Shown one piece after another: positions 1-54,600 of a stretch of 54,600 nucleotides of DNA. A program made the translations under genes and the position numbers. The notes beneath the pieces were generated by a model. The model was not told the origin of the DNA and did no database searches. It saw only the letters and a program-made list of their open reading frames with translations. Numbering within the stretch: the stretch's first letter is position 1; each line of letters opens with the position of its first letter. This stretch comes from Nitrosarchaeum sp. Lineage in GTDB: Archaea; Thermoproteota; Nitrososphaeria; Nitrososphaerales; Nitrosopumilaceae. Where the stretch lies: NCBI GenBank assembly GCA_002737445.1, contig NSIR01000003.1, forward strand, positions 64,719 through 119,318, in the 5' to 3' direction.

Positions 1-963
1 CGTTGCCAATCCTTTGTCTACTATTTGTCCCAAAAGATACATGTCCACATTACCACCTGACAGTATCACTACAACTTTTTTTCCAGGTGAAGGTTTTACT
101 GAAATTAAATGAGCCAGACCCACAACCCCTCCAGGCTCTACCACAAATTTCATTCTTTCCATTAGCAAAAACATTGCCTTTGTAATTTCTGAGTCATCAA
201 CTAGAACTATATCATCAATTAGATCTTTAATTACTGAAAAAGTAAAATCGCCTGGAGTTTTTACAGATAATCCATCGGCAATTGTTCTTCCTCCACCACA
301 TGATGTGATTTTACCATTTTTAAAAGATTCATACATTGAGGGAAACGATTTTGATTGAATTCCAATTACTTTGATATTTGGATTTTTTTCCTTTATTGCA
401 ATTAAAACTCCTGCAGCTAATCCGCCACCCCCTATTGGAACATACACCTCATCTACATCAGGCAAATCCTCTAAAATTTCTAATCCAATTACACCCTGAC
501 CTACTATTATTTGTGGATCATCAAATGCCTGTATTATTGTTGCACCCGTTTCATGTGCAATTTGTTTTACTTTTACAAATGCTTCATCATAGTTTATTCC
601 TTCTAAAATTACATTTACACCGTAACCTCTGGTAGCCAGTATTTTTGATGGTGATGCGGTAATGGGCATAACTATTGTACATGGTATTTGTTCTAATGCT
701 GCGGCAAATGCAACTCCTTGTGCATGATTACCTGCAGAAGCTGCAACAACACCGTGTTTTTTTTCCGCACTTGATAATAATTTTATTTTATTATATGCGC
801 CACGAATTTTAAATGATCCAGTTTTTTGTAAAAACTCTGTTTTTAGATAAACTTGCGAACCTGTAAGATCACTAAAAGTACGAGAATATACTAGAGATGT
901 TTTTTGTATAACATTTCCTCGCATAGAGTCTGCAATTTTTATTTGTTCGTACAATGGATTCAT
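1..963 (-). CDS. ilvA: Threonine ammonia-lyase (threonine dehydratase), 3' end beyond window
   Basis: PLP enzyme of fold type II that deaminates threonine to 2-oxobutanoate, the first step to isoleucine; ilvD in this window acts later in the same pathway. Translating the minus strand gives the PLP-lysine motif GSFKIRGAYN, the phosphate-binding glycine run IGGGGLAAG, the SAGNHAQGVA motif and a conserved SGGNVDMY near the window edge. The reading frame is open to base 1, so the C-terminus lies outside. An upstream in-frame ATG at 1005 would add 14 residues. I prefer the ATG at 963 because a TATA-like run (about 1011-1023) lies too close to 1005 and because family members start about here. Serine/threonine dehydratase or serine racemase activity is possible, but threonine dehydratase is most likely. 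Confidence 0.88.
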   Translation of the reverse strand, partial: MNPLYEQIKIADSMRGNVIQKTSLVYSRTFSDLTGSQVYLKTEFLQKTGSFKIRGAYNKIKLLSSAEKKHGVVAASAGNHAQGVAFAAALEQIPCTIVMPITASPSKILATRGYGVNVILEGINYDEAFVKVKQIAHETGATIIQAFDDPQIIVGQGVIGLEILEDLPDVDEVYVPIGGGGLAAGVLIAIKEKNPNIKVIGIQSKSFPSMYESFKNGKITSCGGGRTIADGLSVKTPGDFTFSVIKDLIDDIVLVDDSEITKAMFLLMERMKFVVEPGGVVGLAHLISVKPSPGKKVVVILSGGNVDMYLLGQIVDKGLAT

Positions 964-1121
964 TGGAATTTCTGCTAGAAAAAACAGATATTTGACTTCT
1001 TCCATTTCATAAATTTATTTTAAATCAGAATTCGTGCCCAATTAATGATCAAATTGCATATAGTTCAAAATATGTTGTAAAATCCTTGTATGATATTTTA
1101 TAACTAGATAGAATATTGAAA

Positions 1122-1961
1122 TTACATTTTTAGTAATTCAGAAAACTCATCTAATCTTTTAACAATATTTTCTTTAACTGATTCGGATATTTTTCTAGGA
1201 TCAAAAAGCCCCTCTTTTGTTTTATTTCGTATAAATTCTATATCAAATGTGCATAAACATCCTTCTTCCCCTGTAATCAATCTATTATCATCAATTAGTA
1301 CAGAACTTGTTTGATATGTTTCCATTAAGAGATTGTCTAACTGTTTAATCAATAGAGTTTTTTTATTTGATAAATCTTGAAAATCAACTTCTATATCTTG
1401 TTCAATCTCCTTGTATATTTTTTCTCTAAATTCATCGTTCTCATAAAATATCTCAAATAATTTCTGGTGATCAAAGTCATTGTATCCTTTATCTTTTAAC
1501 TTATTTAATACAAACTGATCACTGTTATCAGACATTTGTTTTTCCTTATTTTTTGTTAAATCAATTATATCCGATAATTCTTTTTGTAATTGGATTACCT
1601 GTTGTTCTGGTTTGTAATATAATAAAACATGATATTGTAATGACAAGTGTCCTGAAATAAGATAATTCCCTTCTCTAATTTCAAATTTAGTAAAAATTCT
1701 TCTAAGATCATCGTTATTTGAAATTGAAACTTCTTGAATTGACCACTCTTTTAAATTTTTTATTATTTTTTGATAAAATGTATTTATGAGTTCTGGATCA
1801 AAAGTTTTTTGTTCAGTTATTGTTGCATCACCAAGCATAACTTTAATGCTTATTGATTTGTTCAACTCTACAATGTTTGCAAGAAATGATTGCTGAATAA
1901 TTTCATTTTTTTTGTTTAAAATTTGAATAAAATCATTTGAAGATCTTGAACCTAATCGCAC
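1122..1961 (-). CDS. Conserved hypothetical protein, 279 aa, charged and partly coiled-coil
   Basis: I do not recognise this protein. It has no signal peptide or membrane segment. The central part (about residues 125-215) is rich in Lys, Glu and Asn with heptad-like spacing and probably helical. Two cysteines sit close together in EGCLCTF near residue 236. It is transcribed toward ilvA and diverges from the small zinc-ribbon gene at 2040, so the two probably share the 1962-2039 promoter region. A cytoplasmic structural or scaffold role is only a guess. Confidence 0.7.
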   Translation of the reverse strand: MRLGSRSSNDFIQILNKKNEIIQQSFLANIVELNKSISIKVMLGDATITEQKTFDPELINTFYQKIIKNLKEWSIQEVSISNNDDLRRIFTKFEIREGNYLISGHLSLQYHVLLYYKPEQQVIQLQKELSDIIDLTKNKEKQMSDNSDQFVLNKLKDKGYNDFDHQKLFEIFYENDEFREKIYKEIEQDIEVDFQDLSNKKTLLIKQLDNLLMETYQTSSVLIDDNRLITGEEGCLCTFDIEFIRNKTKEGLFDPRKISESVKENIVKRLDEFSELLKM

Positions 1962-2004
1962 AAGAAATAACCAATTTTAACCGTCCTTAAACCTTAAGAT
2001 CTTT

Positions 2005-2020
2005 AATCTTTTAAATAGAA
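2005..2020 (+). promoter_or_regulatory. TATA-like box of the 2040 zinc-ribbon gene
   Basis: A TTTTAAATA run centred near 2013 lies about 26 nt before the ATG at 2040. This is the spacing expected for an archaeal leaderless transcript and favours 2040 over the ATG at 2031. Confidence 0.45.
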
Positions 2021-2039
2021 AAATTATATAATGGTGATA

Positions 2040-2162
2040 ATGTCTAGAGGTAAAATTTTCTGTGAACACTGTAATTCGGTAGTTTTAGAGTATTATCATG
2101 AAGGTTATAAAGGGAAAAGAGGCAAATGCACAGTATGCAATGCAGATTTTCCATTAGAATGA
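2040..2162 (+). CDS. Small zinc-ribbon protein, 40 aa
   Basis: A very short protein starting MSRGKIFCEHC. It has two CxxC knuckles (CEHC and CTVC) about 24 residues apart, the pattern of a single zinc ribbon, and little else. Another in-frame ATG at 2031 would add MVI, but the TATA spacing favours 2040. It ends 9 nt before the nucleotidyl cyclase, so both may be on one transcript. Its role is unknown; such mini ribbons may bind nucleic acid or protein. Confidence 0.65.
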   Translation: MSRGKIFCEHCNSVVLEYYHEGYKGKRGKCTVCNADFPLE

Positions 2163-2171
2163 GTTGATACA

Positions 2172-2990
2172 ATGTCCGAAAACGATGAATCTAAAAAACT
2201 TCAAATTGAAAATAATGAACATGCTAAATCTAATTTAACACCAAATGTAGTAGATGTTTTACTTGGTCATAAGGAAGAATACACTGTAGATTCAAATACC
2301 ATGATTCTTGAAACACAAAAAAGAGTTTGGAGTGCACTAAAGCAAGGCTACGAATATAGTGGAATTATGGACGAGTCAGATAAATTTTTACGCAAAAATG
2401 TTTTTCAAAAATTTAATTTAATTGTACTTTATGTGGATTTAGTAGGTTCAACCACAATGACCTTGGAATTACCTGAAGACAAATTGGCAATTATAATTAG
2501 TTCTTTTGCCCAAGAAATGGCATCAGTGATTACTCTGTATAATGGATACGTTTTAAAATTTGTAGGTGACGCTGTTATTGGATATTTTATTGCAAACGAT
2601 AATTCACTTTTGGTTGCAGATAAGGCAGTTAGTTGTGCAAAATCAATGCTCAAAGTAATTCAGACTGGAATTAATCCAATTTTAAATCAATATGATTATC
2701 CTGATTTATTGGTAAAAATTGGACTTGATTTTGGACAAAGTATAGTTATGAGATATGGCTCAAATCCACAAATTTCACATGTGGATTTAATGGGTCCTGC
2801 AATGAACATTGCATCAAAGATACAGTCATTTGCAAAACCTAATCAAATTTTAATTGGATATGACGTATATTCAAGATTACACCCTACATCTCAAAACACA
2901 TTCAAGGAAATTGTTTGGAGAAATAATGAATGGAAATACCGTTCAAGAGTAACTGGTGAATTGTACAAAATTTACGAATATCGTGATTAA
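2172..2990 (+). CDS. Class III adenylate/guanylate cyclase domain protein
   Basis: A 272-residue soluble protein whose C-terminal two thirds match the class III nucleotidyl cyclase catalytic domain. Metal-binding Asp89 lies in YVDLVGST and Asp133 in FVGDAV. The substrate-specifying pair looks like Lys129 and Asp205 (in HVDLMG), which in the family suggests ATP rather than GTP. Transition-state Asn212 is present in MNIASK, but the usual Arg four residues later is Lys216. The first 75 residues carry no recognisable sensor domain. It follows a zinc-ribbon gene by 9 nt and converges on the 2987-3133 gene with a 4-nt overlap. The fold is secure; cyclase activity is inferred. Confidence 0.85.
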   Translation: MSENDESKKLQIENNEHAKSNLTPNVVDVLLGHKEEYTVDSNTMILETQKRVWSALKQGYEYSGIMDESDKFLRKNVFQKFNLIVLYVDLVGSTTMTLELPEDKLAIIISSFAQEMASVITLYNGYVLKFVGDAVIGYFIANDNSLLVADKAVSCAKSMLKVIQTGINPILNQYDYPDLLVKIGLDFGQSIVMRYGSNPQISHVDLMGPAMNIASKIQSFAKPNQILIGYDVYSRLHPTSQNTFKEIVWRNNEWKYRSRVTGELYKIYEYRD

Positions 2991-3133
2991 ACTGTAAATT
3001 TGCCTGGACATTCAACATGTTCGTAATGGTGTTCAGATAATCTATCTTGAACTACATAAATTATAATTTTATGCAGATCAATGGATTTTATGCTTTTACT
3101 ACATTTGATACATGTTTTCAATAATTCGCTCAT
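2987..3133 (-). CDS. Small Cys/His protein, 48 aa
   Basis: Reads MSELLKTCIKCSKSIKS at the N-terminus and ends with HHYEHVECPGKF. A CIKC knuckle near residues 8-11 and a His/Cys cluster near 35-42 could form one zinc site. It is antisense and convergent to the cyclase, overlapping its stop codon by 4 nt. It is too short for most gene callers, but the Cys/His pattern and clean frame support it. Function unknown. Confidence 0.6.
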   Translation of the reverse strand: MSELLKTCIKCSKSIKSIDLHKIIIYVVQDRLSEHHYEHVECPGKFTV

Positions 3134-3195
3134 GCCTATTTGCGATCAAATATTGAAATCTATAAAGATCAGCGATCAACGTAATTTGAGCTAAA

Positions 3196-3657
3196 ATGAC
3201 GCCAAATCCAATTTATTGGATATTAATGCCTAAAGACAAGGCAAAAATATGGCAAAAATTACGTATTCATATGGATGAAACATCAATTAATCGTCTAAGG
3301 GACATGTATGGTCTAAATCCCAATATTCCTCAATTGGCTTTGCAATTTCCAAGATTACCTCCAAGTTTATCAAATCCATCATTCAAAATTTTTGAAAATC
3401 CTATGAAGGAAAAATTTGAACAAGATAATGCTGCAATTAATCCAAAATTACAAGGATTTCAACAATCTTATCAAAGTTATGCATCAGGATTGCTAACTAT
3501 GAATTCAAATGGAATCATCCCTCCAGGTCACCCATTATTTACAAGACAAAATTCAATTAATGTTTTAAAGACAGAAAATGACAAATTAATTAAAGAAAAT
3601 ATGGAATTAAAGAAAAAATTAGATGAGAAAAAAGAATCTAATTCTATGATGAGATAG
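3196..3657 (+). CDS. Hypothetical protein, 153 aa, with C-terminal coiled coil
   Basis: Unrecognised. The N-terminal 20 residues are rich in hydrophobic and aromatic residues. A proline-rich middle (PRLPPSLSNPS) follows, and the last 35 residues (about 118-150, with NVLKTENDKLIKENMELKKK) form a strong leucine heptad coiled coil, so it probably oligomerises. The start at 3196 may be too early; the Met at 3229 (MPKDKAKIW) is an alternative. It stands alone between a convergent mini-gene and the 3737 gene. Confidence 0.6.
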   Translation: MTPNPIYWILMPKDKAKIWQKLRIHMDETSINRLRDMYGLNPNIPQLALQFPRLPPSLSNPSFKIFENPMKEKFEQDNAAINPKLQGFQQSYQSYASGLLTMNSNGIIPPGHPLFTRQNSINVLKTENDKLIKENMELKKKLDEKKESNSMMR

Positions 3658-3736
3658 TTTTAAAAAAATACTTTTAGAAAAAAATAAACTAGTATCTATA
3701 GCCGAATCCTTATTAATTTCAAATTTAAATTACATT

Positions 3737-4123
3737 ATGGCAAAGACTCCTGCAGAGTTATGGAAAGAAAAAATAACTGGATATAGAAAAAAATGTCAAA
3801 CTATATTGAATTTATCGGATACCATTAGATATGTGGGTGTAATTAATTCCTACGGAAGAACATTAACTGGAATTATTAGACCAAATGTAAAACCAATGTT
3901 AAAATCGGATCAAGTTAAAAATGAATTTTTCATAATTTCTACATTAATGACATTGAGAAAAGATACTGTAAGTACAATTGGTAAATTAGATCATGTGATA
4001 ATACAACACCAAAAAATATTAATTATAATTTTCCAAAAAGATCTAGTTACATACTACATTTCAATAGATAAGGCAGAAAAAAATACTAGTAAAATAATTG
4101 AATCTATCAAAAAAACAATCTAA
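3737..4123 (+). CDS. Conserved thaumarchaeal protein, 128 aa (possibly DUF6659/roadblock-like)
   Basis: A compact soluble protein. After an N-terminal helix (AELWKEKITGYRKKC) come alternating hydrophobic strands: RYVGVINSYGRTLTGIIRP, then HVIIQHQKILIIIFQ and LVTYYISID. The order of a strand pair, a helix and more strands is reminiscent of roadblock/profilin-like folds, as in thaumarchaeal DUF6659 proteins, but I cannot confirm the family. It overlaps the convergent VOC gene by 4 nt at its 3' end. Confidence 0.65.
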   Translation: MAKTPAELWKEKITGYRKKCQTILNLSDTIRYVGVINSYGRTLTGIIRPNVKPMLKSDQVKNEFFIISTLMTLRKDTVSTIGKLDHVIIQHQKILIIIFQKDLVTYYISIDKAEKNTSKIIESIKKTI

Positions 4124-4533
4124 ACTGGAGTAAATCCATAATAGCCACTTGTTTGTTCTGCTTTATCATCAAAAATAGGTTCAAACAAAGAAATCAAATA
4201 ATCATCAGGATCTAAAATTATTGCATTTTTACCGGCATCCCTATCTACAATATCGCGATAAATTTTTACTCCCTTTGATTTTAATTCTTCAACTGCAGAT
4301 TTTAGATCTCCTACCAAAAATCCTATACTGATACCATTTTCAATGGAACTACCAATGTGCTGTGCAGTAAGTGATGCTGGATGTAAACTAAGTAATGCGC
4401 CCGAAGTTCCCAAATCTACCCAAGATCGTCTTTGTCTTTTTATTGGTAATCCAATAAGTTCATTGTAAAATTTTATGGATCTATCAAGGTCTTTGACTGC
4501 TAAAATTACATTTCCAACTTTTTTTATATTCAC
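4120..4533 (-). CDS. VOC superfamily (glyoxalase/bleomycin-resistance type) protein
   Basis: A 137-residue protein with two beta-alpha-beta-beta-beta modules. The first module contains VILAVKDLDRSIKFYNELIG, the classic VOC opening, and the second contains GFLVGDLKSAVEELKSKG. The near-terminal LFEP supplies the expected metal-ligand Glu. VOC proteins cover lyases, dioxygenases and drug-binding proteins, so the substrate cannot be named. It lies just downstream of two small RAM-domain genes on the same strand and may be co-transcribed with them. Confidence 0.82.
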   Translation of the reverse strand: MNIKKVGNVILAVKDLDRSIKFYNELIGLPIKRQRRSWVDLGTSGALLSLHPASLTAQHIGSSIENGISIGFLVGDLKSAVEELKSKGVKIYRDIVDRDAGKNAIILDPDDYLISLFEPIFDDKAEQTSGYYGFTPV

Positions 4534-4567
4534 AGCTAGTATACCTCAAAGTACGATAAATTCTTTA

Positions 4568-4786
4568 TTATAATACTTCCACCATTGTTTCGGTTCTCTC
4601 AACACCTGCAATTTTTTGAATTTGTGTTGTAACATCTTTAATTTTACCTAAATCTTCTACTTCGATTATAGCTACAGCATCAAATTGACCACTAGTAGGA
4701 AATGAATCGTAAACAAAAGTTATCTTGCGCAGTCTTGCAGCAATTAATTTTTTTGGTGATTTCACTAATACAATTGCCCTTACCAT
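4568..4786 (-). CDS. Stand-alone Lrp/AsnC ligand-binding (RAM) domain protein
   Basis: A 72-residue alpha-beta protein of the RAM type: strand (MVRAIVLVKSP), helix, then FDAVAIIEVEDLGKIKDV and a last strand near ETMVEVL. It lacks the DNA-binding HTH of Lrp/AsnC regulators. Such single domains form dimers or octamers that bind amino acids or partner with full-length Lrp proteins. It overlaps the neighbouring RAM gene by 7 nt, so the two are translationally coupled and may form a heteromer. Confidence 0.8.
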   Translation of the reverse strand: MVRAIVLVKSPKKLIAARLRKITFVYDSFPTSGQFDAVAIIEVEDLGKIKDVTTQIQKIAGVERTETMVEVL

Positions 4787-5019
4787 CCCATATTTACCTC
4801 CACTTCAATTAATGTTTCAGTTGTCACAATTTCTTTAATTTTTTTGAAATCAATTACAGTATTATTTATCTCATCAATATTTCCATGTAATACAGCAGTA
4901 ACATCTGCACGTCCAGCAACAATCATGATATCTTTAACTATTTTTCGTTTTTTCTTAAGAATTGTAACTACAATGTCTACTTTGCCCGGTTTGACTGTAA
5001 TTAGACAAAGAGCCTTCAT
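4780..5019 (-). CDS. Stand-alone Lrp/AsnC ligand-binding (RAM) domain protein
   Basis: A 79-residue RAM domain starting MKALCLITVKPGKVDIV, with the ADVTAVLHGNIDEINNTVIDF core typical of the family and no HTH. It diverges in sequence from its downstream neighbour but shares the fold, suggesting an old tandem duplication. The 7-nt overlap between the genes indicates coupled synthesis. The effector is unknown. Confidence 0.8.
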   Translation of the reverse strand: MKALCLITVKPGKVDIVVTILKKKRKIVKDIMIVAGRADVTAVLHGNIDEINNTVIDFKKIKEIVTTETLIEVEVNMGW

Positions 5020-5055
5020 GTTTTGTAAATAGCAAACAAATGAATAAGGATTGCT

Positions 5056-5319
5056 TTAGTCGTATGCGTCTTGAGATCTAGATTCTTCAAGATATGCCCT
5101 TCTTTCTTCATTTACTTTTTCTTGATCAATTTCTATATTATCATCAACTATCACAATACCCATATCGTCACTTTGTTCTATTTTTGATTTTTTAGCCTTT
5201 GATTTAGTAGGTTTTATCTTTAAAATTACCTGTTTATCCTTTGTTTTTGCAACTTTAATCTTTGCTGTAACTTTTTTTGTTTTTTTGATAATTTTCTTTA
5301 CACTTTTTTTTTTAGCCAT
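5056..5319 (-). CDS. Lys-rich basic protein with acidic tail, 87 aa
   Basis: The first 50 residues are almost one third lysine (KKKSVKKIIKKTKKVTAK), and the last 37 are acidic (DDNIEIDQEKVNEERR). There is no fold signature. A basic, disordered N-terminus followed by an acidic segment suggests a nucleic-acid or ribosome-associated protein. It lies 36 nt upstream of the RAM pair on the same strand and may lead that transcript. Confidence 0.6.
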   Translation of the reverse strand: MAKKKSVKKIIKKTKKVTAKIKVAKTKDKQVILKIKPTKSKAKKSKIEQSDDMGIVIVDDNIEIDQEKVNEERRAYLEESRSQDAYD

Positions 5320-5693
5320 TAATATCGAAAATCTAGGGATTACCTTGTTTTTAAATATTATGCAAAATGATTCTAGGGCATTATTGTTAGAAATATTTTA
5401 AGATTCATGTCTAATCTGGTTCAAATGTTGCTAGCAAGGATTTCTTAAATACAATAGATAATTTTGATAAAGATCGACTCTAATATTGTAAATTAATAAA
5501 ATTTATTTGTGTAGTTTATCAAATATGCAAAAATAGGACATTGTTTCAAAAATAAATATGTTGAAAAATAATTCAATTTTTCTTTTTTAAAAATAACCAT
5601 CTAAATTTTAAAATTTAATCTAATTTTAAAAGAGATTAGATAGATCTAGTAAAATCAGAGTTACTTGTGGTTCAAATAATCTAATAATAAAAA
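5320..5693. other. AT-rich intergenic stretch, no gene seen
   Basis: About 370 bp between the Lys-rich gene and tRNA-Phe. It is very AT-rich with runs of T and A and has no ORF longer than about 15 codons. T-rich sequence next to 5693 probably ends the tRNA transcript. Confidence 0.5.
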
Positions 5694-5767
5694 TGCCAGC
5701 GGGGGGATTTGAACGCCCGACGGCCCGGTCTTCAGCCGAGTGCTCTTCCAGGCTGAGCTACGCTGGC
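5694..5767 (-). tRNA. tRNA-Phe (GAA)
   Basis: The minus strand folds as a 74-nt cloverleaf. The acceptor GCCAGCG pairs with CGCTGGC, the D arm is GCTC/GAGC, and the anticodon stem CTCGG/CCGGG closes the loop CTGAAGA with anticodon GAA. The T loop is TTCAAAT and the discriminator is A. CCA is not encoded and there is no intron. One T-stem position (52-62) is a C-C mismatch. The next bases on the transcript are T-rich, which fits termination. Confidence 0.93.
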
Positions 5768-6012
5768 ACAAAGAATTTTCTTTAGATTGAGGAATTAAAA
5801 GTTGTCTCTAGTATGGTAAAATAGGAAAAACACTGTAAATATCAAAAATTTCATTCAGGGGGCAATCAAACTCACGGAAACCTTTGTAGATAAATCTCAA
5901 TTTTAAGGAATATACTCAAGATATGTCTAATTTCAAGTCTTTATTACAATTTAATTTTTTATGTGTATTTTTTAAATAATATGCCTAAAATAATTTAAAA
6001 AAGTACTATGTC

Positions 6013-6549
6013 CTATACTTTCCAAATGATGTCTTTTTGCCCACTTCTTTTGTTTAGCACACGCCCTAAAACAAAAAAAAGATCAGATAGTCGATTGACA
6101 TATTTGATACAATTTTGATTTATTTTTTCTTGTTGGCTCAGTATTACGATGCATGTCTCAGCTCTACGAATTATTGTTCTAACATGATGAATTTGAGCCG
6201 CGATAATATTTCCACCAGGTAAGATAAAATTAGTTAAAGGCGATAATTCTTTTTCATAGTTGTCAATATTTTTTTCTAAATTTAAAATCATTTCATCTGA
6301 AACCCTATTTTTTTCATCATGCAAATCTATGTTTGAAAGATCAGCTCCAACTATAAACAATTCATTTTGAATTAAATTACACAGTATTGCCACATCTTTG
6401 TCCAATTCATAAGAGAGTGCAATTCCCAATGTGGCATTTGCTTCATCAATTGTACCATAAGCAATTATTCTTGGATTATCTTTTGAGACTCTATTATTGC
6501 CTTGTAATCCAGTAGTTCCATCATCACCAGTTTTTGTATAAATTTTCAA
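6013..6549 (-). CDS. Cob(I)yrinic acid a,c-diamide adenosyltransferase, PduO type
   Basis: Adds the 5'-deoxyadenosyl group of ATP to cob(I)alamin to make coenzyme B12. The 178-residue length is right for PduO/MMAB. The ATP-binding N-terminal motif KIYTKTGDDGTTGL is intact, as are GTIDEANATLG and the C-terminal RRAETCIV and VNRLSDLFFVLGR signatures. The start codon is TTG at 6549. A TATA-like ATAATA near 6573-6578, 26 nt upstream, supports it. It links to the CbtAB cobalt pair at 35.9 kb in function, not position. Confidence 0.9.
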   Translation of the reverse strand: MKIYTKTGDDGTTGLQGNNRVSKDNPRIIAYGTIDEANATLGIALSYELDKDVAILCNLIQNELFIVGADLSNIDLHDEKNRVSDEMILNLEKNIDNYEKELSPLTNFILPGGNIIAAQIHHVRTIIRRAETCIVILSQQEKINQNCIKYVNRLSDLFFVLGRVLNKRSGQKDIIWKV

Positions 6550-6587
6550 TACTTTTTATTAAATATCTAAACTATTATGTTGTTCGA

Positions 6588-6598
6588 TTTATTTAATA
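6588..6598 (+). promoter_or_regulatory. TATA-like box before the 6621 ORF
   Basis: TTTATTTAATA lies about 28 nt upstream of the ATG at 6621, the leaderless spacing seen elsewhere in this window. Confidence 0.4.
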
Positions 6599-6620
6599 GT
6601 ATTAGATACAAACTTTGATC

Positions 6621-6719
6621 ATGTCTAAAAATATTTTTTCTCATTTCTTTAATGTATTTACTAGTAATTCTAAACCAAACAAAAAAACCCAAACTTTATC
6701 TAGAATTCATATAATATGA
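6621..6719 (+). CDS. Possible mini-protein, 32 aa
   Basis: A short ORF beginning MSKNIFSHFFNVFTSN and ending basic (KPNKKTQTLSRIHII). Its only support is the well-placed TATA-like box and a clean frame. The HD-domain gene has its own TATA box inside the end of this ORF. It may instead be untranslated leader. Confidence 0.3.
   Translation: MSKNIFSHFFNVFTSNSKPNKKTQTLSRIHII
6707..6716 (+). promoter_or_regulatory. TATA-like box of the HD-domain gene
   Basis: ATATAATA centred near 6712 lies about 24 nt before the TTG at 6736. This supports a leaderless mRNA and the unusual start codon. Confidence 0.45.
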
Positions 6720-6735
6720 GATATGCCCAACTAAC

Positions 6736-7266
6736 TTGATTCTTAATTTTCTTCGTACATCTGCAAATCTGAAAAAAATTAAACGCCAAGGCTGGATTGA
6801 TAAATTATCTTTAAAAAATCCTGAATCAGTGGCAGATCACACATTTTCAATGGCTATAATGGGCATGATTTTTTCAGATTTGGAAAATTTCAATACTGAA
6901 AAAATATTAAAAATGATTCTACTGCATGACTTGGCAGAATCCATAACAGGGGATATAGTTCCTGAAAAAATTTCAAAGGAGGAAAAAAACATACTTGAAA
7001 ATCAAACAATTAAAAAAATTCTTTCTCAATTACCCCCATCTTTGGAAAAACAATATGGTTCTCTATGGGATGAATATCAAGCAAATGAATCTAAAGAAGC
7101 AAGAATCGTGCATCAAGTAGACAAATTGGAAATGGTATTGCAAGCAAAAATTTACTCTGATGATGGTCATTCTTATGAAAATCTTTGTGTTTTTTTTGAT
7201 TCTGCAAAAAAAGAAATTATAGATCCAAAATTATCTGATTTATTTAGACAGATATTGGAGAAATAA
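6736..7266 (+). CDS. HD-domain nucleotidase/phosphohydrolase (YfbR-like)
   Basis: A 176-residue metal-dependent HD hydrolase. The H...HD...D signature is visible as ESVADHTFSMA, then MILLHDLAESITGDIVP, then VHQVDKLEMVLQA. Relatives of this size (YfbR/HDDC2) remove phosphate from 5'-deoxynucleoside monophosphates. The TTG start is supported by TATA spacing; the upstream ATG at 6723 runs into a stop after three codons. The stop is followed 3 nt later by the next gene, so the two are an operon. Confidence 0.83.
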   Translation: MILNFLRTSANLKKIKRQGWIDKLSLKNPESVADHTFSMAIMGMIFSDLENFNTEKILKMILLHDLAESITGDIVPEKISKEEKNILENQTIKKILSQLPPSLEKQYGSLWDEYQANESKEARIVHQVDKLEMVLQAKIYSDDGHSYENLCVFFDSAKKEIIDPKLSDLFRQILEK

Positions 7267-7269
7267 TGC

Positions 7270-7497
7270 ATGTCTGAGAAAAATAAAGATGAGTTAATTG
7301 AAGCACAAAAACAAGTGATTGGAATACTCTTTGAGGTAATTAAAAGACTCCAAACAAATAATGATTTAGATGATGAATATTTTAAAATAATGGAATTAAA
7401 GAATCAAACAAAAAAAGAAAGACTGGATAAAATATTACTAGAAAAAGAAGAAAATGCAAAAATTGTTGGAAGGCTTTTAGAGCAATTGCAAATTTAA
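7270..7497 (+). CDS. Hypothetical helical protein, 75 aa
   Basis: Almost entirely charged and helical (KKERLDKILLEKEENAKIVG), probably a coiled coil, with no Cys and no membrane segment. It starts 3 nt after the HD hydrolase and is surely co-transcribed with it, perhaps as a partner subunit. It converges on the 7508-7789 gene. Confidence 0.6.
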   Translation: MSEKNKDELIEAQKQVIGILFEVIKRLQTNNDLDDEYFKIMELKNQTKKERLDKILLEKEENAKIVGRLLEQLQI

Positions 7498-7507
7498 TTT
7501 TATATCT

Positions 7508-7789
7508 TTAATCATCCGGCATAATTTTTAGTCTTGATGTTTGTTCATATTTATCTTGAATATAGTGTGATAAATTTATCACTCTAACACGTGAAATCTT
7601 GTTTGTCCAGCTACCCTCATTTTCTAGCCATGATTCAATTTCATCAACATCATATCTTTCACCCTTTTTGAGAATTTCTCTAAAAATTAATTTAATTTCA
7701 CTTATTTCTTGCTCATTTAGATTACTTTTATCTTCAATTAGGGTTGTAATTTCATTTAATTTTATAATCACATTATTTGTTAATGGCAT
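7508..7789 (-). CDS. Hypothetical protein, 93 aa
   Basis: Unrecognised. The N-terminal half is acidic and helical. The middle has DEIESWLENEGSW and the end has RVRVINLSHYIQDKYEQ, which could be a small helical DNA- or RNA-binding fold. It converges with the 75-residue gene and diverges from the gene at 7864. Confidence 0.6.
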   Translation of the reverse strand: MPLTNNVIIKLNEITTLIEDKSNLNEQEISEIKLIFREILKKGERYDVDEIESWLENEGSWTNKISRVRVINLSHYIQDKYEQTSRLKIMPDD

Positions 7790-7833
7790 GATTTAACGCA
7801 TTTTGAAAGATATAACTGTCTTTTGAGTTACTG

Positions 7834-7843
7834 TTTTTATAAC
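7834..7843 (+). promoter_or_regulatory. TATA-like box of the 7864 gene
   Basis: TTTTTATAAC is centred 26 nt upstream of the GTG at 7864, supporting a leaderless transcript starting on the GTG. Confidence 0.5.
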
Positions 7844-7863
7844 AATCATAAATACATTGAATC

Positions 7864-8211
7864 GTGCAATATTTTCAGGCATTAAAAGCAGGACAAAAAA
7901 GAGTTGCAATTGCAAGAGAATACCTTAACACATTGACTAATGGAAAAGCAATGCCTGCACTTGCATTAAGGGACAATAAATCAAACATTTGGGAACCTGT
8001 AGGAGAAGAAAATCTATATGCATTTGTGGACGAGTCTGCAGGATTTGTTTTGACTGATAATAGTGGATACATACTAGCATTAGTTGATAAAAACGGTATT
8101 TCTAAAACAATTGTTCAAGGAGTTACAAAGGAGCAAAAAAAATCACTTGAAGTATCATTTCAAAAAGACAGTATTTTAGAATACAAAGGCAAAGTAATAC
8201 TGCCAGTCTAG
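7864..8211 (+). CDS. Conserved hypothetical protein, 115 aa
   Basis: A soluble protein with an N-terminal helix (MQYFQALKAGQKRVAIAREY) followed by several short strands, including ENLYAFVDESAGFVLTD and GYILALVDKNG. The strand-rich centre resembles a small beta-barrel or PAS-like sensor, but no family is recognised. The GTG start is fixed by the TATA box at 7834-7843. It is followed by the TIGR00300 enzyme 80 nt later on the same strand, which has its own promoter-like sequence. Confidence 0.65.
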   Translation: MQYFQALKAGQKRVAIAREYLNTLTNGKAMPALALRDNKSNIWEPVGEENLYAFVDESAGFVLTDNSGYILALVDKNGISKTIVQGVTKEQKKSLEVSFQKDSILEYKGKVILPV

Positions 8212-8290
8212 AAAAAGTGATAAATTTTTACCAAAAATAGTCAAAAAAATTAGCGTAAAGCTTTTCTTATCATTATATTTAGAATAACAA

Positions 8291-9514
8291 ATGGCAAAGT
8301 TTTCACAAGAAATTGAAGTTAGTGGACATCTTATAGATTCATCAATTCTTACAAAAATATTTGATAAAATTATGGATCTTCACGGAGAATTTCAAGTTGA
8401 AGAAATCAATATTGGAAAACAAAAGAAAGATGCATCATATGCAAGATTATCAGTTACAGGTAAAAATCAAAAACATTTGGATGAAATTTTAGAAACAATT
8501 TATCGTGAAGGCGCAGTTTCAAAAACACAAAAAAGAATTTCACTTAAAAAATCACCTAAAGATATGGTAATGCCTATCAATTTTTACAGTACAACAAATA
8601 ATCATACTCAAATTTTTTATAATGAAAAATGGATTCCAGTAGAAAATATGATGATGGACAAGTGTATTGTGGTAAAGAATGGTAAAGCCTCATGTGTGCC
8701 AGTAAGAGATGTACGGAAAGGAGATGAGATAATAGTTGGTGAAGGAGGTATCAAAATCACTCCACCTGAACGTCCAAGAGAAGGAGTCAATGTCTTTGAA
8801 TTTATGGGTAGTTCAACTTCTAGTGAACGACCAACTCAACATATTGCAAAAAAAGTGGCAGAAGATATTTACAAAACAAAAAAAGCCGGTGGAAGAATCA
8901 TCATTGTTGGGGGTCCAGCAATTATTCACACTGGTGCATCAGATGCTGTTGCTGAATTAATAAAATTGGGATTTATTGATGGTCTTTTAGCTGGAAATGC
9001 ATTAGCAGTTCATGATATCGAATATGCAACAATGGGAACTTCACTTGGAATGAATGTTCATGATGCAAGTTTAGCTTATAGAGGTCATAGAAATCACATG
9101 GATGCAATAAATGCAGTATTTACTGCAGGCTCTATTCCAAACATGGTCAAAACAAAAAAATTAACTCGTGGTATTTTATACCAATGCATAAAAAATAAAA
9201 TTCCATATGTATTGGCAGGTTCCATTCGCGATGATGGTCCATTACCAGATGTGATTACAGATGTAACTGTAGCACAAAGAGAATACAAAAAAATTCTTAA
9301 AAATGCAAATATGGTAATTATGATTTCTACAATGTTACACTCTATTGCAACTGGAAATATGTTACCTGCAAATGTCAAAGTTATCGTAATTGATATCAAT
9401 CAACCAACTGTCACAAAATTAATGGATAGAGGAACATGGCAAGCGTTGGGAATAGTTACTGATGTGGGTGCATTTTTACCTCTAGTCGCGCAAGAAATTA
9501 AAAAATATAAATAA
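8291..9514 (+). CDS. TIGR00300 / LOR-SDH domain protein, archaeal ornithine cyclodeaminase type
   Basis: A 407-residue enzyme. Residues 1-90 form the LOR/SDH conserved domain (IEVSGHLIDSSILTKIFD, then GEFQVEEINIGK). The rest is a Rossmann-like domain with IIIVGGPAIIHTGASDA and KVIVIDINQPTVTKLMDRG. Members studied in methanogens, and the C-terminal domain of cyanobacterial AgrE, turn ornithine into proline and ammonia with bound NAD+. The match to that family is strong; the reaction here is inferred. It stands alone, and proline synthesis by this route would suit an organism without a recognisable ProABC set. Confidence 0.82.
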   Translation: MAKFSQEIEVSGHLIDSSILTKIFDKIMDLHGEFQVEEINIGKQKKDASYARLSVTGKNQKHLDEILETIYREGAVSKTQKRISLKKSPKDMVMPINFYSTTNNHTQIFYNEKWIPVENMMMDKCIVVKNGKASCVPVRDVRKGDEIIVGEGGIKITPPERPREGVNVFEFMGSSTSSERPTQHIAKKVAEDIYKTKKAGGRIIIVGGPAIIHTGASDAVAELIKLGFIDGLLAGNALAVHDIEYATMGTSLGMNVHDASLAYRGHRNHMDAINAVFTAGSIPNMVKTKKLTRGILYQCIKNKIPYVLAGSIRDDGPLPDVITDVTVAQREYKKILKNANMVIMISTMLHSIATGNMLPANVKVIVIDINQPTVTKLMDRGTWQALGIVTDVGAFLPLVAQEIKKYK

Positions 9515-9538
9515 AAATTTCTTTAAAAATAATTTTTA

Positions 9539-9802
9539 TCAAGAAATATCTATTCCAAGTCTTCTTGCACACGCAATTGCAGATTTACCATCATCCTCAG
9601 TAATTCCAACTTTTGCAAATTTTGCTGTCCATTCAGAGCCAGTCCTCATTGTATTTTCTTTGTAATATTCTCGTAAAATTACGCCAATCTGACTATCCAA
9701 TCTGTGTCTAGTTGCCTCATTCATACCTGCTTGGAGTATAGTGGAATCAGAATTTGCAAGTATTTTGATAAATTCTATATCTTCCAAAGAAAGTTCAGCC
9801 AT
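9539..9802 (-). CDS. Conserved hypothetical protein, 87 aa, downstream of gatB
   Basis: Small, helical and acidic at the N-terminus (MAELSLEDIEFIKILANSD), with a C-terminal segment (AKVGITEDDGKSAIACARR) that could be a helix-hairpin. It starts 5 nt after the gatB stop on the same strand, so it is the last gene of the gat operon. A link to tRNA amidation is suggested only by position. Confidence 0.65.
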   Translation of the reverse strand: MAELSLEDIEFIKILANSDSTILQAGMNEATRHRLDSQIGVILREYYKENTMRTGSEWTAKFAKVGITEDDGKSAIACARRLGIDIS

Positions 9803-9806
9803 AAAA

Positions 9807-11210
9807 CTAGTTAATTTTCTTTTTTAATAAATCCAAAGTGTATGTAGGATCTGCCTTACCTTTTGTTTTTTGCATGACTTTTCCGACAAGATAGTTTATA
9901 GTTTGAGGATTTGTTTTTGCTTGTTCTACAGCTTGTGTCTCTTCAGAAATTACAGATTCAATAATTTTTAATAATTCTGATTCTGAAAATACATTATCTA
10001 AATCAAGATCAGATATCACAGTAGATACCGCCTTTCCTGTTTTTAAAATTTCATACAATACATTTTTAGCTGAATTTCTAGTAATTTTTCCGGATTGGAT
10101 TGAATCAGCTATTTCTTTAAGATGTAATGCAGTTAATTTTGATGATTCTCTTTTCTCTCTTGTATCTACCAATCCCATTAAATCGGTTGTAATAATATTT
10201 GCAACCTCTTTAGCATTTTCTGTAGTGTGTGATTTTTCAAATAAATCAGAATAAAATTTATCAGAAGAAAGAACGTCCGCAACTTGTGCGGGAATATTAT
10301 ATTTTGAAACATATCTTTCTTTTTTTGAACTAATTGTTTCAGGCATTTCTGATTTTAATTTATCTTTAATTTGATTTCCTATTCTGACCCATGGAATATC
10401 ACTTTCTAGAAAATATCTATAATCCAAATCTTCTTCTTTGGATCTTGAAGAAACTGTAATCTTTCGTTTATCATCCCAATGACGTGTTTCTTGAATAATT
10501 GGAATGTTTCTTGCATGCAAGCTTTGTTGACGTGTAATTTCAAAATGAACTGCTTTTTCTAAATCATGAAATGAGCCAATATTTTTTATTTCAACTTTAT
10601 TTCCATCTTCAATTGATACGTTTGCATCAGCCCTCATTGCACCTTCCAAACTAGGGTCAGATACTCCAAGATTTGCCAACAAATCAGATAATATGTTCAA
10701 AAATTCCCTCACTTCTTTTGGATTTTCAAAATCAGGCTCTGTAACAATTTCCACTAGTGGCGTGCCTGCTCGGTTATAATCAACCAAAGTTATTTGATTT
10801 TTTTCAGAACTACCCTCATAAATTATTCTGCCTGGATCTTCTTCTAATTGTATTCTAGTAATTCGTATTTTTTTATCTCCAACCATTAGAATTCCAGGTC
10901 CTCCAACACTTGTTTCACCATAGATGTTTAATTGTGTGATTTGAAAATTTTTCGGTAAATCTGGATAGAAATAATTTTTTCTAAAAAACGTAATTTTTTC
11001 AGGAGTACTACAGTTTAGTGCCATTGCAATCATTGTAGCTTTTTCAACAGCTTTTTGATTTAATTGAGGAAGACTACCTGGCAATCCCATACAAATTGGA
11101 CAAATATTTTCATTTGGTTGAAATTCTCTATAATTTGCCTTACATGAACAAAATAATTTACTTTGTAATTCAGTCAATTGACTGTGTATTTCCAATCCAA
11201 TTTTTGTCAA
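9807..11210 (-). CDS. gatB: Asp-tRNA(Asn)/Glu-tRNA(Gln) amidotransferase subunit B
   Basis: Kinase and tRNA-binding subunit of GatCAB, which activates the side chain of misacylated tRNA and amidates it. At 467 residues it is full length. The cradle domain carries the zinc knuckles LFCSCKANY and CPICMG, EDPGRIIYEG and VDYNRAGTPLVEIVTEPDF. The C-terminal YqeY-like tail ends KGKADPTYTLDLLKKK. The start overlaps the gatA stop by 4 nt. In archaea, GatCAB makes Asn-tRNA while GatDE makes Gln-tRNA. Confidence 0.96.
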   Translation of the reverse strand: MTKIGLEIHSQLTELQSKLFCSCKANYREFQPNENICPICMGLPGSLPQLNQKAVEKATMIAMALNCSTPEKITFFRKNYFYPDLPKNFQITQLNIYGETSVGGPGILMVGDKKIRITRIQLEEDPGRIIYEGSSEKNQITLVDYNRAGTPLVEIVTEPDFENPKEVREFLNILSDLLANLGVSDPSLEGAMRADANVSIEDGNKVEIKNIGSFHDLEKAVHFEITRQQSLHARNIPIIQETRHWDDKRKITVSSRSKEEDLDYRYFLESDIPWVRIGNQIKDKLKSEMPETISSKKERYVSKYNIPAQVADVLSSDKFYSDLFEKSHTTENAKEVANIITTDLMGLVDTREKRESSKLTALHLKEIADSIQSGKITRNSAKNVLYEILKTGKAVSTVISDLDLDNVFSESELLKIIESVISEETQAVEQAKTNPQTINYLVGKVMQKTKGKADPTYTLDLLKKKIN

Positions 11211-12655
11211 ATTGGAACCTCAGGTAACTTTACAGTTTTTTCAAGTGCACGTGCTGCTTGTAGTAATAATTTATCGTTCATAGAATTTGCAATCAGTTGT
11301 ATTCCAATTGGTAATCCATTAGATATTGCATATGGAATTGATATTGCAGGTTTTCCAGTCAGATTTGCAGTTACAGTGTTTATGTCAATTAAAAATAAAG
11401 AAGCAGGATCATTTATTTTCTCACCAATTTTAAATGGCAGAATTGGAACTGTAGGTGAAATCAAAAGATCAAATTTCTTAAATGCCTCATCGATTTGTCT
11501 TGTAAGTTTACTTTTTACTTTGAGTGCTTTAAGAAAATATTTTCCTGCATATCCTGATGATGGAACAAATCCGCCAAGAATCATTCTACGTGTAACCTCT
11601 GGACCTAGTTTTTTTCTTGCTTTTTCAATGTAAGCATTAAATGCATACCCTTCAACTGAAAAATCATATCCATATCTCAAATTATCATACCTTGCAAGAT
11701 TACTGCCAGCTTCAGTTGTAGTTATTGCATAATATGCTGCAACTGAATATTTTACCATATCAAGGGATACTTCTTCACATATTGCACCTAATTCCTCTAA
11801 TTTTGATATTGCATTTTTTGTAGCTGAAAGCACTGTAGGGTTGATTCCCTCTCCAATCATTTCTTTAATTATGCCAATTTTTTTACCTTCTATGCCTGAA
11901 TCTATATCTTTTAGATAATCTGCATTATTGTTATTTATCGTGGTATTGTCATTTGAATCCAATCCTGCAATCAGATTTAACATGAATGCCGCATCCTCTA
12001 CAGTTCGAGTTAATGGTCCAATTTGCTCAATACTGTTTGCATATGAAATTAAACCGTATCTGCTAATCAAACCATAAGTTGGTTTGTATCCAACTGTTGA
12101 ACAAAAACTGGCAGGATTTCTTACAGAACCACCAGTATCAGAACCCAGTGATGCAACACATTCAAAAGCACTTACCGAAACTGCACTACCTCCAGAAGAA
12201 CCACCTGGAACATAATCAGTATTCCACGGATTTTTACTTGGACCATATGCACTAAATTCTGTAGACAACCCCATTGCAAATTCATCTAGATTTACTTTGC
12301 CTACAAAAATTGCATCTTGTTGTTTTAATTTTGTAATTACTGTCGCATCATATGGCGCAATGTAATTTTCCAACATTTTTGAGGCACATGTAGTTTTAGT
12401 ATCTTTAATGCAAATGTTATCTTTGATTGAGATAGGCATACCAAAACACTGTCCAATTTTATCGCCGGATTTAATTTTTTTATCAATGTCTCTTGCTTGA
12501 TTTACTGCATTGTCATTTAATGATAGAAATGCATGTAGATTTCCATCTACTTTTTCTATGTGCTCCATAGTTTTACCAATGAAATCTTCAACTGATATGT
12601 TTCCAGTTTTTACTTCTCTAGTAAATTGAAGAGCGGAAATTTTTAAATTCATCAA
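11207..12655 (-). CDS. gatA: Asp-tRNA(Asn)/Glu-tRNA(Gln) amidotransferase subunit A
   Basis: Amidase-signature subunit that hydrolyses glutamine and feeds ammonia to GatB. The Ser-cisSer-Lys triad is visible: Lys in MPISIKDNICI, the first Ser in PGGSSGGSAVSV and the nucleophile in GSDTGGSVRNPASFC. Its 482 residues are normal for the family. It overlaps gatB and gatC by 4 nt on each side, giving stoichiometric translation of the complex. Confidence 0.97.
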   Translation of the reverse strand: MMNLKISALQFTREVKTGNISVEDFIGKTMEHIEKVDGNLHAFLSLNDNAVNQARDIDKKIKSGDKIGQCFGMPISIKDNICIKDTKTTCASKMLENYIAPYDATVITKLKQQDAIFVGKVNLDEFAMGLSTEFSAYGPSKNPWNTDYVPGGSSGGSAVSVSAFECVASLGSDTGGSVRNPASFCSTVGYKPTYGLISRYGLISYANSIEQIGPLTRTVEDAAFMLNLIAGLDSNDNTTINNNNADYLKDIDSGIEGKKIGIIKEMIGEGINPTVLSATKNAISKLEELGAICEEVSLDMVKYSVAAYYAITTTEAGSNLARYDNLRYGYDFSVEGYAFNAYIEKARKKLGPEVTRRMILGGFVPSSGYAGKYFLKALKVKSKLTRQIDEAFKKFDLLISPTVPILPFKIGEKINDPASLFLIDINTVTANLTGKPAISIPYAISNGLPIGIQLIANSMNDKLLLQAARALEKTVKLPEVPI

Positions 12656-12915
12656 ACCATCTTTGGAGCTCGAACGTAGGTTCCTTTATAGTGATTCAAT
12701 TTCTCAATTAGTTTTTCACCAAATGGAATGTGTTTATCTTCTCTCAAGTTAGATAATTCTATTTCTCTTGCAGATATTTCCTCAGATTCAACACCTGCTG
12801 AATCCAAAATATCAAAATACCCAATCATTTTATCTACGCCTTCATAAATTGTAGGATCATCAATTTCAATTCGCATTAATTTTGCAACATGTTCAATTTC
12901 TTCTCTAGATACCAT
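12652..12915 (-). CDS. gatC: Asp-tRNA(Asn)/Glu-tRNA(Gln) amidotransferase subunit C
   Basis: An 87-residue GatC with the characteristic opening VSREEIEHVAKLMRIEID, an acidic helix and the C-terminal KGTYVRAPKMV that wraps around GatA. It overlaps gatA by 4 nt. A 37-codon ORF with its own TATA box ends 3 nt before this start. Confidence 0.93.
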   Translation of the reverse strand: MVSREEIEHVAKLMRIEIDDPTIYEGVDKMIGYFDILDSAGVESEEISAREIELSNLREDKHIPFGEKLIEKLNHYKGTYVRAPKMV

Positions 12916-12918
12916 TTT

Positions 12919-13032
12919 TCAATTACCCATTGGTGTTAATCTATCATCATACCATAATTTACTATCAGTTTCCAATACATATGGTATATTTTGTGCGTGA
13001 AAATCATCATAAAATTGCATCATTTTTATCAT
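12919..13032 (-). CDS. Possible 37-aa leader or small protein at the head of gatCAB
   Basis: The ORF reads MIKMMQFYDDFHAQNIPYVL and ends YDDRLTPMGN. It is rich in aromatic and acidic residues and has no Cys. Its stop lies 3 nt before the gatC start, and TTATAA at 13056-13061 lies 26 nt upstream of its ATG, so it would be the first cistron of the gat transcript. It could be a regulatory leader peptide, a small partner protein, or chance. Confidence 0.45.
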   Translation of the reverse strand: MIKMMQFYDDFHAQNIPYVLETDSKLWYDDRLTPMGN

Positions 13033-13055
13033 AATTTAGAAATTGAATTTCTGAG

Positions 13056-13061
13056 TTATAA
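13056..13061 (-). promoter_or_regulatory. TATA box of the gat operon
   Basis: GTTATAAC on the minus strand is centred about 26 nt before the ATG at 13032. It is the only good box found upstream of gatC. Confidence 0.45.
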
Positions 13062-13113
13062 CGCTAATGATTACACAAGAATGATTGTTATTCCTTCAAT
13101 TTGAATATCTGAT

Positions 13114-13311
13114 TTACCACGTTTTCCATACACACCCATTCCAGTCCACATAGTAGAACCAGAAATCTTTGCCAATATTCATCATGTGTTTGAAAACTTG
13201 TCTGGTAGATTGTAGATTCTTTTTCTTTGTGATTACACCATCATATTTTTCAACCAATTCAACTAACCTGTACTGTTTGCCTTTTTCTAATTCTGAGAGA
13301 ACTGTAAACAC
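13114..13311 (-). CDS. Hypothetical protein, 65 aa, GTG start directly after an in-frame stop
   Basis: Small protein with a wHTH-like look (SELEKGKQYRLVELVEKYDG) and an aromatic end (DFWFYYVDWNGCVWKTW). The frame continues upstream through a TAA at 13312-13314 into another coding-like stretch, so this may be the C-terminal part of a longer gene broken by a stop, or the second of two abutting cistrons. Function unknown. Confidence 0.45.
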   Translation of the reverse strand: MFTVLSELEKGKQYRLVELVEKYDGVITKKKNLQSTRQVFKHMMNIGKDFWFYYVDWNGCVWKTW

Positions 13312-13410
13312 TTATTTTCTGATAGGTATTTTGTAATCTTTTTTTGGATCAAACTTTTCAATAATCTCTATGGTCTTGCCTTGTCGTTTTAGTAGTTCGA
13401 ATCTCTCCAA
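13312..13410 (-). CDS. Short ORF in frame with the 13114-13311 gene, separated by TAA
   Basis: From a TTG at 13410 it reads MERFELLKRQGKTIEIIEKF and then a basic tail before TAA. The open frame extends upstream to 13435 without an ATG. The charged, helical composition looks coding. It probably belonged to the same protein as the next ORF. It lies 43 nt after the aspS stop. Confidence 0.35.
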   Translation of the reverse strand: MERFELLKRQGKTIEIIEKFDPKKDYKIPIRK

Positions 13411-13453
13411 TCTATTCCTAAAAATGTACCAGAGTTAAAATAACTACCTAAAA

Positions 13454-14764
13454 CTAGGGTGTCAATCTGTCAACATCTCTTGGGTAAAATGTCGCATCTC
13501 GTATATTTTCTAAACCTGTAAGTGCCATCATTAGTCGCTCTAAACCAATACCGCAGCCTGCATGTGGAGGTACACCGTAATCAAATGCACCTAAATGATA
13601 CTCAAATGCGTCTGTTTTCATTCCTTTATTTTTCATACGTTCTTCAAGATCATGTCTTTTTTCAATTCTTGTGCTGCCTGAAGATAATTCTAAATCTCCA
13701 AACATTAAATCAAATGATTCGGAAATTTTTGGATTGGTCTTACTATCTTTTACATAAAATGGTTTTGGACCCATTGGCCAATCTTTGATAAAGTAAAAAC
13801 CTTCTACTCCGATTTTCTTAAGATTTGACGGATAAAGATCATCGCCCCATTCAGTTTTCGCTCCAGCTTTTTGCATTTTTTCTACTAAATCATCATAAGA
13901 ATACCGGGGTATTGATTGAGGGATTGCAGGAGTGATAAATTCCACTTCTGAATTATTTTTAGAATAATTAATCACAGACATAACTGAGACTTTAATTATT
14001 TCTTCAATTCTATTCATCACATCATTGTAATCTACAAATGCTTCTTCCAAATCAATTGATATTGCCTCTGCCAAATGTCGATTAGTTCGGGAAGGCTCAG
14101 CTCTAAATATTGGGGCAATTTCAAAAACTTTTTCAAAACTCATTATCAATTGTTCTTTGTATAATTGTGGGCTTTGAGCTAAAAATGCCTCTTTATTATA
14201 ATAGAAAATAGGAAATAATGCAGCACCACCTTCAGTAGCCGTCGCAATCATTTTTGGAGTACTGATTTCTATAAAATTTTCTTTATAAAAATAATCTCTA
14301 ATTGATTTGAGAACATCACTTCTTGCATTAAAAATATGCTGTAATGTTTTACGTCTAAGATCAATTGGGCGCACTTCTAGTCGGGTATCTATATTTTTAA
14401 CAGTTTTTGCTAAAGGTTCAAAAGGTGGAATTTTTTCAACATCTGAAAATACTCGTAGTTCAGTTGGGATAATTTCAAATCCAGTTGGTGCTTTTTCTGA
14501 AGATTTTATTTTGCCAATTATCGCAATAGATGAATGAGCTTTTAAGATGGATATCTTTTCTAATATCTCCTCAGGACAATCTCCTTTTTTAGCGACAATT
14601 GGGATATCTCCATTTTTGTCACGTATTGTGGCAAAACTAATGTTTCCATGTCCACGTATGGTCAATACCCACCCCATAACAGTGACCTCCAAGCCATCCA
14701 TGGATGAATTCAATTCATTGGAATAATGGGATCGTCGTAATGTACCAAGTTCTGTTTTTATCAT
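13454..14764 (-). CDS. aspS: Aspartyl-tRNA synthetase, archaeal type
   Basis: Class IIb synthetase of 436 residues, the short archaeal/eukaryal form without the bacterial GAD insertion. The N-terminal OB fold binds the anticodon (GWVLTIRGHGNISFATIRD). Motif 2 is seen in FRAEPSRTNRHLAEA and motif 3 in HAGCGIGLERLMMALTG. In Thermococcus, a Trp and a Lys in the OB fold restrict recognition to tRNA-Asp. Here the equivalent places appear to be Leu (GWVL) and Pro (KAPTG), which would fit a relaxed enzyme that also charges tRNA-Asn, feeding the adjacent GatCAB. That assignment is inference. Confidence 0.95.
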   Translation of the reverse strand: MIKTELGTLRRSHYSNELNSSMDGLEVTVMGWVLTIRGHGNISFATIRDKNGDIPIVAKKGDCPEEILEKISILKAHSSIAIIGKIKSSEKAPTGFEIIPTELRVFSDVEKIPPFEPLAKTVKNIDTRLEVRPIDLRRKTLQHIFNARSDVLKSIRDYFYKENFIEISTPKMIATATEGGAALFPIFYYNKEAFLAQSPQLYKEQLIMSFEKVFEIAPIFRAEPSRTNRHLAEAISIDLEEAFVDYNDVMNRIEEIIKVSVMSVINYSKNNSEVEFITPAIPQSIPRYSYDDLVEKMQKAGAKTEWGDDLYPSNLKKIGVEGFYFIKDWPMGPKPFYVKDSKTNPKISESFDLMFGDLELSSGSTRIEKRHDLEERMKNKGMKTDAFEYHLGAFDYGVPPHAGCGIGLERLMMALTGLENIRDATFYPRDVDRLTP

Positions 14765-14842
14765 AATTTACTAAGTTACTATCACGTGGTATAATTAATT
14801 TTTGGGAAAAAGGTCTTTTACCACAAGTAATTTAGAAAAACA

Positions 14843-15052
14843 ATGACTCTAACAAACAAAGAAAAGATTATTGCATTAATATCAAATGGAATTGCAGTTT
14901 ATTCATTATATCAAGAAAGAGATAGCCTCCCAAAAAATACAAACATGTATGATTTTGTATTAAAGGTAATTCCTAACGATATCAAATCTGAATTAAATAT
15001 AGAGTTAATTGATGAGGTTTTTCAATACGTATCCTCCACACATAGTTCATAA
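14843..15052 (+). CDS. Hypothetical protein, 69 aa, upstream of purP
   Basis: Soluble and mostly helical (KEKIIALISNGIAVYSLYQE, then IKSELNIELIDEVFQYV), with no motif I know. It is divergent from aspS. Its stop lies 1 nt before a GTG that may be the true purP start, so it is coupled to purP. Confidence 0.6.
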   Translation: MTLTNKEKIIALISNGIAVYSLYQERDSLPKNTNMYDFVLKVIPNDIKSELNIELIDEVFQYVSSTHSS

Positions 15053-16106
15053 AGTGCAGTATACCAGTAGATACAACAGATTGACGGCAATAGCAACATT
15101 AGGATCTCACTGTGCCTTACAAGTTCTTAAAGGTGCCAAAGATGAAGGTCTAAAAACAATTCTTGTTTGTGAGAAAAAAAGAGAGAAATTATATCGTAGA
15201 TTTTCATTTATTGATGAACTAATTCTGGTTGATTCATTTTCAGCAATACTGGAGCAAAAATATCAATCAATTTTAGAACAAAATAATGCTGTACTTATTC
15301 CACATGGAACATTAATTGCACAAATGAGTTCAGAACAAATTGAATCAATTAAAATTCCTATTTTTGGAAACAAGTGGATTCTTAGATGGGAATCAGATAG
15401 AATTATGAAAGAAAAATTAATGAGAGAGGCAAAACTACCAATCCCAAAATCAGTGAAAGATGCAAAGGATATTGATAATTTAGTAATTGTAAAAAGACAA
15501 GGAGCCGCAGGTGGAAAAGGATATTTTTTGGCTGCAAATAAAGAGGATTATAATAAAAAAAGAGAACATCTAATTTCACAAGGGGTTATTGGCAAAGATG
15601 AGACACTTTACATTCAAGAATACGTTGCAGGTGTTTTGGCATATTTACAATATTTTTATTCGCCTCTAAATGAAGAATTAGAATTTTTTGGGGCAGATCA
15701 AAGACATGAATCAGATATTGAGGGAATTGCTAGAATTCAATCAGAATACCAACTCAAAAGCACCAAAGTTCCGTCGTTTAATGTAATTGGAAATAGTCCA
15801 ATAGTTCTAAGAGAATCATTGTTGGACGAAGTTTATGCGATGGGGGATAATTTTGTCGAAGCTGCAAAAAAACTTGTAAGTCCTGGAATGAATGGACCAT
15901 TTTGTATTGAAGGTGTGTATGATGAGAATGCAAAATTCACATCATTTGAATTTTCAGCAAGAATTGTTGCTGGGACAAATATCTACATGGATGGCTCACC
16001 CTACTATTCATTACTGTTCAACGAGCCTATGAGTATGGGTAAAAGAATTGCTCGTGAGATAAAAAATGCTGAAAAAATAAATCAGTTAGATAAAATCACA
16101 ACTTAG
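15012..16106 (+). CDS. purP: FAICAR synthetase (formate-phosphoribosylaminoimidazolecarboxamide ligase)
   Basis: ATP-grasp enzyme that formylates AICAR using free formate, the archaeal substitute for PurH transformylase. The N-terminal DUF1246-type domain has IATLGSHCALQVLKGAKDEG, and the ATP-grasp part has VIVKRQGAAGGKGYFLA and IEGVYDENAKFTSFEFSARIVAGTNIYMDG. Length is near 360 residues as expected. Starts at 15012 (ATG) or 15009 (TTG) overlap the previous gene by about 40 nt. The GTG at 15054, giving MQYTSRYNRLTAIATLGSH, is a good alternative that removes the overlap. Confidence 0.92.
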   Translation: MRFFNTYPPHIVHKVQYTSRYNRLTAIATLGSHCALQVLKGAKDEGLKTILVCEKKREKLYRRFSFIDELILVDSFSAILEQKYQSILEQNNAVLIPHGTLIAQMSSEQIESIKIPIFGNKWILRWESDRIMKEKLMREAKLPIPKSVKDAKDIDNLVIVKRQGAAGGKGYFLAANKEDYNKKREHLISQGVIGKDETLYIQEYVAGVLAYLQYFYSPLNEELEFFGADQRHESDIEGIARIQSEYQLKSTKVPSFNVIGNSPIVLRESLLDEVYAMGDNFVEAAKKLVSPGMNGPFCIEGVYDENAKFTSFEFSARIVAGTNIYMDGSPYYSLLFNEPMSMGKRIAREIKNAEKINQLDKITT

Positions 16107-16596
16107 AAAATAGAGGTTTCCTCTGCAAAATAATAATAGTTGAGACAATTACTAAAAATACAAAAATTATACTTGATGGAAATTCTGGAACAACATGTGT
16201 TCCTATAATTTCAATTTCCTCACTGCCTATTGGTACAAAGAAAGTAAATGTGGAATTATTCAAGTCTGATGTTACGGTATAATCTGTTTCTTGCCCATCA
16301 ACTAAAATTATAAAATCATTATTTTTGGCATTAATTAATTCATTATCCAATTCAAGCATAAATTGAGAATTCATAGTATTTTCTAGACCAATTAACAATG
16401 AAGTTGATTCAGGATCTATGGCCATTACAAGGATATCCGCATTTACTTTATATGAAATAAAAAAAGATTCACCATTGAATTTTAAGACATATTGTGACGA
16501 ATTGGATATTTCATCAGATGAAGTTTGTGCAAAAACGGGATTAAAAAGAAAAATAGGTAAAAGGAAAATCCAGTAAATCATTAATTTAAAATTCAA
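16096..16596 (-). CDS. Secreted, membrane-anchored protein with PEF-type C-terminal anchor
   Basis: A 166-residue protein with an N-terminal signal peptide (MIYWIFLLPIFLFNPVFAQT), an extracellular beta-rich middle and a C-terminal PEFPSS followed by a hydrophobic helix and a basic tail (LQRKPLFSKL). This three-part tail resembles the PEF-CTERM/PEFG-CTERM sorting signals of archaea processed by archaeosortase. The middle (FNGESFFISYKVNADILVMA) recurs in thaumarchaeal surface proteins. It converges on purP with an 11-nt overlap. Its ligand is unknown. Confidence 0.75.
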   Translation of the reverse strand: MNFKLMIYWIFLLPIFLFNPVFAQTSSDEISNSSQYVLKFNGESFFISYKVNADILVMAIDPESTSLLIGLENTMNSQFMLELDNELINAKNNDFIILVDGQETDYTVTSDLNNSTFTFFVPIGSEEIEIIGTHVVPEFPSSIIFVFLVIVSTIIILQRKPLFSKL

Positions 16597-16599
16597 TGA

Positions 16600-16701
16600 T
16601 TAATTATTATTACTTTCTTCTAATCCACAATTAATGCACATTTTTTTATCTTGAATGGCAAAATATGAAAAACTGTGAATAAATCCAATTTTACAGCTCA
16701 T
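16600..16701 (-). CDS. Mini-protein, 33 aa, with one CxxC
   Basis: Reads MSCKIGFIHSFSYFAIQDKK, then MCINCGLEESNNN. Together Cys3, His9 and CINC could bind a metal. It ends 3 nt before the start of the secreted protein, suggesting one transcript. It is very short and the call rests on the Cys pattern and packing. Confidence 0.45.
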   Translation of the reverse strand: MSCKIGFIHSFSYFAIQDKKMCINCGLEESNNN

Positions 16702-16778
16702 AGTAAGACAAATCAAGTTAATTCATTAGAAGTGACAAAGTCAAAAAAAATATCGATCTAAGATCATTTGTTTCAAAT

Positions 16779-16916
16779 TCATGGAAAATTCAAAAATTTT
16801 GTACCGCCAAGTACAGCTATAAGATCAGTTCCAAAGCCAAGGCATAGTCCAATAAAGATACCAATCAGAATTATGCTGTGTATAGTCTGTTTTTTTCCAG
16901 CGGAATACATTGGCAT
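16779..16916 (-). CDS. Small single-pass membrane protein, 45 aa
   Basis: Starts MPMYSAGKKQTIHSII, followed by a hydrophobic, glycine-rich stretch (IILIGIFIGLCLGFG) and LIAVLGGTKFLNFP. A basic N-terminus then one or two short membrane helices is a normal small membrane protein layout. The longer ORF on the opposite strand (16768-16971) has no such logic and is rejected. Function unknown. Confidence 0.55.
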   Translation of the reverse strand: MPMYSAGKKQTIHSIILIGIFIGLCLGFGTDLIAVLGGTKFLNFP

Positions 16917-17034
16917 GGAAACCGAGATCAAAGCCCATACTATGATTAAATTTTATTTCAGGGGGTTCTAAAATTAGTGTTCATTTTACAATAATAAAAA
17001 AAGATTGTACAATATTAAAAATATAAAATGAATA

Positions 17035-17256
17035 CTATGGATTGTCTTTATTTTCTTTCAAGTTATAATTATCTATAATTTTTTGAACGTTTTCAAGAAT
17101 TACCTTGTAAATTTCCGCGTCATTTATGCCCAAAGTTTTCATAAATTTTATTTGGTCTAAAATTGCAAATTGAACCCTTCCTTGCAATTGATCAATAATC
17201 TCAAATCCTTTTTTTGGAAATTCTGTTATAAAAATATCAGATTCATCTTTATTCAT
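17035..17256 (-). CDS. Hypothetical protein, 73 aa
   Basis: A helical, acidic protein (IIDQLQGRVQFAILDQIKF, then INDAEIYKVILENVQKII) with no Cys or membrane segment. It lies 44 nt downstream of the 116-residue gene on the same strand and may be co-expressed. No family recognised. Confidence 0.6.
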   Translation of the reverse strand: MNKDESDIFITEFPKKGFEIIDQLQGRVQFAILDQIKFMKTLGINDAEIYKVILENVQKIIDNYNLKENKDNP

Positions 17257-17300
17257 GATGCATCAATTTAGAAAATGGTTGATTGGTAGTACAATAATTT

Positions 17301-17651
17301 CTATTCGTTCCATATAGGTTGCTTTTTTAACCAAGATATTAAATCTGCATATAAGCGACTTTTTTGTACATTTAAAACATTAATTTCCATGTTTGTGGAT
17401 AATTTTGCCGTTTTCGTATATTTTTCATATTTCGCAAATATTATTTTATCAAGATAAGTCATACCTTGAATTTCTTTTTTTGCCAATTCTTCAGATTCTG
17501 TCATTGCAAAACATGCAAAAAGTACACCATTTACCCAGTAAGCACTCCCAGATTCTAATGATGCCATCATACTAAGTAAATCATCAAGGCTTAGTTTGAT
17601 CAAATCTCTGACAAAGATAGTTTTGTACGGTTCTAAAATAAAATCAGTCAT
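17301..17651 (-). CDS. Hypothetical protein, 116 aa
   Basis: Soluble alpha-helical protein (LIKLSLDDLLSMMASLESG, AYWVNGVLFACFAM, LAKKEIQGMTYLDKII). The hydrophobic centre is too short and broken to be a clear membrane segment. It is followed by the 73-residue gene. No family recognised. Confidence 0.6.
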   Translation of the reverse strand: MTDFILEPYKTIFVRDLIKLSLDDLLSMMASLESGSAYWVNGVLFACFAMTESEELAKKEIQGMTYLDKIIFAKYEKYTKTAKLSTNMEINVLNVQKSRLYADLISWLKKQPIWNE

Positions 17652-17988
17652 TTTATCTAATATATCTAGATTTTAACATTATTTTAAGTCTAGTTTTAAA
17701 AATATTTTGATTTAATTTATCTTGAAAAATTTTTATGATTGATTGAAATTAAAATTAAATTTGTTCTAAAACCGAATTATTTCAAATTTCATAAAAAAAT
17801 TAACTAATTATGAGAAAATATGCCAAATTCAATTAAACTGGTACACTTGGACAAATTATATTTTATCATGGTAAAACCAAAAAATGGGCTAAATTTACTC
17901 ATAAATTATGCATGAAATTTAGCATAAATTTGAAATTTATCATAATTTAAATGAAATGTGTATTGGATTAACAAATTATCAAAAATAC
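17652..17988. other. AT-rich intergenic stretch with short palindromes, no convincing gene
   Basis: About 340 bp between two minus-strand genes. It holds a near-palindrome of the type ATAAATTT/AAATTTAT near 17930-17950 and several A/T runs. A 31-codon ORF at 17820-17915 has nothing else to support it. Confidence 0.4.
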
Positions 17989-18657
17989 TCAGGGGATTTT
18001 GGATTCATGAAATTTTTCAATACTTTGAATTAATTTTTCTTTAAAATCAATTGGTATTTTAATAAATTCCGCCACAGTTCCATTTTCCTCAGATCCTATA
18101 ATTACAATTTGATCTATTTCTATTTTAGTTCTTTCCTTCCACATGAGAGAGTATGCTGTTGCTTGCATGAAATATTTTTGAACCTTATCGTAATGTTCCA
18201 CTAGTTTACTTCGACTAGTTTTAAAATCAATAATGGATAAATCCCCATCATACTCTGCAATACAATCACAGGTTCCAGCAATTTTAAATTCATCACTAAA
18301 TAATGCAAATTCAATACCTCTAATGTTGTTAATTTTATGCAAGTATGGTTTTAGCTTTTCAAAATGACTTTTTGGGATTTCAGCATATTCTTGTTCCATG
18401 TTTTTATTATTTAGATAATCTTCACACATTTTATGAGTTAGAGTTCCATTTATTTGGGCTTCCAGCATGATTTGCTCAGCAGCATCACTTCCAACTCTTT
18501 CTTTCCATATCTCTAGACCGGATAAATCAGATGACTTTGTCAATACGCTAGTTATTGATGGGTATAATTTTCCTTGAGGTGTTTGATAATATCTAACACC
18601 ATCAATATTTTTTTGAATGGCTAGTGGAATAACTGTCAAATTATGTATAAAATGCAA
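17989..18657 (-). CDS. PD-(D/E)XK nuclease family protein (RecB/MGME1-like)
   Basis: A 222-residue nuclease with the RecB-like order of motifs: His75 in GTLTHKMCEDYL, Asp131 in IAGTCDCIAEYDG, Asp144 and Lys146 in SIIDFKTSRS, and Gln165 in KYFMQATAYS. The last element is motif QxxxY, typical of exonucleases that bind ssDNA ends. The size fits mitochondrial MGME1-like and phage exonucleases rather than Cas4, as no iron-sulfur cysteines are present and no CRISPR is near. Probably a DNA repair or end-processing nuclease. Confidence 0.82.
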   Translation of the reverse strand: MHFIHNLTVIPLAIQKNIDGVRYYQTPQGKLYPSITSVLTKSSDLSGLEIWKERVGSDAAEQIMLEAQINGTLTHKMCEDYLNNKNMEQEYAEIPKSHFEKLKPYLHKINNIRGIEFALFSDEFKIAGTCDCIAEYDGDLSIIDFKTSRSKLVEHYDKVQKYFMQATAYSLMWKERTKIEIDQIVIIGSEENGTVAEFIKIPIDFKEKLIQSIEKFHESKIP

Positions 18658-18731
18658 TTATTCATATTATTTTAAAGCAATAAAAAAATCAACTGGTTTA
18701 GAAGATATTTCTTTAAATGGAATGATATTAT

Positions 18732-19412
18732 TTAATTGTGAAAACTTTTTTCAATCTCTTCAGCCATTGATTCTAATTTACTTGTATTTCCTAAATTTCG
18801 ATAAGTAAGTTTTTCTAATGTCTTAATTATGCTAATTGCCGCTCTATACTGAGGAATTTCTGGCTGATTCAACTCACCATACATTCCCATACCCTGAATA
18901 CCATTTTGCTTTGCAAACCCCAAGATCAATCCATTAAATCCAGTGATAATTGATTTATTCGGAGTTGTTGAAATTCCCAATCCCTGCATTTGTTTAGTTA
19001 ATTCCATAGATGTAGTAGTTACAAAAGTTTTAGGATTTTTTTGAATTATTCTATTTGTATGAAAACCTCCAAGTGTGTAGATAAATTTTGCAGAATATTT
19101 TTTTGAAATATCAATTACATCTTGGCAAAGAGAATACAATTCCTGACTATCTTGTGGTTGGCCGCTACCTCCACCAAAAACAATCAATCCGTCACTGTAT
19201 TTGTATTCCCAACTTTCATTTGGTACATTGATGTACCCTCCTTCATCAACAACATATGTTGGGTATGGTGTTTTTGCAATTCTGAACGGTTTAGTTTTCA
19301 AACTATTATTTATAAAATTTACAACTATGCTGCCAACATTTCCCATATCCTGCATTGCTGCAATAATTATTGGTTTTTCAATTTGTGGCTCTTCTGTTTG
19401 AATAAACTCCAA
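18732..19412 (-). CDS. PAC2 family protein (proteasome assembly chaperone-like)
   Basis: A 226-residue PAC2 domain. Signatures include IIAAMQDMGNVGSIVVNF at the start, GLIVFGGGSGQPQDSQELY, FIYTLGGFHT and GFNGLILGFAKQNGIQGMGMYGE. Archaeal PAC2 proteins (PbaA/PbaB type) interact with the proteasome or act as ATP-independent chaperones. It lies upstream of the PD-(D/E)XK gene with a 74-nt gap. Confidence 0.85.
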   Translation of the reverse strand: MEFIQTEEPQIEKPIIIAAMQDMGNVGSIVVNFINNSLKTKPFRIAKTPYPTYVVDEGGYINVPNESWEYKYSDGLIVFGGGSGQPQDSQELYSLCQDVIDISKKYSAKFIYTLGGFHTNRIIQKNPKTFVTTTSMELTKQMQGLGISTTPNKSIITGFNGLILGFAKQNGIQGMGMYGELNQPEIPQYRAAISIIKTLEKLTYRNLGNTSKLESMAEEIEKSFHN

Positions 19413-19457
19413 TAATTTGTGTATGAACTACTTGCTTAAAACTTAAGATTTAGATAG

Positions 19458-19470
19458 TTTATAAAAAATA
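19458..19470 (+). promoter_or_regulatory. TATA box of the 19491 zinc-ribbon gene
   Basis: TTTATAAAAAATA is centred about 27 nt before the ATG at 19491. This selects that ATG over the TTG at 19479. Confidence 0.5.
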
Positions 19471-19490
19471 TCATTTATTTGATATTATAC

Positions 19491-19712
19491 ATGATCATAG
19501 GTCACATAGATAAAAATGAGAAAAAAATTAAATTTCAATTAGATTTAAACTGTACAAAATGTGGAAAAAAGGTGCCAGGGGGATTACAGGCATCTGAGAA
19601 TTATTATGGGTCTCAATTATTTAAAATTGAAATAGATAATTTTAAGAAAAATTATCTGTGTGGCATATGTAGAGATAAAAAAAGAACAAAAAATAAAAAA
19701 TCATCCCTCTAA
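19491..19712 (+). CDS. Zinc-ribbon protein, 73 aa
   Basis: MIIGHIDKNEKKIKFQLDLN is followed by CTKCGKKVPGGLQASENYYG and a second knuckle (CGIC) near residue 58, then a Lys-rich tail (RDKKRTKNKKSS). Two CxxC pairs about 38 residues apart form one zinc ribbon, and the basic tail suggests nucleic-acid contact. A TTG at 19479 would add four residues, but the TATA box argues for the ATG. Confidence 0.65.
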   Translation: MIIGHIDKNEKKIKFQLDLNCTKCGKKVPGGLQASENYYGSQLFKIEIDNFKKNYLCGICRDKKRTKNKKSSL

Positions 19713-19752
19713 ATTACTTGAAAAATGGTATGAATTCACGGCATAATTAAAA

Positions 19753-20391
19753 CTACCATACTGTATGTACAATTTCTTTAAGATTTCTTCGAGGTTTTGG
19801 GAATTTATCTTGTTTTGGATACCCAATACACAAAACTGACGATGGAATTAATTCAGTATTGATTATCTTCATTATTTTTTGTTCATCAAACATGCCAATC
19901 CAAATTGAACTTAATCCCATTGCCTGAGCTGCAAGTTGAGAATATGCAGCAGCTAGTGTGGCATCTTGTATTGCAAATTTTTTGAGTATTTCTTGAGGTA
20001 AATCTAATTTAACTCGTGCAGGATTTTTACAAAATACAAGTACTACTGGGGCGTTCACATAAGGCTGATTATTACATGCCTCTACAAGTTGTTGTTTTTT
20101 TCCAGGACTTTTTATATAAAATATCTCAAAGCCTTGAAAATTTCCCGCAGTAGGTGCAGTATCTGCAGCTGCAATTATTTTATCTATTTTTTTAGTTTCA
20201 ACAATTTTATCTGTAAATTTTCTAGTTGAACGACGTTTTGACATTACTGTAAACAAATCAGTATTGATAAATTCAGTTGGGGCTGATTTCAATATTTCAT
20301 CTAGTAATTGATTACGCACATCTACACTGGAATTTTCTTTTGGAATATATCCTGACGGATAAATTTTTTCAGGATTTGCTTTAGAATCCAT
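19753..20391 (-). CDS. Nitroreductase family protein
   Basis: FMN-dependent oxidoreductase fold of 212 residues. The phosphate-binding KRRSTRKFTDK is near residue 52, and ADTAPTAGNFQGFEIF, AAYSQLAAQAMGLSSIWIG and SVLCIGYPKQDKFPKPRR are typical of the family. Natural substrates (quinones, flavins, nitro compounds, or dehalogenation) cannot be told from sequence. It stands alone, convergent with the 19491 gene. Confidence 0.88.
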   Translation of the reverse strand: MDSKANPEKIYPSGYIPKENSSVDVRNQLLDEILKSAPTEFINTDLFTVMSKRRSTRKFTDKIVETKKIDKIIAAADTAPTAGNFQGFEIFYIKSPGKKQQLVEACNNQPYVNAPVVLVFCKNPARVKLDLPQEILKKFAIQDATLAAAYSQLAAQAMGLSSIWIGMFDEQKIMKIINTELIPSSVLCIGYPKQDKFPKPRRNLKEIVHTVW

Positions 20392-20473
20392 ATATCTTTA
20401 TGTGAAATTAACTTATTAAGTAATTCTCAATTGGTATTGATTTATTTTATTTTTTAATTGTAATTATTATGTA

Positions 20474-20617
20474 TTATACAATACAGCTTGAGTGGTATTG
20501 TTTTTCTGTAGTATTTCCACAAATTACACAGTGTAAAACTAGGGGTAAATTACAAACATTACATCTTTGTTTAATTTGAAATTCTTTTCCACATTTTCTG
20601 CACGATTCTAAACGCAT
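20474..20617 (-). CDS. Double zinc-knuckle mini-protein, 47 aa
   Basis: Reads MRLESCRKCGKEFQIKQRC and continues with CNVC, CVIC and HSSC. Eight or more Cys/His ligands in 47 residues could hold two zinc ions, in a cross-brace or tandem ribbon. It sits with two other Cys-containing genes on the same strand (20682 and 20893), so they may share a transcript. Function unknown. Confidence 0.6.
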   Translation of the reverse strand: MRLESCRKCGKEFQIKQRCNVCNLPLVLHCVICGNTTEKQYHSSCIV

Positions 20618-20681
20618 AATATTACGAATCTACAATTTATTTAAGTTCTATGAAAATTAGGCTATCCTTTATTAGCTTGAT

Positions 20682-20837
20682 CTAATCAATTTTAGATAAT
20701 TGATGTAATGGTGAACCACAACTATTACATTTTTTACTCTGTATGTAATTTTGAATTGTTTGACCTTCCCAGATCAATGCATTTGCATTATGACCTTTTT
20801 CACATTCAATTTTAAATAATGTTCTTGTCAATATCAT
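20682..20837 (-). CDS. Small protein, 51 aa, with CxxC
   Basis: MILTRTLFKIECEKGHNANA opens with C-x3-H, and the end has CNSCGSPLHQLSKID. The C...H...CxxC pattern fits one zinc site. It precedes the 20474 gene and follows the 20893 gene on the same strand with gaps of 55-65 nt. Confidence 0.55.
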   Translation of the reverse strand: MILTRTLFKIECEKGHNANALIWEGQTIQNYIQSKKCNSCGSPLHQLSKID

Positions 20838-20892
20838 AAATTGTAATTTAATTCTAAACTTAAGTTTATTGTTTTGAAATTAATTTTTAGAT

Positions 20893-21243
20893 TTATTGGC
20901 TTGATTTTGCTTGCCCAATATCACTTGACTCGTCCTGTTTTTTAAATACTCGGTATTCTCCAATAATTGAACTACATTGTTGGCATGTGTATTGACCTCG
21001 TTCCACAAGAATCAAATTTTCTGCAACTTGCTCATTCGTATTTTCTTCTAAATGTATTTTTGGAGGATTGCTAAATTCAGTTTCACATATTTTGCAGTAA
21101 TGTTTTGACATTTTTTGAATTTCAAGTTTACCTATTGGTGCTAAAAATAATTTACCAACTCCCAAATCAGCTTTTTTTGTTTGTTCCTCTGTAAGATCTG
21201 CAATAATATATCCACCAGATCCATGTAGTTTTGATTCAGGCAT
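20893..21243 (-). CDS. Zinc-binding protein, 116 aa
   Basis: A Gly-rich N-terminus (KLHGSGGYIIADLTEEQTKK) precedes a zinc ribbon made from CKICETEFSNPP and CQQCSSIIGEYRVF. The tail is Ser/Asp-rich. The N-terminal domain is about 45 residues and unrecognised. It is probably the first gene of a group of three Cys-containing genes on this strand. Confidence 0.65.
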   Translation of the reverse strand: MPESKLHGSGGYIIADLTEEQTKKADLGVGKLFLAPIGKLEIQKMSKHYCKICETEFSNPPKIHLEENTNEQVAENLILVERGQYTCQQCSSIIGEYRVFKKQDESSDIGQAKSSQ

Positions 21244-21289
21244 TTATTTTCTTATGATGTTTCCCTTAAAATACTCTTTTTTTTTAAAA

Positions 21290-21499
21290 TCAAATTAATG
21301 TTTTTTTTACTTTTCTAATTTGATTAAGTAATGAAAAACTCAATCCAAAAATAAATAGACCAATACCAAAAAGACTTAAAAAAATCACATTTACAGTATC
21401 CTCTTGAGGATTAAAGATCACACTAATTCCAATTAAAGATAAGATAATTCCAAAAACAAGTAAAATGATACTAGGACGTTCAATTTCTAAAATATTCAT
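21290..21499 (-). CDS. Two-helix membrane protein, 69 aa
   Basis: Two hydrophobic segments (about residues 11-28 and 38-56, with SIILLVFGIILSLIGISVIF and VIFLSLFGIGLFIFGLSFSL) joined by a short acidic loop, then a basic tail (NQIRKVKKTLI). No catalytic motif. Its job is unknown; a small membrane accessory protein is likely. Confidence 0.65.
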   Translation of the reverse strand: MNILEIERPSIILLVFGIILSLIGISVIFNPQEDTVNVIFLSLFGIGLFIFGLSFSLLNQIRKVKKTLI

Positions 21500-21542
21500 T
21501 GATTTTCTATATTCACTGTAAACTTAAGTTTTAAGACAAAAA

Positions 21543-22016
21543 TCATACTGAATTTAGTTTATCTGCATTTTTTTCATAGAAAAATTCCTGTCTTTTCAAA
21601 TCCTTTTCGGAAATAATTCTGCATTTTCTCATTGAAACTAGTTTGGATATTTGCTCATAGGTATTCATATTTGTGATATCTGCAGCATATGCAATTTGTA
21701 ATAATGGGGACTTTTCTACAATCATTGATTTTACCTGCTCATATCCTCCACTTTGCGGCATTCCAGTTCGATAAAGTCCTATATTTTTTCCATTTTTTGA
21801 TATTTGTGGATCCTGGTAACAACAAATTGAATATTCACCATTATCTCTTTCTACAATAGTCATTCGTGTAAATTTTTCACTCCAATCCTTGATTTCATTT
21901 GAAATTATTATTGCCTCTTTTTTGTCCTCAAAAACAGTGGATACCACCAATCGATCTTTTTCATACGCCCATGAAATACCATAAAAATTTTGATGCCATT
22001 TAATTTCAAAAGACAT
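21543..22016 (-). CDS. Hypothetical protein, 157 aa
   Basis: Soluble alpha-beta protein. The N-terminal half has strands around WHQNFYGISWAYEKDRLVVS and helix KEAIIISNEIKDWSEKF. The rest contains EYSICCYQDP with adjacent cysteines and a helical end with Lys/Glu. No family recognised. Its stop is 43 nt upstream of the membrane gene on the same strand. Confidence 0.62.
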   Translation of the reverse strand: MSFEIKWHQNFYGISWAYEKDRLVVSTVFEDKKEAIIISNEIKDWSEKFTRMTIVERDNGEYSICCYQDPQISKNGKNIGLYRTGMPQSGGYEQVKSMIVEKSPLLQIAYAADITNMNTYEQISKLVSMRKCRIISEKDLKRQEFFYEKNADKLNSV

Positions 22017-22095
22017 GACATATTTTGTATATTTATCAAATTAATGCTTTCGAATTTTTTACCTAAAAAAAATATTTGCAGAATTTAACGTGTTT

Positions 22096-22305
22096 TTATT
22101 TTCTGCGTGTGAACATGTTTCTCAAAAATCCAAATCGTGTGTGGGATATTGTAGGTTTTTTTCCAACAATTTTGAATAAAGTGATCCCCGTGACAGAGCT
22201 TGTTCCTTTGAGTGCCCATGAGCCATTTTTCATCAAATATGGTTGTGGGTTTTTCATTGTTACTTTTTTATGTGCTTTGACATCATATGCCTCTATTTCT
22301 GACAT
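22096..22305 (-). CDS. DUF5679-like protein that has lost its zinc-binding cysteines
   Basis: A 69-residue protein with the order YDVKAHKKVTMKNPQPYLMK then NGSWALKGTSSVTGITLFKI. This lines up with the DUF5679 zinc-ribbon consensus (Y-C-V-K-C-K-x-K, K-N-G-x-x-A-L-x-G, T-C-P-x-C-G-T), but all four cysteine places hold Asp, His, Ser and Thr/Gly. The fold must be stabilised without zinc or by another ligand. It ends with a basic tail (RNMFTRRK). The family match is from memory of the consensus. Confidence 0.7.
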   Translation of the reverse strand: MSEIEAYDVKAHKKVTMKNPQPYLMKNGSWALKGTSSVTGITLFKIVGKKPTISHTRFGFLRNMFTRRK

Positions 22306-22524
22306 GACTCTACATCTGAAAATTAGTAATACAATGGATAGTGAATTATTTCATATCAACTAGCTCGAAAATAGGTTTTAAAAATAAATTGAGCCTAACA
22401 TGTAATTATTAAAAAGTACAGTTTAAGGCTAATTATTAAAAATTAATTATATTTTGTAATTTATTTTAAACAAATGTTTAAAATTCTACAATAGTGAGTT
22501 TTATAGCACAACAATCAATTTTTC

Positions 22525-22583
22525 ATGACGATTTCGATTAGTGGTCTAGGCATGCTATAAATGATCACTATTCCAACCGTCAT
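22525..22583. other. Inverted-repeat hairpin at the 3' end of the 22580-22918 gene
   Basis: ATGACG (22525-22530) pairs with CGTCAT (22578-22583), and inside it GATTAGTG pairs with CACTATTC with one mismatch. The hairpin overlaps the stop codon of the minus-strand gene, so it could be a 3' processing or stability element. Whether it is transcribed is unknown. Confidence 0.35.
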
Positions 22584-22918
22584 ATTTTTAATTCATCTAG
22601 ATGTATTTGCAAAGCACTTTTTATTTTTTCTTTTTTTAATTCAATTGTATTGTTTCCAATCTTCAAACTATCTGCATCATCCATAGGGGTTAATCTATGA
22701 GCAAGAAAATCAGATAATAAATCCAAATTAAAATCAGTGTTGTTTTTTAAATTTATTTTAATATATTTTTCTTGTAATCCTCCATTTTTTTTTAATCCGC
22801 CTATTGGAAAAATTCTAATATCTTCATTAATTCTATTTTGATTTAATTTTTTTCCAAAAAGCACTTTATCAATATCATTTCCTTTATGATAATGTAGTAT
22901 TGTAATAACAAATTCCAT
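22580..22918 (-). CDS. Hypothetical protein, 112 aa
   Basis: A mixed alpha-beta soluble protein starting MEFVITILHYHKGNDIDKVL. It has many Lys/Asn and a HYH cluster near residue 9. No family recognised. It follows the 22960-23106 zinc-finger gene on the same strand. Confidence 0.6.
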   Translation of the reverse strand: MEFVITILHYHKGNDIDKVLFGKKLNQNRINEDIRIFPIGGLKKNGGLQEKYIKINLKNNTDFNLDLLSDFLAHRLTPMDDADSLKIGNNTIELKKEKIKSALQIHLDELKI

Positions 22919-22959
22919 AAAATCATTATGTTTATCTAAAATAAAGACGCTTCCGTATT

Positions 22960-23106
22960 CTAAATTTTCTTTAATAGTGCTTCTTGAGGTGTTTTATCTT
23001 GATTTATTTCCCAATGCCAATTGTGGTGTTTTTTCCAATGCTCTTCTAATTGTACAGTAGTAGGTTCTTTTCCAAGTGGGGTTCCACATATTTTACACTG
23101 CCTCAT
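22960..23106 (-). CDS. C2H2-like small zinc protein, 48 aa
   Basis: MRQCKICGTPLGKEPTTVQL is followed by EEHWKKHHNWHWEINQ. The CKIC pair and the following H-x3-HH form a plausible single zinc finger, with a tail of acidic and basic residues. It leads directly into the 22580 gene. Function unknown. Confidence 0.6.
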   Translation of the reverse strand: MRQCKICGTPLGKEPTTVQLEEHWKKHHNWHWEINQDKTPQEALLKKI

Positions 23107-23269
23107 AAAATTTTATAATTATTTATAAAATTAAGGGTATCTTTTTTGAATTGTGTCTATTTTAGAATATTAGTTGAATAAACGAAATAATATCTAACTA
23201 TATTTTAGATTCTAATTTATTTCTTGATTTTAAAAATGATATGATTTTTAAAATAATTGAGAAACTATT

Positions 23270-23371
23270 CTAATTTTTTCGTTCTCGACGATGATGGCAA
23301 TCACACATGCACCCTTTTTGACATTCCATTCTTTTACAATCTGGGCACATTTTTTTGTTTAAATGAGACAT
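23270..23371 (-). CDS. CxCxCH mini-protein A, 33 aa
   Basis: Reads MSHLNKKMCPDCKRMECQKG and then CMCDCHHRRERKN. Six cysteines and two histidines in 33 residues: CPDC, C, and CxCDCHH. It starts 14 nt downstream of the 23385-23729 stop on the same strand, so they probably share a message. Two other genes within 900 bp carry the same C-x-C-x-C-H ending. A metallothionein-like or compact zinc-cluster protein is the natural inference. Confidence 0.6.
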   Translation of the reverse strand: MSHLNKKMCPDCKRMECQKGCMCDCHHRRERKN

Positions 23372-23384
23372 GTTTTGCTTCTAC

Positions 23385-23729
23385 CTACTTGTGTTTTTTA
23401 TTTCTGTAAAACTCTTGCGATTTTTGTCTTTTTCTCTGTTGTTCTAAATTCATGATCAAATAGGTTTTTCCTGACTCACATAGCTTCATTTCCCCAGTAA
23501 ATTCATCATGAATGGATTCAAATGTACCATAAGTTAGCAGTGTACCTACAATTTCCCATGCTTTATCCTCAGTTATTTCAAATTTGTAAGTTAAAGTTGA
23601 AACTTTGGTATAGTACCCGTTTTTTGAATTGCGTAAAATAAAATCGCTAATTTTATCTTCAATTGTCTGTGTTTTTGCTCTTGGTGTCCTATTCTCAAAT
23701 CCTCTAAATGACCTCTTATTATCTGGCAA
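23385..23729 (-). CDS. Winged-helix-like hypothetical protein, 114 aa
   Basis: A basic N-terminus (MPDNKRSFRGFENRTPRAK) precedes a wHTH-like core (EDKISDFILRNSKNGYYTK then LTYKFEITEDKAWEIVGTLL, a helix, a turn and the recognition helix), then TYGTFESIHDEFTGEM as a wing. The tail is strongly basic. A small DNA-binding regulator is plausible, but the family is not recognised. Confidence 0.62.
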   Translation of the reverse strand: MPDNKRSFRGFENRTPRAKTQTIEDKISDFILRNSKNGYYTKVSTLTYKFEITEDKAWEIVGTLLTYGTFESIHDEFTGEMKLCESGKTYLIMNLEQQRKRQKSQEFYRNKKHK

Positions 23730-23813
23730 TGCCTTTTGGGTGATTTGCTATTATTTTAGGACTTTGAACAACAAAACTTAAAGACTTTTTCAATCAAATG
23801 TTCATTGATTCCC

Positions 23814-23942
23814 ATGAGTGAAAATGCAAAAAAGTTGGAACTATTGCGAATTAAAAATGGTCGTAGTAAACGTTGTCTTGATTGCAAAAAAAATCACTGT
23901 GTTGTTGAATCATGCTATTGTGACTGTCATTTGAAATGCTAA
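23814..23942 (+). CDS. CxCxCH mini-protein B, 42 aa
   Basis: MSENAKKLELLRIKNGRSKR is followed by CLDC, C, and then CYCDCHLKC. Seven cysteines, with the same CxCDCH motif as the 33-residue protein 450 bp away but on the other strand. The N-terminal 20 residues are basic and helical. The three paralogues look like diverged copies rather than simple duplicates. Confidence 0.6.
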   Translation: MSENAKKLELLRIKNGRSKRCLDCKKNHCVVESCYCDCHLKC

Positions 23943-24115
23943 CTGGTATCAAAGACCTATGTGTCAGACCTGAATGACGAGCTTCACTGCTCTAATCTGA
24001 GAGAGGTTGTGGGTATTGGTCATTTCCCAATCTAGCCAATTAGCAATTTTAGTAGATATTTCATAAATAAAGAGTTTAGTTTCATGATTGGTTTTGGGAT
24101 TTTAAAAAAATATGA

Positions 24116-24238
24116 TTAAAATGATTTTGAATCCATGTTTCTTGACTCCGTCATTAGGAGTTTATGGCATTTACACATACAATTAGAATGAATCATGTCA
24201 TGATCATTTCTATATTTACACTCTTTAGTATGTTCCAT
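24116..24238 (-). CDS. CxCxCH mini-protein C, 40 aa
   Basis: MEHTKECKYRNDHDMIHSN then CMCKCHKLLMTESRNM. Four Cys and four His, with the CxCKCH motif. The TATA-like TATAAAAG region near 24253-24265 lies about 20-26 nt before the ATG. It is the third member of the local CxCxCH group. Confidence 0.55.
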   Translation of the reverse strand: MEHTKECKYRNDHDMIHSNCMCKCHKLLMTESRNMDSKSF

Positions 24239-24348
24239 GAATGCTAGTTTTGACTTTTATACATTTAAAGATTTAATGATCAAAACATTATTTGATCAAA
24301 CTTTTGACAAAGTTGATTTAATTAAAAATAAAAAAATGCTTCAAGTAA

Positions 24349-24399
24349 CTATTTCTTTTTTGAAGCTTTCTTTGCTGCTGGTTTTTTCTTTGCTGCCAT
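24349..24399 (-). CDS. Possible 16-aa Lys/Ala peptide
   Basis: The ORF is MAAKKKPAAKKASKKK, the composition of histone H1 or bacterial HU tails. It has the A/K/P-rich repeat of nucleoid-associated tails but no globular domain. If translated it would bind DNA or RNA nonspecifically. Very short, so real only if conserved. Confidence 0.35.
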   Translation of the reverse strand: MAAKKKPAAKKASKKK

Positions 24400-24529
24400 A
24401 ATTGTCAAGGTGTTTTACTTGAATTTGATACATTAATGTAAAATGTTTAGACCAAATGGATATTGATCGGCACATAATATTTGTAATAAATTAATTATAT
24501 TTTTCCTAATTTTATATTATTAATATTGT

Positions 24530-25120
24530 TTATTTTGTTTTAATAGAATCAGGATCATTATTTCCTGAAATATATATTGCCCCCAACATATTCATCATTT
24601 TTTCATCAAATTCTTCTTGCAATCTAGTTAGATAGATTTCAGCTTCGGTTTCATCTTCTGGAATTCCAGTATTAATGTCATAATTGAAACCTGTAGCTAA
24701 ATGATAAAACTCTTCAAAAAATTCTTTACAGTCAATTACGTCTGCCTGAATATTAATAGATACAACTAGATAATTATTATCTTCTCTAAATTTTAAACAA
24801 ACTTCCTCATTGGTCATTGTATCAACTATTACTGCCATAAGATATGGCAGGTAAATTTCACTTGCATGTTGATTGTTTTTTGAATTTGTAATCCATAATT
24901 CGTAACCGTCTAAAAGATAATCAAATGTGTTTACCATTGTTTCTCTAATATCGACATTTTGGTGGGATGATTTTGATTTCATTGAAACTTTTGTATCTCC
25001 GGGTTGCAAATATTCTGCGTCAAATGTTAATTCTTCATTAATTTGTTCAAACTCCCAAACTTGCTTGTTTGTCCACATTGGGGAATATTTTTTAATGATT
25101 AATGAAGTCTTTTGATCCAA
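24530..25120 (-). CDS. Hypothetical protein, 196 aa
   Basis: An acidic soluble protein with alternating strands (NNYLVVSINIQADVIDCKEF) and helices (EEIYLTRLQEEFDEKMMNM-like C-terminal region). The N-terminal half, with TSLIIKKYSPMWTNKQVWEF, is not recognised. The acidity is higher than that of neighbours. Confidence 0.65.
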   Translation of the reverse strand: MDQKTSLIIKKYSPMWTNKQVWEFEQINEELTFDAEYLQPGDTKVSMKSKSSHQNVDIRETMVNTFDYLLDGYELWITNSKNNQHASEIYLPYLMAVIVDTMTNEEVCLKFREDNNYLVVSINIQADVIDCKEFFEEFYHLATGFNYDINTGIPEDETEAEIYLTRLQEEFDEKMMNMLGAIYISGNNDPDSIKTK

Positions 25121-25240
25121 TAATTTTTATAAATAATTACCGGTGTTTATTCCTATCTTCAAATTGATTAAAAATTTAATTTCGTAGTAATTTTAATTAT
25201 TTGGAAATATAGTTTATTTGATCAATTTTATATCAAAAAT

Positions 25241-25459
25241 TTAATTCACTATATTTGATTTAAAAAACGCCAACGTGCATTCAGCAAGTCCCTTGCTTGA
25301 ATGTTTTTTTATTGCATGTTTACAGTTTGGACACATGCCTTTATCCTCATCTGTAAAATCATCCCCTACTTGTTTCATACAACATTCCATTAACTCTCCA
25401 GTAGAATGCGATTCCATAGATAACTTACATGTTGGGCATTCAGTCATATTTTTCACCAT
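25241..25459 (-). CDS. Duplicated zinc-ribbon protein, 72 aa
   Basis: Two similar halves: ECPTCKLSMESHSTGELMEC and MCPNCKHAIKKHSSKGLAEC. Each has CPxC, then a His, then Gly-Glu/Ala-Glu-Cys at the same spacing, so one C2HC-type zinc module has been duplicated in tandem. The first-half ligands are complete and include an extra Cys (ECC). Upstream starts are possible; the Met five codons in (MTECPTC) may be the real one. Confidence 0.65.
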   Translation of the reverse strand: MVKNMTECPTCKLSMESHSTGELMECCMKQVGDDFTDEDKGMCPNCKHAIKKHSSKGLAECTLAFFKSNIVN

Positions 25460-25673
25460 ATGATAATTGCATAAAAATGCCTAATTATATTCAAAATTAA
25501 AGTTTACTTTTTGAAAAATAAACAATCAGATATTTTCATTAGAATTATAATGAATTTTTGAAATATAAGCCTAATTATTATAGATGAAAAACTAAAATAT
25601 TGAAATTTATTCACACAACATATTACAAATATTATATATTTTCATATGACTAGAAAAATAATGTGTTTTAAAA

Positions 25674-25925
25674 TTGAATATTTTTGATAATAACCAATTA
25701 GAGTGTAGTTCGTGTCATGATAAAGTTATTTTTGATTTCATTGAGGAAATTGAATGTGATTGGGGGATACATCAAGTAATTCAATGCCCAAACTGTGAGG
25801 AATTATTTTCAATTGATCAAAAATGTCCGGCATTTTCAAATTTTAATGATTTGTTTGAACTAAATCTAAATTTACTTACAAACCAACAAAAAATAAATTA
25901 TTTCAATCAATCTCACAAATTTTAA
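25674..25925 (+). CDS. Zinc-ribbon protein, 83 aa, TTG start
   Basis: MNIFDNNQLECSSCHDKVIF is followed by CDWGIHQVIQCPNCEELFSI, then an acidic, helical tail. The CSSC and CPNC pairs about 28 residues apart form a classic zinc ribbon. The TTG start lies 38 nt after a TATA-like region (25631-25641). An ATG at 25661 is out of frame and gives only 8 codons, so a short leader is likely. Confidence 0.6.
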   Translation: MNIFDNNQLECSSCHDKVIFDFIEEIECDWGIHQVIQCPNCEELFSIDQKCPAFSNFNDLFELNLNLLTNQQKINYFNQSHKF

Positions 25926-25953
25926 AATAACTAGACCAGCATATTTTTAAAAA

Positions 25954-26109
25954 TTAATATTTTTTAAATAACTCTAATTCTTCAAGAATTTTACCCATGC
26001 GGTGCTTCCAGCTACGCATTGCATCGATGTCATGTGGTCTATTTTTTTCTAAATCTTCTTTTAATTTAATTAACTCCTGATGTCTTTTTTCATCTATTTT
26101 TTTAATCAT
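25954..26109 (-). CDS. Hypothetical helical protein, 51 aa
   Basis: MIKKIDEKRHQELIKLKEDL then NRPHDIDAMRSWKHRMGKIL. Two charged helices joined by a Pro-His-Asp turn, the layout of a small DnaJ-like or antitoxin-like helical hairpin. No Cys. Function unknown. Confidence 0.55.
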   Translation of the reverse strand: MIKKIDEKRHQELIKLKEDLEKNRPHDIDAMRSWKHRMGKILEELELFKKY

Positions 26110-26249
26110 GTTTTTCTATTTAATTCACATATTTGAATAAATTTATCTTTTTATTTTTTGCATACCCATAATTTTGTATTTATCTCAATTTCTATGGAAA
26201 ATGTGCATAAAGTTTTATGGTTTTAATTAAATAATTATTAATTTCTAAA

Positions 26250-26327
26250 TTATGTCCACAGTAGAATAAATCCTATAATTAATGCCACTATTGAAACACT
26301 CATTGAAATTATAAATTTCATATTCAT
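26250..26327 (-). CDS. Possible single-pass membrane micropeptide, 25 aa
   Basis: From the ATG at 26327 it reads MNMKFIISMSVSIVALIIGF and ends ILLWT. One hydrophobic helix with a positive N-terminus. A TTTTAATA run near 26350-26357 gives about 26 nt spacing, which is why I prefer this Met over 26336. That box lies in the left arm of the 26344-26458 palindrome. Confidence 0.4.
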   Translation of the reverse strand: MNMKFIISMSVSIVALIIGFILLWT

Positions 26328-26343
26328 AGTTATCATTTTATTT

Positions 26344-26458
26344 TAGAGTATTAAAATGAAAGCAAGCATGTCGAGTCTTTTTTGCATCAGTCCCTTTGGG
26401 GGATATATCTGGACATCAAACATGCAAACAGTCTTGCTTTCAATATTTAATTACTCTA
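26344..26458. repeat. 115-bp imperfect palindrome, MITE-like or structured RNA
   Basis: The outer arms TAGAGTA (26344-26350) and TACTCTA (26452-26458) pair. The perfect 10-bp arms TGAAAGCAAG (26357-26366) and CTTGCTTTCA (26433-26442) follow. Further inside, TTTGCAT (26381-26387) pairs with ATGCAAA (26422-26428), and GTCC (26390-26393) with GGAC (26411-26414), leaving a G-rich loop. GC content is higher than in the flanks. It carries no convincing gene of its own; a folded transcript, a mini inverted-repeat element, or paired outward promoters are possible. Confidence 0.5.
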
Positions 26459-26676
26459 CTTAGCAAAAATGTCTTAAAATAAAACATGTCTTTTTTTTTG
26501 ATCAAAATGGATTAAAAAAATGATCCATTTGAAATCATCACTTTGTCAACATTCACATCTTAAATAATTGAGCGTAAAATTAATGAAATGATTCAAAAAC
26601 AAATCATTCCTATTTAGAAAATATCTAATTTTCAATAATAATTGATTCTAGTTTATAATCCATCTTTTAGAAATCA
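26459..26676. other. Intergenic stretch with one more hairpin
   Basis: Contains AAATGGAT and ATCCATTT arms (about 26505-26532) around a short A-rich loop, next to a run of T. No ORF of interest. The 3' part holds the promoter of the 26677 gene (TTTATAAT near 26652). Confidence 0.4.
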
Positions 26677-27246
26677 ATGATTTTATTCCCATTAAAAATA
26701 ATGAAGTTTATGAGTCAAATAAATACAATTTCCTGGCGTAAGGATTATTTTTTAAATTGGAATGATTTTCAAGCTGAATCAAACACTTCTGCATTTGAGG
26801 ATGTTCATAGTACGATCAAATTCCGGTATACATGGACTGTGAATTCTGAAAATATAGATAATCAAATTAATTTTTTTATTGAAAATATTGTCTTAATTGC
26901 AGAATTCTATCCATCACTTTCTTGGGTACGAAGTTCTGAAGCCACTCAAAAATTATTAAAACACGAACAAGGTCATTTTGATCTTGTAGAAGTAAATAGA
27001 AATCAAATAACTCTACAAATCCAAACATTGTTTGTTAATAAAAAATTCCCCACACGTGGACAAAATCAAGAACAACAAAAACAATTCGCACGTAAAGATT
27101 CTGGGTTATTAATTGCAAATCAAATTGAAAAATGGGAACAATACATTATGAAAAAGCACGAAGAGTATGACGCTCAGACAAATTATGGACAAATATATGA
27201 AAAACAGCAAGAATACGATAATTTATTTGATAAATTACGTGGCTAA
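26677..27246 (+). CDS. DUF922-like metallopeptidase domain protein
   Basis: A 189-residue protein with the DUF922 hallmarks: ISWRKDYFLNWNDFQAE near the N-terminus, then WVRSSEATQKLLKHEQGHFD with the HExxH zinc motif (His96, Glu97, His100) and a following Glu105 as a possible third ligand. DUF922 members are usually secreted zinc proteases, but this one shows no clear signal peptide. TTTATAAT at 26652-26659 lies about 20-25 nt before the ATG, so the start is fair; Mets at 26701 and 26710 are alternatives. Confidence 0.75.
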   Translation: MILFPLKIMKFMSQINTISWRKDYFLNWNDFQAESNTSAFEDVHSTIKFRYTWTVNSENIDNQINFFIENIVLIAEFYPSLSWVRSSEATQKLLKHEQGHFDLVEVNRNQITLQIQTLFVNKKFPTRGQNQEQQKQFARKDSGLLIANQIEKWEQYIMKKHEEYDAQTNYGQIYEKQQEYDNLFDKLRG

Positions 27247-27261
27247 ATTATAAAATTAGAT

Positions 27262-27507
27262 TTATTTTTTGGTAATTGAATTTATGTAATTAACAAGACT
27301 TCTATAATATTTAAGATGAAAATCTAGATCTTTAATTTCTGTGTTTTTCAATTCTTCTAACTCAGGACCAAAATCTCTTTTGTCTGTTTGTATTTGATTT
27401 AATGTGTTCTCATTTATTTCAATCATGTGAAAAAGACTGTGCAGCACTTCCCCTTTAGTCAGTGTGTTATTACATGATCTTTGCAGTAAAGTCTCAACCC
27501 ATTCCAT
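27262..27507 (-). CDS. Hypothetical helical protein, 81 aa
   Basis: Helical and acidic (MEWVETLLQRSCNNTLTKGE, then LNQIQTDKRDFGPELEELKN), with a hydrophobic middle (LHSLFHMIEINENT). No known family. It converges with the DUF922-like gene, so no shared promoter. Confidence 0.58.
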   Translation of the reverse strand: MEWVETLLQRSCNNTLTKGEVLHSLFHMIEINENTLNQIQTDKRDFGPELEELKNTEIKDLDFHLKYYRSLVNYINSITKK

Positions 27508-27610
27508 GTTTAATTATTTTTTAATTGTTATTTGTATTCCTGAATGTATATTTTCCAACCTTTACTCTAATTTTGTTTAGCAGTTAATTGAGTTATAAAT
27601 AAAAATGAGG

Positions 27611-27742
27611 CTAATTTTGCATTTCGTTTTTCTTTCTGGACATTATCTCTTTATTTCGTTCCATATCTGAATGAATTTCCACATGATCATACAGGGATTC
27701 TTTAGTGTCAAAAATTTGCTCACAGTAGTAACATTGGTGCAT
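27611..27742 (-). CDS. Classical C2H2 zinc-finger mini-protein, 43 aa
   Basis: MHQCYYCEQIFDTKESLYDH, then VEIH: Cys-x2-Cys-x12-His-x3-His with Phe and Leu in the core positions, a textbook C2H2 finger. A short basic tail follows (RKKNEMQN). Single C2H2 fingers occur in archaea as small DNA- or RNA-binding proteins. Confidence 0.68.
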   Translation of the reverse strand: MHQCYYCEQIFDTKESLYDHVEIHSDMERNKEIMSRKKNEMQN

Positions 27743-27835
27743 ACACTATCTATGTCACTGTCAAATTAATCATTTTCGTTAATTTTATGCCTAGTTGAAA
27801 AATTCTTGTTAAATTTATTGAGATTTATTTTGATA

Positions 27836-28153
27836 TCAGTATGTTTCTAGTGTAATTTCCGTGTTACATGAAGGTAATTTTCCTGATTCTTTTTTAAAAG
27901 ATTCAATTAATTGAATTTGACGCTCTTTTGGATTGTTTGTAAATTCTCTTTGATATGATTGTGTTTTTTGTTTGCATTCATTTCCTTCAAATTTTGTATC
28001 AACATATTTTGTGAATCGTTCTTCTAAATTATTACTCTCTCCTATGAAAATAACATCCTTGTTTCTATTATACAAAACATACACACCTGGAATCGCCTTT
28101 ACAAATTTGGCACTTTCTAACCAAACTCTCATTTTATCTTCCAATAATTCCAT
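27836..28153 (-). CDS. GIY-YIG domain protein
   Basis: A 105-residue protein with GVYVLYNRNKDVIFIGESNN at residues 23-42 and Arg46 in LEERF, matching GIY (GVY) and YIG (FIG) strands and the catalytic Arg of the GIY-YIG fold. Stand-alone domains of this size act as structure-specific endonucleases or have lost activity. It diverges from the Fe-S helicase, with about 65 nt between them, which suggests a repair role. Confidence 0.7.
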   Translation of the reverse strand: MELLEDKMRVWLESAKFVKAIPGVYVLYNRNKDVIFIGESNNLEERFTKYVDTKFEGNECKQKTQSYQREFTNNPKERQIQLIESFKKESGKLPSCNTEITLETY

Positions 28154-28218
28154 GCTACTGTCTAGTTTTACTAGATATTAAACTACGATGTAAAATCTCA
28201 AATAACATTAGAACCTTC

Positions 28219-29931
28219 ATGCTTTTAATATTAAAGAAAAAAAGAATCATCCTGTCTCTTTTAGAAAAATTTCCAGATAAATTTTTACCAAGAAATATTC
28301 AAAAAGAGATCTTGATTGAAATTGAAGATAAAATAAAATCAGGTTACAAGAAAATAATTTTATGTGCTCCAACAGGGGTTGGAAAATCTCTAGTTGGCGC
28401 CACAGTATCAAGATATTTTGATAGTTCCTTTACCATTACTGCATCAAAACATCTACAGGATCAATATATCAAAGACATTCCATTTTTAAAACCAGTTAAA
28501 GGAAAACAAAATTTCGCTTGTTTGAAAATGATGGAATCTGAAAAAATTGATGATCCAAAAAAAGCTATGCAGTTTGGAATGACATGTGATAAAGGTCTAT
28601 GTCAAGAAAAAATAAATAAAGATGGTAAGGAAGTAATTGAAGTTTGTAAATTCAAGCCATCAATAAAACAAGTTTCAGATAATACTCAAGAATCAGAATC
28701 ATGTAAATATTATCTTCAAAAATACGATGCCCTAGTTTCAAAGCACTCTCTTTGGAACTATCATGCATTTTTCACCATAATGAAATTTAATAAAAAACTT
28801 TTTGAAGATTACCTAGATAGAAAAGTTTCCGTGTTTGATGAGGCTCATAAAATTGAAGACCAAATTATGCAGTTTATCGGATTTGATATATTTGGTTCTC
28901 AAGCAGAAGAATGTGGACTAGATACAGAGAGATATAATTTTACAGATTTAGATTCAATGATTCAATTAATTGATGATATATCATATGCTTACGCTAAAAA
29001 AATTAAAGATATCAAAGAAAGTGACTCTTATCAAAAAACTCCTGATTATGAATCAATTACGAGGCTGGAAAGACGATACGATCGAGCCGCTCAGGCTAAA
29101 ATCGATATTCTTACAGATAAAAATAATTTTGTAGTAAATGATCCTGTCAAAGATTTGAACGGGAATTTTAGAACCATATCTGTAAAACCAATCGATGTTT
29201 CATCATTTGCCAATTCATTTTTTACTACTGAATATCAAATATTCATGTCTGCAACAATCGATAGATTCAGTTTTTGTGAAAATATGGGATTAAAGCAGGA
29301 CGATGTAGCATTTATTGATACACCAAAATCCCCATTTCCAATTGAACATAGACGAATTGATCTTTTAAATATTAAACGACTAAGTTATGGTTCAACTGAA
29401 AATGATGAACTTGAAGTTATAAAAACAATTGATAAAATCATGGATGAGCATTCAAATCAAAGAGGTTTGATTTTAACTTCATCGGTTCCACGATGTCAAA
29501 AAATAATTAGATATTTATCTCCAAAAAATACTAGACGCATCAGAATTTGTCATAGTTACAACAAGGACGGAAAGACACAAGATGAAATTATTTCAGAACA
29601 TGCATCTGATCCTACAAGTGTTTTACTTTCATCATCATTATGGGAAGGTGTAGACCTTAAAGATGATTTATCTCGATTTCAAATTATTGCCAAAGTACCA
29701 TATCCAAATTATAAAGAAAAAAGAACTAAAGCTAAAATGGATAAATTCCCATTATGGTATACGGCTCAAACTTTAACTAAATTACTGCAGGGATTTGGTC
29801 GCTCTATTAGAAGTGAAGATGATTGGGCCAAAACATATGTGCTTGATACTGCTGTAAACAACGTATTTTTCAAGGCACAAAAAATGATTCCACGTGCATA
29901 TCATGATGTTTTAGGCATAGAAAATCTTTAG
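28219..29931 (+). CDS. XPD/DinG-like superfamily 2 helicase with Fe-S cysteines
   Basis: A 570-residue ATP-dependent DNA helicase of the Rad3/XPD type. Walker A is APTGVGKS (residues 50-57), DEAH is at 207-210, the SAT motif is in FMSATIDRF and motif VI is in LLQGFGRSIRSEDDW. Between Walker A and DEAH lie Cys101, Cys123, Cys128, Cys143 and Cys162, placed as in the 4Fe-4S domain of XPD and DinG. SSSLWEGVDLKDDL is the DinG-like motif V. It probably unwinds 5'-to-3' in repair or replication restart. It differs from full-length XPD in being shorter. Confidence 0.85.
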   Translation: MLLILKKKRIILSLLEKFPDKFLPRNIQKEILIEIEDKIKSGYKKIILCAPTGVGKSLVGATVSRYFDSSFTITASKHLQDQYIKDIPFLKPVKGKQNFACLKMMESEKIDDPKKAMQFGMTCDKGLCQEKINKDGKEVIEVCKFKPSIKQVSDNTQESESCKYYLQKYDALVSKHSLWNYHAFFTIMKFNKKLFEDYLDRKVSVFDEAHKIEDQIMQFIGFDIFGSQAEECGLDTERYNFTDLDSMIQLIDDISYAYAKKIKDIKESDSYQKTPDYESITRLERRYDRAAQAKIDILTDKNNFVVNDPVKDLNGNFRTISVKPIDVSSFANSFFTTEYQIFMSATIDRFSFCENMGLKQDDVAFIDTPKSPFPIEHRRIDLLNIKRLSYGSTENDELEVIKTIDKIMDEHSNQRGLILTSSVPRCQKIIRYLSPKNTRRIRICHSYNKDGKTQDEIISEHASDPTSVLLSSSLWEGVDLKDDLSRFQIIAKVPYPNYKEKRTKAKMDKFPLWYTAQTLTKLLQGFGRSIRSEDDWAKTYVLDTAVNNVFFKAQKMIPRAYHDVLGIENL

Positions 29932-30131
29932 TAGACAACAGTAATTCAATAACAATAATGTAATTTTCTTTTCCTGTTATCTCTAGGTTTGATATTACAT
30001 TGCGATCTATAAACTTTGTGAGCAATTTGTTCTTTAAAATATTTAATAAAAATTATTTTGGAATAGGATATCTAATTCAAAAGTGTTTTAATAATTTTAT
30101 TATCTAAAATTAATTAAATTATATTTTAGAA

Positions 30132-31805
30132 TTATAAATTTGCACTAGTGACTGCACCTTGTGCGGCAGAGCCTACTAGTGTCGCATATTTTGCAAGTGC
30201 GCCAGTGGTATAGTTTGGTTTTGGTGCTTTCCATTCTTTTCGTCGACTTTCTAATTCTGTTGTAGATACATGAAGATCAATTGTGTTTGTTTCAATATCA
30301 ATTGTAATTTTATCATCGTTTTTCACTAGTGCAATTGGTCCTCCAACATATGCTTCAGGTGCAACATGTCCAACCATGAATCCACGTGTACCTCCAGAAA
30401 ATCTACCATCTGTAACCATTGCAACTTTTTTGCCCAATCCCTGACCCACGAGTGCTGCAGTAGTTGCCAACATTTCCCTCATTCCAGGTCCTCCTTTTGG
30501 ACCCTCATATCTAATTACAACAACGTCTCCTTCTTCAATTTCTCCTCTAGCTACTGCATCAAATGCATATTCCTCTCTATCAAAAACGATAGCTCTGCCA
30601 GTAAATTTTGTCATTTCTACACCTGCTGTTTTGATAACTGCTCCATCGGGTGCTAAACTTCCTTTCAATATAACTGCGGTTCCAACTGTATGAAGGGGGT
30701 TATCAACTGAACGAACTATTTGCTGTATTGGTTCTTGAATATTCATTGATTCAAGATTTTGTTTAATTGTTTTTCCAGTTACAGTAATACAATTATCATG
30801 AATCAAGTTTCTTTCAGCTAATTTTTTTAATACAAATGGAATTCCACCAATTTTATCAAGGGAATTCATGACATAGTTTCCACCGGGTTTCATATCTGCC
30901 AAATGTGGCGTCTTTTTTCTAATTCTCTCAAAATCATCATACGTTAATTTTATTCCAACTTCATTTGATAATGCCAATAAATGTAAAATTCCATTTGTAG
31001 AACCACCAACTGCATTTAACATTGTAATTGCATTTTCAAATGCCTCAAATGTAAGAATATCTTTTGGTTTGATATTTAATTTTAATAATTCCACACAGGC
31101 TTTACCAGTATCATATACAATTTTTTCTCGTCTACTATCTTCTGCTGGAGGACTAGCACTACCAGGTAATGCTAAACCTATAGCTTCTGAAATTGATGCC
31201 ATTGTATTTGCAGTAAACATACCGCCACATGATCCTGCACTAGGGCATGCAGTATTTTCTATGTTTTTTAAATCTTCAAGAGATAATGTTCCTGCATCGT
31301 ATGCTCCAACTGCTTCATAAACATCGACAACGGTTAATTCCTTACCATTTAAAATTCCAGGCATTATTGTACCACCGTAAACAAAGATAGAAGGTAAATT
31401 CAATCGAGCCATTGCCATCATAGTTCCAGGTAGACTCTTATCACAACCTGCAATTCCAACTAGTGCGTCATATTGGTGTGCACGAACCATTAATTCAATG
31501 GAATCTGCAATAACCTCACGTGAAATCAATGATGATTTCATTCCTTCATGACCCATTGCAATTCCATCACTTACTGCAATAGTTGAAAATTCTCTTGGTG
31601 TTGCACCTCCATCACTTACACCCTGCTTTGCATGTAGAGCAAGTTTTGGAAGATGTATGTTACATGGAGTTGCCTCATTTCCAGTATGACATACACCAAC
31701 AAATGATTTTTCCAAATCACTATCAGTTAATCCCATAGCTTTGTACATTGCTCTATGTGGAGCCCTTGCAGTTCCGACGACTACGTTTCTACTAGAAATT
31801 TCCAT
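30132..31805 (-). CDS. ilvD: Dihydroxy-acid dehydratase
   Basis: Dehydrates 2,3-dihydroxy-isovalerate and -3-methylvalerate in valine, leucine and isoleucine synthesis. Fe-S cysteines appear in [21 protein letters not shown] and [16 protein letters not shown]. The C-terminal domain has [22 protein letters not shown]. At 557 residues it is the normal length. It is monocistronic; the upstream region on the opposite strand holds a small zinc-ribbon gene. Confidence 0.96.
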
Positions 31806-31880
31806 AATACGTAATTTCTGAATTGCTATAATTTAGACTTTATCGACCAGTATACGTAAAAAAAAATTGAACTTAAAGCG

Positions 31881-31888
31881 TTTAAATT
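31881..31888 (+). promoter_or_regulatory. TATA box of the 31911 gene
   Basis: TTTAAATT is centred 26-27 nt upstream of the TTG at 31911, making a leaderless transcript with a TTG start very likely. Confidence 0.5.
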
Positions 31889-31910
31889 CGTTGTATTTTG
31901 TGATTATACA

Positions 31911-32120
31911 TTGGAACAAAAATCACTTGCATGTCCTGTGTGTCAAAGTAATAAAGCGGAAATTGCAGGGGAAAATATCAAGCTTGGTGGACAATTTCAA
32001 GACAAGGAATTTCTAACTACATCATTAACTGTTTTAAAATGTACTCAATGTGGCTATTACATGTTTTTTGATAAAATGGCACAATTTACAACAAATGATA
32101 AAGCATTACCTGATAAATAA
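31911..32120 (+). CDS. Zinc-ribbon protein, 69 aa, TTG start
   Basis: CPVCQSNKAEIAGENI and CTQCGYYMFFDKMAQF form the two knuckles of one zinc ribbon about 36 residues apart, in the manner of the nucleic-acid zinc ribbons in this genome. A TTG start is supported by TATA spacing. It diverges from ilvD. Confidence 0.65.
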   Translation: MEQKSLACPVCQSNKAEIAGENIKLGGQFQDKEFLTTSLTVLKCTQCGYYMFFDKMAQFTTNDKALPDK

Positions 32121-32139
32121 TAAATTAAAAATATTTTAA

Positions 32140-32739
32140 TTAATTTTCGATGATCTTTTGATTTGCTACTTCTAGTAACAAATCTTGAATTTCTTCTGGA
32201 GTTTCTCCACCATATGCAATTAAAATTCTATCCTTATCCATCGGCTCATAATTTCTTATATCATTTACTTTTTCTCCATTGATATAGAATTTCAAAGTAT
32301 AGTCATCAGTTGTACAAAATTGTCGTCCGTCTTGGAAGATAAAGCATTGATCATCTAATTTTAATTTCAATGAGTCAAATAAATATTCCAAAGTTACACC
32401 TGTAGCATGTTTGTGAATTGTGGTTCCATCCCCAGCTTCAAAATGAATCCAACTCGTTTTAATTTGATATGCAGGTAATGAAAAATCAAATGTGTCCCCA
32501 AAAACTTTGACCAGCATTGCAACATGAGAGTGTTCACTGCCTAAAACGCCTGCATTATCAGGGCTACCAGGGGCAGCACTGTTCATATTGACAAATTCCA
32601 ATACGGCATACCCTACAATGGATATAATTACAGAAAGAACAGCAATTGTAACTAGTAAATTTCGTCTTTTTTCATTTGAACGTTTTGCAGCAAAATTATC
32701 TCGCTTTTCTACACGCTCTTTTTTTTCTTTTCGTCCCAT
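32140..32739 (-). CDS. Membrane-anchored protein, 199 aa, with His-rich extracellular domain
   Basis: A basic cytoplasmic N-terminus (KKERVEKRDNFAAKRSNEKR), one membrane helix (LLVTIAVLSVIISIVGYAVL) and an exposed domain with EHSHVAMLVKVFG and ETSWIHFEAG-like segments, then GDGTTIHKHATGVTLEYLF. The His clusters could bind copper or another metal, which is of interest in an organism with copper-based electron transport, but that is inference. No family recognised. Confidence 0.65.
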   Translation of the reverse strand: MGRKEKKERVEKRDNFAAKRSNEKRRNLLVTIAVLSVIISIVGYAVLEFVNMNSAAPGSPDNAGVLGSEHSHVAMLVKVFGDTFDFSLPAYQIKTSWIHFEAGDGTTIHKHATGVTLEYLFDSLKLKLDDQCFIFQDGRQFCTTDDYTLKFYINGEKVNDIRNYEPMDKDRILIAYGGETPEEIQDLLLEVANQKIIEN

Positions 32740-32933
32740 GAGTTAACCAGAATCAAAATTTTACCCTAATTAACTGTTCGATGAAAGTTTTGATATGGAT
32801 TTTATCCTAATCAATATTTTTCTTCTCAAAAAGAGAAATGATACAACTTATCAGAACCACTCAAATTTAGATTAGAGTGTTATTTTCAATGCTTACCACA
32901 CTTGTTAATTTCTAAAAAGAATAAGAAAAGACA

Positions 32934-32943
32934 ATTAAATAAA
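32934..32943 (+). promoter_or_regulatory. TATA box of the 32966 gene
   Basis: ATTAAATAAA is centred 27 nt before the ATG at 32966, the usual leaderless spacing. Confidence 0.45.
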
Positions 32944-32965
32944 AGAAGATAAAATAATAGATAGT

Positions 32966-33109
32966 ATGAACAGTGAAAAGAGTATCAAGCATGCCATAAA
33001 ATGCAAATACTGTGGCAAGTCAGATAATGTAAAATATTTGGGCGTACTTGATTGGTTCTGCAACAAGAGATGTTATTACAAATACAGACACATGAACGAT
33101 AATCTTTAG
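32966..33109 (+). CDS. Small zinc protein, 47 aa
   Basis: MNSEKSIKHAIKCKYCGKSD, a CKYC knuckle, then WFCNKRCYYKYRHMNDNL with C-x3-C. The CxxC and Cx3C pairs resemble treble-clef or YHS-like small zinc fingers. A strong TATA box precedes it, so it is its own transcript. Confidence 0.62.
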   Translation: MNSEKSIKHAIKCKYCGKSDNVKYLGVLDWFCNKRCYYKYRHMNDNL

Positions 33110-33227
33110 TAAAAACAGGATAATTTTATTTGATAATTATCTAAATTTTGTATAATTAATGAGTCATTCCATTTTTAATTTTATTTATTCGTAAAACAAT
33201 AAATAAAATCAAAATCACGATTCATGT

Positions 33228-33635
33228 ATGAGTTGCATTTTTTGTGATATCTTGTCTGGAATTAGACCAAGTCATATCATTTATGAGGATTCAGATCACA
33301 TTGCATTTTTAGATAAATACCCAATTGATGTTGGACATAGTCTAGTAATTCCAAAACAACATTTTGAAAGAATTACAGATATGGAGCAAACTGCAGTTGG
33401 TAATTTGTTTGCACTAATTCCAAAAATTGCAACTGCGATTCTAAGTGCTTCAGGGGCTGATGCATTTAGTCTTGGACAAAATAATGGCAAGGCTGCAAAA
33501 CAAATTATTCCACACGTTCATGTTCACATTATTCCAAGATACAATGACAAAGGAACTGTATGGACAAAGCGTTTAATTTCAAATGAGGATGAACTTTTAA
33601 TTTTGGCAAAAAAAATAAAGCAATTACTTATTTAG
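33228..33635 (+). CDS. HIT family nucleotide hydrolase/transferase
   Basis: A 135-residue HIT protein: SCIFCDILSG at the N-terminus with CxxC, LDKYPIDVGHSLVIPKQHF and the histidine triad HVHVHIIPRY (residues 96-104). HIT enzymes cleave nucleotidyl phosphoramidates or Ap4A. The first CxxC plus a His can bind zinc as in HINT-like proteins. AATAAATAAAAT near 33199-33209 gives TATA spacing for the ATG at 33228. It overlaps aRF1 by 8 nt tail to tail. Confidence 0.88.
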   Translation: MSCIFCDILSGIRPSHIIYEDSDHIAFLDKYPIDVGHSLVIPKQHFERITDMEQTAVGNLFALIPKIATAILSASGADAFSLGQNNGKAAKQIIPHVHVHIIPRYNDKGTVWTKRLISNEDELLILAKKIKQLLI

Positions 33636-34908
33636 AATGACTTGGATTGTATCGCAATATTGCCCCAACTTTACCCAAACTTGAAAGCATAATTCCATGC
33701 TCTGCACTTCCTGAAACTACTTCTAATCTACTACCAGTTTTAGCTGATAGTATTTCTAAATAATCTACAATATCTTGTTCATTTGCTTCGACTTCCATAG
33801 AATTACAACCAGGGCAAGGATTGTTTGTCAATTTGGTCTTTTTTGGAATAACATCGCGTCTTTCAACAATGTCTTCCTCCATATGTTGACATCTACGACA
33901 TTTTCCCTCCACACGATTTAGATTTGTATCATCTGTAATAATTAATATTTTTACTACATTATTTTTCAAAAGGTCAATGACATCTTTTAATCCATAAACG
34001 CCCAACCCTGAATGTGAATTTATATCTCGAAATAAATCCTCAATTAGTTTTTTTTCTTCCATCATTCTAAAATCTGAAAGCAGATCAGCTGATTTTGAAA
34101 ATGCTTCTCGTATTCCCTCTGCACCAGAATAACCAGCATCAATTGTATTTATTATCATATTTTGTAATCGATATTCTAAATAATTTCCATTAATGAAATC
34201 CTCTTTTGTAGGACCAGGTCCAGAAATAATTAAACCCTTGACAGGATAAATGTCAATAAAATATTCTCTGGTGGTTCCTGCAACACGGTTGTAAAAATAA
34301 GATAATTCCATCTCTCTTAATTTTTGAAATCTTTTGGCTGATTGTCCTCCCTGTCTGTGTTTTCCTGCAACTCCAGAACCTGTCTGTGATAAAACTTCAA
34401 TTTTATCACCATGTAGTAAACCCCATCCTGCATCTTTAGCATCTATAGCTAAAAATCCAATCAGGTTGTCATCTTTTAACATGTCTTTTAAAATATCTAC
34501 ATGAAAATGATCATCACATCTGTAAAGATATTGTTTCAAATCTTTTGGTGGATCAATTTCCCAAACTTTTACTACCTCACTACCTAATGGACCACCGCCC
34601 TCTGGAGGCAATGCACCACAAAACATTACCAATCCCCTATCCGGTGTTTTTTTGAGTAATTTTAGTCTCTGAACTACTTTACCTAAAGAGTCAACCACAT
34701 GTGATCTTGTTAAATCAGATTTTATGTTATCTGCAGTTCCTTGTTCTTGCTGTAATGTGCTAATAATTTCATGTAGTTGTTTCCCTTTTGGAATGTATAC
34801 ACTAATCAATTCGGTGCCTCTGCCTGATTTTTGTGATAATTCCTCCAGCATTTTTCTAATTTTATAAAGTTTAACAGAATCTATTTTTTCTACATTGATC
34901 TTTTCCAT
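33628..34908 (-). CDS. prf1: Peptide chain release factor aRF1
   Basis: Recognises all three stop codons and triggers peptide release. The 426-residue length is right. NIKS at residues 61-64 (ADNIKSDLTRS) is the stop-codon recognition loop, and GGQ at 187-189 (HRQGGQSAKRF) is the catalytic loop. The C-terminal domain has the zinc knuckles CRRCQHMEED and CPGCNSMEVE. Confidence 0.96.
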   Translation of the reverse strand: MEKINVEKIDSVKLYKIRKMLEELSQKSGRGTELISVYIPKGKQLHEIISTLQQEQGTADNIKSDLTRSHVVDSLGKVVQRLKLLKKTPDRGLVMFCGALPPEGGGPLGSEVVKVWEIDPPKDLKQYLYRCDDHFHVDILKDMLKDDNLIGFLAIDAKDAGWGLLHGDKIEVLSQTGSGVAGKHRQGGQSAKRFQKLREMELSYFYNRVAGTTREYFIDIYPVKGLIISGPGPTKEDFINGNYLEYRLQNMIINTIDAGYSGAEGIREAFSKSADLLSDFRMMEEKKLIEDLFRDINSHSGLGVYGLKDVIDLLKNNVVKILIITDDTNLNRVEGKCRRCQHMEEDIVERRDVIPKKTKLTNNPCPGCNSMEVEANEQDIVDYLEILSAKTGSRLEVVSGSAEHGIMLSSLGKVGAILRYNPSHSK

Positions 34909-34963
34909 TTGTACTTTCTTCCTAATGTGCGAATATTAAGTTTGATTGATTCAATTTTACGTC

Positions 34964-35611
34964 TTACTGAAACTCATCTAGTGACTTTAGAAATACCTGT
35001 AATGGTTGATTGCCAGAAATTTTAATTATTTTTTCATTATTAAAAACTAAAAATGATGGGGTGGCATCAATTCCTATTTTTTTACCAAATTCATACATTT
35101 GATTTACCTTATCATAGTATTTGTGTGAATCAAGACAGTTGTTGAATTTATCTAAATCAAGACTTGTTGTTCTGGCAAATTCATTTAGTGAATTATGAGT
35201 AATCCAGCCAGTTTTTTCCCCTGCCCAATTAAGATATAATTCATTATGGTATTGCCAATATTTTCCCTGATCATCAGCGCAGTATGCAGCCTCTGCAGCT
35301 AAAACAGAATCAGGACCATTTAATGGAAAGTCCTTAAAAACAAATTTTACTTTGCCTGATTCAATAAATTCATGTTCAATCGTCTTTAGTGTACTTTGGT
35401 GGAATTTATAACAAAAGGTGCATTGGTAATCTCCAAATTCTAAAATAGTAATTGATGCAGAAGGATTTCCAAGAATGGGTGAACCGTTTTGAATTAATTG
35501 TGATTCAGTTAGTAAATCTGATTTATCAGAGGATTGTGGATAAAATGCCAAAAACATACCAGATAAAACACCAATTACAATTGGAATTATGAGCAGATAG
35601 ATCTTTTGCAT
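34964..35611 (-). CDS. DsbA-like thiol-disulfide oxidoreductase, membrane-anchored
   Basis: An N-terminal membrane anchor or signal (MQKIYLLIIPIVIGVLSGMF) precedes a thioredoxin-like domain with active site Cys64-Thr-Phe-Cys67 (EFGDYQCTFCYKFH) and the cis-Pro region IDATPSFLVFNNEKII. At 215 residues it fits a DsbA/DsbG-like thioredoxin with helical insertion. It acts outside the membrane on disulfide formation, reduction or isomerisation. Thaumarchaea carry several such paralogues. Confidence 0.85.
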   Translation of the reverse strand: MQKIYLLIIPIVIGVLSGMFLAFYPQSSDKSDLLTESQLIQNGSPILGNPSASITILEFGDYQCTFCYKFHQSTLKTIEHEFIESGKVKFVFKDFPLNGPDSVLAAEAAYCADDQGKYWQYHNELYLNWAGEKTGWITHNSLNEFARTTSLDLDKFNNCLDSHKYYDKVNQMYEFGKKIGIDATPSFLVFNNEKIIKISGNQPLQVFLKSLDEFQ

Positions 35612-35665
35612 GAATTTATTTAATTTTTTCTAGTAAATAGGTTCCTTTACTTAGAGTGCAAATAT

Positions 35666-35857
35666 TCACAACGCAGAGTCTTTTGCAAATATTTCAGAGA
35701 TAAATGGATCAATAGGTGGTGAATGAATTTCACTTGATCCTTTTACTGCACAGTACTTTGCAAGATCTCTGTTTTTTTTCAGAATTTTTTTCACTTCTAA
35801 TTCTATATAAATTGGATAAATTGTCCAAGAACTTAAATACGTTAAATTTGGAATCAT
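35666..35857 (-). CDS. Hypothetical protein, 63 aa, start uncertain
   Basis: The C-terminal 40 residues (CAVKGSSEIHSPPIDPFISE) look coding. The first 20 codons overlap the promoter of cbtB on the other strand (TATA at 35831-35839), so the real start may be lower, perhaps the GTG near 35794. No family recognised. Confidence 0.4.
   Translation of the reverse strand: MIPNLTYLSSWTIYPIYIELEVKKILKKNRDLAKYCAVKGSSEIHSPPIDPFISEIFAKDSAL
35831..35839 (+). promoter_or_regulatory. TATA box of the cbtB-cbtA operon
   Basis: ACTTAAATA is centred 27 nt upstream of the ATG at 35862. A leaderless cbtB mRNA leaves no room for a B12 riboswitch, so control must be by protein. Confidence 0.5.
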
Positions 35858-35861
35858 TTAC

Positions 35862-36077
35862 ATGTCACAATCAAGACAAATCAATCTAACAAAAAACAGC
35901 TTTCCAGTTGTTGCAATAGTAGCACTAGCCATAATTTTTGGAGTTGGATTATTTGTTGTGGGATTTGATCAAGGACACATATTTAGTCTAGTCTATGGGG
36001 AAAATTCATTTCAAGAAATGTATGTACATGAATTAACTCATGATTTAAGACATGCAGCCGGCTTTCCTTGCCACTAA
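35862..36077 (+). CDS. cbtB: Cobalt transporter subunit CbtB
   Basis: A 71-residue membrane protein. One helix (FPVVAIVALAIIFGVGLFVV) is followed by the CbtB metal-binding tail: HELTHDLRHAAGFPCH, with four His and one Cys. CbtA and CbtB form a predicted cobalt importer that in bacteria sits under B12 riboswitches. It precedes cbtA by 12 nt. It pairs in function with the cobalamin adenosyltransferase at 6 kb. Confidence 0.88.
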   Translation: MSQSRQINLTKNSFPVVAIVALAIIFGVGLFVVGFDQGHIFSLVYGENSFQEMYVHELTHDLRHAAGFPCH

Positions 36078-36089
36078 AATTTTGATCAA

Positions 36090-36812
36090 ATGCGATCATT
36101 TCTATTTGTTTTAATTGTATTAATTTCAGGTTCCGCTTCAGGTATGATTTATGGTAGTCTGAATTTACTATTTGTTGAGCCATTACTTGATCAAGCAATT
36201 TTAATTGAAAATCAGCAAATGTTTGCATCAGGTAAAGAAAAAGACACACCAGAATTTTGGACAAAATATGATGAATATAGAATATGGCAAAAAAGTGGTC
36301 AAGTGTTTGCAGGCGTAATTTATGGTATTTCTCTTGCTTCTTTATTTGGAATTATTTTTGTTTTTTCACAAAACTCACTACCTGGAAAAGATATCAAAAA
36401 ATCAATAATTTTGGGAATAGTAATGTGGATTGTAATTTATTTAATTCCATTTTTAAAATATCCAGCAAATCCACCAACAGTTGGAGAACCTGAGACAGTT
36501 GTACTACGAGGAATTCTCTATTTGTCGTTTATTGTAATTTCTGGATTTTCGGCACTAGTATTTTATAAATTTTATAAAAAATTAAAGACTCAAAAGTTTC
36601 TTGCAGTTCTAGCGTATCTCTTTTTTATTGCCATAGTGTTTGTTGTAATGCCTGGAAATCCAGATAAAATTACAGCCCCATTGGAACTAGTAGAGCATTT
36701 TAGAATAATTTCCGTATTAACTATGACCACATATTGGATTTCACTTGGTTTTATTTTTGGGTATTTGTGGTATAGATTTAAACCAGATAAAGAAATTCCA
36801 AGGTCTATCTAG
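36090..36812 (+). CDS. cbtA: Cobalt transporter subunit CbtA
   Basis: A 240-residue protein with about five membrane helices: the N-terminal SFLFVLIVLISGSASGMIYG, then FAGVIYGISLASLFGIIFVF, SIILGIVMWIVIYLIPFLKY, ILYLSFIVISGFSALVFYKF and a last segment near the C-terminus. The loop FLKYPANPPTVGEPETV is the family signature. It is the permease partner of CbtB, 12 nt upstream. Confidence 0.88.
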   Translation: MRSFLFVLIVLISGSASGMIYGSLNLLFVEPLLDQAILIENQQMFASGKEKDTPEFWTKYDEYRIWQKSGQVFAGVIYGISLASLFGIIFVFSQNSLPGKDIKKSIILGIVMWIVIYLIPFLKYPANPPTVGEPETVVLRGILYLSFIVISGFSALVFYKFYKKLKTQKFLAVLAYLFFIAIVFVVMPGNPDKITAPLELVEHFRIISVLTMTTYWISLGFIFGYLWYRFKPDKEIPRSI

Positions 36813-36847
36813 TGTTCTTGTTATCTAGAACAAGAATGAATATAGTA

Positions 36848-36857
36848 ATTTAAATAA
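36848..36857 (+). promoter_or_regulatory. TATA box of the 36880 regulator
   Basis: ATTTAAATAA is centred 27 nt upstream of the TTG at 36880. Separate from the cbt promoter, so the regulator has its own transcript. Confidence 0.5.
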
Positions 36858-36879
36858 CTAGAGATTATTTTAAATCCAA

Positions 36880-37212
36880 TTGACACGTCGTTTAACTTTA
36901 CCACAATTAAAAAAATATGATGTCACTCAAAAAGTTATAGAGGCGTTGGCAAATACGGAATCACGGGCAATACTATTTTCAATAATAAAAAAAGGAATGA
37001 CTGCATTTGAATTATCAATTAAATTAAAAATTCCACTTAGTTCTGTTTATAAAAAACTAAATGAACTTGAAGAACTAACTTTAATCAAAGTAGAAAAATG
37101 GATGATTTCAGATAAAGGAAGAAAGTTTAAAATTTATAAAAGTAGAATAAGTAAAGCGGACATATCTATAAGAAAACTGGATTCGATTCTGTATTTGGTT
37201 CCAAATGAGTAA
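36880..37212 (+). CDS. Winged-helix transcriptional regulator, ArsR/TrmB-like
   Basis: A 110-residue wHTH protein with the helices ALANTESRAILFSIIKKGMT, AFELSIKLKIPLSSVYKKLN and the wing EELTLIKVEKWMISDKGRKF. No ligand domain. Because it directly follows cbtBA on the same strand, it is a candidate controller of cobalt uptake, but that is inference from position. The TTG start is supported by TATA spacing. Confidence 0.75.
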   Translation: MTRRLTLPQLKKYDVTQKVIEALANTESRAILFSIIKKGMTAFELSIKLKIPLSSVYKKLNELEELTLIKVEKWMISDKGRKFKIYKSRISKADISIRKLDSILYLVPNE

Positions 37213-37435
37213 AAACAGGCATGTTTGACTAAATATTTACTTGAAAATTATCAAATATTCATGCAATCTTAAATAAAATATTTTATTCAAATTATCACCC
37301 TAAACAAAATTTATGGAATATAAAATTAATTGAATTTGAACTTTATTATCAAATGCCATATCTGTTCATAATTTTTTATAAAAATAAACAAATGTAAAGA
37401 ATCCAAGTAATGGTGTTTTTATTTAATTATCATTA

Positions 37436-37547
37436 ATGGTATCTGGTAGTAATCAATTAATCCCAATCACCAATGTTTGCAAAAAAGTTGGTGTGCAGTT
37501 GTCAGTGGATAACTGTTTGGTTTTGGTTACTATCTAATTTTTACCAT
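37436..37547 (+). ncRNA. Candidate structured RNA (multi-stem domain)
   Basis: Nested complementary segments: ATGGTA (37436-37441) with TACCAT (37542-37547), GGTAGTAA (37445-37452) with TTACTATC (37527-37534, one G-U), and inside them hairpins CACCAA/TTGGTG (37468-37473/37488-37493) and CAGT/ACTG (about 37503-37515). A TATA-like run lies near 37371-37387. The strand is uncertain. A 33-codon ORF here uses codons unlike its neighbours, so I favour RNA. It fills most of the gap between the regulator and the 37559 gene. Confidence 0.35.
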
Positions 37548-37558
37548 ATTTCTAATAA

Positions 37559-37669
37559 TCATTCAGATATGCCACATTTTTTACAAATCCACACCATTTG
37601 AAACATTTCTGCTTGTCGAATCATTTCATTTCCACAAAATTTACAAATATGAGATTTTTCCAAAGACAT
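37559..37669 (-). CDS. Zinc-ribbon mini-protein, 36 aa
   Basis: MSLEKSHICKFCGNEMIRQA, then VWICKKCGISE. CKFC and CKKC about 21 residues apart form one zinc ribbon. Its ATG overlaps the aldo/keto reductase stop (TAATG), so it is translationally coupled to that enzyme. Confidence 0.62.
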   Translation of the reverse strand: MSLEKSHICKFCGNEMIRQAEMFQMVWICKKCGISE

Positions 37670-38664
37670 TATCTGTATTCATCTCCACAATCACCAATTA
37701 TTTCAAACAAGTTATTTGATTTACACGTAATTTCATTTAACATATCATGATCTTCTAAATCAAGTTCCAAATCAAAGACGTGTGAATTATCTACTATGTG
37801 CTGAGAAATTCCAAGTCTTGCACCAATTATCACTCCTGCAACTGTAGGTTTATCTAAAATAAATTTAGTGGCTATATTTGCAATACTTGAATCATGTTTT
37901 TTTGCAATTTTAGATAGTGTGTCTAATAGTTCCTGAAATAAATTCCAGCCGCCCCACGCATTAATCATGTTATGGTATTTTTGTAAACTTGAAGTAGTTA
38001 AATCAGATCTAGTTGGCTCCAAAGTATTTACATATTTTTCAGATAAAAAACCCCCTAGCAGTGTACCGTATGTGATTAGTTGAATTTCATGCTTTTGACA
38101 ATATGGAATCATTAATTTTTCAGGTCTTTGATCTAAAATAGAATATTGAACTTGATTTGATACAAGAGATATTCCTTTTTCAGTCATTATTTGGACTCTT
38201 TTGGTATCAAAATTAGTTAAACCAATATTTTTAATTTTTCCAATATCTCGCAGTTTTGATAAGTGAGATATTGCATCAAGATAACTTTGATTATTGTAAT
38301 CCCACCAATGAAATTGAACCAAATCAAGTGAATTTGTATTCATTTTTTTAAGAGATTGTTCAATATGATATTCCACGATAGATTTTGTCATAGGTCCAGG
38401 ATTTGGAACAAATTTAGTTAGTGCTTGTGATTGTGCCAGTTGATTTTTAGATAATTGTTTTCTAAATTTCCCAATAAAAGATTCTGCAGGACCATAAATA
38501 TCTGCCAAATCCCATGTCGTAAATCCAGATTTATGATATTCAAGCATTTCAGATATTGCAGATTCAGGATTTATTTGTCCATGAGTTCCAGATACCTGCC
38601 ACATTCCATTTAAAATTCGATTTATCTGTAAATTATCAGACAAATTAATTTTTGAATTTGACAC
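37669..38664 (-). CDS. Aldo/keto reductase
   Basis: NAD(P)H-dependent reductase of 331 residues on a TIM barrel. The catalytic tetrad is visible: Asp and Tyr in WDLADIYGPAESF, Lys in ALTKFVPNPG and His in LVQFHWWDYNN. The cofactor-binding end (KFILDKPTVAGVIIGARLG) is typical. The carbonyl substrate cannot be predicted. A zinc-ribbon mini-gene is coupled to its stop. Confidence 0.9.
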   Translation of the reverse strand: MSNSKINLSDNLQINRILNGMWQVSGTHGQINPESAISEMLEYHKSGFTTWDLADIYGPAESFIGKFRKQLSKNQLAQSQALTKFVPNPGPMTKSIVEYHIEQSLKKMNTNSLDLVQFHWWDYNNQSYLDAISHLSKLRDIGKIKNIGLTNFDTKRVQIMTEKGISLVSNQVQYSILDQRPEKLMIPYCQKHEIQLITYGTLLGGFLSEKYVNTLEPTRSDLTTSSLQKYHNMINAWGGWNLFQELLDTLSKIAKKHDSSIANIATKFILDKPTVAGVIIGARLGISQHIVDNSHVFDLELDLEDHDMLNEITCKSNNLFEIIGDCGDEYR

Positions 38665-38760
38665 TACAAGTTATGCTATCTACTTTATTTTATGAGTATG
38701 CAAACAAAGTAGATTAGTTGTAATCAACTAATTTAAGAATCACTATGAAATACAATCTTT

Positions 38761-39009
38761 ATGGTTCATTACTATGTAAGAAAAATAAAACGTATTTCTC
38801 AAAAATCAGCAAATTGTGTGGATTGTAATAGTCAAAATACCATACAGGATGCAGTTTTAGCATCAACTGGACCAACTCAAGAAAATACAGACTATACACC
38901 TTCAATATTATGCCTAACATGTGAAACTTTGATGATAATTACCACACATCCAGGTGCAGGATTGGGGCTTTTGGCATCTACTGGAAACGAATTCACAATG
39001 CGCGATTAA
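38761..39009 (+). CDS. Small Cys protein, 82 aa
   Basis: MVHYYVRKIKRISQKSANCV, then CNSQNTIQDAVLASTG, CLTC and a hydrophobic Gly-rich end (TTHPGAGLGLLAS). CVDC and CLTC give a possible zinc site, about 34 residues apart. ATTTAAG near 38731-38737 is 26 nt before the ATG. It precedes the GT39-type gene by 32 nt, possibly in one transcript. Confidence 0.6.
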   Translation: MVHYYVRKIKRISQKSANCVDCNSQNTIQDAVLASTGPTQENTDYTPSILCLTCETLMIITTHPGAGLGLLASTGNEFTMRD

Positions 39010-39041
39010 TTTACAAGAAAGATAATCAAATTAAGATAGAA

Positions 39042-40478
39042 TTGAATAAATTATTTTTTCTATTAATTCCACTTGTATTATCAGGATTTATCCATTTATG
39101 GAATCCAGTTGGATATCCAGACATATTTTTTGATGAGGGAATTTACATGAGACGGGCAGTAAATCTCTTGGATACAGGAAATCCACAAGAAGGAAATACG
39201 TATGATCACCCATATTTTGGTCAGATTGCAATCGCGTCAGTTCTTGCTTTAACGGATTATTCGCATTTAAAACCTGATACAGATCCCGATTCATTAAAGT
39301 CAGCATACATGATTCCCAGAATATTTATGGGATTATTAGCAATACTAGATACATTTCTAGTTTACAAGATTGCTCAAATAAAATACGGAGTAAATGTTGC
39401 GTTTCTTTCAGCAACATTTTTTGCAGTATTTCCATTTACATGGATTTTCAAAAGAATATTACTTGATTCCATTTTATTGCCTCTTGTATTAGGTGCAATT
39501 CTACTTGCAATTTATTCTACAAAAACAAAACAAAAAACAGTCTTGATTATTTTTTCAGGGTGTTTATTGGGATTGGCAGTATTTACAAAAATTCCTGCAT
39601 TTACAATGATATTTCCAATTGCATGGATTGTCTATTCGGATAGAAAAAAATTATCTAGTATTTTATTTTTATTAATTCCATTTTTGATTATTCCCTTAAT
39701 TTGGCCTCTTAATGCAGTCATGCATGATGAATTTGATTTATGGCAAAAAGGCGTACTATGGCAAACACATAGAACAAACAGTATTCTTGATATTTTTGGA
39801 TTTTTTGCAGTGATCGATCCATTAATGTTTGTGATTGGCTTATCTGGAATTATTTACGCCGTATTACGTAGAGATAAATTTCTTTTACTATGGTTTATTC
39901 CATTTGTAGTATTTCTTTGTGTATTTGGATATAAACAGTATTTTCACTGGATGATGGTAATTCCAGTAATGTGTATTGCAGGTGGCATAATAATTGAATC
40001 AATACAGAAATTAAAAATAATGAAAAAATCAATTTATCTTGGAATCATATCTGGAATCATTATTTTGGGTTTTACTAGTACTACACTTTTGATCATTAAT
40101 GATATATCAGATAATCAATTTCAGGCATTATCATTTGTTTTAAAAAATTATGATGAAAATGTAACCATACTTGCGAGCCCAGTATTTTCATGGATATTAT
40201 ACGATATGTATGAGCGTGATAACGTTCCAAAAGACTATACTTTTATTTTATTTAATTCAATCTCTACTGAAAATACAGTCATAATTGCAGATGAGCATTA
40301 TAGAATCGATCTTGAACGTGGGACCCAATTACAAAATGCATTAGATAATTCCAAAAGAATTAGAACTTTTGAGGGTAAAATAACAAATTTTGATTCAAAA
40401 ATATATCCATTTACAAACATGCAAGCAAATGGGGAGGGAAATAAAATTGAAATTTATCAAAGTAATGGTCTAAACTAG
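39042..40478 (+). CDS. GT39/PMT-like membrane glycosyltransferase
   Basis: A 478-residue protein with about ten membrane helices and the GT-C signature at the first extracellular loop: DIFFDEGIYMRRAVNLLD, with the Asp-Glu that coordinates metal and polyprenyl-phosphate sugar. Members transfer a sugar from dolichyl- or polyprenyl-phosphate to protein or lipid. The C-terminal 90 residues are outside the membrane. It lies 28 nt before a dolichyl-phosphate-mannose-synthase-like gene, which would make its donor. The start is TTG. Confidence 0.8.
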   Translation: MNKLFFLLIPLVLSGFIHLWNPVGYPDIFFDEGIYMRRAVNLLDTGNPQEGNTYDHPYFGQIAIASVLALTDYSHLKPDTDPDSLKSAYMIPRIFMGLLAILDTFLVYKIAQIKYGVNVAFLSATFFAVFPFTWIFKRILLDSILLPLVLGAILLAIYSTKTKQKTVLIIFSGCLLGLAVFTKIPAFTMIFPIAWIVYSDRKKLSSILFLLIPFLIIPLIWPLNAVMHDEFDLWQKGVLWQTHRTNSILDIFGFFAVIDPLMFVIGLSGIIYAVLRRDKFLLLWFIPFVVFLCVFGYKQYFHWMMVIPVMCIAGGIIIESIQKLKIMKKSIYLGIISGIIILGFTSTTLLIINDISDNQFQALSFVLKNYDENVTILASPVFSWILYDMYERDNVPKDYTFILFNSISTENTVIIADEHYRIDLERGTQLQNALDNSKRIRTFEGKITNFDSKIYPFTNMQANGEGNKIEIYQSNGLN

Positions 40479-40506
40479 TCAAATATTGACAATTTAAAAA
40501 TTTATT

Positions 40507-41685
40507 ATGAGACAAATCTTGGATTTTGTAATGTCAAATCACAGTAATGCCGAAGTATCAATAATAATTCCAACATACAACGAGTCAGAAAATATCAAAG
40601 GAATTTTACATTTGATTAATGAGCATTTACCAAAAAATACAATTGTAGAGGCAATAGTTGTAGATGATAATTCACCTGATGGAACTGGCAAAATAGCAGA
40701 AGATTATTTTAATTCATTAAAAGAAAAAACAAAATATACAATTAATGTCATAAATCGAAAAACACGAGAAAGCCTTAGTTCTGCAATATTAAATGGAATA
40801 CAACAAGCAAAAGGCAAGATAGTTGTTGTAATGGATAGTGATTTTTCTCACCCTCCACAATTAATTCCAAAACTTGTTGAAGCATTAAAACAATCAAAGA
40901 CAGACATTGTTGTTGCCTCAAGGTATCTCAATGGAGGTTCAATACATGGGTGGTCAATTAAACGAAAAATAATTAGTAAGATTGCTACAATTATTGCAAA
41001 AAAAGGTCTCGGTATAAAGCAATCAGACCCAATGTCCGGATTTTTTGCATTTAAAAAAGAGATTATACGCGGAATCAACTTTGATGCCATAGGTTACAAA
41101 ATTCTATTAGAAATGATTGTTAAAATCAAAGATATATCAATTAAAGAAATTCCATATACGTTTGCAGATAGAGAAAATGGAAAAAGTAAACTTGGAACAA
41201 AAATTATTTTTGGATACATTCAGGCGATTGGAAAACTATACAGATATGGAAAAAAAGAACAACAAAAAGAAACAAGATCATCAGTTAAATTTCTATCAAA
41301 AGCTGCAAGATTTTTCTCAGTTGGAGCATGTGGATTGGGAGTTAATTATCTTGCATCCATGTGGTTTACATCTAGTTTGAACATGTGGTATCTTCACGCC
41401 ACCATACTGGGTATTTTATTTTCAATTACTAGTAATTTCTTTTTAAATAAATATTGGACGTTTGAAGATCCTGATTTTAATGCAAAAAAAACAATCATAC
41501 AATTTGGAAAATTTGCAGGATTTAGTTCCATTGGCGCTCTAGTTCAACTAGGAATGGTGTATTACTTTGTAGATGAATTAAGTATATCATATCCAATCTC
41601 ACTAGTTTTGGCAGTTACAACTTCAGCATTTAGTAACTTTATTTTAAATAAAAAATGGACATTTAAAGAAAAAGTCTGGAGTTAG
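40507..41685 (+). CDS. Polyprenyl-phosphate glycosyltransferase fused to GtrA domain
   Basis: A 392-residue two-domain protein. Residues 15-240 form a GT2 domain like dolichol-phosphate mannosyl synthase (SIIIPTYNESENIKGILHL, VVDDNSPDGTGKIAE, VMDSDFSHPPQLIP and the SGFFAFKK region). The rest is a GtrA-like four-helix membrane domain (FFSVGACGLGVNYLASMWF, SITSNFFLNKYWTFEDP, SAFSNFILNKKWTFKEK). It makes and probably flips a polyprenyl-phosphate sugar, feeding the GT-C enzyme next to it. The Met at 40531 is an alternative start. Confidence 0.88.
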   Translation: MRQILDFVMSNHSNAEVSIIIPTYNESENIKGILHLINEHLPKNTIVEAIVVDDNSPDGTGKIAEDYFNSLKEKTKYTINVINRKTRESLSSAILNGIQQAKGKIVVVMDSDFSHPPQLIPKLVEALKQSKTDIVVASRYLNGGSIHGWSIKRKIISKIATIIAKKGLGIKQSDPMSGFFAFKKEIIRGINFDAIGYKILLEMIVKIKDISIKEIPYTFADRENGKSKLGTKIIFGYIQAIGKLYRYGKKEQQKETRSSVKFLSKAARFFSVGACGLGVNYLASMWFTSSLNMWYLHATILGILFSITSNFFLNKYWTFEDPDFNAKKTIIQFGKFAGFSSIGALVQLGMVYYFVDELSISYPISLVLAVTTSAFSNFILNKKWTFKEKVWS

Positions 41686-41781
41686 AGCTAGTTTTTCAAA
41701 AAATTATAATGCAACGTGATCAAACTAGTTCCTTGCTTCAAATTAGATAAGGTTTGAATAGTCTTAGCAAATAGAAATTAC

Positions 41782-41964
41782 ATGATTGGAATAATTATCG
41801 GTGTCGGAGTTGGTGCCATTGTTTTAATAATTATATATATATTAATTCGTAGACCAAAAAATACAGGTTATTTAGGAAAAACAAACAAGTGTATTTCATG
41901 TGGACGGGTAACTAATTTACTTGTATGTCAATATTGTAAAAAAAATTCAGATTCACTTCGTTAA
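41782..41964 (+). CDS. Membrane-anchored zinc-ribbon protein, 60 aa
   Basis: One N-terminal membrane helix (MIGIIIGVGVGAIVLIIIYI), a basic stop-transfer (IRRPKN), then CISCGRVTNLLVCQYCKK with two CxxC pairs. A one-helix zinc ribbon facing the cytoplasm or the outside. Function unknown. Confidence 0.6.
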   Translation: MIGIIIGVGVGAIVLIIIYILIRRPKNTGYLGKTNKCISCGRVTNLLVCQYCKKNSDSLR

Positions 41965-41972
41965 ATAGAGAG

Positions 41973-42053
41973 TTAAAAAGCACCCATTAATTTTAATCCC
42001 ATAATAATTAACAAAATACCTCCAAGGGTTATGATTAAGCCATTTCTAGACAT
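41973..42053 (-). CDS. Single-helix membrane micropeptide, 26 aa
   Basis: MSRNGLIITLGGILLIIMGL then KLMGAF. A positive start and one hydrophobic helix, as in small membrane regulatory peptides. It converges on the 41782 gene. Support is from composition only. Confidence 0.42.
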   Translation of the reverse strand: MSRNGLIITLGGILLIIMGLKLMGAF

Positions 42054-42100
42054 GATCTAAATCAAATAAACTAGTATATGAGATTCATTTTTTATAAAAA

Positions 42101-42289
42101 TTACTGTAATGAATAATGTAAATCGCAAAATAGCACTATTCCATTTGGTAATGTTTTTGCAGTAATACTAGACCCATCATCTAGACCTTTTCCACAAACA
42201 TAACATGCCACCTCAGACATACTTGATTTTAATTCACATGTTTTACTTTGGTATGGATTTTGCATCATTGCTAATTTCATTCCAGACAT
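42101..42289 (-). CDS. Small Cys protein, 62 aa
   Basis: From the ATG at 42289: MSGMKLAMMQNPYQSKTCEL, then ACYVCGKGLDDGSSITAK and LFCDLHYSLQ. CYVC plus Cys/His at the end (CDLH) form a likely C2-CH zinc site. TTTATATGATAAT near 42311-42323 gives about 29 nt spacing to this ATG; a TTG at 42298 is the longer alternative. It diverges from the trp operon. Confidence 0.58.
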   Translation of the reverse strand: MSGMKLAMMQNPYQSKTCELKSSMSEVACYVCGKGLDDGSSITAKTLPNGIVLFCDLHYSLQ

Positions 42290-42325
42290 GGATACCAAAT
42301 TTATCGATCAATTATCATATAAAGG

Positions 42326-42342
42326 TACCGTACTTTACCGTA
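42326..42342 (+). promoter_or_regulatory. Tandem TACCGTA repeats upstream of trpE
   Basis: TACCGTA at 42326-42332 and again at 42336-42342 are 10 bp apart, one helical turn, on the same face of the DNA. A palindrome TTGGG(6)CCCAA follows at 42354-42369. They sit between the divergent zinc gene and trpE and could be an operator for either. Confidence 0.35.
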
Positions 42343-42408
42343 ATATTGATTTATTGGGATTAAGCCCAAATATCCAAATACGTTCCAAATTATGCCCATC
42401 CTTATCAA

Positions 42409-42417
42409 TTTAAATAA
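42409..42417 (+). promoter_or_regulatory. TATA box of the trp operon
   Basis: TTTAAATAA is centred 29-30 nt before the GTG at 42443 and lies inside the longer trpE ORF that starts at ATG 42392. This suggests the true start is the GTG. Confidence 0.42.
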
Positions 42418-42442
42418 TAACCAAACAGAAATTGGTCTATGG

Positions 42443-43792
42443 GTGGACACCTTTGGAAATTCCCAAGTAAAAGTAATACCTCTAGAGTTAACTGAAAATC
42501 AATTTCAAATATACAATAAAATTTCCAGAAATTATTCACATTCATTTCTCTTTGAATCACTAACTGGGCCCGAAGTATTGGCAGAGACTTCAGTTATGGG
42601 ATTTGATCCAAAAATAATCCTCAAAGGATATTCAGATAGAGTGGAAATAACACAATCAGGTAATACAGAGGTAATAAAAACAAATGATCCATTTGAGGAA
42701 TTAAAAAAAATATTAGGAAAATCAAATGATCAAAGGTATAGATATTTGGGTGGCGCGGTGGGAGTTGTAAATTATGATGCAATAAGACTAGTTGAAAATA
42801 TTCCAGAAAATCATACTTCGCCACAGCCATTAATGGAGTTTGGAATTTATGATGATGGTATAATTTATGATAATGTAGATAAAAAATTATTTTACTTTTA
42901 TCACAATGAAAATAGATTTAATCAATTTAAAATTTCCAGTGACACATTTGATGATTTTAAAGCAACAAACATAGTTCCAAATATGAATCAAGAAAAGTTT
43001 TCAGAAATTGTAGATAAAGCAAAAAAATATATTCATGATGGAGACATATTCCAAGTTGTTTTATCTAGAAAGTTTACATTTGATACAGATGGAGATAATT
43101 TAACGCTATACAAAACATTACGAAAATTAAATCCATCACCATACATGTATCATTTAAAACAAGATACAAAAACAATCATTGGTGCATCCCCTGAAATGCT
43201 AGTAAGAATTACAAATGACAAAGTAGAAACATTCCCAATTGCAGGAACTAGAAAAATTACAGATAATGAGGAAAAAAATAAGCAATTAGCTAATGAATTA
43301 TTACATGATGAAAAAGAATTGGCAGAGCACACCATGCTTGTAGATTTGGGAAGAAATGATATTGGCAGAGTATGCAAGTATGGAACAGTACACATTGAAG
43401 AATTAATGCAAATTAAACGATTTAGTCATGTTCAACATATTGTGACTCATGTGGTGGGTAATTTAGCGCCTAAAAATGACATGTTTGATGCATTTAAAGC
43501 AGTATTTCCAGCAGGAACCGTATCAGGGGCACCCAAAGTCAGAGCAATGGAGATAATTGATGAATTGGAAATTAAAGCAAGAGGAGCATATGCAGGGGCA
43601 ATTGGATATTTTTCATTTAATGGTTGTTGTGATTTTGCAATAGCAATTAGAAGTATATTCATAAATGGAAACAAAGGATTTGTTCAATCAGGTGCAGGAA
43701 TTGTTTCAGATTCAATTGCAGAAAATGAATTTAAAGAAACGGAACATAAAGCCAGCGCAATGCTTGAAGCACTTAGAGAGGCAACAAAATGA
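42443..43792 (+). CDS. trpE: Anthranilate synthase component I
   Basis: Converts chorismate to anthranilate using ammonia from TrpG. From the GTG at 42443 it is 449 residues, beginning MDTFGNSQVKVIPLELTENQ. The N-terminal SFLFESLTGPE holds the tryptophan feedback site, and the catalytic core includes GDIFQVVLSRKF, TFPIAGTRKI and FPAGTVSGAPKVRAMEIID. The frame extends upstream to ATG 42392 (466 residues), but the extra segment looks like leader and a TATA box lies within it. It overlaps trpG by 4 nt. Confidence 0.94.
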   Translation: MDTFGNSQVKVIPLELTENQFQIYNKISRNYSHSFLFESLTGPEVLAETSVMGFDPKIILKGYSDRVEITQSGNTEVIKTNDPFEELKKILGKSNDQRYRYLGGAVGVVNYDAIRLVENIPENHTSPQPLMEFGIYDDGIIYDNVDKKLFYFYHNENRFNQFKISSDTFDDFKATNIVPNMNQEKFSEIVDKAKKYIHDGDIFQVVLSRKFTFDTDGDNLTLYKTLRKLNPSPYMYHLKQDTKTIIGASPEMLVRITNDKVETFPIAGTRKITDNEEKNKQLANELLHDEKELAEHTMLVDLGRNDIGRVCKYGTVHIEELMQIKRFSHVQHIVTHVVGNLAPKNDMFDAFKAVFPAGTVSGAPKVRAMEIIDELEIKARGAYAGAIGYFSFNGCCDFAIAIRSIFINGNKGFVQSGAGIVSDSIAENEFKETEHKASAMLEALREATK

Positions 43793-44382
43793 AATTTTTA
43801 ATCATAGATAATTATGATTCATTTGTGTATAATATCGCTCAATATTTAGGAGAGTTTGGAGTTGATTGTGACGTAATAAGAAATGACAAGATAACTATAG
43901 AAAAAATTAAAGAAATAAAGTATGATGCAATAATTATATCTCCAGGTCCTGGAACACCATCAGATAAAAAATATTTTGGGATATGCAGTGAGGTAATCAA
44001 AGATATGGGACCTATCACACCAATACTGGGCGTATGTTTGGGGCATCAAGGAATTATTGAAGCATTTGGCGGCAAGGTAACAAATGCAGGTTGTGTCAGA
44101 CATGGAAAAACTAGTCCAGTAAGACATACAAATTCAGAATTATTCAAAGATGTAAAAAATCCATTTAGAGCAACACGATATCATTCTCTAGTTGGAGATA
44201 AAACAATAATTCCAGATATTTTAGAAGTTACTGCAATAGCCGAGGATGATGGGGAAATTATGGCAATAAGACATAAAAAATACCTCATAGAAGGTGTTCA
44301 ATTTCATCCAGAATCAATCATGACAGAAGAGGGAAAGAAAATTATTTCAAATTTTGTAAAACAGGTGGAAAATAAAAAATGA
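43789..44382 (+). CDS. trpG: Anthranilate synthase component II (glutamine amidotransferase)
   Basis: Class I glutamine amidotransferase of 197 residues giving ammonia to TrpE. The nucleophile Cys is in ILGVCLGHQGIIEAFG, and the His-Glu pair in VQFHPESIMTEEG. PGPGTPSDKKYFG forms the oxyanion strand. It overlaps trpE and trpD by 4 nt. Confidence 0.95.
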   Translation: MKFLIIDNYDSFVYNIAQYLGEFGVDCDVIRNDKITIEKIKEIKYDAIIISPGPGTPSDKKYFGICSEVIKDMGPITPILGVCLGHQGIIEAFGGKVTNAGCVRHGKTSPVRHTNSELFKDVKNPFRATRYHSLVGDKTIIPDILEVTAIAEDDGEIMAIRHKKYLIEGVQFHPESIMTEEGKKIISNFVKQVENKK

Positions 44383-45425
44383 TTACAAATTTAATTTTAA
44401 AATTAAAAGAAAAAACAGATCTCACATATGATCAAATGAATAACATCATGATAGAGATTTTATCAGGTAAAACAAATGATAAAGAAAATTTAGATTTTCT
44501 CACATATCTTACAGATAAAGGTGAAACAGACAATGAATTACTGAGTATGCTTGATAAAATGCAAGAGTTTGCACTAAAAATTGGGCTTAAAAATTCAGGA
44601 AAAATAATAGACATGTGCGGAACAGGGGGCGATAATCTTCAAACTTTCAATGTATCTACTGCAGCATCATTTGTAGTCACGGCTGCAGGTGGGATTGTGG
44701 CAAAGCATGGCAATAGGTCAAGTTCAGGGGTTTGTGGAAGTGCAGATGTTTTTGAATATTTTGGATATGATTTGAATTTAGAATCAGAAAAAATTGCCAC
44801 CATACTTGAAAAACATAATATTTGTTTTATGTTTGCACAGAAATTTCACCCAGCAATGAAGTATGTTTCAAATGCAAGAAAACAACTAGCAAAAAGATCA
44901 GCGTTTAATCTCTTGGGACCATTATCAAATCCAGCACGTGTGAAAAATCAAATGATTGGAGTTTTTTCTTTAGATTTTCTAGAAAGATTACCATTAATTT
45001 TAAAAAGAAACGGTTCGGAAAATATTATGACGGTACGCTCAAATGACGGAATGGATGAATTTTCAACTAGTTCAACTAACAGAGTTTGTATTTTAAGAAA
45101 TGGTAAAGTGTTGATGAATTCAATTGATCCTGAAATAGTGGGATTACATAAATCATCATTAAAAGATATTCAAATCAAAACAAAAAAAGAGGCAGTAAAT
45201 GCATTTGTCAATGTGCTAAATGATACGGCAAATCAAGCAATGATTGAAACTACAGTACTAAATGCTGCAGGGGGGTTAATTGTTTCAAATATTGTCAAAA
45301 GTTTTGAAGAAGGGGTTGAATTGGCATTAAAAACAATTAAAGATGGAAAAGCAATAAAACTTTTAGAAAGATTTGTTGCAGATACTGGAGATATTTCAAA
45401 ATTAAAAGAGATAACACATGGCTGA
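44379..45425 (+). CDS. trpD: Anthranilate phosphoribosyltransferase
   Basis: Joins anthranilate to PRPP. A 348-residue chain with the glycine-rich GTGGDNLQTFNVSTAASF, KHGNRSSSGVCGSAD, FAQKFHPAMKYV and KRSAFNLLGPLSNPA motifs. It overlaps trpC by 8 nt. A normal, complete member. Confidence 0.95.
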   Translation: MITNLILKLKEKTDLTYDQMNNIMIEILSGKTNDKENLDFLTYLTDKGETDNELLSMLDKMQEFALKIGLKNSGKIIDMCGTGGDNLQTFNVSTAASFVVTAAGGIVAKHGNRSSSGVCGSADVFEYFGYDLNLESEKIATILEKHNICFMFAQKFHPAMKYVSNARKQLAKRSAFNLLGPLSNPARVKNQMIGVFSLDFLERLPLILKRNGSENIMTVRSNDGMDEFSTSSTNRVCILRNGKVLMNSIDPEIVGLHKSSLKDIQIKTKKEAVNAFVNVLNDTANQAMIETTVLNAAGGLIVSNIVKSFEEGVELALKTIKDGKAIKLLERFVADTGDISKLKEITHG

Positions 45426-46194
45426 AAATATTTTAAAAAAATTAGTAGGTAATTCACAGGCAGCCATTAATGATGGAGTGTATAACGTAGATGTCAAATT
45501 AAAAAAATCAGATATGGATTTTTTAGAAATAATTAAAACAAATGCACATGCCACTTTACTTGCAGAAATAAAATTTTCATCCCCTTCTTTGGGAAAAATT
45601 AGAACTAAATCAGATCCCGTGACTATTGCAAAACAAATGATATCAGGGGGTGCAAAAGCATTATCGATTCTTACTCAACCACACATGTTTAATGGCTCAC
45701 CTGATTACTTTATTCATGTGAGACAGGCAGTAAATGTTCCATTATTAATGAAAGATATCATGATTGATACAATACAAATTGACGCTGCTGAAAAAATTGG
45801 GGCGGATTATATTTTGCTCATTCAGTCATTATTTGATCAAGGATTTCTCAAAAATATTGATGAATTTATTAAATATGCTCACAAAAAAGGACTACAAATT
45901 CTACTAGAAGTTCACACAAAACAGGAATTTGAAAATGCATTAAAAACTCAATCAGATTTAATTGGAATCAATAATAGAAATCTAGATACTTTGGAAATTG
46001 ATCTTAAAAATATAGAAAAAGTGTTAGAAGGTTACACAAAAACAAGGCAGATACTAGTTGAAAGTGGAATTGAGACAGTAAAAGACATTGAATATTTAAA
46101 AAAATGTGGAGCTGATGCATTTCTAATTGGATCCAGCATAATGAAAAGTGATAATATTGAAGAGCATGTAAGAAAATTGGTGAACACATATTGA
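45418..46194 (+). CDS. trpC: Indole-3-glycerol phosphate synthase
   Basis: TIM barrel of 258 residues that makes indole-3-glycerol phosphate from CdRP. It contains [15 protein letters not shown] with the catalytic Lys, [58 protein letters not shown] and LVESGIET. It is not fused to TrpF, which is absent from this operon. It overlaps trpB by 4 nt. Confidence 0.94.
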
Positions 46195-47381
46195 AATATC
46201 CTAAAGATGGTAAATTTGGAGAGTTTGGTGGAAAATATATTCCAGAGACACTAGTACCAGCTACAGAAGAACTAGAAAAAAATTATCTAAAATTTAAAGA
46301 TGATAAAGATTTTAAAAAAGAGCTTGACTATTATCTGAAACAATACGCGGGAAGACCAACTCCATTATACTATGCAAAAAATTTATCAGAAATATGTGGC
46401 GGCGCCAAAATATATCTTAAAAGAGAGGATTTACTCCATGGTGGTGCACATAAAATCAACAATACATTAGGTCAAGCACTGTTGGCAAAAAAAATGAATA
46501 AAAAAAGAATAATTGCCGAAACTGGTGCAGGTCAACATGGAGTGGCAACTGCAATGGCATGTGCAGTTTTAGGAATTAAATCTGAAATATACATGGGTTA
46601 CAAAGATACGATACGCCAAAAACAAAATGTCTATAGAATGAACATGTTGGGAGCCAAAGTTCATCCGGTAAAATCAGGATCAAAAACACTCAAAGATGCA
46701 ATTAATGAGGCAATTAGAGATTGGATTACAAATGTAGAAAATACATATTATTTACTAGGTTCAGCAGTAGGACCACACCCATATCCAGTAATGGTTAGAG
46801 ATTTTCAAAGTGTGATTGGCAAGGAAATTAAAGTTCAAATGAAAAAAATAACAAACAAAATACCAGATATTGTAATTGCGTGTGTTGGCGGTGGTTCAAA
46901 TGCGATTGGGACATTTTATCCACTTGTAGATACTAGTGCTGAAATTATCGGTGTAGAGGCTGCAGGTAAGGGATTAAAAACAAAATATCATTCTGCAACA
47001 TTGTCAGCTGGAAGTAAAGGTGTACTACATGGAATGATGACATATCTATTACAAAATGATGAAGGTCAGATTGCAGAAACTCATAGTATTTCTGCAGGGC
47101 TTGATTATCCAGGTGTTGGTCCAGAGCATTCTTTTTTTAAAGATATAAAAAGAATAAAGTATCATTCCGCAACTGATGCTGAGGTAATTGATGCCTTTAT
47201 GATGTTGACAAAAACTGAAGGAATAATTCCCGCATTAGAATCAGCACATGCAATTGCAGAGGCAATAAAAATTGCACAAAAAAGTAAAAAATCTGAATCA
47301 ATAGTAGTTACGCTTTCAGGAAGAGGAGACAAAGACGTAGAGGAAGTACAAAAATATTTGAATAAACATGTCAAGAATTAA
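46191..47381 (+). CDS. trpB: Tryptophan synthase beta chain
   Basis: PLP enzyme of 396 residues joining indole and serine. The PLP Lys is in [19 protein letters not shown], and the phosphate site in [14 protein letters not shown]. It matches the TrpB1 type ([35 protein letters not shown]), the form that pairs with TrpA. The start is TTG. It overlaps trpA by 14 nt. Confidence 0.96.
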
Positions 47382-48171
47382 ACAAAAATTTGCAGAACTT
47401 GCTGCAAAAAAACAAAAAGCATTAATCGCATATATGATGGTAGGACACCCAAATCAAAATACAACAATTACTGCAATACGAGGACTAGTCAGGGGAGGGG
47501 CAGATATTATTGAACTTGGATTTCCATTTTCAGATCCATTGGCAGACGGTCCAATAATTCAAAATGCTAGTACTGTATCTTTAGAGAATGGAACTACAAT
47601 TAATCAATTTTTTAGCATTGTAAAAAAAATTAGAAAAGAAACAGAAATTCCACTAGTTCTCATGACATATACAAATATTTTATTTCATAGAGGATATGCA
47701 AAATTTATTTCTGAAGCTAAAAATGCAGGTATTGACGGATTTATTCTTCCAGATATGTCAATTGATGAATCAAAACAATATCTTGAATCGGCTAAAAATA
47801 TGACTGACACTATATTTTTGATATCACCAAACACAACTAAAAAAAGAATAGAAAAAATTGCAAAATCAAGTTCAGGATTTTTATATCTTGTTGCAGTGTA
47901 TGGCACTACAGGGGTAAAAACAGGAGTGCAAAATTACACATTAAAGGCAATTAAAAATCTTAAAAATATTACAAAGGGAAAAATTCCAATTGGGGTAGGA
48001 TTTGGAGTTTCAACACCAAATGATGTGAAAAAATACATTGATGCAGGGGCAGATGCAGTAATTGTAGGTAGTGCATTTTTAAAAATAATTCAAAGTACAC
48101 CTAAAAATAAACTAGAGTCAAGGATTGCATCATTTACAAAGAGTTTGAAAATCAAAACAATAAAAAAATAA
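47368..48171 (+). CDS. trpA: Tryptophan synthase alpha chain
   Basis: Cleaves indole-3-glycerol phosphate and channels indole to TrpB. A 267-residue TIM barrel with catalytic Glu in [16 protein letters not shown] and catalytic Asp in [14 protein letters not shown]. It closes with [32 protein letters not shown] and a basic tail. Its ATG lies inside trpB, a 14-nt overlap that argues for tight coupling of the two subunits. Confidence 0.95.
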
Positions 48172-48239
48172 TTATCATCAACATTAAAAAATATCACAAA
48201 AATTGAATGTATGTTTTGATTAAAGTTAAACCAAGTTTA

Positions 48240-48326
48240 CTAGTAACGTATTTTGCCACATTTTCTACATGATAGTGTTCCATTACGAGTGTAATCATGA
48301 CTGCAAGATTCTATCTCTATAAACAT
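48240..48326 (-). CDS. Zinc mini-protein, 28 aa
   Basis: MFIEIESCSHDYTRNGTL, then SCRKCGKIRY. Cys8, His10 and the CRKC pair could coordinate one zinc. Antisense and convergent to trpA. It is among the shortest Cys proteins in the window and rests on its ligand pattern alone. Confidence 0.42.
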   Translation of the reverse strand: MFIEIESCSHDYTRNGTLSCRKCGKIRY

Positions 48327-48776
48327 AATTTAATTCAAAAAAATTGAATATGATTGAATTACTGTATAAACATTGAGTCACCATACAAAATCATTTCACA
48401 TGTTTAAATCAGAATCACATCAAGTGTAAAGTTCAGACATGATGGATTATGAGAAAAATATGATTCTTTACAATAAAAAATCACATATGCTAGAAAAGAG
48501 CATAAAGAAATGTTAAAAGTTCAGGGAAAAACTCACATACAAAAAAATATTGTGCATTAAAGACTGGCGGTCTTTAATTTTAAGGTCAATGATTTTAAAA
48601 ATCACTTAACTAGATATGCTAACTATCTCAAAATCAAGCTAAATAAAAAAATCTAAACAATTGTTAAAAAAATATAAAATTACCCATACATGTAAAATAA
48701 TATGAAAATTAAAGATCGCAAAATATGAGACTGGGATAAGCAAAACATACAAAAACTAGATAATCATTTCCTTTAT
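48327..48776. other. Intergenic stretch between trp operon and pyrG
   Basis: About 450 bp, AT-rich. It holds the 48557 hairpin and short ORFs of 25 codons or fewer. No gene I would defend. The 3' end must hold the pyrG promoter, but no strong TATA box stands out near 48750. Confidence 0.4.
48557..48580 (+). terminator. Perfect hairpin followed by a short T-run
   Basis: TTAAAGAC (48557-48564) pairs exactly with GTCTTTAA (48570-48577) around loop TGGCG, followed by TTT. It looks like an intrinsic terminator, which is unusual for archaea. It lies almost 400 bp past trpA, so it may end a transcript other than trp or be part of a small RNA. Confidence 0.35.
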
Positions 48777-50378
48777 GTGCAGACTAAACTTATTTTTGTT
48801 ACAGGTGGGGTTATGTCAGGTCTCGGAAAGGGAGTAACTACATCATCTATTGCAAAATTATTACAATTAGCAGGTCAAAAAGTATCTTGTATCAAAATAG
48901 ATCCATATCTGAATTATGATGCAGGAACAATGAATCCAGTTGCTCATGGAGAAGTCTTTGTCACTGAAGACGGGGGGGAGTGTGATATGGATATTGGGAA
49001 CTATGAGCGATTTCTAAATCAAAATATTCCAAAAAGTCACAATATCACTACAGCCCAAGTATATTCTGCAGTAATTGATGCTGAAAGAAGGGGGGAGTAT
49101 CTTGGAGCATGTGTTCAGATAATACCTCACATAACAGACGAGATTAAAAATAGAATTTTAAAAATAGCTCAAGAAGAAAAACTAGATTTTTTAATTGTAG
49201 AATGTGGCGGAACAGTTGGAGATATTGAATCACTTCCATTTTTAGAAGCTTTAAGACAAATGAGAGTAGAAGAAGGACCACAAAATGTAATCTTTGTTCA
49301 TGTTACACTTGCACCATCTTTAGATGTTGTTGGTGAACAAAAAACAAAACCCACACAACATAGTGCTCAAGAATTACGAAGAATTGGAATTCAACCTGAC
49401 TTTTTAGCTGTAAGGTGTTCAACTCCATTAGAAGAAAAAACAAAAAAGAAAATTGCATTATTTACAAATGTTACCGCAAATGACGTATTATCTTGTCATG
49501 ATGTAAAATCAATTTTTCAAGTTCCTCAAATTTTGTATGATCAGGGAATAATGGATTCATTATTTACAAAATTTGGAAAAGTTGGAATGGTAAATGCATC
49601 TGCAAATTGGGATAAATGGAATAATATTGCTGAATCTATGACTAATCATGAAGATCAAAAAATTAGAATTGCAATGGTTGGAAAATATGTGACACTTGCA
49701 GATAGTTACGTTAGTGTAAATCACGCATTAAAACATGCAGGTGCAAAGCTTGGAAAATCAGTAGAGATTGACTGGATTGATTCAGAAACAATTACAGATT
49801 GCAGTAATTTATCAAAATATGACGGAATACTAGTTCCAGGTGGATTTGGAACTAGAGGCTCAGAGGGAATCATAGAAACTGCAAATTATGCACGAGAGAA
49901 AAACATACCTTATCTTGGGATATGTTTTGGATTTCAATTGGCAACAATTGCATTTGCAAGAAATGTATTAAAATTACAAGATGTAAATACCACTGAAATA
50001 AAACCTGATGCTAAAAATCCAATTGTAGATTTACTTCCAGAACAAAAAGATGTATCAGATATGGGGGGTTCATTAAGATTGGGTGCAAATGATATTCAAA
50101 TAAAAACAAACTCACTATCTCACAAAATCTACAATGCAGATAGAATTAGTAAAAGACACAGACATAGATATGAAATAAATAAAAAATACATTCCAGAATT
50201 AGAGAAAAATGGACTCTATTTTTCAGCTGAAAGCGACGGAGGTAAAAGAATGGAAATGTTGGAAATACCTACACATAAATTTTATCTTGGAGTTCAATTT
50301 CACCCAGAATTTAATAGCAGACCAGGATACCCAGAACCTGCATTTGAAGCATTTGTAAAAGCTGCGTCTCTAAAGTAG
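48777..50378 (+). CDS. pyrG: CTP synthase
   Basis: Converts UTP to CTP with glutamine as nitrogen donor. A 533-residue two-domain enzyme: the synthase part begins TKLIFVTGGVMSGLGKGVTT with its P-loop and has DPYLNYDAGTMNPVAHGEVF. The amidotransferase part has the nucleophile in YLGICFGFQLATIAFARN and VQFHPEFNSRP. The start is GTG at 48777; the ATG two bases earlier is out of frame. Confidence 0.96.
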   Translation: MQTKLIFVTGGVMSGLGKGVTTSSIAKLLQLAGQKVSCIKIDPYLNYDAGTMNPVAHGEVFVTEDGGECDMDIGNYERFLNQNIPKSHNITTAQVYSAVIDAERRGEYLGACVQIIPHITDEIKNRILKIAQEEKLDFLIVECGGTVGDIESLPFLEALRQMRVEEGPQNVIFVHVTLAPSLDVVGEQKTKPTQHSAQELRRIGIQPDFLAVRCSTPLEEKTKKKIALFTNVTANDVLSCHDVKSIFQVPQILYDQGIMDSLFTKFGKVGMVNASANWDKWNNIAESMTNHEDQKIRIAMVGKYVTLADSYVSVNHALKHAGAKLGKSVEIDWIDSETITDCSNLSKYDGILVPGGFGTRGSEGIIETANYAREKNIPYLGICFGFQLATIAFARNVLKLQDVNTTEIKPDAKNPIVDLLPEQKDVSDMGGSLRLGANDIQIKTNSLSHKIYNADRISKRHRHRYEINKKYIPELEKNGLYFSAESDGGKRMEMLEIPTHKFYLGVQFHPEFNSRPGYPEPAFEAFVKAASLK

Positions 50379-50382
50379 AAAA

Positions 50383-51384
50383 TCAGTCCATTTTTGCAAT
50401 TTCATATATTTTTTGTCGTGCATCTCGAATTGAAACTTTCTTTTTTACATATCCTTTTTTGAGCAAGTGACTAAGTGCAAGTCTTACAGTTCTACTTGGA
50501 AGTAGAGTTTTATTTGCAAGATCTTTTTGTGTGAGTGCCCCTTCATACTCTAATGTCTTTAGTAATAGTTTTGAGCTTGGAGGCATGCTTAGTAATTCTT
50601 CTGCAAGGTGTACTTTTTTTGCAAGTGCAGATATGGTTGTAGAATCTTTTTTGAGTCGAATTATTTTTGCAGGAGGTAAATACTGGGTACATTCAACCAT
50701 ACCATTAACTTTGTATCTATCTAGCCCATCAAGAACTACTTCACAGTGTAATCGAGCAGAAATATCACTGATTTGAATAGAACTTTTATTTGATACAATA
50801 ATCGGTCTTCGTGTTGTATCTAAAGAATTCACAGAAATTATCTCAAATACACCAGAATCCTCAAATAACATTGGTCCACCTGCAGACATTGAATATGCAG
50901 AAGAGCCAATTGGTGTAGATACAATAATTCCATCACTATTATCATGCCAAACCTCCTCATTGTTAATGTGGAGTGTATGTTCCATTAGCATTGCACTTTT
51001 TGATGAAAATACTGCAACGTCATTTAATACAGGATACACATTTTTTCCGTCAATTTTTACGCCAAGTCTTGGAACTTCATGTACAGTGTAATTTTGTTTT
51101 TTTAATATTCGCACATAAGATGAAAACTCTCTAATATCTATCTGAGCTAAAAATCCACTAGATTCCCCCTCACTTATTCCTAAAACAGGGGATACTGAAT
51201 CAAATGATTTGTGAAAATAATTTCGAACTCCTTTATCTCCACCCAGTACCAAAATACAATCCGCCTGTTTTACTTTGGTCTTTGAGGTAATTAGAAAAGA
51301 ATCAATTTGGGCATCACTTAAAAATTTTTTTATATTTAATGCAGCAGATAAAGTTGTACCATACCCATAAATTCCTATTTGCAC
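50383..51384 (-). CDS. NAD kinase fused to a C-terminal winged-helix domain
   Basis: A 333-residue two-domain protein. Residues 1 to about 250 fit the NAD/ATP-NAD kinase fold: LVLGGD at 45-50, VLNDVAVF, DGIIVSTPIGSSAYSMSAGG and an acidic-rich diphosphate site. The GGDGT motif is altered to GGDKGVR, so catalysis may differ. Residues 258-333 form a winged helix (KTLEYEGALTQKDLANKTLL, then PSRTVRLALSHLLKKGYVKK). It converges on pyrG with a 4-nt gap. The fusion suggests an NADP-responsive DNA-binding protein. Confidence 0.85.
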   Translation of the reverse strand: MQIGIYGYGTTLSAALNIKKFLSDAQIDSFLITSKTKVKQADCILVLGGDKGVRNYFHKSFDSVSPVLGISEGESSGFLAQIDIREFSSYVRILKKQNYTVHEVPRLGVKIDGKNVYPVLNDVAVFSSKSAMLMEHTLHINNEEVWHDNSDGIIVSTPIGSSAYSMSAGGPMLFEDSGVFEIISVNSLDTTRRPIIVSNKSSIQISDISARLHCEVVLDGLDRYKVNGMVECTQYLPPAKIIRLKKDSTTISALAKKVHLAEELLSMPPSSKLLLKTLEYEGALTQKDLANKTLLPSRTVRLALSHLLKKGYVKKKVSIRDARQKIYEIAKMD

Positions 51385-51422
51385 GTTGAAATTAAATTAT
51401 GTGTGCAATAAAAAGTTAAGTT

Positions 51423-52292
51423 CTAAATCGTTCTATATTTTACTAGATTATAAAAATAAGAAGCATTTGTTTCAATTATATTTTTTTGTGGTATTTTAAG
51501 TAATCCCACCTGTTTTGAATCAAGTGCTGCTTGTGCTGAACCTCCAGCAAAACATAACGCCCAAAGAAAATCTTTTTCCTTTAACATAGTGCAGCAAAAT
51601 GTTGCACAAAAAATATCACCAATACCAGTAGTGTCATAAACTTCTTTGTTAGGCAACATTATAGAATATATTTTATCTTTAACTAGTAATGAAACTTCAG
51701 TTTTGTTTGTAAAAATTACATGCTCTATACCTTTTTTCTGTAATGCAAGCATCATTTCATCCTGAGAACCCATTGAAAACTTTTCAGATTCTTCCGGATT
51801 TACTTTAATGGCATTTACCTTACGTAAATCAAGTTCAGTTGATTGCAAAATAATATTTTTATCCAAATCAGTTTGCCTCAAAAATCCCTGAGGATCAACA
51901 AGTGTAAAACTAGAATCTCTTTTAATTTTATCAAATGTTTCAAAAGATAATTCATGAAATATTGGAGATACTAGTGAACCATCAGCATTAATTGAAGTGT
52001 ATTCAATTGGATCACATTCATGTAATAATTTCAAAGTTCTATCAGACCCAGTGATGTTTATTGCAAATCGGGTTGTAAGTTTTTCAGAGGTGGGATTTTT
52101 TAAATTAATTTTATGATCAATCAAATATTGTAAAGGAAAATCTTTACCAAATTTTGTGTAAAGATCTACATCAAATTTTAGCTCCCTTGCAGTAAGACCA
52201 CCATAACATGCCGCACCTCCTATTTGCTCATGATTTACACCATCAATTGTAATTGTATCAATGGCGCAATGTGAAAATAATGCGATTTTCAT
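51423..52292 (-). CDS. PfkB family carbohydrate or nucleoside kinase
   Basis: Ribokinase-like kinase of 289 residues. The N-terminal lid carries QIGGAACYGGLTAREL, and the C-terminal motif is YDTTGIGDIFCATFCC, with catalytic Asp226. It resembles archaeal PfkB relatives (nucleoside, 2-keto-3-deoxygluconate and inositol kinases), and the substrate cannot be chosen. It follows the 52304 mini-gene by 11 nt and precedes the NAD kinase by 38 nt on the same strand, so it could be co-transcribed with both. Confidence 0.85.
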   Translation of the reverse strand: MKIALFSHCAIDTITIDGVNHEQIGGAACYGGLTARELKFDVDLYTKFGKDFPLQYLIDHKINLKNPTSEKLTTRFAINITGSDRTLKLLHECDPIEYTSINADGSLVSPIFHELSFETFDKIKRDSSFTLVDPQGFLRQTDLDKNIILQSTELDLRKVNAIKVNPEESEKFSMGSQDEMMLALQKKGIEHVIFTNKTEVSLLVKDKIYSIMLPNKEVYDTTGIGDIFCATFCCTMLKEKDFLWALCFAGGSAQAALDSKQVGLLKIPQKNIIETNASYFYNLVKYRTI

Positions 52293-52303
52293 AAATAATG
52301 ATT

Positions 52304-52435
52304 TTAATTATATGGATTTAGTTTTTTGCATTCATTTTTTTCAGACAAATATGGCACAAAACAATCCCTCTCAATAATACCAATTCTACATTTGAAGTAA
52401 AGCAGACATGACACAATCCATGCATTCTCTATCAT
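52304..52435 (-). CDS. Possible Cys-containing mini-protein, 43 aa
   Basis: MIENAWIVSCLLYFKCRIGI, then RDCFVPYLSEKNECKKLNP. Four cysteines, spaced 6, 9 and 11 residues apart. It ends 11 nt before the pfkB start. The Cys spacing is not a standard ribbon, so this is a weak gene call. Confidence 0.42.
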   Translation of the reverse strand: MIENAWIVSCLLYFKCRIGIIERDCFVPYLSEKNECKKLNPYN

Positions 52436-52526
52436 TTTGATTTGTATTATCTTACATTAAAACATGATTAGTGGACAACAAAATGCAATTAAATAGAAAC
52501 AAGGTGAGTTCCATTTAAATAAAATA

Positions 52527-52628
52527 TTACAAGAAACAATCCAAATTTTCCAAATCAGTCATAAAAATTGAAGTCACACATAATATCATCAAAGAGATTG
52601 AGGTAAAACCAATATGAAGTGCAATCAT
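52527..52628 (-). CDS. Possible membrane mini-protein, 33 aa
   Basis: MIALHIGFTSISLMILCVTS then FMTDLENLDCFL. One hydrophobic helix followed by a short acidic tail. The minus-strand ATAAAATAAT box at 52646-52655 is centred about 23 nt upstream of the ATG, supporting a leaderless transcript. Confidence 0.42.
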   Translation of the reverse strand: MIALHIGFTSISLMILCVTSIFMTDLENLDCFL

Positions 52629-52645
52629 CGGTTTACCAAATGTGG

Positions 52646-52655
52646 ATTATTTTAT
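52646..52655 (-). promoter_or_regulatory. TATA box of the 52527-52628 ORF
   Basis: ATAAAATAAT on the minus strand is centred 22-23 nt before the ATG at 52628. Confidence 0.4.
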
Positions 52656-52745
52656 CTAAAAAATTAGCAATTAAATAAAAAAATTAAAAAATAATAGTTT
52701 TATGTACATTTGAGTTACTAGTTAAATTTGAAAAAAATTTTAAAA

Positions 52746-54600
52746 TTATTTAATCAAAAGTTGTTTTAATTGATCACGTATATTTTCAATGTAATTATCT
52801 GTTCTTTGTTGTCTTTCTATGGCCTCACGTTTTATTTTTTCCAATTTTGCAAGATGTGCAGTATCTGCCTCTTTCAAATCATCAGCTATTCTTTGATGTG
52901 TGTACTCTTTCATTTTATTTATTTCATCATCTTTATTTGCAAACTTTATTGCAACAGCATTTAGATTGTCGTTTTGTGCACTATTAACTATATCTTGTGC
53001 CAGAATTAAATTTAATTTTTCAGATATATGTAATGCATCTAGTTCCTCTTTGTATAATTGTATTTTAGCATTAATTGCATCAAAATAATCATTTGTATTT
53101 GCCAATCGTTGTGCATCTGCATCTACGCCTTTATCAAGTGAGTTATTATCCAAACTTTGTTTAACTCTATCCATTCTTTCTTTTGAATTCAAGACAGCAT
53201 CATTTAGTTCAGATTCAGATTGTGCAATTGCTTTTTGCAATCGTTGTTTTTCTTGTTCACTATATGTTTCTAAAATCTTTTCTGTAATTACTAGTTGGCG
53301 TAGATTTTCAGATTCAAGTTCAGTTTCGAGTGGTTTTTTTGGAATTTCAAGTATTTCATCGGGCTTTATGGGTTCATCAGTTCTTGTTGGTCCATTTACC
53401 TTGAAAAGATAAGGAATTTCAGCAATTCTTGAGACTCCAGCAGGATCCCTTAGTACAAAAACTACACTTGTGTTATTTAGTGAGTATGCAAAGTCAAATA
53501 GGTAAGATACATCTGAATCATCGTGAATTTTTTCTGTGGCATCAACTGAATTGAAAAATCCATGTGGATCATGAATTTTAATTTGCGGTGTTTTGTATTT
53601 ATCAAAGTAAATGTATGTATCACTTGCAAATTGTGTTTTTCCTTTGTCAATATTTGCATAAAGACCGATATGAGTTATGTCTCCAAGACTACCTTGTTCA
53701 TTAAATTTGATTGAAATATCGGATTTTTTGCCTACTTTGAAAAGAGGGTTAGATGTAGAATTTACAGTTATTATTTTACCGTCTTGTTTTAAAGTAAATG
53801 TTAATGGTTTTACAATGACTTCATCTGCTAGATTAGAAGATATGATGAAGATGCACTAGAACTACCAATACCAAATGGAGATAGTGAGGTTACAGTACAT
53901 GTAATATCATTACCTACAGTATCCACAGTACAACTATCCTCTATCATCCACACCCCACCAGTATGGTGAATCATTTTTAATTTCCTCTCCAATTCATCAT
54001 TATTCATTTCAGGATATGGTAATGTGATTTGTATTGTATCTGAAGTTAGGAGAGTTTCTGTAGATATATCAATTATACTGGTAACAGACGTAATAGGAAT
54101 ACCATATGATTCAGCATCGATTGAACCGTCCTCGTTTACTTTATCTACACCATAAAGCGTAGCTACTTCCTGTGGCTTCATAATATCAACTGAGACAGTT
54201 CCATCAGTATCCACGCCAGCAAAACTCAATGTGAACTGAAGACCGGGAATATTAATGGTATTATCAGTAGATGTAACTAATAAATTATCAAGTGGATCAG
54301 GATTTGGATCATTTAATTGTAATATTTCACCAGGAAGTAAAATGTCAGTAGATGCATAGCTATCAGAACTACATGTGATATCACAGTTGATGGATTGTAA
54401 TAGTAAACCATCTGATAAAACTACATTTGCAGGCATTGGTTGTCCTTTTGCAAATATTGTATCCTTATCAAAGGTGGTACCAGGTGCAAAGGTTTGATTT
54501 GCACCACCAAAGTATGTACCCTGTCCAAATCGTGTGTCTTCTCCAAAATTCTGAATCACATCATCAGGAAATACAACTTTGTTGAAGATTGTTCCAGCAC
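52746..54600 (-). pseudogene. Large secreted/surface protein gene split by a frameshift, 5' end beyond window
   Basis: Two overlapping minus-strand reading frames read as one protein. The upstream frame (54600 down to 53828) has beta-solenoid-like repeats (TRFGQGTYFGGANQTFAPGT), then a cysteine-bearing domain ending TSLSPFGIGSSSASSS, where it runs into a stop. The downstream frame (about 53855 to 52746) has no start codon for over 200 codons and continues with ADEVIVKPLTFTLKQDGK, IHDPHGFFNSVDATEK and LRDPAGVSRIAEIPYLFKVN, ending in a long helical coiled coil. This is the layout of thaumarchaeal surface proteins. The shift falls in a Ser-rich tract near 53830-53856. Mutation, sequencing error or recoding are possible. 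Confidence 0.72.

Follow-up and report, generated by a model that had tools for sequence, protein, structure and literature searches.

A lineage-wide set of short CxCxCH genes in mesophilic ammonia-oxidizing archaea, likely to encode zinc-binding micro-proteins

Three neighboring ORFs in the window (the whole stretch of 54,600 nucleotides analyzed here, positions 64719-119318 of contig C7 of a Nitrosarchaeum genome, family Nitrosopumilaceae) encode proteins of 33, 42, and 40 amino acids that carry a CxCxCH block. ORF B (33 aa, MSHLNKKMCPDCKRMECQKGCMCDCHHRRERKN) occupies positions 23270-23371 of the minus strand, with its block, CMCDCH, at 23294-23311 (-); ORF C (42 aa, MSENAKKLELLRIKNGRSKRCLDCKKNHCVVESCYCDCHLKC) lies on the plus strand at 23814-23942, with CYCDCH at 23913-23930 (+); and ORF A (40 aa, MEHTKECKYRNDHDMIHSNCMCKCHKLLMTESRNMDSKSF) lies on the minus strand at 24116-24238, with CMCKCH at 24164-24181 (-). 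The three CxC[D/K]CH proteins, pointed out in an earlier sequence-only reading of this DNA, are thus present, and in numbers far above shuffled expectation: 3 of the 1056 stop-to-stop ORFs of ≥25 aa in the window contain CxC[DK]CH (mean of 0.013 after residue shuffling), and the codon pattern for CxCxCH, TGYNNNTGYNNNTGYCAY, has 4 matches in the window against an expected mean of 0.12 (dinucleotide shuffles, 0 of 100 reaching 4). The fourth DNA match, CHCSCH at 46542, looks like a chance ORF. We counted 6, 7, and 4 Cys residues in B, C, and A, respectively, in agreement with the 4 to 7 per approximately 40 residues given earlier, and Cys content amounts to 10 to 22%. The net charge is +5 in both B and C and +1 in A. 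The block is located toward the C terminus of all three proteins, but not at their very end, where the earlier reading had placed it, since 7 (B), 3 (C), and 15 (A) residues follow.

Outside the motif, the three proteins had been described as unlike each other, which is wrong for two of them. B and C have in common CxDCK and the arrangement C-x2-C-x4-C-x3/4-C-x-C-x-C-H, and a single profile recovers both; judging from these sequences, ORFs 23270 and 23814 are paralogues. All six Cys and the final His of B/C proteins are invariant across 29 sequences, and these ligands span 18 to 19 residues. On profile comparison, ORF 24116 (A) is a lineage separate from B/C. A single-gene tandem duplication as the source of all three ORFs was rejected, because the A profile matches B/C at the motif only (hhalign probability of 15).

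Among the ORFs around motif matches, we found at least eight recurrent subfamilies of proteins, designated A through H. Their consensus sequences are MEHTKEC[EK]YRNxHDMIHxNCFCKCHK...MDSKSF (A), NKKxCSDCKRMKCQKGCxCDCHQLRDR (B), MSEKARRIEELRMKTGRSKRCLDCKKHRCIIDSCQC[SD]CHLK (C), MICAACETRKHYECIDCVNNHETHLCHCDCHDENTKPHPVDKPH (D), KDPTELCSCKCHYGGAVSCPGCKSNHGIVCCHCKD (E), MSxCEEPSCICKCHE...RRIRG (F), NCLCDCHLDDAMICLNCVEQH (G), and NQCHNPLSHCHCKCHYCGKRDDCECALFD (H). The [D/K] of the original motif therefore describes the three window ORFs but is not a fixed position, as subfamily C usually has S instead of D in the block. Subfamily D retains 7 Cys and 4 His across 20 sequences and seems, from profile comparison, to join B/C, with a probability of 92 over 22 columns that was obtained without a shuffled control and is of a kind that Cys-rich profiles inflate. 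Genomes carry up to seven B/C members, and three copies contain in-frame stop codons (G088:C7:50694, G074:C63:378, and G036:C45:15177) and are apparently decaying paralogues, which suggests paralogue gain and decay. In 13 Nitrosopumilus loci (L118 and others), A is preceded by an ORF, MNDDFAEYTKCRTCGVALIYCDCNCPYCGKRDGCTCLLDEITITN, that is similar to subfamily H except that Pro replaces the His of the motif.

The substitutions within subfamilies are concentrated at third codon positions, with pN far below pS, and the signal is lost in frames shifted by 1 or 2. Because the first regular expressions fixed the motif, the selection analysis was repeated with less biased sampling. For C, with members taken by synteny with A, omega is 0.10 (95% interval, 0.05 to 0.19), and it is 0.13 when Cys/His columns are removed. 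For A, outside the search seeds, omega is 0.14 (0.05 to 0.29), and 0.23 without Cys/His. The omega of D (0.03) is biased low, because its set was chosen by D's own motif; the estimate for B comes from the first analysis alone, in which the motif residues were required, and is likewise biased low. The three window ORFs are genuine coding genes under purifying selection, and the possibility raised earlier that the codons show no such selection has failed for A, C, and D (omega of about 0.03 to 0.14, with no signal in the wrong frames).

The motif is family-wide and not limited to the genome in which it was noticed. Near-complete genomes of Nitrosopumilaceae (f1) contain it in 135 of 136 cases, with a mean of 5.30 matches per genome versus 0.40 for the control. 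Five TGYNNNTGYRANTGYCAY matches occur in the window's own genome, three of them being the window ORFs, and each of 18 Nitrosarchaeum genomes has 2 to 11 (129 in total, versus 0 when the pattern is read backwards). With the order of codons reversed (HC[DEKN]CxC), a stricter control, 54 matches occur in the same 18 genomes, partly at recurring sites, so that background accounts for a fair share of the raw matches, and the counts alone should not be over-read. Elsewhere, near-complete genomes of f11, presumably Nitrososphaeraceae, have 3.62 matches per genome (control, 0.62) and carry other members, such as MEKLQLSTYCKNLKHIECDDCMCNCHVPGTMENLARKISMLDKTNPG and MFLTFFCKRDKHKECPG...CSFDMKMERCECECH, both of which occur in at least two genomes; family f12 has 5 matches, in one genome. 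The AmoA-positive family f10 is at background (0.50 versus 0.67 in the control), AmoA-negative families of the same order have 0.54 versus 0.26, and other families of the phylum mostly have 0 to 1 matches, similar to controls.

One scan of a GTDB collection of bacteria and archaea gave relatives of A at 55 loci in named genomes; every title that states a lineage is archaeal and thaumarchaeal, and the records include Nitrosarchaeum, Nitrosopumilus, and other thaumarchaeal ones. The D profile has members in 106 genomes, all f1 among those listed, and the shared B/C profile recovers members in 94 of the 232 genomes of the class, all f1. The family of conserved short genes that would have supported the earlier reading exists and, as far as sequence matches define it, spans marine and freshwater ammonia-oxidizing archaea plus soil relatives, with several members per genome. 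The motif set tracks mesophilic ammonia oxidizers and not all AmoA carriers; a strict marker of ammonia oxidation, which all AmoA genomes and no others would carry, was rejected given the background level in AmoA-positive f10. Because the lineages are related, this pattern amounts to one phylogenetic contrast and not to many.

The earlier statement that no named family fits the pattern agrees with our searches of Pfam, NCBIfam, and the literature, in which none was found; the literature yielded no description of this family. Pfam at E ≤ 1 gave no match for window A, window B, or relatives of A/B/C, and only an unrelated sub-threshold FYVE-type match for window C; across Pfam, NCBIfam, and PDB sequences, nothing was significant. 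PHROGs yielded no match for A, B, and C and weak ones for G (E = 0.003, function unknown) and H (E = 0.6). A viral origin is without support, as IMG/VR viral contigs and phage records contain no relatives of A, B/C, or D. Structure-based identification was abandoned because both AlphaFold models are too weak (B, pLDDT of 63.5 and pTM of 0.26; D, pLDDT of 63.1 and pTM of 0.33).

In A, C, D, and E, the start codon is preceded by a conserved promoter-like element. The element upstream of C (AAAACTTAAAGACTTTTTCAATC, 23773-23795, plus strand) recurs as AAACCTAAAGACTTTTTGAATC or near variants in other Nitrosarchaeum loci and may also serve the divergent gene P114, which encodes a 114-aa protein at 23385-23729 (-). 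The element upstream of A (AATCTTTAAATGTATAAAAG, 24254-24273, minus strand) recurs as AATCTTTAAGTGTATAAAAA or near variants in most Nitrosarchaeum loci, at an about constant distance to the ATG. P114 has no Pfam match above the cut-off, would by eye be winged-helix-like, and ends 13 nt before B, with which it is probably co-transcribed; B directly follows P114 in six Nitrosarchaeum loci (the window, L098, L099, L105, L108, and L147), and the neighbors of other B copies are varied. Orthologues of all three window genes are grouped in other Nitrosarchaeum species. Where a Nitrosarchaeum locus includes the entire stretch, A and C converge and P114 lies beyond C, the exception being L136, in which C was not found. 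In Nitrosopumilus, the position of P114 with respect to A differs, and A generally has no C nearby. The genes that flank subfamily E are the same in 13 of 13 loci. D adjoins a 219-aa ORF and has an SNF2-type helicase nearby in most of the 30 loci compared, the helicase being immediately downstream in Nitrosarchaeum and g5 and further off in others. These two genes (in L055, positions 2215-2874 for the 219-aa ORF, nuclease-like by eye and without a Pfam match, and 3209-4933 for the helicase) flank D across genera, and a linkage to DNA repair is possible. Such conserved neighbors are suggestive hints, and only that, to the partner of a micro-protein.

Ammonia-oxidizing archaea are among the most abundant organisms of the ocean and of soils, and many of their genes still lack an assigned function. 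Genes of this set, encoding 33 to 44 aa, occur in nearly every Nitrosopumilaceae genome examined, either as single copies or in expanded number; strong purifying selection acts on them, and they match nothing in the family libraries searched. The set is real and conserved. Naming it would provide profiles for genome annotators and small, easily synthesized peptides for direct measurement of metals and partners.

We hypothesize that the ORFs encode lineage-wide zinc-binding micro-proteins of mesophilic ammonia oxidizers that act as small protein- or nucleic-acid-binding modules, an assignment to which we give somewhat better than even chances. The three ORFs would be expressed as genes of the micro-protein set, and each product would fold around a metal site of one or two ions, most likely Zn2+, with two or three upstream Cys/His residues and the C-x-C-x-C-H block as ligands. 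The ligand-rich Cys/His pattern is, as proposed earlier, compatible with zinc or copper binding, and the six Cys and one His invariant in B/C are ligands enough for one or two Zn2+. The small rigid module would then bind a specific partner. For B and C, which are basic, this would be RNA, DNA, or a transcription or repair protein; A and the acidic D would probably bind a protein. The micro-proteins may have a regulatory role. Both A (HTKEC.YR and the C-terminal tail) and D (IDC and much of the DENT.PHP stretch) have conserved residues other than the ligands, which point to a specific interface; together with the opposite charges of B/C (+5) and D (-3), they favor specific partner binding over bulk metal storage. 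We regard this zinc-binding, partner-module mechanism as likely.

Among proteins described so far, the closest are the haloarchaeal C(P)xCG zinc-finger micro-proteins, including HVO_2753 and HVO_0758 of Haloferax volcanii (PMC6562870, PMC10716476, PMC11241148). Both sets are archaeal, shorter than 70 aa (33, 42, and 40 aa here), numerous in each genome, stand-alone, and equipped with Cys ligand pairs. However, the haloarchaeal proteins have two C(P)xCG knuckles, whereas B/C have CxxC plus CxCxCH with His ligands and no CxCG pair, and A has no CxxC; the two sets belong to different archaeal lineages, and no common family model was found. Zinc binding is reported for most haloarchaeal micro-proteins with paired Cys motifs that were tested, but several are zinc-free, and AlphaFold2 cannot decide zinc binding (PMC11241148).

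The main rival, a metallothionein-type role as Cu(I)/zinc buffers or chaperones for the copper-heavy machinery of ammonia oxidation, appears rather unlikely to us. CxCxC thiolate clusters suit Cu(I), and the motif set tracks mesophilic ammonia oxidizers. These archaea depend on copper, and Nitrososphaera viennensis has a Csp copper storage protein with 18 Cys (PMC7785015). That Cys-rich protein, of a type found in ammonia-oxidizing archaea and methanotrophs, is much longer, however, and its Cys residues make up 15% of it (PMC7785015), whereas the micro-proteins have 33 to 44 aa. The background level in AmoA-positive f10 speaks against a buffer, and inspection of the loci, whose neighbors were read without systematic annotation, revealed no linked copper genes. 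Bacterial metallothioneins of the SmtA/BmtA type are likewise short and Cys-rich with CxC motifs, and the earlier reading had likened the window proteins to them. This likeness is so far unsupported: the Cys share is lower here, the non-ligand positions are strongly conserved, and no metallothionein model in Pfam or NCBIfam matches at E ≤ 1. We are similarly doubtful that the ORFs represent an undescribed class of metal site, C-x-D-C-x3/4-[CH]-x3/4-C-x-C-[DKSN]-C-H, which would have radiated into many micro-proteins in mesophilic ammonia oxidizers and would work as dedicated metal-responsive regulators or copper/zinc handlers.

It is improbable that the proteins bind DNA through a cluster similar to one half of a CXC (tesmin/TSO1/MSL2) or pre-SET Zn3Cys9 module. 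The C-K-K-x2-C-x4-C-x-C of C has the spacing of the first half of CXC domains, which is a lead only, and B and C share with such domains their basic residues. The CXC domain of MSL2 binds DNA and holds a Zn3Cys9 cluster (PMC3447885). This cluster needs nine invariant Cys with conserved spacing (PMC3447885), whereas B/C have six invariant Cys plus His, and neither Pfam at E ≤ 1 nor the PDB sequences gave a match to a CXC protein. Still less probable are Fe-S or redox thiol mini-proteins. The B/C profile is weakly similar to a ferredoxin cluster segment in PDB sequences, but the E-values (0.12 to 0.24) are not significant, and the conserved His and CxCxCH spacing differ from those of ferredoxins; D is near a superoxide dismutase gene in the window's own genome, the one genome covered for this linkage. 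Finally, the very short length of the ORFs, the chance-like appearance of certain pattern matches elsewhere, and the 54 matches of the codon-reversed motif might suggest spurious ORFs or a nucleic-acid element without a protein product, which is extremely unlikely given that changes fall mainly on third codon positions, that omega is far below 1, and that the subfamilies have orthologous members in different genera.

The window is also dense in further small ORFs with many Cys and His residues, which resemble zinc ribbons or C2H2 fingers, at 20474-20617 (-), 20682-20837 (-), 22960-23106 (-), 25241-25459 (-), 25674-25925 (+), and 27611-27742 (-). The ORF at 22960-23106 recurs in 33 of 56 loci around A and has only a sub-threshold match to zf-met2 in Pfam. 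A 157-aa ORF at 21543-22016 (-), without a Pfam match over the cut-off, shows conservation near A in 42 of 56 loci. A 16-residue Lys/Ala-rich ORF (MAAKKKPAAKKASKKK, 24349-24399, minus strand), which shares the strand of A and lies immediately upstream of it, resembles a chromatin tail.
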